From the IMG/VR virus record IMGVR_UViG_3300027573_000094, positions 1 through 30,444 of that record: 30,444 nucleotides of DNA. One strand, given 5' to 3'. The notes under the pieces were generated by a model. That model was not told the DNA's origin. It did not search any database and saw only the letters and a program-made list of their open reading frames with translations. Shown one piece after another: positions 1 to 30,444 of the stretch (position 1 is the stretch's first letter; each line of letters begins with the position of its first letter). Position numbers and translations under genes: made by a program. Source of the stretch: a virus.

Positions 1-293
1 TCGTCGCTTTTATCCTCCCAACCTATAGAAATGTATTTAAATAATTTCTCTAACTCACTATTACTAAAGCTCTCGGAATATAAATAACTTGGGAAACCTT
101 CAAAATCTGTGAACATTGGTTCAGGATCTGAAATTCCTACTTTTTCAAAATGTTCATTTATGTAGTCTTGGAATTCGTCCGCGTCGCTAAAATCTGATAA
201 ATCAACCCAATGACCATATTTAAATTGAGTTCCTTCGTTGTAGCTTGCGTAATCAGTTAAAAAAAGTTTCGGGGTAGTTGTTGTAGTTTCCAT
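1..293 (-). CDS. ardA: Anti-restriction protein ArdA, 5' part (C-terminus beyond window)
   Basis: ArdA proteins mimic DNA and block type I restriction-modification enzymes, so this gene would protect incoming phage DNA. I translated the reverse strand from the ATG at 293; the frame stays open for 97 codons to the window edge. The product starts METTTTTPKLFLTDYASYNE and carries the ArdA N-terminal signature: a tyrosine/asparagine/glycine turn (ASYNEGT), then GHWVDLSD, an acidic DADEF segment, and later DPEPMFTDFEGFP. It is strongly acidic, as expected for a DNA mimic. It is the second gene of a leftward pair, 40 nt after the stop of the upstream small gene, and probably shares that gene's promoter. 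What I see is the motif match and the acidity; the function is family knowledge. The C-terminal half was not available to check. Confidence 0.85.
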   Translation of the reverse strand, partial: METTTTTPKLFLTDYASYNEGTQFKYGHWVDLSDFSDADEFQDYINEHFEKVGISDPEPMFTDFEGFPSYLYSESFSNSELEKLFKYISIGWEDKSD

Positions 294-333
294 AATTGAT
301 AAATATAAAAGATTAATGATATTTGTTTGTTTG

Positions 334-618
334 TTATTTTCTAATGTTTAAATCGTTTTCTATTTCCTCAGGAGTCAGTCTAAGTTCGTACTTTGCGAAA
401 TCATCCCAAGCAATTTGCTCCAAAAGTTTTAAATCTCTGCTTATATAGTCACTTCTTTCAATAAGTAAATAATATTCCCCTGATGGCAGAATCTCAATAA
501 CTAAAGCATCCGCATAAACTAAATTATTTTCACTTTCTGAAATTCCTCCGAATGTGTTGTTAACTTCTTCTTTGGTCATTTCTTTTTTAGAGTCTCTAAA
601 TTCTTGTAAAGTTTTCAT
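334..618 (-). CDS. Small acidic hypothetical protein upstream of ardA
   Basis: A 94-residue product with no family I recognise. It is acidic overall, has a charged N-terminus (MKTLQEFRDSKKEMTKEE) and no signal peptide or membrane segment. The ATG at 618 is 39 nt downstream of the host-like leftward promoter element (first base 657 side), and no upstream start is open, so this start is favoured. It leads a two-gene leftward unit whose second gene is ardA. That context suggests an early host-interaction role, perhaps another anti-defence factor, but this is inference from position only. Confidence 0.7.
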   Translation of the reverse strand: MKTLQEFRDSKKEMTKEEVNNTFGGISESENNLVYADALVIEILPSGEYYLLIERSDYISRDLKLLEQIAWDDFAKYELRLTPEEIENDLNIRK

Positions 619-664
619 CTTATTAAGGTATTAAGATAATCGGGTTTGTTCCTGATTTCTTTTA

Positions 665-696
665 CAAATATAGGGCGATATGACTATAAGAAACAA
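665..696 (-). promoter_or_regulatory. Host-type leftward promoter for the ardA unit
   Basis: On the reverse strand TTG (694-696) is followed by 21 nt and then TATATTTG (665-672). This fits the Bacteroidota primary sigma consensus TTG-N(17-23)-TAnnTTTG. It points at the 334-618 and ardA genes, with the first start codon about 47 nt downstream of the -7 box. Confidence 0.65.
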
Positions 697-920
697 CAGA
701 GAAAAACTATAATAGTAAAGGTTTACTATAAGAAATACTTATACCTGAGCAATGGCGCGGGTTTCAGGCGTATAAATGAGGTAAAAAAATATTAAAATAA
801 TTAAAAAAAGATTGAAAATAATTTATTGAAATCCTGGAAACGTATAAAATCCGGAAAAATTGAATAAATCCAAGTAATAAACAAGTATCATTTTAAACGG
901 TTGAAAGTTGGTAAAAGTCA

Positions 921-1198
921 TATATATAAAAGGTATAATTAAAACCTATCAAAACTCCCTGCAATAGAATCTATATATAAGGAATAAGACAACATAAAGA
1001 GAAGGAAAGCGCAAAGCAGGGAACAAAGTAATTAACAGCGCAGCGGGGCCACAAATAAAGCAATACACAAAAGACAACAATGTCCGTTATTAAAAGACTA
1101 TCAAACAAATAAAAGGATTAATATATATAAAGGACAGTAAACGAATTACAAGCGATAAGATAAACCGAATTCCTTCAAAAGTCCTATTATATAAAAGG
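921..1198 (+). repeat. Degenerate direct repeats, TATATATA(A)AAGG type
   Basis: Copies at 921-933 (TATATATAAAAGG), 972-982 (TATATATAAGG), 1122-1133 (TATATATAAAGG) and 1188-1198 (TATATAAAAGG), with a weaker one at 1531-1542 (TATAAATAAAGG). All are on the + strand in gene-free DNA, unevenly spaced. They could be iteron-like sites, DNA-unwinding AT tracts or phage promoters. Confidence 0.5.
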
Positions 1199-1243
1199 AG
1201 TTAGAACGATGTTTAAAACCTGCTAAAACTCCATGCAAAAGGA
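939..1243 (+). repeat. 31-nt imperfect direct duplication in non-coding DNA
   Basis: The 31 nt at 939-969 and at 1213-1243 agree at about 25 positions (shared blocks TTAAAACCT, AAAACTCC, TGCAA). Each copy lies shortly after a TATATA(A)AAGG element (921 and 1188) and is followed about 40-70 nt later by a related AAGCGC/AAGCGCGGAGCAG block. The whole region therefore looks like an old tandem duplication of a unit a few hundred nt long. Confidence 0.5.
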
Positions 1244-1809
1244 AACAAGTGTAAAAGAAAGAGAGAGACAAGAAAGAAGGAAACATAAACGAAAGACAAG
1301 CGCGGAGCAGTACAAACAAACAACAAACTAACTAAGCAGCTAAGTATAGATTATTTCCTAGTGTATAAAGTAAATTGATTGATGAATTGTCAACACTCGA
1401 AGCACCCTCACATTAATCTAAATTTATAAAATCTAATTACCTGAACATGGTATAAATATAAATCAGTTTATTAATTGGATTCGGTTTGGTTGTATTCGGA
1501 ATAGAAATAGTTTACAATAGCTTAAACCCTTATAAATAAAGGAATTAGTATTGATTTATTACGATCATACTAAGACTATAGTACGCAATTAGAACCACCA
1601 AACGAGCTAAAATATAGTATTAGAATTGCTTTAAACACCTGACCTGAGAGATAATATAAAAACCTAAAACATTTAGAGAAAGGAAACCGAAAAGATGACC
1701 CCGGTACACTTCAATAATGACTTGGGAAACCGGAAACAGACCCCGTATCCCCCTAGATTATACCTACCTATCATAAACTCTCACTACTATAAATCTCACA
1801 CAATACAGA

Positions 1810-1960
1810 GTGGGACAGCAAGTAAAAAAGCATGTGGGACAGTAGAAAGTGGGACAGTATTATGGGTGTCCCAGAGGTTAATAGCGGGACAGTGAGATTT
1901 GGTCATTTATTTAGATTAAATATACATTACAGATAAAGTGGTACAAAAAACGGGACAGTA
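1810..1960 (+). repeat. Cluster of GTGGGACAG repeats upstream of an HTH gene
   Basis: GTGGGACAG occurs at 1810-1818, 1834-1842 and 1849-1857. GCGGGACAGT is at 1884-1893, ACGGGACAGTA at 1950-1960, and an inverted TGTCCCA at 1867-1873. A decayed GTGGTACA lies at 1938-1945. Start-to-start spacing is irregular (24, 15, 35, 66 nt). The last copy sits where the -33 element of the following promoter would be. The arrangement suggests a protein-binding array, most simply an operator for the helix-turn-helix protein encoded at 2013, or origin iterons. Confidence 0.65.
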
Positions 1961-1972
1961 ACATAAAAGTAT

Positions 1973-1980
1973 TATATTTG
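1973..1980 (+). promoter_or_regulatory. Rightward TATATTTG promoter before the HTH gene
   Basis: TATATTTG matches the Bacteroidota -7 box TAnnTTTG and lies 33 nt before the ATG at 2013. No TTG is present at the -33 position; the GGGACAG repeat at 1950-1960 occupies it instead. This suggests that binding at the repeat regulates the promoter. Confidence 0.5.
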
Positions 1981-2012
1981 TCATAGTTGAATGATTAAAC
2001 AAAAGTTAAGAG

Positions 2013-2366
2013 ATGGATACGAATATTGAGCAGAAGGTGTTAGATTTGAACAATGATGGGAAGTCGCTTCGTCAGATTGCGGATGATTTAGGCATCAATA
2101 AGAATAAGGTTTCCCGCATATTGTCTAAGTTCTTGAATCCGATAGATACTGCGGCTAAGAAGTCGGCTGCTAAGGCGGTTGAAGCTGATGAGGTGATGGA
2201 GGTTGAATATGAGGAAACTGACGAGAGAGTGTCTTCGTTTGTTGGATGGGATAGGATAGGTCCGAATGAGTATTCTAATAAGGCGACAGGTGAGATTATG
2301 AATGTTCGTTTTGTTAAGGGTGCTGCTGAGAATCATTTCATTGGGCATTTCGTAAAAAGCAAGTAG
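2013..2366 (+). CDS. Helix-turn-helix DNA-binding protein
   Basis: A 117-residue protein. Residues about 5-40 form a resolvase-type helix-turn-helix: a helix with LDLNNDGKSLRQIAD, then DLGINKNKVSRILSKF as turn and recognition helix. After a short alanine/lysine stretch comes an acidic linker (EADEVMEVEYEETDE). The C-terminal domain of about 40 residues (SSFVGWDRIGPNEYSNKATG onward) I do not recognise. It is the first gene of the rightward array, next to a TATATTTG promoter and the GTGGGACAG repeats, so it is the best candidate to bind them and regulate itself. DNA binding is supported by the motif; the target is inference. A replication-initiator role is an alternative. Confidence 0.75.
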   Translation: MDTNIEQKVLDLNNDGKSLRQIADDLGINKNKVSRILSKFLNPIDTAAKKSAAKAVEADEVMEVEYEETDERVSSFVGWDRIGPNEYSNKATGEIMNVRFVKGAAENHFIGHFVKSK

Positions 2367-2368
2367 AA

Positions 2369-2644
2369 ATGGGATTTGAAATACACATGGATATGGGAAA
2401 TTCTGAAAAAAAATCGGCTGACGCCAATGTAGGTAATGTTATTGCGGCGGTTCCGACGGCGAGAGAGTTTCTGAATATGGGCCTGACTGATGATTATGCA
2501 AAGGATATGATACAATTCGCTATGATGCACGTTGAGAATTTCGCGAAAACTCTTGCTTACAAACATTCAGAATGCTACGGAAACGCAACGGCTGTGGATA
2601 TTGAGCTGATTCCGGAAGCGGTTGAGAAATATAAAATTAAATAA
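2369..2644 (+). CDS. Hypothetical protein
   Basis: A 91-residue soluble protein, start codon 2 nt after the previous stop, so probably translationally coupled to the HTH gene. The N-terminal third is polar (MGFEIHMDMGNSEKKSADAN). The rest is likely helical, with NMGLTDDYAKDMIQFAMMHV and an EAVEKYKIK tail. I see no known motif and propose no function. Confidence 0.65.
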   Translation: MGFEIHMDMGNSEKKSADANVGNVIAAVPTAREFLNMGLTDDYAKDMIQFAMMHVENFAKTLAYKHSECYGNATAVDIELIPEAVEKYKIK

Positions 2645-2654
2645 ATCAAATAGA

Positions 2655-2900
2655 ATGAAAAAAGAGTACAAAGTAAGCGGAGCAGCAATTGGATTAGGAT
2701 TAAGCGTATTTATATTAGCGTGTACGGTATATTGCTTCGTTATAGCATTGATTATTGACAACCAGATTGCGGCTTGGGGATGGGGGCTTTTAACCTTACA
2801 TACGTTTGGAGGATTCCTGAAATCTATGCTAAAATACCTGAAGAAAAAACATAAGCGTAAGCTGAAAGAGTGTAGTAAAGAAGACATTTACACTCGTTAA
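2655..2900 (+). CDS. Small two-helix membrane protein
   Basis: I chose the ATG at 2655 over one at 2622, because 2622 overlaps the previous gene and would add a polar stretch ahead of the natural N-terminus MKKEYKVSG. The 81-residue product has a strong hydrophobic helix (IGLGLSVFILACTVYCFVIA) and a second, weaker one (AAWGWGLLTLHTFGGF). A very basic tail (KYLKKKHKRKLKE) follows. The topology suggests an inner-membrane protein with cytoplasmic positive ends. I do not recognise the family. Confidence 0.6.
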   Translation: MKKEYKVSGAAIGLGLSVFILACTVYCFVIALIIDNQIAAWGWGLLTLHTFGGFLKSMLKYLKKKHKRKLKECSKEDIYTR

Positions 2901-3235
2901 AAATAAAAAAGATAAGGCAGAAGAAAATCCATATCGGTATATATGGTAGACTTTCAGGGATTATCGACAGAGCAGTGAGCCTTACGCCACAATATAGACC
3001 GCCAAGTCTGTGGTTCCATAATTTGGCTGCCCAATCCCTGATATTACTGACAGCTGAGTAATTTATTGGTTTTTACTCTTAACGGAAAGATACGGCAAAA
3101 ACGGGGGGTTGACATATTGGCTATTATCTCTTGACGGTAATGCAGACTCGGACTCTGCTCCCTCCACGAAAAAAGTGATGAAGTGACCTCACATTCGAGG
3201 ATTTTAACCAAATTTCAACCAAACTACAAGTAAAT
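2901..3235. other. 335-nt untranslated gap with several stem-loops
   Basis: There are no ORFs of note on either strand. The segment contains the 88-nt closed structure described separately (2954-3041). It also has a GCAGA/TCTGC hairpin with a 7-nt loop near 3140-3156 and short GC-rich elements before the phoH gene. It is more GC-rich and more structured than the A-rich gaps elsewhere in the window, which suggests a leader or small RNA rather than a decayed gene. Confidence 0.5.
2954..3041 (+). ncRNA. Candidate structured RNA (88 nt, closed by a 9-bp stem)
   Basis: TCAGGGATT at 2954-2962 is fully complementary to AATCCCTGA at 3033-3041. Inside, AGCC (2978-2981) can pair with GGCT (3025-3028). 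An inner hairpin forms from CCACA (2987-2991) with TGTGG (3009-3013), extended by GAC (2997-2999) with GTC (3006-3008). These nested pairings form one elongated rod with internal bulges. It is not a tRNA: there is no T-arm consensus. The strand is assumed from the direction of the flanking genes. It could be a leader element of phoH or a free small RNA. Confidence 0.35.
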
Positions 3236-3931
3236 ATGAAAAAAGGCACAGGAGTAAAAGGAGACAAGCCAACTGCGGTCAAAAAGGAATTGAAAAACGA
3301 GATAAAGTACCAAGTTCAGCTTACGGACGAACAGAAGGCTGTGAAGACAGGGGCTTATCAAAAGGATGTCACAATCGTACTTGGGCATTTCGGTTCCGGA
3401 AAAACTCTTGTAGCGGCTCAGATAGCATTGGATATGCTGTTTAAGAAGCAGATTTCAAAGATTTACATTACAAGACCGATTAACTTCGAGGCCACGGGAT
3501 TTTTGACAGGATCAGCCGATGAGAAACTGGCATTTCATACATTCCCAATCAAGCAGAATTTCTATGCCTGTTACAGCAAGGTGAAAATCGACGAATTATT
3601 CAAGGACGGGACTATACAGATTGTGCCAATCGACTACATGAAAGGCTACACTTTTGCTGACTCATGCACGATAGTTGACGAATTCGAGGATATTAATTAC
3701 AAGGATTTTGAGCTTATTCTTACAAGACTCGGAAAAGGTTCTAAATTGCTTTTCACCGGTTCCGAAGAACAGATTGACATAAAAGGAAGCTGCATCGACA
3801 AGATAAAATGCCTGCAGAACTTTGATTTGGTTAACTACCATGTTCTTACTTCACAGCACAGAAACGAGGCCATTATGCAGATTCTGAACTTCGTTAAAGA
3901 CAATCACTCGGTTAAATCTCAGCAAAACTAG
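3236..3931 (+). CDS. phoH: PhoH-like P-loop ATPase
   Basis: PhoH-like proteins are cytoplasmic P-loop ATPases, common in phages, with suspected roles in RNA metabolism or phosphate stress. The 231-residue product has a Walker A motif GHFGSGKT at residues 50-57 and a Walker B TIVDE at 145-149. A sensor-like LLFTGSEEQID lies at 171-181, in the order and spacing of the PhoH core. The first 25 residues are basic and probably disordered. The gene sits directly after a structured untranslated region and is followed 3 nt later by the next ORF. The family is clear; the precise phage function is not settled. Confidence 0.88.
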   Translation: MKKGTGVKGDKPTAVKKELKNEIKYQVQLTDEQKAVKTGAYQKDVTIVLGHFGSGKTLVAAQIALDMLFKKQISKIYITRPINFEATGFLTGSADEKLAFHTFPIKQNFYACYSKVKIDELFKDGTIQIVPIDYMKGYTFADSCTIVDEFEDINYKDFELILTRLGKGSKLLFTGSEEQIDIKGSCIDKIKCLQNFDLVNYHVLTSQHRNEAIMQILNFVKDNHSVKSQQN

Positions 3932-3934
3932 CCT

Positions 3935-4366
3935 ATGAAAGTTAGTTTAGAAGTAGCAGTAGTGGCGCATGAGAAAGGGTTTTATTTCCAGGCGCCATGT
4001 TTCTGCGGAGACGCTGAGAATGACGGGGAATGCAACAGGTGCAGAGTTCTTCAGGAACAATGCGAGAACTTTACGGCATATCGGCCAAGCCAGACAGAAG
4101 TTCAGAAAGTATTAAGAAACATAAACATACATGCGGCATCGGAAGCTATCCCTCAACCGGAATGTGTCAAATTCATCGGTCACATCCTGTACGTTGGGAA
4201 CAATGTAATGATAAGCGAAAACACCAAATTCATACGCGACTCATACGAGGAAGCATTAGATGACGCCTTGGAATACGGACTCGAAATGATTGAGGTGATT
4301 GACACAATGGAGGAAGAAGGAGAATATGACGACGATGACGATTCAGACGACGAAGATTATGAGTAA
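3935..4366 (+). CDS. Hypothetical protein with cysteine knuckle and acidic tail
   Basis: A 143-residue protein. Near residues 22-36 there are four cysteines in the pattern CFCGD...ECNRC plus further cysteines nearby, suggesting a small zinc-binding knuckle. The last 25 residues are almost all Asp/Glu (GEYDDDDDSDDEDYE), giving a highly acidic tail. It begins 3 nt after phoH and its stop overlaps the next start, so it belongs to a coupled operon. I do not recognise a family; a nucleic-acid- or protein-binding role is only a guess. Confidence 0.65.
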   Translation: MKVSLEVAVVAHEKGFYFQAPCFCGDAENDGECNRCRVLQEQCENFTAYRPSQTEVQKVLRNINIHAASEAIPQPECVKFIGHILYVGNNVMISENTKFIRDSYEEALDDALEYGLEMIEVIDTMEEEGEYDDDDDSDDEDYE

Positions 4367-4559
4367 GATGGTAAAAAAAGACAAGTGGGTTACAAAGAAA
4401 ATGGTAAGCCCTGAATTGAGAGAGGAAATCATATTTTACTGGAGATGCTCCAAGGACAACGGTTCTCAGGACATAGCCACAAGATTCGGCATTACGGTTT
4501 ACATGGTCAACGGGATTTTGGATAAACACTTAAAAAGCAGGGTATTAGATGATAAGTAA
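4359..4559 (+). CDS. Small helix-turn-helix protein
   Basis: I place the start at the ATG at 4359, which overlaps the preceding stop (ATGAGTAA); an in-frame ATG at 4368 is also possible. The 66-residue product is basic at the N-terminus (MSKMVKKDKWVTKK). It then has two or three helices with the look of a helix-turn-helix: LREEIIFYWRC, SQDIATRFGITVYMVNGILD. It probably binds DNA as a small regulator. It overlaps the next gene by 11 nt, so expression should be coupled. Confidence 0.6.
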   Translation: MSKMVKKDKWVTKKMVSPELREEIIFYWRCSKDNGSQDIATRFGITVYMVNGILDKHLKSRVLDDK

Positions 4560-4857
4560 AGAATTATTCGTTGACTGCATAAACTCCATAATGCTTCAAC
4601 ATTCCGAAGATAAGGCGAATGCCGAATTGGTGAAACAGGCTTTTCAGGTTAGTGAATTCGCACTGTATGATAACGGAAAACTGATTTCGGCCATTGTCAA
4701 TTTGCTAAGACAATACTTTCCGGTGTGTTTTGATGGTTTTTGCAACTTGGAGCATTACATGTTTCAGTTAGATTTCGGGAAATGTGGCGAGGAATATGAA
4801 TCGCCGGAGGAATTTTACGACAGATTAGTTAACGAACAAAACTTAATTAACCCATGA
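4549..4857 (+). CDS. Hypothetical protein
   Basis: A 102-residue acidic protein (MISKELFVDCINSIM at the start, ESPEEFYDRLVNEQ near the end) with mixed helix and no signal or membrane segment. It overlaps the upstream HTH gene by 11 nt, and its TGA overlaps the next start (ATGA). I do not recognise the family. The compact overlaps argue that it is a genuine phage gene. Confidence 0.65.
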   Translation: MISKELFVDCINSIMLQHSEDKANAELVKQAFQVSEFALYDNGKLISAIVNLLRQYFPVCFDGFCNLEHYMFQLDFGKCGEEYESPEEFYDRLVNEQNLINP

Positions 4858-5018
4858 ATATAATCACCACCAATCTTTGTCATTCAGTCGGGCCGTATAA
4901 ATTTATTTATGTGTCGAATACGTTTTATGACAACAATATTTTCTGCGTAAACAGATTCGATTACAACGCGACATCAAGTCCTCTTATTGGAATTTGGAAA
5001 ATAAAATATAAACTATGA
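4854..5018 (+). CDS. Small hypothetical protein (54 aa)
   Basis: I found this short frame by reading the gap between two overlapping neighbours. Its ATG (4854) overlaps the previous stop as ATGA, and its own stop (5016-5018) overlaps the next start as ATGA. The 54-residue product begins MNIITTNLCHSVGPYKFIYV and is rich in aromatic residues and asparagine, with no membrane helix. The two ATGA couplings are the main evidence that it is translated. Confidence 0.6.
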   Translation: MNIITTNLCHSVGPYKFIYVSNTFYDNNIFCVNRFDYNATSSPLIGIWKIKYKL

Positions 5019-5332
5019 TACTACTATACTCAATTTTAGCTTTAACAGCCTCGGTTTACCTGGTGATTTCGGCAATCATGTTTTTCAATCATGCGGAACA
5101 TTACCATACTTACCGTAAAGTCTACAAAAGTCTTCCTGAGATGAAATTCAGAATAAACAAATACCACGGTTCGGTTCATTCGATTCACTGTCCGTTCATT
5201 TATTACACGGAAGACAAAATCGTGGATTTGGACGGTGAGATTTACCTGACAGACGGCGCTTACGAGTATTTCGACCTTTACTCGTGGTGGTACAGAAGGA
5301 AATTCGTGAAATGGTTTGATAATTTAGAATAA
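5015..5332 (+). CDS. Membrane-anchored hypothetical protein
   Basis: A 105-residue protein whose N-terminus is one uncleaved-looking hydrophobic helix (LLYSILALTASVYLVISAIM, residues about 3-22). A soluble domain rich in Tyr, His and Trp follows (HAEHYHTYRKV, LYSWWYRRKF). Positive charges after the helix favour a cytoplasmic C-terminal domain. It is coupled by 4-nt overlap with the gene before and by TAATG with the gene after. No family is recognised; a superinfection or envelope role would be speculation. Confidence 0.6.
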   Translation: MILLYSILALTASVYLVISAIMFFNHAEHYHTYRKVYKSLPEMKFRINKYHGSVHSIHCPFIYYTEDKIVDLDGEIYLTDGAYEYFDLYSWWYRRKFVKWFDNLE

Positions 5333-6132
5333 TGGAGGAAGAAGAAAAGCCCAAGAAAAGACAAGGAAGGCCCAAGGGAAGCAAGAATAAAGTACAAGGC
5401 AAAATGTTGAAGGAGCATCGTAAGGAACGAGGTCGTGATAATCGCCACCATAATCAATACGATGGGCAGACAAGGGGCGAGTTCATGAAAGTCCGCGACG
5501 GAGAAACTCAGGAGCAGTGGGAGGCGAGGACTGCACAGAGAAGGATTTACGGAAAGTCCAAGGATTCAAGGATAAAGAACACCAAGGACGGGAAACTCGT
5601 TATTCTGAGCCGAAAACTTCCCGGAATGCAGAAAGAGGTACAGCTTTGCATTTACCGAAATATCCATGAGAGGATGTTCGACTTCCTGAGAGTGTATTCT
5701 CTGATAATGAAACATGCCGAGGTGAGACACGACGTACTGAAAGACGACATAGAGCTTGGGTTCTACTTTTACAACGGGCTGCCTTTTACCAAGGAGGAGT
5801 TTAATCAATTATGCCTCATGACAGGATATGTAAAGGGAGTTTTCGCGAGATTCTACAAAAAGGGCTACATTCAGAAAATGGCTATCATGGCGGCAAACGG
5901 AGTGACAAAGGATACTCAGTATTACATACTGACGCTGGAATTCACAAGACTTATTGCCAAGGTTTACTCGGTTCTGACGAAAACTTCCAAGATGCAGATT
6001 GAAAATGCCCACGGAAAGCCACGTGTCAGTAAAGAACTAATGGAATGGATAGTGAAGGCCAACGAGGACATTGAGGAGACGATTTTGGGGATAAAGAAGC
6101 AGGACAAGATAAATTACAGAAACGAAGATTAA
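5332..6132 (+). CDS. AT-hook / winged-helix-like DNA-binding protein
   Basis: A 266-residue basic protein. Residues about 7-20 (KKRQGRPKGSKNK) hold a textbook AT-hook core, GRPKGS, which binds the minor groove of AT-rich DNA. The next 80 residues are highly charged (Arg/Lys/Glu). From about 110 on there is a folded helical domain with a possible winged-helix segment (FNQLCLMTGYVKGVFARFYK), and a charged helical C-terminus. The start is fixed by the TAATG overlap with the gene before. A regulator or nucleoid-like protein is likely; a small-terminase-type role cannot be excluded. Confidence 0.65.
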   Translation: MEEEEKPKKRQGRPKGSKNKVQGKMLKEHRKERGRDNRHHNQYDGQTRGEFMKVRDGETQEQWEARTAQRRIYGKSKDSRIKNTKDGKLVILSRKLPGMQKEVQLCIYRNIHERMFDFLRVYSLIMKHAEVRHDVLKDDIELGFYFYNGLPFTKEEFNQLCLMTGYVKGVFARFYKKGYIQKMAIMAANGVTKDTQYYILTLEFTRLIAKVYSVLTKTSKMQIENAHGKPRVSKELMEWIVKANEDIEETILGIKKQDKINYRNED

Positions 6133-6134
6133 TC

Positions 6135-6368
6135 ATGGGTAGTTGGAATCACAGATTATTAGCACATATACACGACGAAGAAGTGTATCTACAAGTTCAC
6201 GAAGTTTATTATAATGACGACGGAATACCAAACGGATATTCAGAAAATCCAGTTACAATCGGCTCAGAAGAAATTAAAGGAATCAAATGGGTTTTAACCA
6301 ATGTCAGGAAATGTCTTGACAAACCAATTTTATACGCAGGAAGCAATTTTCCAGCAGAATATAATTAA
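6135..6368 (+). CDS. Hypothetical protein
   Basis: A 77-residue soluble acidic protein (MGSWNHRLLAHIHDEEVYLQ at the start) with a predicted mixed fold: VHEVYYNDDGIPNGYSENPV, then EEIKGIKWVLTNVRKCLDKP and a proline/asparagine end. It starts 2 nt after the AT-hook gene. The look, a short beta segment then a helix, recurs in small phage proteins of Bacteroidota, but I cannot name a function. Confidence 0.6.
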   Translation: MGSWNHRLLAHIHDEEVYLQVHEVYYNDDGIPNGYSENPVTIGSEEIKGIKWVLTNVRKCLDKPILYAGSNFPAEYN

Positions 6369-6386
6369 TCAACTAAATATAAACAG

Positions 6387-6614
6387 ATGAAAAAAGTATT
6401 ATTATCAGCGGCAATCGCTATTTTCGCGACGGGTTGTGAAACAAAAAATGTATCAATACAAAGTACAGATACAATGATTAGTGGCATGTCAATAAAAACA
6501 TACACAATTCAAGGGTGTGAATATATTGGTAAGGCTATTGGTGGTGATTCGGCTGTTTTGACCCACAAAGGAAACTGCAAATTTTGCATCGAAAGAAATA
6601 AAACAATTAAATAA
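6387..6614 (+). CDS. Small phage lipoprotein
   Basis: A 75-residue product with a clear lipoprotein signal: MKK, a hydrophobic stretch VLLSAAIAIFA, then ATG-Cys with the lipidated cysteine at residue 17. The -3 position is alanine rather than the usual leucine, so the lipobox is slightly non-canonical. The mature part is about 58 residues with three more cysteines (GCEYIG, NCKFCIER), possibly disulfide-bonded in the periplasm. Small phage lipoproteins often exclude superinfecting phages by blocking receptors or DNA entry. That role fits but is inferred from architecture alone. Confidence 0.65.
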   Translation: MKKVLLSAAIAIFATGCETKNVSIQSTDTMISGMSIKTYTIQGCEYIGKAIGGDSAVLTHKGNCKFCIERNKTIK

Positions 6615-6619
6615 ATAAT

Positions 6620-6841
6620 ATGAATCCAGTAAATTACACACTTACCTTTGGGGAAAAAAGAGTTCAGAGAAGTTTCAATCCGTCGGCAAATACTGAGATT
6701 GAACAAATCAAAGAAATGTATGCTAAGGTTATCGACCACGTAGAAACACTGCGAAACAGCGCAAACAACAGAGAAGTTTCTTTAGCTCAGACGGAATTGG
6801 AAACATCTTGTATGTATGCCGTAAAATCACTTTTCGTATAA
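6620..6841 (+). CDS. Hypothetical helical protein
   Basis: A 73-residue protein. After a short beta-like start (MNPVNYTLTFGEKRVQRSF) it is mostly helical, with a heptad-like stretch (EIEQIKEMYAKVIDHVETLR) and a second helix (VSLAQTELETSCMYAVKSLF). It starts 5 nt after the lipoprotein gene and its TAA overlaps the next ATG. Phages often encode a small helical protein of this kind near replication genes; I make no functional claim. Confidence 0.6.
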   Translation: MNPVNYTLTFGEKRVQRSFNPSANTEIEQIKEMYAKVIDHVETLRNSANNREVSLAQTELETSCMYAVKSLFV

Positions 6842-6921
6842 TGGATTATTGTGCGGCAATAATACTCGGTATATTAGTCGGATATTTAGCTAAATCGCTA
6901 GTAGGGAATACAAAAAAGTAA
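6841..6921 (+). CDS. Tiny single-pass membrane peptide (26 aa)
   Basis: A 26-codon frame whose ATG overlaps the preceding TAA (TAATG). The product MDYCAAIILGILVGYLAKSL continues VGNTKK, so it is one hydrophobic helix with a positively charged C-terminus. It follows the stop-start coupling used throughout this operon, which supports real translation despite its size. The function is unknown. Confidence 0.45.
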   Translation: MDYCAAIILGILVGYLAKSLVGNTKK

Positions 6922-6941
6922 ACAATTAAATAAAAATCAAA

Positions 6942-7202
6942 ATGACAAAATCAGAATTAATCGGGGAAGTAGCCTCAGAATGCGGAATCACAAAAGGATT
7001 AGCAAAAGAAGTAGTAGAATCAGTATTCTCGAACCTTGTAAAAGGAATCGGTGAATCGGACAGGGTTTATATGCCTGGATTTGGCATTTTCGCGAAATCA
7101 GAGAGAGCAGCGAGAACGGGAAGAAATCCTAAAAACGGGAATCCAGTTGAAATTCCTGCAAAGACTACGTTAAAATTCAAGGCTTCCTTTGAAGTTGAAT
7201 AA
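6942..7202 (+). CDS. HU/IHF-family DNA-bending protein
   Basis: An 86-residue protein with the full HU/IHF fold. Two N-terminal helices (MTKSELIGEVASECGITKGL, KEVVESVFSNLVKGIG) are followed by the beta saddle and DNA-binding arm with the family signature GFGIFAKSERAARTGRNPKN. The arm-tip proline follows in the segment GNPVEIPAKTTLKFKAS. Such proteins bend DNA and help in packaging, replication or transcription; IHF-like genes are common in crAss-like and other Bacteroidota phages. It is the last gene of the rightward array and is followed by a strong terminator. Confidence 0.9.
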   Translation: MTKSELIGEVASECGITKGLAKEVVESVFSNLVKGIGESDRVYMPGFGIFAKSERAARTGRNPKNGNPVEIPAKTTLKFKASFEVE

Positions 7203-7273
7203 AAACACTTATATTAGCGGCATCTTCTTTTGAGTTTTCATGGTAACTCTTAGGTTTTGGATGGTTTAGAACG

Positions 7274-7309
7274 AAAAAAGCTCCACTGTAAAAAGTAGAG
7301 CTTTTTTTT
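7274..7309 (+). terminator. Rho-independent terminator after the HU-like gene
   Basis: AAAAAAGCTC pairs with GAGCTTTTTT, with an inner ACT/AGT extension, and is followed by a run of eight T. It closes the 2013-7202 gene array. Confidence 0.75.
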
Positions 7310-7311
7310 AT

Positions 7312-7377
7312 TATATTTGCCGAACCACGCTAAGGATAGTATCCTTGGTCCGACGCTCCTTAATTGGAGCGTTTCTT
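7312..7377 (+). ncRNA. Short promoter-hairpin unit A (candidate small RNA)
   Basis: A TATATTTG box (7312-7319) sits directly after the terminator. It is followed by a hairpin AAGGAT-AGT-ATCCTT (7332-7346) and a second hairpin ACGCTCC/GGAGCGT (7353-7359, 7366-7372) with a TTTCTT end that could stop transcription. There is no TTG at the -33 position, so the promoter may be weak. The unit encodes no protein. Confidence 0.35.
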
Positions 7378-7385
7378 ATTTAGAA

Positions 7386-7415
7386 TTGTTCTGAAATAAT
7401 TGTTTCGTATATTTG
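7386..7415 (+). promoter_or_regulatory. Host-type rightward promoter (unit B)
   Basis: TTG (7386-7388), 19 nt, then TATATTTG (7408-7415), an exact match to the Bacteroidota sigma consensus. It drives a leader of about 75 nt that ends in a terminator-like hairpin just before the endonuclease gene at 7501. Confidence 0.7.
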
Positions 7416-7454
7416 CCACATCGAATGCAAGCGATACAACAATTTAATAAAATT

Positions 7455-7494
7455 CCCCCTTTGAGTGCCTTGCATCACTTTTAGGGGGTTTTTT
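7455..7494 (+). terminator. Terminator/attenuator hairpin in the leader of the endonuclease gene
   Basis: CCCCCT (7455-7460) pairs with AGGGGG (7483-7488), with an inner AGTG/CACT pairing, and is followed by six T. The loop contains CTTGCAT (7469-7475), which is complementary to ATGCAAG (7425-7431) in the leader, so an alternative or pseudoknotted fold is possible. It ends 6 nt before the ATG at 7501. Confidence 0.6.
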
Positions 7495-7500
7495 GTATTT

Positions 7501-8268
7501 ATGAAAAGAGGTTTTGTAAAAAAGGGCGATATTATAGATAGGACAGGTGAGAAATTCATCACAAATGAGGGGTATGAGGTCGAGATAGTTCAGTATTTTG
7601 GGGTTTATGATTGCACTATTAGGTTTAGTGACGGAACAATTATCTGTAACATGAATTTCGGAAATATAAAGAAGGGTACGGTTAAAAACCCTAATCACAA
7701 ATCAGTTCAAGGAATTGGATACTTTGGCATAGGTGAGTATAAAGCACATGCTGGAAATAGTGAAAACACTACAGTTTACAATGTATGGAGAAACATGATT
7801 ATTAGATGTTATAATAGCAAAGCACAATTAAAACAACCAGCATACATCGGCTGCTCAGTTCACCATGATTGGCATTGTTTTCAAAATTATGCTAAATGGT
7901 ATTATGAAAACAAAACAGAAGACTGGTATGTGGATAAAGATATTTTATTTAAGGGTAATAAGGTTTATTCTCCTGAAACGTGCTGCTTTGTTCCTAATGA
8001 AATTAATGTCCTTTTTACAAACAGTAGAAAATCAAGAGGTGAGTTTCCTGTAGGGGTGCAAAAATACAGTCGTAAATTTAAAGTGGCACTAAGTATAAAT
8101 GGAAAGCATGTATATCTAGGGTTATTTAGCACTATAGAAGAAGCGTTTCAAATATACAAAACTACCAAAGAATCACATATCAAGGAAGTAGCTAATTTAT
8201 GGAGGCCTAGGATTATGCCAAAAGTTTATGAAGCTATGATTAATTATGAAGTTGAAATCACAGATTAA
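7501..8268 (+). CDS. AP2-domain HNH-type homing endonuclease
   Basis: I chose the ATG at 7501; an in-frame GTG at 7465 lies inside the terminator hairpin and is unlikely. The 255-residue protein has the layout of phage AP2/HNH homing endonucleases. A central segment reads VYNVWRNMIIRCYNSKA, then YIGCSVHHDWHCFQNYAKWY and YSPETCCFVPNEIN, a histidine/asparagine-rich nuclease-like region. The C-terminus is an AP2-like DNA-binding unit with PVGVQKYSRKFKVAL, KHVYLGLFSTIEEA. Such genes are selfish mobile elements that cut a specific site. It stands alone between an attenuator and a bidirectional terminator, outside the neighbouring operons. The family is likely; the target is unknown. Confidence 0.75.
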   Translation: MKRGFVKKGDIIDRTGEKFITNEGYEVEIVQYFGVYDCTIRFSDGTIICNMNFGNIKKGTVKNPNHKSVQGIGYFGIGEYKAHAGNSENTTVYNVWRNMIIRCYNSKAQLKQPAYIGCSVHHDWHCFQNYAKWYYENKTEDWYVDKDILFKGNKVYSPETCCFVPNEINVLFTNSRKSRGEFPVGVQKYSRKFKVALSINGKHVYLGLFSTIEEAFQIYKTTKESHIKEVANLWRPRIMPKVYEAMINYEVEITD

Positions 8269-8277
8269 ATAAAAAAG

Positions 8278-8304
8278 AAAAGCCACTCAAATCGAGTGGC
8301 TTTT
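8278..8304. terminator. Bidirectional terminator between converging genes
   Basis: AAAAGCCACTC (8278-8288) and GAGTGGCTTTT (8294-8304) form a perfect 11-bp stem with a 5-nt loop. The flanking A and T runs serve both the endonuclease gene (+) and the groEL-groES operon (-). Confidence 0.85.
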
Positions 8305-8322
8305 ACTTTACAATGTGTGTTT

Positions 8323-8607
8323 CTACACTGAGCAAACTAAATCGTTGTAGTAAAGTGTCTTGTACTCCACACCTCCAATTGACAAAGGAGATGTCTTATA
8401 CGAGTCATATAGAACGAAATCTCCTTCTTTAATAGTGTGAATTTCATCTACAGGACAATCAACTCCGAGAGAGATAATTTGACCTTTTTTGTATTTTTCA
8501 TTTTTATCTACAATTCCGGATTTATCGAAGCCAAACGATGTTTCGTTCTTGTTCTCTACCTCCTGAATTATAACGATATGGTTTAGAGCTTGCATTTTAG
8601 TTCCCAT
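8323..8607 (-). CDS. groES: Co-chaperonin GroES
   Basis: A 94-residue protein of normal GroES length. It has an N-terminal strand (MQALNHIVIIQEVENKNE), then a variable region where the mobile loop should lie (TSFGFDKSGIVDKN). The C-terminal barrel strands read EGDFVLYDSYKTSPLSIGG and YKTLYYNDLVCSV, matching the GroES pattern of GD, a tyrosine, and I-x-G before the last strand. GroES caps the GroEL cavity during protein folding. Its start overlaps the end of groEL by 11 nt on the reverse strand, so it is translated after groEL, the opposite of the usual groES-groEL order. The identification rests on the fold pattern and on the adjacent groEL. Confidence 0.85.
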   Translation of the reverse strand: MGTKMQALNHIVIIQEVENKNETSFGFDKSGIVDKNEKYKKGQIISLGVDCPVDEIHTIKEGDFVLYDSYKTSPLSIGGVEYKTLYYNDLVCSV

Positions 8608-10174
8608 GTGAATGTGTGTTTTTAGTTCGGTTAGTCAAACAGTGGTTAGTCATCAATAATGTATTGCTCGCTGAACATGCATTGATTAAAGCATGTTTAA
8701 TAGCCTTAGTTGAATCCAATATTCCAGAAGCTATCATATCCACCTGTTTGAAGTTCTTTACATCGTAACCGATCGGATATTCAGCAGAATTTATGAAATC
8801 TTTCACGTCTGCATTTGACAATATTCTGTTAAGGGGCGCTACAACTGCAATATTACAAACCGGATCCAAGTCAAGTCTTGCTGCATTGTAAAGAGCAACT
8901 CCTCCGCCTGCAACAACACCTTCTTCTCTTGCTGACCTTACAGCACAAACGGCGTCCTCTATTCTGTCGATACGCTCTTGTAACTCACTCTCTATAATTG
9001 CACCAACCTTAATGATGGAGATTCCTCCTGATATTTTCGAGATCCTGTCCTTGATGTATTTTTTTTCAAGTTCAGTTTTGGCGACTTTCAGCTGTTCTTT
9101 AAGTTCGTCGATTTTGCTGTTTGCGGCGATGTCGATTTCCTCATTTTCCAAAGGCACGATGATGGTGTCTGTTTTACCTACGATAATTGACTTACATGTT
9201 CCAAGAAACTGAGCTTCACGGCCAACGAACATATCTCCTGATAAAGACGACAGGAATTGGGTTCCGCACAACATGGCTAAATCTGACATAAAATCCCTGC
9301 GTTTATTCCCAAATGAAGGGGAATTTACAAGGACGATTGGCAACTGTTTCTCGATTACGTTTCTGATGATTACATCACGGATACCGTAAGAGGCTGAATC
9401 TGTCCAGTCTGCCACGATAACAAGTTGGCGCTGGTTCTGCATTGCGAATTTGATAAACGGCAAAACCTGAACGTCGAATGACTTGAATACGATATTAGAA
9501 CATACGATTAACGGGTTGTCGCTGAATTCGGTAGTACGGTCAGCAAAGTTATTGATAAGCAAATCACTTGCGTAACCGCCTTCCAATAGGGTTCCGTCTA
9601 TGAAATCCAGGTGAGTTTCGTGGTCATTGCTTCTCAGATGCGAAACAGCCCCGTTTTCGCCAGCCTTAATAAAGGCGTCAGATACGATTTTGGCAAGTTC
9701 TTCTTCGCCATTGGCAGATGTTAAAGCTACGTTATAAATATCCTCGTCGGTAAGTTTTTGTGAGATTTCGTCAAGGTAGGCAACGATTTTGTCGCGTGAG
9801 TTTTCGATTTCGTGTTTGATGTCGATAGCCGATTTCCCTGCTTTTAAGGCTTTAAGAGATTCGGCGAAAAGTGCCTGAAGCAGTACGATAGTTGAAGTGG
9901 TTGCGTCACCGGCAAGGTCTACTGTACGTTGGGAAGCCTCTTTTGCAACCTTACAAGCCATGTTCTCCACAGCATCGTCAAGATTGATGTTCTGAAGCGT
10001 CTTGTAGCCGTCTTTTGTAGGTTCCGGCATACCATATACAGATTCTATAAGAACTGTCCTTCCGCGGTATCCCATGGTACTGGAAACAATATCAGCAAGC
10101 TGGTCTATACCTGCTTTCAGTTTTTCTTTGGCTTCAATTCCGGACGTGATGTCCTTTAAAATTTGATCGTTCAT
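8597..10174 (-). CDS. groEL: Chaperonin GroEL (phage-encoded, divergent)
   Basis: A 525-residue group I chaperonin. The equatorial ATP site is present. KDGYKTLQNINLDD matches the KDG region (E. coli Asp52). AGDATTST matches AGDGTTTA, keeping the catalytic Asp87 but with Gly to Ala after it. RIEDAVCAVRSAREEGVVAG matches the Asp398 region, followed by GGVAL. The apical domain is more divergent. The C-terminus ends THSHGN with no Gly-Gly-Met tail, and the protein is about 20 residues shorter than E. coli GroEL. It probably folds phage virion proteins or replaces the host machine. It leads a leftward operon from a host-type promoter. The ATATTAATATG start context is A/T-rich without a Shine-Dalgarno. 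Confidence 0.93.
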   Translation of the reverse strand: MNDQILKDITSGIEAKEKLKAGIDQLADIVSSTMGYRGRTVLIESVYGMPEPTKDGYKTLQNINLDDAVENMACKVAKEASQRTVDLAGDATTSTIVLLQALFAESLKALKAGKSAIDIKHEIENSRDKIVAYLDEISQKLTDEDIYNVALTSANGEEELAKIVSDAFIKAGENGAVSHLRSNDHETHLDFIDGTLLEGGYASDLLINNFADRTTEFSDNPLIVCSNIVFKSFDVQVLPFIKFAMQNQRQLVIVADWTDSASYGIRDVIIRNVIEKQLPIVLVNSPSFGNKRRDFMSDLAMLCGTQFLSSLSGDMFVGREAQFLGTCKSIIVGKTDTIIVPLENEEIDIAANSKIDELKEQLKVAKTELEKKYIKDRISKISGGISIIKVGAIIESELQERIDRIEDAVCAVRSAREEGVVAGGGVALYNAARLDLDPVCNIAVVAPLNRILSNADVKDFINSAEYPIGYDVKNFKQVDMIASGILDSTKAIKHALINACSASNTLLMTNHCLTNRTKNTHSHGN

Positions 10175-10203
10175 ATTAATATAGTGAATTTATATTTATA
10201 GCC

Positions 10204-10233
10204 CAAAGATATTAATATTTTTTTCATAGTCAA
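10204..10233 (-). promoter_or_regulatory. Host-type promoter of the groEL-groES operon
   Basis: On the reverse strand TTG (10231-10233) is followed by 19 nt and TATCTTTG (10204-10211), a full match to TTG-N19-TAnnTTTG, 30 nt upstream of the groEL ATG. There is no obvious CIRCE-type inverted repeat. Confidence 0.7.
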
Positions 10234-10259
10234 CGCCTTACACTATAAGTAAAAAATAT

Positions 10260-10267
10260 TACTTTTG
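10260..10267 (+). promoter_or_regulatory. TACTTTTG promoter of the fibre module
   Basis: TACTTTTG followed by TTAAA, preceded by ATAAGTAAAAAATAT. The same arrangement precedes the portal gene (27779) and the next head gene (30352). It diverges from the groEL promoter in the same 157-nt gap. No TTG -33 box is present, so an A-rich upstream element or a phage factor may replace it. Confidence 0.6.
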
Positions 10268-10331
10268 TTAAAGAGATAGACAGCATCTATCACTAATCGC
10301 AACAAACAAAACAAACAAAAAAAACAGCGAT

Positions 10332-10595
10332 ATGACAAAATATGACTTCACGGCCTCGACTAATCAATTAGTTAAAACCGGCAATGTTTCAGGCGGAGAT
10401 GCCACAAAGAGAATTCAATCATTTATGAGGCCAAGCATCAGTATGGCAGGTACGAAAATCGCATTCTTTGAAAGCGGAAACTACATGTGCGCACTTCCTT
10501 TTTCAGAAATCGGAACAATTGCAGCAGCAACTCCTACAGATTTAGCAGATGCAGCAGCAAAACTTATTGCATTAATAGCCACTTTAACAGTATAA
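10332..10595 (+). CDS. Small probable virion protein upstream of the fibre gene
   Basis: An 87-residue protein without signal or membrane helix. It starts MTKYDFTASTNQLVKTGNVS and later has MAGTKIAFFESGNYMCALPF, a beta-rich pattern, and an alanine-rich helical end (DLADAAAKLIALIATLTV). It is the first gene after the fibre-module promoter and lies 4 nt before the collagen-like fibre gene, so a fibre-associated or virion role is likely. I do not recognise the family. Confidence 0.6.
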   Translation: MTKYDFTASTNQLVKTGNVSGGDATKRIQSFMRPSISMAGTKIAFFESGNYMCALPFSEIGTIAAATPTDLADAAAKLIALIATLTV

Positions 10596-10599
10596 GTCC

Positions 10600-12225
10600 A
10601 TGACTAAAATATCAAATTACGAACTTGACGAAACAATTTCAGGTAGCGACAGGGTAACAGGAACAGACGGAGCTACGGGACAGACTAAGAACTACCTTGT
10701 TTCTGAATTATCTACATATATATCAGATCAGGTTGAATCTGGATCTCAGGGAGAGACAGGACCTGCGGGGCCGACAGGACCGCAAGGATCAGTAGGTCCA
10801 CAAGGGCCAACAGGAACAACAGGTCCGCAAGGAGTAGCCGGAACAACAGGTGCTGCTACAGTAGGACCACAGGGTATTCAAGGACCGGCAGGTCCAGTGG
10901 GCCCGGTAGGTTTAACATGGAAAGGTACTTGGAGTGCTGCTACAGCTTACATTTTAAATGATGCGGTGGGTTACAGCGGAGCTTCTTACTATAGAATTAT
11001 TGCAGGAACAACAGCTACGGCTCCTAATATAGACACTACAAACTGGGCTTTGCTTGCTTCACAAGGAGCAGTAGGACCACAGGGGCCAACAGGAGCGACT
11101 GGACCAACAGGATCTGCAGGAACGCAAGGAATACAAGGAACTACAGGGGCAACCGGATCACAAGGGCTTACAGGACCTGCGGGACCAACAGGGCCGCAAG
11201 GACCACAAGGTATCCAAGGGATTCAGGGGCCGGCAGGAACTGTATCGATTACTACCGGCGCTGTATTGGCGGTCACTCCTCCGGCGACAGTTACCCTGGG
11301 TTTTACACATAACACGGTGTCTACTTCAGCAGCAGAAAGGGCTGTTACATTGCCATTAGGTTTTACGGCGGGACAAGAAATTATTGTAATGGCTAGTAAT
11401 AATGCCTACGATTTTAATGTATTGCCGCCGGTAGGAGACACCATTTCTCGCATAGGAGTTTCTGCAGGTGTCTCAAGTATGCCTGTAAAAGCTAATGAAA
11501 ATTACAGGTTTACAAAGCTAAGCGGAACTACCTGGAAAGCAGAGTCAATTGGCGCTTCGTTATCTCAGGTGCTTGGTGTTGGATCTGCCGCCACTAACAA
11601 TTCAGGGAGAACTTTAGATTTAGGAGATAGTTCAATCCTTGTTCAAGGCCCTTCCGGACACAGTGTAACGATATTAGAAAGCACAATAGGTTTATTTAGT
11701 CCGGTATCAGGAGATGAGCTAACTATAAACACAGGAAGTATTGACTTCGTTAAAGGAGGGAACTCAGCTATTACAATATCTGCTGTCAATGGTACAACTC
11801 CAAGAAACATTCTTCTTCCTGACGCGAGTGGAACTGTAGCTTTGACTTCTGACATACCTACAGTAACTTCCGGAACATGGGCAGCTTCGTTTACACCTGT
11901 TCTCAATGTAGCCTCTACTTCCTACTTTAGTGTAGCTTATCAAAAAACAGGAAATATTGTATGTGCTACAATTGGATTTTTGGTAACTGTTACCGCAGCT
12001 AATACAGCCACAACGCTTACAATATCACTTCCGGTAAACAGATCAGGATCATCACCGATACAGGTTGGATCTGGAACTTTAAAAAGGAACAACTCAGCGG
12101 CTGAATTCATACCTGTATATGTTGAATCAGCGGCTACGTCTACGGTTAAAGTTCAGTTTTACCCGACGCAAAACACTGATTACTACATAGGGTCAATTAC
12201 CTTCCAATACGGAATCAACGTATAA
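10600..12225 (+). CDS. Collagen-like tail fibre with carbohydrate-binding insert
   Basis: A 541-residue fibre. The N-terminus ([20 protein letters not shown], then [12 protein letters not shown]) matches the start of the 13952 protein and probably anchors the fibre to the virion. Two Gly-X-Y collagen-like blocks (about residues 50-105 and 153-212; [10 protein letters not shown] types) flank a short module ([19 protein letters not shown]) that resembles chitin/cellulose-binding CBM5/12 units. From about 215 the chain is beta-rich with a [13 protein letters not shown]-type knob linker (near 405), common in phage fibre tails. The protein should form a trimer and recognise the host surface. The exact receptor cannot be read from sequence. 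Confidence 0.85.
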
Positions 12226-12243
12226 CACAAAACCCCAAACACT

Positions 12244-12531
12244 ATGAAGGAGATATTAATTCAACTAGGTATTGACAAGGGCTTTTTAATAGCCGGTTTA
12301 GTCGGTGCTATCGCCGGAACAACTGGTAGCAAAAAACACATTTTAGCACGTATAGGCTCGATACTCATGGGTGTCGGGTGTGCTATATTCACCACGCCGT
12401 TAGCCTGTGACTTGATAAGCATTACTAACGAGCAGTCAAAACTCGGAATAGCAGTTGTTATCGGGTACTTGGGAATACAGGGAATTCAGAAAATAGTAAT
12501 CTCTAAACTAAAGCAAAATGAAGTTATTTAA
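12244..12531 (+). CDS. Holin-like membrane protein
   Basis: A 95-residue protein with two or three hydrophobic segments: FLIAGLVGAIAGTTG, ILMGVGCAIFTTPLACDLI and IAVVIGYLGIQGIQKIVI. A charged tail follows (SKLKQNEVI). Its size, its topology and its place just before a second small membrane gene and the GH19 endolysin suggest a holin that opens the inner membrane for lysis. It overlaps the next gene by 14 nt. Holins have no shared sequence signature, so this call rests on topology and context. Confidence 0.6.
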   Translation: MKEILIQLGIDKGFLIAGLVGAIAGTTGSKKHILARIGSILMGVGCAIFTTPLACDLISITNEQSKLGIAVVIGYLGIQGIQKIVISKLKQNEVI

Positions 12532-12757
12532 CGAAATGGTGTTAATCGCTATCGCTATAGTAGCCTTGGTGAGCTTGGTTGTCGAGATGGAGGACCGCAG
12601 AAATTACAAACATGAGGCAATACTAAAAGCAGGCTTCGGGAGTCTTGCCGTTGGAGCTTTGACAGCTGTTTGTTATGAAACGATCTACTGCTATGCTTTC
12701 ATGAATATGTGTTTCCTGGCAGTTTTGGTAATCAGATTAATATCGAGAAAAAAATAG
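12518..12757 (+). CDS. Second holin or antiholin-like membrane protein
   Basis: A 79-residue protein with a first helix VLIAIAIVALVSLVV, a charged loop EMEDRRNYKHEAI, a second helix around GFGSLAVGALTAVCY and a third around FMNMCFLAVLVIRLI. It ends in a basic tail (SRKK). It overlaps the upstream holin-like gene by 14 nt and ends 4 nt before the endolysin start, so the three genes form one coupled lysis unit. Paired small membrane proteins in such units often act as holin and antiholin. Which is which cannot be told from sequence. Confidence 0.5.
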   Translation: MKLFNEMVLIAIAIVALVSLVVEMEDRRNYKHEAILKAGFGSLAVGALTAVCYETIYCYAFMNMCFLAVLVIRLISRKK

Positions 12758-12761
12758 ATAT

Positions 12762-13343
12762 ATGGAATTACACGAAAAGTACAAGACTCTTTTTAACTCA
12801 TACCACGTAAACACGCCTTTGAGGATTGCTCATATTATGGCGCAACTGGAAGCTGAATCCGGATTAAAACCTATTGAGGAAAATTTGAAATACTCTCCTA
12901 AGAGATTGGGAGAGGTTTTTCCTAAGTATTTCCCGAATGCGGAGGTGGCGAATTTCTATGCCAAGTCTCCGGCAATGATAGGTGCAAGGATTTACGCTAA
13001 CAGAATGGGCAACGGTGACGAAAAATCCATGGACGGGTACAAATTCAGAGGCAGAGGTTTCATACAGACCACAGGAAAGAACAATTACCTGGTACTATCT
13101 AAAGACACCAGGATAGATTTTGTAACCAATCCGGACATGTTGCTGCAGGAAGCAAACGCAATGATTGCTGCCTTACATTACTGGAGCAAAGGAAAACTGA
13201 ACACTCATGCTGACAATGACGATGTTGACGCGATAAGCGACATAATCAATATCGGGCATCATACGGCTAAGGTAGGCGACGCAAACGGCTTCAAACACAG
13301 GAAAGAACTGCTTGGCAAATGGAAAACTAAACTTGGAATCTAA
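12762..13343 (+). CDS. GH19-type endolysin
   Basis: A 193-residue glycoside hydrolase family 19 protein of the size of phage lysozymes. The catalytic region has LEAESGLK (general acid Glu32) and IEENLKYS with Glu39/40 as the likely base. The second signature FRGRGFIQTTGKNNY (residues 94-108) is the GH19 RGRG-F/I-Q-T/L-TG-NY motif. A helical end with HRKELLGKWK follows. It should cut the glycan strands of host peptidoglycan. There is no signal peptide, consistent with holin-dependent release. The stop overlaps the start of the next gene (TAATG), which encodes the spanin candidate. Confidence 0.9.
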   Translation: MELHEKYKTLFNSYHVNTPLRIAHIMAQLEAESGLKPIEENLKYSPKRLGEVFPKYFPNAEVANFYAKSPAMIGARIYANRMGNGDEKSMDGYKFRGRGFIQTTGKNNYLVLSKDTRIDFVTNPDMLLQEANAMIAALHYWSKGKLNTHADNDDVDAISDIINIGHHTAKVGDANGFKHRKELLGKWKTKLGI

Positions 13344-13933
13344 TGAGTAAAAAAAACAAACTTCCGAGAACAACCGAGGCCGAAAACAGGCTTGGGAACA
13401 ATACGATAATATTCGCATCAGTTTTTGCGCTTATAGTGTCGTTCCTGCTTGTGGGCTGCGGGGCAAGAAAGGTCAATAAGACAGAAACTGAAAAGACAGA
13501 AAAGACAGAACAGACATCTGTTTCCGAAGAAAAGTCAGTGACTGAAAGCAACGTGAAAACAGAGGTTGTGACTGTTGAGAATTCAAACGACAGCACAATC
13601 ACTGAAACTGTGGAAATAAGACCAATCGACAACACAAAACCGGCTTATTTTGACAATAACGGCAAAATAGAGAGTATTTCTAACGCTTATTTTTACAAGA
13701 CCAGGACAATTAAGAAAAGCAAAACACAAAAGGCTCACAATGAGGTTTCTGAGTCTAAGTTAAATAAAACTGACGAAAAAGCCCTGAAGACAGAATCTAA
13801 AGTTTTGTTAAAAGAAAAGGCGGTTGCAAAACAGACGGAAAGAGAATCTTTGTTTTCATGGTGGTGGCTTTTGCTGATTATTCCGGTTGGAATCGCTATA
13901 AGAAAATGGATAAACAATGCCTGGTGGGTTTAA
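13343..13933 (+). CDS. Probable unimolecular spanin (u-spanin)
   Basis: A 196-residue protein with two membrane-linked ends. A hydrophobic segment (IIFASVFALIVSFLLVGCG) ends in a lipobox-like LVGC with Cys39, after 22 polar residues. The middle (about 41-170) is hydrophilic and Lys/Glu/Thr/Ser-rich, suited to span the periplasm. The C-terminus is one hydrophobic helix with a Trp cluster (FSWWWLLLIIPVGIAIRKW). A lipoprotein at one end and a C-terminal transmembrane helix at the other is the u-spanin layout, which links and then fuses inner and outer membranes at lysis. Position directly after the endolysin supports this. Its unusually long N-terminal region before the lipobox is a caveat. Confidence 0.6.
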   Translation: MSKKNKLPRTTEAENRLGNNTIIFASVFALIVSFLLVGCGARKVNKTETEKTEKTEQTSVSEEKSVTESNVKTEVVTVENSNDSTITETVEIRPIDNTKPAYFDNNGKIESISNAYFYKTRTIKKSKTQKAHNEVSESKLNKTDEKALKTESKVLLKEKAVAKQTERESLFSWWWLLLIIPVGIAIRKWINNAWWV

Positions 13934-13951
13934 CAAAATAAAACAACAGAA

Positions 13952-14734
13952 GTGACTAAAATAAAGAACTACGATCAGGATATAGAAATTGACCTTCAGG
14001 ATAAACTTCTTGGAACAGATATAAACGGGAACCCTACCAAAAACTACCCGTTCTACAAGATAATCGACTTTTTGCTTTCGCAGGGAGTTGGCGAAGGAGG
14101 CGGGGACGTTTCCGGCAAGGAAGACAAATTCAACAAGGTTTCCACAGTTGCTGGAAACGAGTCAGATTTGGTGAAATATCCAAACACAAAAGCGCTTTAT
14201 GACGGGCTTGTGGCCGCTGTATCCGAAGCAAACAGCTACACCAGCTCGATTTTCACCGGTACGGCTCAGGACGACCAAGTTGTGCATCTTGACGGGAACG
14301 AAACGATAAACGATTTCAAGATATTTACAGAGCTGGTTACTGCTTCAGGATTCAGGATACCAGGCGGTATTCCGGCAGGGTTCCATAAAGCAGACGGCTC
14401 CATTGACTACAGTGAGTACATCACGCTTGAAGACATACCGGAAGACGAAACCCTTGTATTGCAGGCAACAAACAAGACCGGAGTAGCTATACCAAAAGGC
14501 TCTGTTGTTTACATTGACGGGGCGCAGGGAAGTAAGCCTACTATCGCATTGGCGTTGGCCGACTCTAATGTAACCACATCGCTGGCTATAGGTATAGTTA
14601 AAGATACCATAGCAAATAACGCAAACGGTGTTGTTGTCACAAACGGACTTATAGAATCTCTTGACACCAGCGCATTTGCAGAGGGAAACAAGGTGTTTCT
14701 GTCTTCTGTTTTACCCGGAGGAATACACGTCTAA
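13952..14734 (+). CDS. Tail fibre / adhesin, N-terminal part (frame-broken)
   Basis: A 260-residue frame starting at GTG 13952. The first 45 residues (MTKIKNYDQDIEI, then GTDINGNPTKNY) match the fibre gene at 10600 and look like a shared virion-attachment unit. A glycine-rich linker (GVGEGGGDVSG) and helical and beta segments follow. The last part (GVAIPKGSVVYIDGAQGSKP, GNKVFLSSVLPGG) resembles a phage adhesin domain that should continue. The frame stops at 14734. A single-base change near 14717-14722 (CCCGGAGGAATAC) would join it to the next frame as LPGEYTSKLDRL, giving one 991-residue fibre. It is therefore probably the N-terminal half of a broken or frameshifted gene. Confidence 0.7.
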   Translation: MTKIKNYDQDIEIDLQDKLLGTDINGNPTKNYPFYKIIDFLLSQGVGEGGGDVSGKEDKFNKVSTVAGNESDLVKYPNTKALYDGLVAAVSEANSYTSSIFTGTAQDDQVVHLDGNETINDFKIFTELVTASGFRIPGGIPAGFHKADGSIDYSEYITLEDIPEDETLVLQATNKTGVAIPKGSVVYIDGAQGSKPTIALALADSNVTTSLAIGIVKDTIANNANGVVVTNGLIESLDTSAFAEGNKVFLSSVLPGGIHV

Positions 14735-16928
14735 ACTTGACAGGCTGGTGGATGTAGACGTAGATTCTGCCATGGATAACGACGTGCTTCAGTATAATTC
14801 TGCTTTGGGATTATGGGAAAACAGATCGGAACTGGAGATAGGCTCCATTCAGACAGATTTAATCACAATTGGTAATACCGAACTTGACGAAAAGTTACTT
14901 CAGTTAAACAACGCATCGCTTTCTACCGGACTGTATGAATTCGGCTCAGGAGGCTTGACAAACAACTCATCCACCTCGTTTAACATAGGCAACGTAAAAG
15001 GATTTATTGTTGACTCTGATGACCCGTTGGATTCCAACCCGCTATTCATTGATTATCCCGGAATCATCGGGCAGACGACTCCGTGGTTATTGTCTCATGC
15101 CGCTACCTATGTTTTAATCAAGCCTGATTTGACACCTATGCTGCTGAACGCAAGGCCGACGGTGACACAGAGGAAGGATAATATATTTTTAGGCGTTGTA
15201 GGCCATCCAAACGGGGCTATAGGAGGTATAGGAAACTCTCCTGACCTTATCATGAACGTGATGTCACAGGTGAGGGCGATGTTTGAGCCTATCAGGTTCA
15301 TTAACGGAGGAATTGTGTGTTATGCCAACGGGACCAATATGGCACTAGCCAATACTCCGGGTAATCTTTACGGACTTGGAATCGGCTTTATCACAAACGG
15401 GAATGACGCACCTTCTGTACTGGCAGTTTCGGCAGGTACACCAAGTACGTTTCAGTACCGTACATATATAGGGACAGTTTTCGCGAATACCACTCTTATC
15501 GAGGGAGGGTTTTACGACCTGACGGGAGTAAGAACAGCTATACCGGGAAGCTCGAATCAGGCGACCAACCAGAGGATATATCTGCTTCAGAACGGCGCAA
15601 TCAGGATACAGTACGGACAGAATCTGTATTCGACACTGAACAATGCAATATCTGCGGCATCAAGCGAGGTTTTCGTGGAGGTTACAAACAACAGGAACCT
15701 TGGTATTTTGATCGGGATATTAGCGGTTACAAAGGGCTGTACAGATTTATCAGACGTAAATACGGCTAAGTTTTTATCCGTGAGCAAATTCGGGGAATCG
15801 AACATCGCTGCTGCGGGTATCGCTATCGGGACGCTTCAGACTGCCTACAAAAACTCCCTGATACCTCAGATACTTGTTGACGACGCTTCAGGAGCTTTTA
15901 CGCTGCAGAACGCAAGAGCCTTGAACACATCTACAATTCAGGAGTGGAAGAATATAGCGGGGACTACTACGGCGAGTATTACGGGGAACGGTCTGCTGAC
16001 TACGGCTGTTGATGCTTCGATTAATGGATTGACAGTTGGTAAAGGTTCGGGGAATATGTCCCAAAATACAGCAGTCGGAAATTTAGCACTAAGGGATAAT
16101 GTCAGTGGGAATGCGAATACAGCAATCGGTTTTACGGCTTTAAAATTAGTCACGACTACGGTAAACAATACAGCAGTTGGTCAAGGGGCTTTAGAGAATA
16201 CGATAACTTCTAATAACACAGCTGTAGGATATGCGGCATTAAGTTTGAATTCTTCTGGCGCACAGAACAACGCTTTTGGAAGATTGGCATTAAGCAATAT
16301 TACGTCAGGAAATGACAATATTGCAATGGGGAGTGCTGCTGGAAATTCTTTGTTAGATGGAGTAACCGCACATACATCAAGTACTCAAAATGTATTTTTA
16401 GGTGGCAACACAAGGTCATTCGCAAACGCTCAAACTAATCAAATTGTAATAGGATACCTCGCTCTTGGCATCGGCTCCAACTCCGTAGTACTTGGTAACG
16501 ACTCAGTTACCAAAACTGCCCTGAAAGGAAACGTGATAATGGGCCAGACAGGGACTATTACTGACACAGGGGAAAAACTGCAGGTTACAGGTACTATCAA
16601 GGCAACGGCTGTCCACTCATTCATCGAGACAAACGTACAGGCGGGGACGACTTACATCCTGCTGGCTACGGACAACTGCAAGCAGATAATCACGACAAGC
16701 TCGTCTCCGGTTACAATCACGATTCCGACAGGTCTTGGGACAGGTTTCAGCTGCGAGGTATTACAGCAGGGAACGGGACAGGTGAGTTTTGTGGGATCAG
16801 GCACGACTCTGAGATATTCGAGTTTTGAGATGCCGAGCGTGGTTGAGATATACGGAAGCGTGATAATAAGCAATATCTCGAATGTGACAAATGAGTTTAA
16901 ACTGGACGGAGATTTGACGAGCCTGTAA
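14661..16928 (+). CDS. Large fibre with YadA-like head repeats (frame-broken C-terminal part)
   Basis: An open frame of 755 codons. The first 18 residues are an out-of-frame overlap with the upstream frame and are probably not real; homologous-looking protein starts near 14718, and a free-standing start could be the ATG at 14772. Residues about 20-60 (LDRLVDVDVDSAMDNDVLQ) look like the natural continuation of the 13952 protein. The central 400 residues are beta-rich. From about 455 to 590 (nt 16020-16440) there are repeats of the YadA-like head type (NTAVGNLALRDNVSGNANTA and similar). A beta-rich tip (TITIPTGLGTGFSCEVLQ) ends the protein. It should be a receptor-binding fibre. The repeat region appears more AT-rich than its flanks (not computed), hinting at acquisition. 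Confidence 0.75.
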   Translation: MTPAHLQRETRCFCLLFYPEEYTSKLDRLVDVDVDSAMDNDVLQYNSALGLWENRSELEIGSIQTDLITIGNTELDEKLLQLNNASLSTGLYEFGSGGLTNNSSTSFNIGNVKGFIVDSDDPLDSNPLFIDYPGIIGQTTPWLLSHAATYVLIKPDLTPMLLNARPTVTQRKDNIFLGVVGHPNGAIGGIGNSPDLIMNVMSQVRAMFEPIRFINGGIVCYANGTNMALANTPGNLYGLGIGFITNGNDAPSVLAVSAGTPSTFQYRTYIGTVFANTTLIEGGFYDLTGVRTAIPGSSNQATNQRIYLLQNGAIRIQYGQNLYSTLNNAISAASSEVFVEVTNNRNLGILIGILAVTKGCTDLSDVNTAKFLSVSKFGESNIAAAGIAIGTLQTAYKNSLIPQILVDDASGAFTLQNARALNTSTIQEWKNIAGTTTASITGNGLLTTAVDASINGLTVGKGSGNMSQNTAVGNLALRDNVSGNANTAIGFTALKLVTTTVNNTAVGQGALENTITSNNTAVGYAALSLNSSGAQNNAFGRLALSNITSGNDNIAMGSAAGNSLLDGVTAHTSSTQNVFLGGNTRSFANAQTNQIVIGYLALGIGSNSVVLGNDSVTKTALKGNVIMGQTGTITDTGEKLQVTGTIKATAVHSFIETNVQAGTTYILLATDNCKQIITTSSSPVTITIPTGLGTGFSCEVLQQGTGQVSFVGSGTTLRYSSFEMPSVVEIYGSVIISNISNVTNEFKLDGDLTSL

Positions 16929-16951
16929 GCATTTAATTTAAATAAAACATC

Positions 16952-17434
16952 ATGAAAACTACATTAACAGGAAGAATAGAGAGGATTAAATTGTTTATAG
17001 ATAATGGATATACAGCAGACCTGGAAACAGGTTTGGTGTATAGTCCAAAACCAGGTACAGATGAGATGATAAAAAGAGGGTGTATTAATAATAAAGGTTA
17101 TATGGCGCTAACAACAAAACTTAATGGTAAAAGCATCAAGTTGCAAGCGCATCATTTTATATACTATTTAGCCACTGGAAAAGTGGTAGACGAATTAGAT
17201 CACATCGACAGAACAAGACATCACAATGGAGTAGCAAATTTAAGGGAAGTAACCCATAGTGAAAATCAGCAAAACAAAGATGAAGCTAGAGGGTATTACT
17301 ATGTAAAAAAGATTGATAAGTACAGAGTTAAATTAATGACTAACGGTGTAAGAATGGATGTTGGGTATTTTAAAACCGAAGAAGAAGCTAAGCAGGCATA
17401 TTTAATAGCTAAAAATAAATATCATATACAATGA
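16952..17434 (+). CDS. HNH homing endonuclease with AP2-like tail
   Basis: A 160-residue HNH endonuclease. The core reads AHHFIYYLATGKVVDELDHI, then HHNGVANLREVTHSENQQNK: histidine pair, DH, and the HN...N pattern. The C-terminus is an AP2-like DNA-binding unit (YYYVKKIDKYRVKLMTNG, VGYFKTEEEAKQAYLI), related in layout to the 7501 protein. It lies between two fibre genes and overlaps the next start by 4 nt (ATGA), so it could be translated with it. It appears more AT-rich than the fibres around it, as expected for a mobile gene. The target site is unknown. Confidence 0.85.
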   Translation: MKTTLTGRIERIKLFIDNGYTADLETGLVYSPKPGTDEMIKRGCINNKGYMALTTKLNGKSIKLQAHHFIYYLATGKVVDELDHIDRTRHHNGVANLREVTHSENQQNKDEARGYYYVKKIDKYRVKLMTNGVRMDVGYFKTEEEAKQAYLIAKNKYHIQ

Positions 17435-19902
17435 ATATAAACAGAAGATACAGACTGCTTTCGAGAGGAAAAAGCCCGTCAAAGGAAGCTATGAAGCGCA
17501 CGTATAACCGCGCACTTCTTAATGGAGGTATTACTGTTGACTTCTCCGCAAACATTGAGAATATCAGGGAGATTTCGCGAAAACTCGGCTACAACGTATT
17601 ATCAGATGCAACTTTTGTTTATGTTCCGTCAAGCTACGGTGAAAGTAAAAACTTTTCACAAAATCCTACTTTGAGGAATTTAGTTAAGTATAGTGAGGAG
17701 TTTGATAATGCGGCTTGGACTAAAGGCGGGGGAACAATAACGCCGAATGCGATAGCCAACCCTATTGATGGATTAGTAACGGCTGATTTATATACGGAAG
17801 ACAGTATATCGTCGCAGAAATTAATAAATAGTAGTTCTATTTTACTAAAACCTAACACGAATTATATATATAGTATTTACTTAAAATATAATGGTAGACA
17901 AACAGTACTAATTAACGCATCTGATGGGTTGGTTGGGAAAACTAGAACTTTTGATATTTTAAACGGCGTTATAATTGGGTCAAGTACTGATTGCAGTATT
18001 ATTAGTGTTGCGGGGGGTTGGTACAAATGCACTATTACTAGGTTAATGGGGTCAACTGTAGGGGGCGGATTGTTATCAATGAATAACAGTACTTACGTTG
18101 GAAATGGAACTTCAGGGTTTTATATGTACGCTGCTCATGTTGAAGAGGGTATTATCTCAACAACCTACCAAAGAACAACAGACGCAATATCCGACTTCAC
18201 ATTTACAAGGGCTACAAGTTCAACAACTACAAATAAACTAGGGGTTATTGAGGATAGTTGTTATAATCTTTTGCAGAGGAGTGAGGAGGTTGATAATGCG
18301 GCTTGGGGTAAATTTCAGTCAACTATAACGCCAAACACTACGACAGCGCCAAATGGTACGGTAACAGCTGATAAATTAGTTGAGGATGTTTCAAATAATC
18401 GTCATTTTACCCGTCAAAACACTATAGGCAACGGAGGCTCATATACTTTCTCAATATTCCTAAAAGCGGCCGAAAGAAGTTTTGTCCGTTTTTGGGAGGA
18501 CGTAAACACAGGCAAGCAGTGCTATTTTGACTTAACAAATGGGACAGCTAACAATAGCAGTATGGATAGCACAAATATTACTTCATATCCTAATGGATGG
18601 TATTTATGCTCGGCAACAATAAATTCAGTAACTGGTAATTTTGGGTTTGCTGTAAATATAAGCACAAACGGAGTTACTACGTCCTATACAGGCGATGGAG
18701 TTTCAGGTATTTATATATGGGGAGCTATGTTAAACGCAGGCTCAACACCTAGACCATACCTAAGAACAACCAACAGATTAAACGTTCCTTGTTTAGATTA
18801 TAGCAGCCAGGCAAGAAGGAATCTTTTGAATTACAGTGAGGAGTTTGATAATGCGGCTTGGACTAAAGGTAATACTAGTATTGTAGCAAATGCGATAAAT
18901 GATATAAACGGAAGTTTAACAGCGGATAAACTAAATGAAACAGCAACAACTGGAATACATTCAGCAAGTCAATCTGTCACAATATCAAGTGCGGGAACAT
19001 ATACTGTTTCTGTATATGTGAAAGCAGCAGAAAGAACTTTTTTCAGAATAGCAGATGCTGCGGTTACTTTTGGTGCTATATTTAATTTATCTAGTGGGTC
19101 AGTCGTTTCAAACGCAGGGGCAAGTGTTATAAGCTCTGATATAGTCAGTAAAGCCGATGGGTGGTTTTTAGCGTCTGCAACTTTTAGCAGTACAACAGGT
19201 TCAAAAGGTTACTTTTTCGAAACTATGCCTAACGGTTCTACTATTAGCCATTTAGGTGTAGCCGGGAGCGGTGTATATATTTGTGGCGCACAGCTGGAAT
19301 CAGGAAGCATGGTGACTCCTTACCAAAAGACCACGACACTTGTTTCTCCGACAAAGGACGAGCCTAGTTTAGCGATAGAGCCGCAATCTACTAACCTAGT
19401 TCTATGGAGTGAAGACTTTGACAATGCGGTATGGCTTAAAGGGAATTCAACCGCTACGGTCAACACTAATTTAAGTCCATTCGGCACAAATAAAAGTTAT
19501 TATTTAAACGACAGTAATGCTCTTGGTGTGGCTCACTTTTTAGAGCAAACAAATAGTATCACTACAGCACTTCCTTATACCGCTAGTTTCTATGTGAAAA
19601 AAGCAACAGATACTTGGTGTCAATTTGCACTTGGTATAACAGCTTTTAGCGCAAATGTGTGGAAGAATTTTAATTTCGACACAGGACTGTTCGGGAATGG
19701 TGGCGCAACAGGGACTTGGACAGCTAAGAGTTTAGTTAATGGGTGGTGGATGATTACCGTAACAAGTAACTCTATAGCAACAGGTGTCAATGTATCGGTA
19801 AATATAATCGCTACAAACAACACTGACTCTGCGACTAGAGGATTGGCTTATACCGGAACAACTAGGAATTTTTGCGATGTATCAGCAATACAATTTGAAT
19901 AA
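17431..19902 (+). CDS. Lectin-like fibre with four carbohydrate-binding repeats, N-terminal part of a split gene
   Basis: An 823-residue protein. Residues 1-75 are a basic start (MNINRRYRLLSRGKSPSKEA) and linker. Four repeats of about 170-180 residues follow, each beginning with a version of NLL-YSEEFDNAAWTKG (near residues 87, 284, 467 and 658). Each continues with KLxED and YTFSIFLKAAERSF-like strands and a YQxTT end. These resemble jelly-roll carbohydrate-binding modules of the CBM4/9 type and probably bind host glycans. The last repeat stops at CDVSAIQFE without the usual SYI-PTT continuation. That continuation (ATSYIKTTTATVTRN) opens the frame at 20482, after the HNH gene at 19955. The gene was therefore split by insertion of the endonuclease. 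Confidence 0.8.
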   Translation: MNINRRYRLLSRGKSPSKEAMKRTYNRALLNGGITVDFSANIENIREISRKLGYNVLSDATFVYVPSSYGESKNFSQNPTLRNLVKYSEEFDNAAWTKGGGTITPNAIANPIDGLVTADLYTEDSISSQKLINSSSILLKPNTNYIYSIYLKYNGRQTVLINASDGLVGKTRTFDILNGVIIGSSTDCSIISVAGGWYKCTITRLMGSTVGGGLLSMNNSTYVGNGTSGFYMYAAHVEEGIISTTYQRTTDAISDFTFTRATSSTTTNKLGVIEDSCYNLLQRSEEVDNAAWGKFQSTITPNTTTAPNGTVTADKLVEDVSNNRHFTRQNTIGNGGSYTFSIFLKAAERSFVRFWEDVNTGKQCYFDLTNGTANNSSMDSTNITSYPNGWYLCSATINSVTGNFGFAVNISTNGVTTSYTGDGVSGIYIWGAMLNAGSTPRPYLRTTNRLNVPCLDYSSQARRNLLNYSEEFDNAAWTKGNTSIVANAINDINGSLTADKLNETATTGIHSASQSVTISSAGTYTVSVYVKAAERTFFRIADAAVTFGAIFNLSSGSVVSNAGASVISSDIVSKADGWFLASATFSSTTGSKGYFFETMPNGSTISHLGVAGSGVYICGAQLESGSMVTPYQKTTTLVSPTKDEPSLAIEPQSTNLVLWSEDFDNAVWLKGNSTATVNTNLSPFGTNKSYYLNDSNALGVAHFLEQTNSITTALPYTASFYVKKATDTWCQFALGITAFSANVWKNFNFDTGLFGNGGATGTWTAKSLVNGWWMITVTSNSIATGVNVSVNIIATNNTDSATRGLAYTGTTRNFCDVSAIQFE
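17692..19440 (+). repeat. Four in-frame lectin-like repeats with near-identical DNA at repeat starts
   Basis: The repeat starts lie near 17692, 18280, 18835 and 19408. The 35 nt at 17692-17726 and 18835-18869 are identical, and 18280-18306 differs from them at one base over 27 nt. Elsewhere the repeats have diverged. This suggests recent gene conversion or strong constraint at the module entry (SEEFDNAAWTKG). Confidence 0.65.
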
Positions 19903-19932
19903 CGCAACTATGATTTACCCAACGAAAATCGT

Positions 19933-19940
19933 TATATTTG
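19933..19940 (+). promoter_or_regulatory. TATATTTG promoter carried by the HNH insertion
   Basis: TATATTTG lies inside the inserted DNA, 14 nt before the ATG at 19955. There is no good TTG -33 box. It would let the endonuclease, and possibly the 3' fibre fragment, be transcribed independently of the host fibre gene. Confidence 0.4.
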
Positions 19941-19954
19941 TAAAAAAAACAGAT

Positions 19955-20479
19955 ATGGAGGATTGGAAGTTCGTGAATGAATCTTATGAGATTAGTTCTA
20001 AAGGAAAATTAAGAAAAGGCAATTTTATACTTAAAGGCAGTATAAAGAAAACAGGATACTTAGAATATTCAATGAGTGTAAAAGGAAAACGTATTTATGC
20101 ATTAGCTCAAAGATTAGTAGCTATTCATTTTATCCCAAATCCGGAAAACAAACCCGAAGTGAATCACATTGATTTCGATACGTTAAACAACGAAAAATCA
20201 AATTTAGAATGGAGTACTCGATTGGAAAACATAAGACATTCAAGAAGAAACGAAAGGTATCCTAAAAATATTTCTAAAAGAAGTGTTGATACTTTGAGAA
20301 AAGACAAGGATGCTAAAAGACACAAAATGAAGCCAGTAGCTAACGATATAGGGGAGATTTTTGAGAGTGTAAAAGAGGCTGAGAGAAAATACAAAAACGG
20401 AAATATTCATACTGCCATAAAAAAGGGATGGAGCTGTGCGGGAATGAAATGGAAGCATATTAACAACGAAAATAATTAA
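19955..20479 (+). CDS. NUMOD4-HNH homing endonuclease inserted in a fibre gene
   Basis: I chose the ATG at 19955 over an in-frame ATG at 19877, because the first 26 codons would overlap the fibre gene and the TATATTTG box. The 174-residue protein begins MEDWKFVNESYEISSKGKLR, a NUMOD4-type DNA-recognition start. It has the HNH core AQRLVAIHFIPNPENKPEVN, then NNEKSNLEWSTRLENIRHS, and a NUMOD1-like end (DIGEIFESVKEAERKY). The core is clearly paralogous to the 24265 protein (RLVAxHFIPNPENKPxVNH). It sits between the two halves of a lectin-like fibre, with almost no flanking DNA, so it is a free-standing insertion rather than an intron-encoded gene. Confidence 0.85.
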   Translation: MEDWKFVNESYEISSKGKLRKGNFILKGSIKKTGYLEYSMSVKGKRIYALAQRLVAIHFIPNPENKPEVNHIDFDTLNNEKSNLEWSTRLENIRHSRRNERYPKNISKRSVDTLRKDKDAKRHKMKPVANDIGEIFESVKEAERKYKNGNIHTAIKKGWSCAGMKWKHINNENN

Positions 20480-20481
20480 CT

Positions 20482-20979
20482 ATGGCAAGAAATTCAGCCA
20501 CAAGCTACATAAAAACAACTACAGCAACAGTAACGCGAAACGCTGAACTTTCTTTTGTTGATTTGTTTAATAACAATATGCTAAACCAAAATAATTTTAC
20601 TTTGTTTGTTGAGGGGTATAGTTATAATGGATTTAACTCTGATGGATGCGTGTTTTTAGCTAATGCAACGGGGGGCTTCACTTCTTCGGCTGACTGTATT
20701 GGTTTTTGGAATGGTGTTTCGGCATTATGGAGGGATACTTCTGTTACTAACGTTATCAATTCTGTTTTAACAGGTTCTTTTAAATTTGTAGTACAAAGAA
20801 GTGGTACTACTGTTAGGTTTTTTAGAAACGGGGTACAGTTTGGAACTACTCAAACTATAACTGTTGCGAATTATAGATATTTAAATGTAAATCATGGCGG
20901 TTCAACTTACGCAGTAGATAAAATATTTTTGTTTAACCGCACTTTGAGCGACGCGGATTGCGTTTTGCTTACAACATAA
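20482..20979 (+). CDS. C-terminal fragment of the split lectin-like fibre
   Basis: A 165-residue frame starting at an ATG only 2 nt after the HNH stop. Its first residues (MARNSATSYIKTTTATVTRN) are the natural continuation of the carbohydrate-binding repeat that ends at 19902 (AIQFE). The codons after ATG read GCA AGA AAT, which would follow GAA directly in the unsplit gene. The rest is a LamG/concanavalin-like domain (FTLFVEGYSYNGFNSDG, DKIFLFNRTLSDADC) that usually sits at the fibre tip. It may be made as a separate polypeptide by restart, or be a dead fragment. The ATG seems to have been supplied by the insertion. Confidence 0.75.
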   Translation: MARNSATSYIKTTTATVTRNAELSFVDLFNNNMLNQNNFTLFVEGYSYNGFNSDGCVFLANATGGFTSSADCIGFWNGVSALWRDTSVTNVINSVLTGSFKFVVQRSGTTVRFFRNGVQFGTTQTITVANYRYLNVNHGGSTYAVDKIFLFNRTLSDADCVLLTT

Positions 20980-21005
20980 ATTTTAAAACAACAACTAACT
21001 ATAAC

Positions 21006-21704
21006 ATGAGATTAAAAGCGCAGAAAAATGAATTCTATGTTTACCTGCATACAAAAGAAGACGGAACCCCTTTTTATGTAGGTAAAGGCAAGGGCAAAAG
21101 AGCTTTTCAAAAATATGGCAGAAGCTCTTGGTGGAACAGGACATTTGCTAAATACGGACTTGACGTCATTTTTCTTGAAGAAAACTTACCGGAAGAAAAA
21201 GCAATTGAATCAGAAATATATTGGATAAAGCGAATAGGAAGGCTAGACTTAAAACAAGGCGTATTAGTTAATCAAACAGGCGGCGGAGACAAGGGTACAA
21301 CTGGACGTCTGAACACTGAAGAATATAAAGAGAAAATGAGGAAGGTGAATTTAGGTAATAAATACAACTTAGGTAAAACACATTCTTTAGAAACTAAAGC
21401 AAAAATATCATTATCTCAAAAAGGAAGAAAAACATCTAAAGCGACTAAATTAAAATTAAGAAAAGCTATGTTAGGTGAAAAAAATCACATGTTTGGCAAA
21501 AAGATGTCCAATGAAGCAATACGCAAAAGAAGTATTAGCAGGTCAGGAGAGACTAGAGAGAGAATTATTGTCCTAGATAGTGAAACAGGGGTTTTTTACA
21601 CATCTGTAAGAGACGCCTCTAAATACTACGACATGAAATTCTCTACTCTGTACAACCAGCTTATAGGTGTAAACAGAAATAAAACTAACCTAATAATAGT
21701 GTAA
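21006..21704 (+). CDS. GIY-YIG homing endonuclease
   Basis: I chose the ATG at 21006; the in-frame ATG at 20958 overlaps the fibre fragment. The 232-residue protein has the GIY-YIG nuclease at its start: EFYVYLHTKEDGTPFYVGKG, in which YVY and FYVG take the GIY and YIG places. A conserved Glu follows in the helix EEKAIESEIYWIKR. Two NUMOD3-type DNA-binding repeats follow (NLGKTHSLETKAKISLSQKG and MFGKKMSNEAIRKRSISRSG). A NUMOD1-like end (VRDASKYYDMKFSTLYNQLI) closes it. It is a free-standing mobile endonuclease between fibre genes, 3 nt before the next ORF. The target is unknown. Confidence 0.88.
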   Translation: MRLKAQKNEFYVYLHTKEDGTPFYVGKGKGKRAFQKYGRSSWWNRTFAKYGLDVIFLEENLPEEKAIESEIYWIKRIGRLDLKQGVLVNQTGGGDKGTTGRLNTEEYKEKMRKVNLGNKYNLGKTHSLETKAKISLSQKGRKTSKATKLKLRKAMLGEKNHMFGKKMSNEAIRKRSISRSGETRERIIVLDSETGVFYTSVRDASKYYDMKFSTLYNQLIGVNRNKTNLIIV

Positions 21705-21707
21705 ATT

Positions 21708-22334
21708 ATGAAATTGTATGCACAGCAATACACCAGCCCTCTGCCGACAGAGGACAAATTCGAAAACGTATTTATTGAGGACACTGGATTTTCCGTAAAG
21801 AGAAACGACAAGTACTTTTCCACGACATTCGAGATGTACCACCTAAAGAACGGAAACAGAATCACCTTGGACACGTTTACGCTTCAGTTCCTTGGTGTGG
21901 ACGGAGATTCAGCAACCACAAACAGGACTACGGTGATGTCGATTCCGAATCCGGATTACGAGGCTATGGTCGCGGCAATTCCGACAGAAGTGACGATTTC
22001 TAATCCAGACTATGAATCTGATGTTGACGGTTCTCAGGAATTCATTACAATCACGAACCCTGATTATGAGCAAATGCTGGCAAATGTCCCTGTGAGAATC
22101 AATACTCCTATGATAAATTACCTGATAGAACACCAGGGAGTGATGCCGGAAGACTACACTATGGTTGATTACGGCTATCCGAACTACACTGCGGTAATGC
22201 CGAACTTTGACGGCGGCACTCTGACTTCTCCTGAGCTTTTCCTGAATAATGACTTTGCTAAGGCTTGGTTCCTGGAAAACGTCTTCATGAAAGGCGAGAA
22301 AGTAGGATTGCAGTTCCAATTCGTTACAGAATAG
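21708..22334 (+). CDS. Probable virion protein with NPDYE repeats
   Basis: A 208-residue acidic protein without a signal. Residues about 80-130 hold three repeats of the pattern (P/S/T)NPDYE, each followed by a Met/Val-rich stretch (SIPNPDYEAMVAAIPTE and two more). The rest is beta-rich (FSVKRNDKYFSTTFEMYHLK). It follows the fibre and endonuclease block and overlaps the next gene (TAGTG). A structural or fibre-chaperone role is plausible from context. I do not recognise the family. Confidence 0.6.
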   Translation: MKLYAQQYTSPLPTEDKFENVFIEDTGFSVKRNDKYFSTTFEMYHLKNGNRITLDTFTLQFLGVDGDSATTNRTTVMSIPNPDYEAMVAAIPTEVTISNPDYESDVDGSQEFITITNPDYEQMLANVPVRINTPMINYLIEHQGVMPEDYTMVDYGYPNYTAVMPNFDGGTLTSPELFLNNDFAKAWFLENVFMKGEKVGLQFQFVTE

Positions 22335-22756
22335 TGGTTACGGCATTACTGCTTGTGGCACTGTCCCTGGTGATTATATTTTCGCCGGGGATAGTCCTGT
22401 CACTGATAGCCCCGTTCCTGTTTGCTTTGATGTCTCTGCCAAATCTCCTTGTGATACTCGTGAAGAACTACAATGTACACAGCTTCCGGAAGACGGTGAA
22501 CAGGTATTCCATGCAGTCTGCGGTAAACGTGGACAAGTTCGGGAACAACAATCTGAGTCCGTTGCTGAACGCATTTCTGATAAAAAATGACGGTTACAGG
22601 TTTGGCGATCCGCAGGAAACAATATCTTCGGTGCTTGGGAGAAACCAATTTTCGAAAACATTAACAGTAATTGGCAAGATAATCGTAGTTTTACTCTACG
22701 TAATCGACGTGCAGTACTGGTTTAAGGGCGGACACTGCCTTAACAGCATAAAATAA
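22334..22756 (+). CDS. Hypothetical membrane protein
   Basis: I place the start at the GTG at 22334, which overlaps the preceding TAG (TAGTG); an ATG at 22265 lies deep in the previous gene and would add an unlikely arginine-rich start. The product of about 140 residues opens with two hydrophobic stretches (VTALLLVALSLVIIF, GIVLSLIAPFLFALMSL). A polar middle (VHSFRKTVNRYSMQ) follows, and then a last hydrophobic segment (LTVIGKIIVVLLYVIDV). It is probably an inner-membrane protein. The family is unknown. Confidence 0.55.
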   Translation: MVTALLLVALSLVIIFSPGIVLSLIAPFLFALMSLPNLLVILVKNYNVHSFRKTVNRYSMQSAVNVDKFGNNNLSPLLNAFLIKNDGYRFGDPQETISSVLGRNQFSKTLTVIGKIIVVLLYVIDVQYWFKGGHCLNSIK

Positions 22757-22765
22757 ATCAATCAA

Positions 22766-22979
22766 ATAAAACAAACAGCTTTAGAATACGCGAGAGAGTT
22801 ATTCAGTAAATTCGACACTGAGGGATACTGCAGTTCATTTTCAGGTAACAAAAGAAGTAATGGAGACTGTATTGAACGAGCTGATGGCGGAAACCAATAA
22901 TATCGGATTTTACCTAGAAGTAAAAAGAGAACTGGACACGGTAATTGAGGAAAAAATAAAAGAAGGGCCTGGATATTAA
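22766..22979 (+). pseudogene. Decayed small gene: lost start codon and frameshift
   Basis: From 22766 the frame reads (I)KQTALEYARELFSKFDTEGY, a normal-looking helical start, but the codon that should be ATG is ATA. Near a TTTT run (22838-22841) the coding sense moves by one frame to QVTKEVMETVLNELMAETNN, which runs to the TAA at 22979. A 39-codon ORF from the ATG at 22860 remains open and could be translated. Joined, the two parts give one acidic helical protein of about 71 residues. A sequencing error could explain the frameshift but would not also explain the lost start. Confidence 0.45.
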
Positions 22980-22991
22980 AAAACATAAAAC

Positions 22992-23228
22992 ATGAACGGA
23001 AAAATAAAGAGAATTTCGATAGGGGTGGAAGTGCCGAAACAATTTCATTATGGCTGTAACTCAGTGTTCCCTATATACATAGACAATAAGCGCATTGAGA
23101 CCGTGATAAACAATATAGAAGAAACTGAGAAGTTCTACTTTATTTACGCAAAATACGACGGAGAGGTGCATCTTTGGAAGAAGATAGGCAAACACGAATA
23201 TATTTCTGTAGAATATTTTATAGACTAA
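22992..23228 (+). CDS. Hypothetical protein
   Basis: A 78-residue soluble protein, predicted beta-rich (KIKRISIGVEVPKQFHYGCN, FYFIYAKYDGEVHLWKKIG). It has no signal, membrane helix or known motif. It lies 12 nt after the decayed gene and 31 nt before the GroES-like gene, on the same strand. A virion or assembly role fits its neighbourhood but is only inference. Confidence 0.6.
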   Translation: MNGKIKRISIGVEVPKQFHYGCNSVFPIYIDNKRIETVINNIEETEKFYFIYAKYDGEVHLWKKIGKHEYISVEYFID

Positions 23229-23259
23229 ATCTCACTAAAAGTATCAATTAAATTAATCA

Positions 23260-23829
23260 ATGGAATCAAATATTAAAAGTCCGTACAAATTCATCGTAAG
23301 CCCACACGGAGGACAGTACGTAGACACAAAGAACGTGGACGGAGTTGAATTAGTGGTAAACACCTCTATAGAAAACGCGGAAGATGTACAAAGAATAGCA
23401 GTCGTGAAATCTGTGCCGATAGGCTATAAAGGGGATATTCGCGCCGGAGATTTGGTCGTTATTCAGCATAACTGTTTTAGAGTCACATTCGACGACAGCG
23501 GGATTCCGAGACAATCTGACAATCACATCAAGGATAATCTTTTTGGCATCACAGCGGACATAATCTACATGATAATCAGGGACGGTGAGAAGATAGCGCC
23601 GGATGATTCAATGTTTATAGAGCCTATCATTACGTACGATGAGTGGCATGGATATAAAGCGATGGATAATATCGGAATCGCTCGCTATGTAAACAACGAC
23701 ATGAAAGCGCAGGGAATAAATCCGGGAGACAAAATCGCTTTCAAGAGCTATTCGAATTACGAGTTTGAGATTTTTGGCGAGAAACTCTGGCTAATGAAAA
23801 ACAGAAGGGTTACTGCTAAATTGGAATAA
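23260..23829 (+). CDS. Probable tandem GroES-fold protein
   Basis: A 189-residue protein that appears to hold two GroES-like barrels. The C-terminal part (NPGDKIAFKSYSNYEFEIFG, then EKLWLMKNRRVTAKLE) lines up with the end of the window's own GroES (EGDFVLYDSYKTSPLSIGG): both have GD, SY and I-x-G before a final strand. The N-terminal half has RIAVVKSVPIGYKGDIRAGD and LVVIQHNCFR, a similar barrel entry. It could be a gp31-like co-chaperonin that replaces or assists GroES for a large virion protein, or a structural protein that reused the fold. It is the last gene before a strong bidirectional terminator. Confidence 0.45.
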   Translation: MESNIKSPYKFIVSPHGGQYVDTKNVDGVELVVNTSIENAEDVQRIAVVKSVPIGYKGDIRAGDLVVIQHNCFRVTFDDSGIPRQSDNHIKDNLFGITADIIYMIIRDGEKIAPDDSMFIEPIITYDEWHGYKAMDNIGIARYVNNDMKAQGINPGDKIAFKSYSNYEFEIFGEKLWLMKNRRVTAKLE

Positions 23830-23832
23830 ACA

Positions 23833-23862
23833 AAAAACCCGCTTCTTACGAGGCGGGTTTTT
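23833..23862. terminator. Bidirectional terminator
   Basis: AAAAACCCGCTTC (23833-23845) and GAGGCGGGTTTTT (23850-23862) form a 13-bp stem (one G-T pair) with a TTAC loop. It lies between the rightward gene ending at 23829 and the leftward gene ending at 23885. Confidence 0.85.
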
Positions 23863-23884
23863 CTTTTCCTGAACACTTCAAATA

Positions 23885-24214
23885 TTAGTTGTGGATAATA
23901 TTGAAGTGAACTTTTGCTACCGCATTCAATGCGACAGTCGGGTGTACGTTTGTGATTGTTACAGAAAACGATCCTCTTGCCTGATCCTGAATTCTAACAA
24001 TAGGCGCCCCAGCACCTGCGTACTGTAAAGCTACTTGGATTTCAGTAATCCTTTGGCATTTTGTGTTGTTGATTGTAAATGTTGTTGATGCTCCTGCTGC
24101 CGCCGTTGTAAGCGCGAAAGTAGTGATAACTCCTTCGTAAGCGTTTGCTCGAACAGCTGTGGATACAGAAGTAATCTGTGTAACATTTTTAATCCTGCCG
24201 TTGTTAAGTGCCAT
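23885..24214 (-). CDS. Small probable virion (decoration-type) protein
   Basis: A 109-residue protein, neutral to basic, rich in Ala, Thr and Val (MALNNGRIKNVTQITSVSTA, VITTFALTTAAAGASTTFTI). It looks like a single beta-sandwich domain and has no signal. Such compact Thr/Ala-rich proteins are often capsid decoration or head-fibre proteins. It is encoded leftward on its own, between two terminating units, behind an element (TACTTTTA) resembling the virion-gene promoters, which suggests strong independent late expression. The family is not recognised, and the role is inferred from composition and promoter. Confidence 0.55.
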   Translation of the reverse strand: MALNNGRIKNVTQITSVSTAVRANAYEGVITTFALTTAAAGASTTFTINNTKCQRITEIQVALQYAGAGAPIVRIQDQARGSFSVTITNVHPTVALNAVAKVHFNIIHN

Positions 24215-24245
24215 GTGTTTATGGTTTTAGTGTGTTAATATTATG

Positions 24246-24253
24246 TAAAAGTA
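24246..24253 (-). promoter_or_regulatory. Leftward promoter resembling the virion promoters
   Basis: On the reverse strand AAAAAGTAT precedes TACTTTTA, 32 nt before the ATG at 24214. It matches the TACTTTTG elements at 10260, 27779 and 30352 except for the last base. Confidence 0.45.
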
Positions 24254-24264
24254 ATACTTTTTAT

Positions 24265-24924
24265 TTATATATGCTTCCATAGCTTACGACTTAATATGCA
24301 GCTTATCGTATCTCTATCGACTCCATATATCTCTGCTATTTCTCGTTGAAACATATTTTTTCCTATAGCCCTGATTTCAAGCACCTGTTCTTCTGTTAAT
24401 TTCGCTCCACCATGCTTTGATCCTTTTTGCGGTTTTAGCAATCCAGTATCGCATGCGTGTTGTATGTTTTCAGCAGTTGTACACCATTCTAAATTGTCCT
24501 TACGATTATCCCACTTGATTCCGTTTTTATGATTGACAAATGGTTTATTTTCAGGATTCGGTATAAAGTGTAAAGCAACTAAACGGTGTACCATAAATCT
24601 TTCTTTTTCTGAATCTTTATGTAGAGCCACAGATAAATAACCGTCTTCCATTTTTGAAAGATGCAGCCTTCGAGGAAATACGTAAATATAGCTTTTCACG
24701 CCTCCTGCATCACTAATGTCATAAATGCCTTCATATCCGACAATCCTTGTCCATTCTTCTCCCTCGACATCAGAGGGCGGAATTGTTGTGTACTTAGCAA
24801 GAGATTTAGCTTTACACTTCTTACATTTTGCACGAAATCTAATGATTCCATTTTTAAGTTTATCCATTGGAAATAGCTCCAATGGTTTTATCTCGTTGCA
24901 AGTATTGCATTTTTTTATCTCCAT
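24265..24924 (-). CDS. NUMOD4-HNH homing endonuclease with zinc knuckle and HTH end
   Basis: I chose the ATG at 24924; an ATG at 24981 would add a stretch lying in the paired leader. The 219-residue protein begins MEIKKCNTCNEIKPLELFPM and has CxxC...CxxC (CNTC, CKKC), a zinc-ribbon-like start. NUMOD4 follows (EEWTRIVGYEGIYDISDAGG), then the HNH core (VHRLVALHFIPNPENKPFVN, DNRKDNLEWCTTAENIQHA). The end is a helix-turn-helix (VLEIRAIGKNMFQREIAEIY, GVDRDTISCIL). The core is paralogous to the 19955 endonuclease. It lies upstream of the small virion gene, on the same strand, and divergent to terL. Confidence 0.85.
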   Translation of the reverse strand: MEIKKCNTCNEIKPLELFPMDKLKNGIIRFRAKCKKCKAKSLAKYTTIPPSDVEGEEWTRIVGYEGIYDISDAGGVKSYIYVFPRRLHLSKMEDGYLSVALHKDSEKERFMVHRLVALHFIPNPENKPFVNHKNGIKWDNRKDNLEWCTTAENIQHACDTGLLKPQKGSKHGGAKLTEEQVLEIRAIGKNMFQREIAEIYGVDRDTISCILSRKLWKHI

Positions 24925-24936
24925 AAAATAGAAAAA

Positions 24937-25006
24937 CCCGTAAATCAAGAGGTCGTAGTCTCTATCCTTACGGGAATTCAAATGATGTTTTTATTTCGGC
25001 TACGAC
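24937..25006. other. Interleaved inverted repeats between HNH gene and terL
   Basis: CCCGTAA (24937-24943) pairs with TTACGGG (24968-24974), and GTCGTAG (24952-24958) pairs with CTACGAC (25000-25006). The two pairs interleave, so an RNA could form a pseudoknot, or the DNA could be a pair of protein-binding sites. On the reverse strand it lies in the leader of the HNH gene; on the forward strand it is upstream of the terL promoter. Confidence 0.4.
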
Positions 25007-25038
25007 TCCGAACTGCAAATATACTCACAATTATTCGT

Positions 25039-25046
25039 TATTTTTG
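25039..25046 (+). promoter_or_regulatory. Probable promoter of terL
   Basis: TATTTTTG, matching TAnnTTTG, lies 32 nt before the terL ATG in an AT-rich leader. There is no clear TTG -33 box. Confidence 0.4.
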
Positions 25047-25078
25047 TCTTAAATGTAATTTGAATTAAATCTAAATAA

Positions 25079-27727
25079 ATGAAAGACTTATCAAAGGATG
25101 TCGAGTACGCAATATCAAACTGTATTGATGTATTGAATTACGATGTAGATATTGTCGGAGTCAAGAGTGAGAAGTTACAATCTGTAATGTCCTCCAAGAT
25201 AGACACGTTTGCTTCTGCCAAAGAATTAATACTTACCTGGGAAAACTCACTGAATGCTCCAAGAGAAACCAAATTAAGGAAATATGTTCAGGATTTGGTA
25301 GACGCAGGAGAGAACGCTATTGAAGTACTTAGGTTTGCATTAAGAAAAGACATTGATCCGAATGAAGTGGATCCTGAGCGCCACGGTATCGCTGCAAAGG
25401 CAAAACCACTGATTTTTAAGGCAATCAGTGAAATTAACTCAGGAGTTATTCAATTAAGGATGCAACTTGACGCAGGTAAAATTGACTTAAAAGCAAGGGA
25501 GTTTACGAGATCGTTTCCGGAGAAGTTTGCGAATCAGGAATTCTTTCCTGAAAAAGATTATTACAAGGAATGGTATGACGAAGCCACTGACAGTGTAATG
25601 CTTTGCCCTCTAGGAACTAAAGGTGAGATTATAAATCTTAGCGGACTGAACATCATGCTTCCTAAACCTCCGCCGAAAACAAAAATCCTGTTCCATAAAC
25701 TGCCAAAGGAAGAACAATACTGGAGACGTACAGAGGTTCCGAAAGGACTGACTGTTGATACGGAAGACCAATTCACGGAATATATTTTAGAGGAATTCAG
25801 AAGACGTAGAGAAGGCGTTTGGTTTTACAATAACGGAGTCCCTGTATGGCTTACTCCTGCGCACTACATGGCGCTACAACACATCAAGATGCTTGATACC
25901 GGCGAATGTATGGATTTCAGGTTCGCACAAAGGGATATGTTTTATTTTACAAGAGCTTGCGACGTTGACCAAAGATGCTTGGGTGAATTTTTCGTAAAGT
26001 CAAGACGTACCGGATTTACCTATCAGATTATTTGTGAGTACATCAATGACGGTACAATGATGGGGAATTCAAGATTAGGTATGATTTCTAAGACAGGGGA
26101 AGATGCTCAGGAAAACTTCCTGAAAATGGCCTATGGCATTCAGAATCTACCATTCTTTTTCGTTCCGGTAGTCAAGGGTAAAATTGACAGCAAGACGGAA
26201 ATCGAATTTGCAAAACCATCAGATTCCACCAAAACTTCAAAGAAAAAGAAAGACAACAGTACTGATGATTACCTGAATACTTTGCTGAACTGGAAAACAA
26301 CCACTGAGTCGGCTTATGACGGACTTCGTATGAAGAAACTGTTTGTCGATGAAGCATCAAAACCATTACCGCCTTTTAACTTAGAAACGTATTTTGGTAG
26401 GGTAGCGCCAACGGTAAATAATGGTGGACGCATAGTCGGGAAGCTGTATTTTGGATCGACGGTTAATCCAATGTCGAAGGGAGGAGACAAGTTCTACAAG
26501 ATGTATTTAGGCTCCATTATATCCAAGCGAGACAAAGACACCAATAAGACGGCAACAGGGCTTTATGCTCACTTCTTAGCAGCTCACCTGAACATGGAAT
26601 TGTTTACGGATAAGTACGGAGTATGTCATACAATGGTGTTGCCTGGGGAATCTTTCCTTAATGTTTACGGGGATAAAATCTCACAAGGCTCCATACAGTA
26701 CCTTGAAAATATCCGTAGACAGAAAAGAAAGCAATCGCCTATTCTTTACAACGAGGAGTTGAGAGCAAATCCGATGACAGTTGAGGAAGCATTCAGGGAT
26801 GAAGCAAAAAGCAGTCTGTTTGATTTGGAGAGGCTAAATGACCAAATCGCCTACAATAATGACATGGAAGTTGAGCAGACTCTTGTCAGGGGTAATTTTT
26901 CATGGAAGGACAACATAAAGGATTCAGAGGTAGTCTGGACTCCTGCGGCACAGGGCAGATTCCTGCTGTCATGGATTCCGCCAAAGGAACTTCAGAACAG
27001 ATGGACAACGAAAGCTAATCCGTTTGGAGGCCAGAGCAGGTATCCTTTGAATGATGATTTAGGAAGTTTGGGAGTCGATAGTTACGATATTGATGCAGTT
27101 CAGGATTCACAGCTTACAAATACGGAGAATGGCTCGGAGTACGACTTAGGCTCTAAGGGCGCTATTCACGGAGTAACCGGAATGACGATGAAAGACGCAC
27201 CGAGCAATTACTTCTTTCTGGAATACATTGCAAGGCCACAGTCTGCAGAGATATTCTTTGAGGACGCTTTGATGGCGACGGTATTTTACGGTATGCCGAT
27301 TATGATTGAGAGTAATAAGGCGAGGATTTTATACCACTTTAAGAATCGCGGCTACAGGGGCTTCGTGATTACACGTTTTGACAAACCTGCTAATAGATTA
27401 TCGCCAACGGAAAAGATGCTCGGAGGGTTGCCGTCAAACAGTGAGGACGTGATACATATGCACGCAAATGCCATCGAACTATACATCAATAAGTATGTAG
27501 GTATTTATTCTCAGGGGCAAGATGTTGTAGCTGCCCGTGAAGAAGGTGAAATCGGAAGCATGCCTTTTAATCGTACGCTTCGTGACTTTTCTAAATTTGA
27601 TTTACGAAACAGGACAAAGCATGATGCAACCATTAGTGCGGGACTAGCTCTTTTGGGGTGTAACCGTAAGTCTTACACGGTACAGCAAGTGAGTAAGTCA
27701 TTAGATTTCAAGATTAGGACGTTTTAA
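25079..27727 (+). CDS. terL: Terminase large subunit
   Basis: An 882-residue packaging motor and nuclease, long for TerL because of an N-terminal extension of about 180 residues. The ATPase has an atypical Walker A, VKSRRTGFT (residues 306-314), and a Walker B, LFVDEAS (421-427), with the catalytic Glu425. The RNase H-like nuclease shows GVDSYDID (665-672; metal-binding Asp667) and IESNK (Glu744), and probably an Asp in HDATISAGLALLG near the C-terminus. The SRRTG form of Walker A is seen in several Bacteroidota phage terminases. It precedes portal in the normal order, 78 nt away, with its own promoter. TerL cuts the concatemer and drives DNA into the prohead. Confidence 0.9.
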   Translation: MKDLSKDVEYAISNCIDVLNYDVDIVGVKSEKLQSVMSSKIDTFASAKELILTWENSLNAPRETKLRKYVQDLVDAGENAIEVLRFALRKDIDPNEVDPERHGIAAKAKPLIFKAISEINSGVIQLRMQLDAGKIDLKAREFTRSFPEKFANQEFFPEKDYYKEWYDEATDSVMLCPLGTKGEIINLSGLNIMLPKPPPKTKILFHKLPKEEQYWRRTEVPKGLTVDTEDQFTEYILEEFRRRREGVWFYNNGVPVWLTPAHYMALQHIKMLDTGECMDFRFAQRDMFYFTRACDVDQRCLGEFFVKSRRTGFTYQIICEYINDGTMMGNSRLGMISKTGEDAQENFLKMAYGIQNLPFFFVPVVKGKIDSKTEIEFAKPSDSTKTSKKKKDNSTDDYLNTLLNWKTTTESAYDGLRMKKLFVDEASKPLPPFNLETYFGRVAPTVNNGGRIVGKLYFGSTVNPMSKGGDKFYKMYLGSIISKRDKDTNKTATGLYAHFLAAHLNMELFTDKYGVCHTMVLPGESFLNVYGDKISQGSIQYLENIRRQKRKQSPILYNEELRANPMTVEEAFRDEAKSSLFDLERLNDQIAYNNDMEVEQTLVRGNFSWKDNIKDSEVVWTPAAQGRFLLSWIPPKELQNRWTTKANPFGGQSRYPLNDDLGSLGVDSYDIDAVQDSQLTNTENGSEYDLGSKGAIHGVTGMTMKDAPSNYFFLEYIARPQSAEIFFEDALMATVFYGMPIMIESNKARILYHFKNRGYRGFVITRFDKPANRLSPTEKMLGGLPSNSEDVIHMHANAIELYINKYVGIYSQGQDVVAAREEGEIGSMPFNRTLRDFSKFDLRNRTKHDATISAGLALLGCNRKSYTVQQVSKSLDFKIRTF

Positions 27728-27778
27728 CCATATATAGAAAAATAATATCATAGTGAAAAATATCATAAGAAAAAATTA

Positions 27779-27786
27779 TACTTTTG
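27779..27786 (+). promoter_or_regulatory. TACTTTTG promoter of the portal gene
   Basis: ATAAGAAAAAATTA precedes TACTTTTG, followed by TTAAAAC, 20 nt before the portal ATG. It is almost identical to the element at 10260. Confidence 0.6.
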
Positions 27787-27805
27787 TTAAAACAACTGAG
27801 CAGTA

Positions 27806-30247
27806 ATGACAGAGAGCGATAACAAGGTTAAAATAAGCGCAAATGTGGCCTATCCGTCACAGTTGGCTCCATACGAGGAAAAGAAACAGACTGAATGGGG
27901 ACTACAGTTGGCTAGGTCGATTGAATCTGATTGGTTTTACGGCTTCACCAATGCCGGCGGAGTATTGAATTCAAAGTTCAACACCCAACGCCAGGACATG
28001 CTTGAAAGAAGACTGTATGCTAAAGGCCTGCAGTCGATGGATAAATACAAGGATAATTTCAAGGCGAATGGCGACAAGTCATTTTTGAATTTGTCCACCA
28101 AGCCGATTTCGATTATTCCAAAATTAGTTGACATAGTTGTAAACGGAATGGTTGACAGGGGCTATGCTATCAAGGCAACTTCTGTGGATCCGACAGGTTA
28201 CGATAAGAGACTTGCTTTCAGACAGGCTGTTGAGACAGACATGGTTGCCAAGGAATTTATAGACAAGGCGAAGGAAATGTACGGGGTTGATGTTTCGGCA
28301 TCGCCTATGCAGGAGCTTCCGGAATCTGAGGAGGAGCTGAATCTTTACATGAACCTTACCTACAAGCAGGAGATTGAGATGGCTCAGGAACTGGCCATTG
28401 ACCAGGTGCTTACAGAAAACAGATACAACGATACCACGGATTCCCTGATAAAAAGAGACCTGACAGTTTTGGGGGTTGCATGGGCGAAACACAAATTTGT
28501 TCCGGAAAGAGGGATTGTTGTGGAGCATGTGAATGCCGAGAACAAGGTGCAGTCGTATTCTGAAGACCCTTATTTCAGGGACTGCTTCTACCATGGTGAA
28601 TACAAGACAGTGCCTATAAGCGAAGTTTTGACAGAATTCCAATGGCTGAATGAGCCTAAATACGAAGAACAGAAAAGGCAGGTTACAGAATCAAGTCAGG
28701 CATGGTGGGATTACAACCTTATGGCAGAGAACGACAGGATTAAAGGAACCACGAATCTTTTATACTTCACTTACAAGACCACAAGAACCAGAGCAAGTAA
28801 GATTAAGGAAAAGAAAACCGGAGAGAAGATTGTTTCGAAGGCATATTCTGAATTCGACGAAAAAGCCCTGAAGAAAGGTCAGAAAAACGATTTCAAGAGA
28901 GTAGCTGTAGAGGAAGAAATAATCTTTGAAGGAGTTTACGTGCTTGGAACAAACCTGATGCTTAAATGGGAATGTGCCGAGAATATGATACGTCCGAAGT
29001 CTAACAGACAAAAAGTAATAGACCAATATATAGGAGTGGCCCCAAACAAGGAAAGAGGATATATTGATTCTCCGGTTGCGAGGATGATACCTGTTGAGGA
29101 CAAGCTGAACATACTTGAGCTTAAGGCAGAGCAGATTATTCAGAAAATCAAGCCCGACGGATTCATCATTGACCCGGACGCTATTGCGGAACTTGATTTT
29201 GGCAAAGGGAATGTGCTGACGGTTCAGAATATGGTTGACATGTTCGAGCAGACGGGTAGTATTTTTGCGAGAAGCTACAATTCAGGCGGCGATCAGATGT
29301 TTTCAAAACCAATCACCGAGCTTAAAACAGGTGACTCACTGGCAAAACTGTCCTCGCTTATACAACTGAAGGCTCAGTACATGGACCAGATGAGAGACGT
29401 GATAGGTCTGAACAAGGTTTCGGACGCTTCGACTCCAGACAAGGAAAGTCTGGTGGGAGTTCAGAAATTAGCCTCGTTAAATTCAAACATAGCCACAAGA
29501 CATATCCTGAGAGGGGCAAGCGATATTACAAAGAGAATGGCTGAGGCTATCACTTACAGGGTTGCTGACCTTTTGAAGTATTCTGACTTAAAAGACGATT
29601 TCGCTATGAAAATCGGAACACAGTCGGTACAGATACTGGATTCTGTGAAAAATCTTCACCTGCATGATTTCGCCATTCACCTTGACCTTGAACTTGACGA
29701 CGAGGAAAGAGCAAAACTAGAAGCGGATTTAACTCTTGAAATACAACGTGGAACGCTCTCTTTCGAGGACAAATATAAAATTCTCGCCATAAAGAACTTT
29801 AAATACGCCGTAGAGTACGCCTCGATACTTAGGTCCAAGCGAGAGAAAAAGAACCAAGAAATTAAGGCTCAGGAGTACAAGATACAGGCAGACGAAAACA
29901 TCAGAGCAGCTACAGCGGCCAATGAGTCCAAGATGCAGACAGAGCAGGCTATAGGTCAGATCAAAATGATGCTTCAGCAGGCTGTGAACGAAGGGGAAAT
30001 CAATAAAGAGCGTGTTCGCGGAGAAGAAGAAAGAAAGACTGTACAGGTAAAAGGTCAGTACGACATCGAGATCGCTCAGATGAACGGCGGAATTCAGGTT
30101 CACAAGCAGAATATGGCTGAGGACAGGAAAGATGACAGAACAAAACTTCAGGCTACTCAGCAATCAGAACTGATTGACCAACGTGCTAAAGACAAGGGGC
30201 CGAAGGATTTTGAGGATGATTTTGACCTTGGAGATTTCGAGATATAA
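27806..30247 (+). CDS. Portal protein
   Basis: An 813-residue protein, the size of portals of crAss-like and related Bacteroidota phages. The N-terminal part holds the portal-like segment TKPISIIPKLVDIVVNGMVD (about residues 98-117) followed by helical stem and wing regions (EMAQELAIDQVLTENRYND). The conserved region MRDVIGLNKVSDASTPDKES (near residue 530) is typical of this portal type. The last 130 residues are a long charged helix (EKKNQEIKAQEYKIQADENI onward) ending in an acidic tail (DFEDDFDLGDFEI). The portal forms the dodecameric ring through which TerL pumps DNA. Neighbours fit: terL before, a head gene after. The call rests on size, segment pattern and order. Confidence 0.8.
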   Translation: MTESDNKVKISANVAYPSQLAPYEEKKQTEWGLQLARSIESDWFYGFTNAGGVLNSKFNTQRQDMLERRLYAKGLQSMDKYKDNFKANGDKSFLNLSTKPISIIPKLVDIVVNGMVDRGYAIKATSVDPTGYDKRLAFRQAVETDMVAKEFIDKAKEMYGVDVSASPMQELPESEEELNLYMNLTYKQEIEMAQELAIDQVLTENRYNDTTDSLIKRDLTVLGVAWAKHKFVPERGIVVEHVNAENKVQSYSEDPYFRDCFYHGEYKTVPISEVLTEFQWLNEPKYEEQKRQVTESSQAWWDYNLMAENDRIKGTTNLLYFTYKTTRTRASKIKEKKTGEKIVSKAYSEFDEKALKKGQKNDFKRVAVEEEIIFEGVYVLGTNLMLKWECAENMIRPKSNRQKVIDQYIGVAPNKERGYIDSPVARMIPVEDKLNILELKAEQIIQKIKPDGFIIDPDAIAELDFGKGNVLTVQNMVDMFEQTGSIFARSYNSGGDQMFSKPITELKTGDSLAKLSSLIQLKAQYMDQMRDVIGLNKVSDASTPDKESLVGVQKLASLNSNIATRHILRGASDITKRMAEAITYRVADLLKYSDLKDDFAMKIGTQSVQILDSVKNLHLHDFAIHLDLELDDEERAKLEADLTLEIQRGTLSFEDKYKILAIKNFKYAVEYASILRSKREKKNQEIKAQEYKIQADENIRAATAANESKMQTEQAIGQIKMMLQQAVNEGEINKERVRGEEERKTVQVKGQYDIEIAQMNGGIQVHKQNMAEDRKDDRTKLQATQQSELIDQRAKDKGPKDFEDDFDLGDFEI

Positions 30248-30255
30248 ACCAATAT

Positions 30256-30298
30256 GGCCGATATGCCTCTCGACGAAGCACACTTTATCGGCCTTTTT
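30256..30298 (+). terminator. Terminator after portal
   Basis: GGCCGATA (30256-30263) pairs with TATCGGCC (30286-30293), followed by TTTTT. The 22-nt loop is long. An 18-codon frame (MADMPLDEAHFIGLFLLK) starts at 30254 and runs through the hairpin; it is probably chance. Confidence 0.75.
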
Positions 30299-30351
30299 CT
30301 ACTTAAATAGACGATTTCTATAAGAAAAACCTTTACGATAGATTTTTTTTA

Positions 30352-30359
30352 TACTTTTG
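30352..30359 (+). promoter_or_regulatory. TACTTTTG promoter of the next head gene
   Basis: A T-rich run, then TACTTTTG followed by TTG, 34 nt before the ATG at 30393. CTATAAGAAAAAC lies upstream, resembling the ATAAG-A-rich block of the other two copies though at a greater distance. Confidence 0.55.
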
Positions 30360-30392
30360 TTGTAATAATGCAATTAAATCTAAATCAATAAT

Positions 30393-30444
30393 ATGCCAAA
30401 CGAAGAACAGATTGGGACTGAGGAAAATTTGGAAACTCAAATTG
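30393..30444 (+). CDS. Start of the next head-module gene (partial)
   Basis: A frame opens at ATG 30393 and runs to the window edge: MPNEEQIGTEENLETQI. The start is acidic and polar, as in scaffold or head-assembly proteins that usually follow portal. It has its own TACTTTTG promoter after a terminator, which suggests a distinct and probably strongly expressed unit. Too little is visible to name it. Confidence 0.6.
   Translation, partial: MPNEEQIGTEENLETQI

Follow-up and report, generated by a model that had tools for sequence, protein, structure and literature searches.

Probable splitting of a phage fibre gene by a free-standing HNH endonuclease gene in an Elemovirus-like Bacteroidota phage

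The fibre gene of this Elemovirus-like phage has, with near certainty, been split by an insertion, and it is highly probable that what was inserted into the conserved fibre motif is a free-standing HNH endonuclease gene, making the fibre a gene in pieces. Selfish endonucleases inside genes usually ride in introns or inteins. In the window (the whole stretch of 30,444 nucleotides that was analysed), the fibre codons GAA (19897-19899) and GCA (20485-20487) stand in frame with one another once the intervening 585 bp are removed (Table 1). The insert begins TAA CGCAACT..., continues as an open frame with its stop at 20479, and closes with CT and ATG. Its own TAA ends the 5' half, and the TAA-CT-ATG at its far end opens the 3' half in frame; both fibre parts are therefore open frames, each with its own stop or start.

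Table 1. Features of the split fibre gene and the adjoining endonuclease genes, in window coordinates.
Feature	Position	Strand	Description and basis
HNH_3 (weak AP2) endonuclease gene	16952..17434	+	directly before the fibre gene, its stop overlapping the fibre ATG (ATGA); Pfam and sequence
Fibre gene, 5' half	17431..19902	+	823 aa; phrog_5939 tail protein, E 2e-72, four stretches; homologues
Insertion	19900..20484	+	585 bp between fibre codons GAA and GCA; uninterrupted homologues across the junction
NUMOD4/HNH_3 endonuclease gene	19955..20479	+	174 aa, likely start; HNH_3 and PHROG matches, I-HmuI relative, start context
Restart context and ATG	20462..20484	+	A-rich, non-Shine-Dalgarno, from the insert; score 6.9, top 0.66% of 905 ATGs
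Fibre gene, 3' half	20482..20979	+	165 aa; phrog_5939 588-733, alignment, model, fold search
GIY-YIG/NUMOD3 homing endonuclease gene	21006..21704	+	directly after the fibre gene; NUMOD3 E 2e-14, phrog_314 E 1e-27

The coding sequence that surrounds the endonuclease gene is uninterrupted in homologues. When the two flanks are joined, they align through the junction with 87-93 distinct stretches of phage loci in IMG/VR; an internal stop is absent from all 87 that were counted, and 52 of these are gapless around the junction. The best matches, at loci L006 (E 1e-33), L010 (7e-33), and L009 (5e-27), extend over almost the whole of the 394 residues tested, each within a single open frame, with the best alignment (E 1e-33) spanning residues 8-394. 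Many homologues finish no more than one residue from the end of the 3' half, which ends where the family ends. Further, the two halves find their best matches in consecutive parts of a single tail-protein family, phrog_5939—the 5' half at profile positions 404-596 (E 2e-72), and the 3' half at 588-733 (E 2e-7)—which argues that the fibre split is more than a chance arrangement. The family consensus at the junction, G-A-Q-L-E-x-G-S-x-A-T-S-Y-I-P-T, reads A-I-Q-F-E / A-R-N-S-A-T-S-Y-I-K-T here, and the split site falls within the conserved motif Q-[LF]-E / xxxx / ATSYIPT. Because the number of residues at this point is unchanged with respect to the best matches, the insertion is exact.

It is highly improbable that the frames at 17431 and 20482 are naturally separate genes with an endonuclease merely lying between them. 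Both frames do have a start and a stop of their own, and the restart ATG stands in a good context; but the 3' half, whose N-terminus is M-ARNSATSYIKTTTATVTRN, opens with ATSYI.TTTATVTR, the conserved close of a repeat begun in the 5' half, the homologues are continuous, and no fibre ending at QFE or split at the motif was found among the other loci fetched. A sequence-only reading of this stretch had proposed that an HNH gene splits a lectin-like fibre gene, that GAA and GCA would join in frame, and that related phages should hold uninterrupted homologues joining both sides, with homologues ending naturally at QFE as the contrary case. The proposals are borne out: the uninterrupted homologues were found in quantity, and the contrary case did not turn up among the loci fetched. 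The motif is also uninterrupted in gene 10 of an isolate, Nonlabens phage P12024S, where the C-terminal domain differs. No closer uninterrupted relative was recovered by DNA search of phage records, by protein search with the 3' half, or in bacterial genomes.

An assembly chimera is extremely improbable. The window is a metagenome contig, and the 97-bp difference at 14724 between the two contigs known implies that at least one of them carries a variant or an error. Against a chimera, however, the second contig, which is independent and longer (IMGVR_UViG_3300009678_000059, 74 kb), shares the insertion and shows a single mismatch across 12 kb; both junctions, moreover, are exact and keep the frame.

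The 5' half comprises an N-terminal region and four jelly-roll lectin-type repeats, and its product terminates in ...VSAIQFE, followed by the TAA at 19900-19902 that belongs to the insert; the 3' half consists of a tail of about 19 residues from the last repeat and then a LamG/CBM40-like C-terminal domain. The split had been placed in the middle of a repeat on the initial reading, but a model of a homologue places it beyond the domain's final strand, where the repeat ends. The heptamer AACTATG, noted in the same reading at both ends of the insertion, is present (19906-19912 and 20478-20484), although its interpretation as an insertion footprint or target-site duplication does not survive. The first copy begins six bases inside the insert, and a deletion between the copies would keep the TAA in the gene, so the pair cannot mark the empty site; further, when random 30-nt pieces of the window are paired, some common 7-mer is shared in 4.5% of trials.

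The insert is almost wholly endonuclease gene, with about 60 of its 585 bases lying outside the likely endonuclease frame. The product matches Pfam HNH_3 at 28.1 bits (cut-off 24.8), with a weak NUMOD4 match below the Pfam cut-off, and the HNH endonuclease families PHROG 59 (E 2e-32) and PHROG 959 (E 4e-26). Its sole relative by sequence among solved structures is the HNH homing endonuclease I-HmuI (1u3e; E 3.8e-7, residues 5-109). Both the HNH motif and the family profile that characterize HNH homing endonucleases are thus present, and the core residues H71, N83, and N92 are conserved. However, position H52 of the HNH alignment (A3), a histidine in all of the 11 other sequences, is Q here, and present homing activity is therefore uncertain. 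The frame is open from 19877, the start adopted in the sequence-only reading, and contains a further ATG at 19910. ATG 19877, which falls within the fibre gene but out of its frame, is unlikely to be the endonuclease start; domain content and start context instead favour 19955, which opens with the NUMOD4-like MEDWKF and has a context among the top 3.3% of ATGs. No relatives of this endonuclease were found inserted in fibres, those at loci L095-L108 lying elsewhere as far as the neighbouring frames show. We suggest that a homing-type HNH gene entered the conserved fibre motif exactly, the nuclease cutting or nicking the uninterrupted motif in related phages and its gene being copied in by recombination.

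HNH endonucleases like I-HmuI occur in group I introns, and insertion into a conserved motif is usual for splicing elements. It might therefore be supposed that the insert is such an element, either a group I intron with its endonuclease or an intein, and that one fibre protein is made; this is very improbable. A search of the whole window against Rfam at the gathering threshold found no intron, and a search of 19800-20600 with E values up to 10 returned a chance microRNA match alone and no group I intron core, in keeping with the earlier expectation that no intron core would fit. Together with the few bases outside the endonuclease frame, these null results speak against a self-splicing intron. 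Additionally, the base before a group I intron is usually U, whereas the 5' flank here ends in A. An intein is excluded by the lack of a continuous frame, since the first codon of the insert in the fibre frame is a stop, TAA 19900-19902. As far as can be judged from the sequence, then, no intron or intein would remove the insert. Hairpins in the RNA around the start of the endonuclease gene or around the restart codon were no stabler than those of shuffles (z -0.24 to -1.37). A promoter inside the insert was also considered and set aside: a TAnnTTTG box occurs at 19933, yet the window holds 41 such boxes, and this one provides no evidence.

The start of the 3' half can be compared with other starts in the phage. 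None of the 25 starts examined is preceded within 20 bases by a Shine-Dalgarno-like motif, and these starts are A-rich, with a mean of 10.7 A of 20 versus 6.6 for all ATGs. In Flavobacterium johnsoniae, A at -3, -6, -12, and -13 favours initiation (PMC6847099), and A-rich starts without a Shine-Dalgarno motif fit phages of Bacteroidota. On a start-context matrix built from 23 reference starts, with the reference starts themselves scored leave-one-out, ATG 20482 scores 6.9, higher than 91% of them; the sequence before it is AACAACGAAAATAATTAACT, with A at -3, -12, and -13, and T at -6. The endonuclease stop (TAA, 20477-20479) is followed by CT and then by the restart ATG (20482-20484). The restart context is thus the end of the endonuclease gene, and the insert brings its own restart signal, which accords with the earlier observation that the insert supplies TAA to the 5' half and ATG to the 3' half. 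The upstream HNH gene, which overlaps the fibre ATG (ATGA), likewise ends in a sequence that places the fibre start in a comparable context (score 5.0); the end of the GIY-YIG gene, by contrast, gives a poor one to the gene at 21708 (score -4.5). Ribosomes may start the 3' half directly at 20482 by way of the A-rich end of the endonuclease gene, or may alternatively re-initiate two bases past the endonuclease stop. It is also possible that the restart context is a by-product of A-rich codons instead of selection. On the evidence of the sequence, it is reasonably likely that both halves are translated. The split fibre offers a simple place to study translation restart in phages of non-Shine-Dalgarno bacteria.

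Simple truncation, with only the 5' chain in use and the 3' half a relic that is still undecayed, is a less likely outcome but one to be taken seriously. The 5' half retains all four lectin-type repeats and loses the C-terminal domain only, and the insertion could be recent, as both known contigs are nearly identical. Yet the 3' half is an intact frame of 165 codons running to the natural end of the family, with a start context as good as those of real genes of the phage.

A profile of the uninterrupted homologues matches the RcGTA head spike fibre Rcc01080 (E 7e-62) and jelly-roll baseplate or fibre proteins of phages E217 and Pa193 (range E 7e-62 to 1e-21). The head fibres of RcGTA make attachment to the host capsule possible (PMC7296036), and the fibre described here is a probable host-recognition protein that binds sugars. 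In a model of the L006 homologue (mean pLDDT 79, pTM 0.57), the last jelly-roll strand, TAYIWGVQLE (residues 203-212), stops exactly at the residue equivalent to the junction. Residues 213-230 are nearly all non-strand but are modelled confidently (pLDDT 87-90), suggesting that these residues pack against the domain, although with a pTM of only 0.57 this packing is weakly supported. Modelled alone, the 3' half adopts a LamG/CBM40-like lectin fold, its first 23 residues having low confidence. It is plausible, on these models, that the tail of the 3' chain docks on the 5' chain: the first 19 or so residues would attach the C-terminal lectin domain to the 5' chain, and in uninterrupted homologues the docking residues lie on the preceding lectin domain.

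The fibre may, in this way, work as two chains. Judged from sequence and models together, a functional two-chain fibre has a chance a little short of even. A more elaborate proposal, that the last bases of the endonuclease gene have become adapted as a built-in, non-Shine-Dalgarno restart signal and that the product is a true two-chain receptor-binding fibre whose C-terminal lectin domain is held by a docking tail of about 19 residues, is tentative and rather unlikely. If it were true, a homing endonuclease would have converted a protein of phage host recognition into an assembly of non-covalently joined chains. The split fibre also raises the question of whether recognition of the host can survive a division of its protein into two parts.

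By terminase, the nearest isolates to this phage are Flavobacterium Elemovirus and Cellulophaga phages, at 55% identity, and a GroES gene adjoins the terminase gene both here and in those isolates. The phage is thus Elemovirus-like and of Bacteroidota; a crAss-like identity was considered and dropped in view of these nearest isolates. In related loci (L084, L086, and L089) and in the isolate elemoA, the tail region is followed by a small gene of the 22992 type, GroES, and terminase, without the fibre, and neither the fibre halves nor the gene at 21708 has a significant match in the terminase relatives compared. HEG-islands, in which cargo that serves a key phage function lies between two or more endonuclease genes, have been described (Barth et al. 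2023, PMC10448857). The present region resembles them, with HNH and GIY-YIG genes on either side of the fibre gene and endonuclease genes before, inside, and after a fibre that relatives lack; mobility, in this case, is putative.

I-HmuI is encoded in a group I intron. The inserted endonuclease resembles I-HmuI (PDB 1u3e) and the NUMOD4/HNH_3 phage endonucleases in its related sequence and conserved HNH core; it differs from I-HmuI in that no intron was found around it and in that a nearly invariant histidine is Q. The interrupted protein, for its part, has repeats of the same domain family as RcGTA Rcc01080 and the E217 and Pa193 proteins. Those, however, are single uninterrupted chains with the motif intact, whereas the present fibre has several repeats and is split.

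The closest parallels are the HNH "genes in pieces," Aeh1 nrdA, which is split by mobE, and T4 topoisomerase gene 60, which is split by mobA (PMC2988022). As in these cases, a free-standing HNH gene interrupts a coding sequence with no intron or intein, and both parts are open, with their own stop and start. The tendency of the endonuclease genes to overlap or abut their neighbours, which suggests translational coupling, is likewise shared. Function after the split is established for Aeh1 nrdA (PMC2988022); here a functioning split fibre would agree with the sequence and the models. The few phage genes named as split without an intron or intein all encode enzymes of nucleotide or DNA metabolism (PMC2988022), as in Aeh1 and T4, whereas the target here is a fibre gene. 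A limited search of the literature found no report of a fibre gene split by a free-standing endonuclease. The host group and the mode of restart also set this case apart from Aeh1 and T4, as it concerns a phage of Bacteroidota with non-Shine-Dalgarno starts. The split fibre adds a well-defined case to an arrangement that is rare but has been described before.

A block of about 6 kb, lying between the tail gene and the small gene at 22992, is absent from three terminase relatives (L084, L086 and L089) and from the phage isolate elemoA. Within it, the N-termini encoded by the GIY-YIG gene (MRLKAQ, 21006-21030) and the gene that follows (MKLYAQ, 21708-21732) are alike. The 5' end of gene 21708 may have been copied or replaced by the GIY-YIG endonuclease. 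An additional endonuclease gene adjoins the terminase; the look of a further upstream frame, which found no match in a Pfam search, suggests another.

Features of the window
Feature	Position	Strand	Basis
Possible endonuclease frame	7465-8268	+	
Tail gene, first frame	13952-14734		
Tail gene, second frame	14661-16928		
Block: HNH gene, split fibre, GIY-YIG gene, gene 21708	16952-22756		
NUMOD4/HNH_3 endonuclease gene	24265-24981	-	Pfam

Comparison with L003, a near-identical contig, reveals that 97 bp (around 3197-3293 of L003) are missing from the window at 14724-14725. The tail gene, 1024 aa in L003, is thereby frameshifted in the window and falls into two frames; this difference is either an assembly error or a real variant.

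In another relative, L092, terminase homology (1678-5301) is discontinuous: one stretch covers residues 1-426 and a second, separated from it by about 1 kb, covers residues 432-866. terL may therefore also be split or interrupted there.
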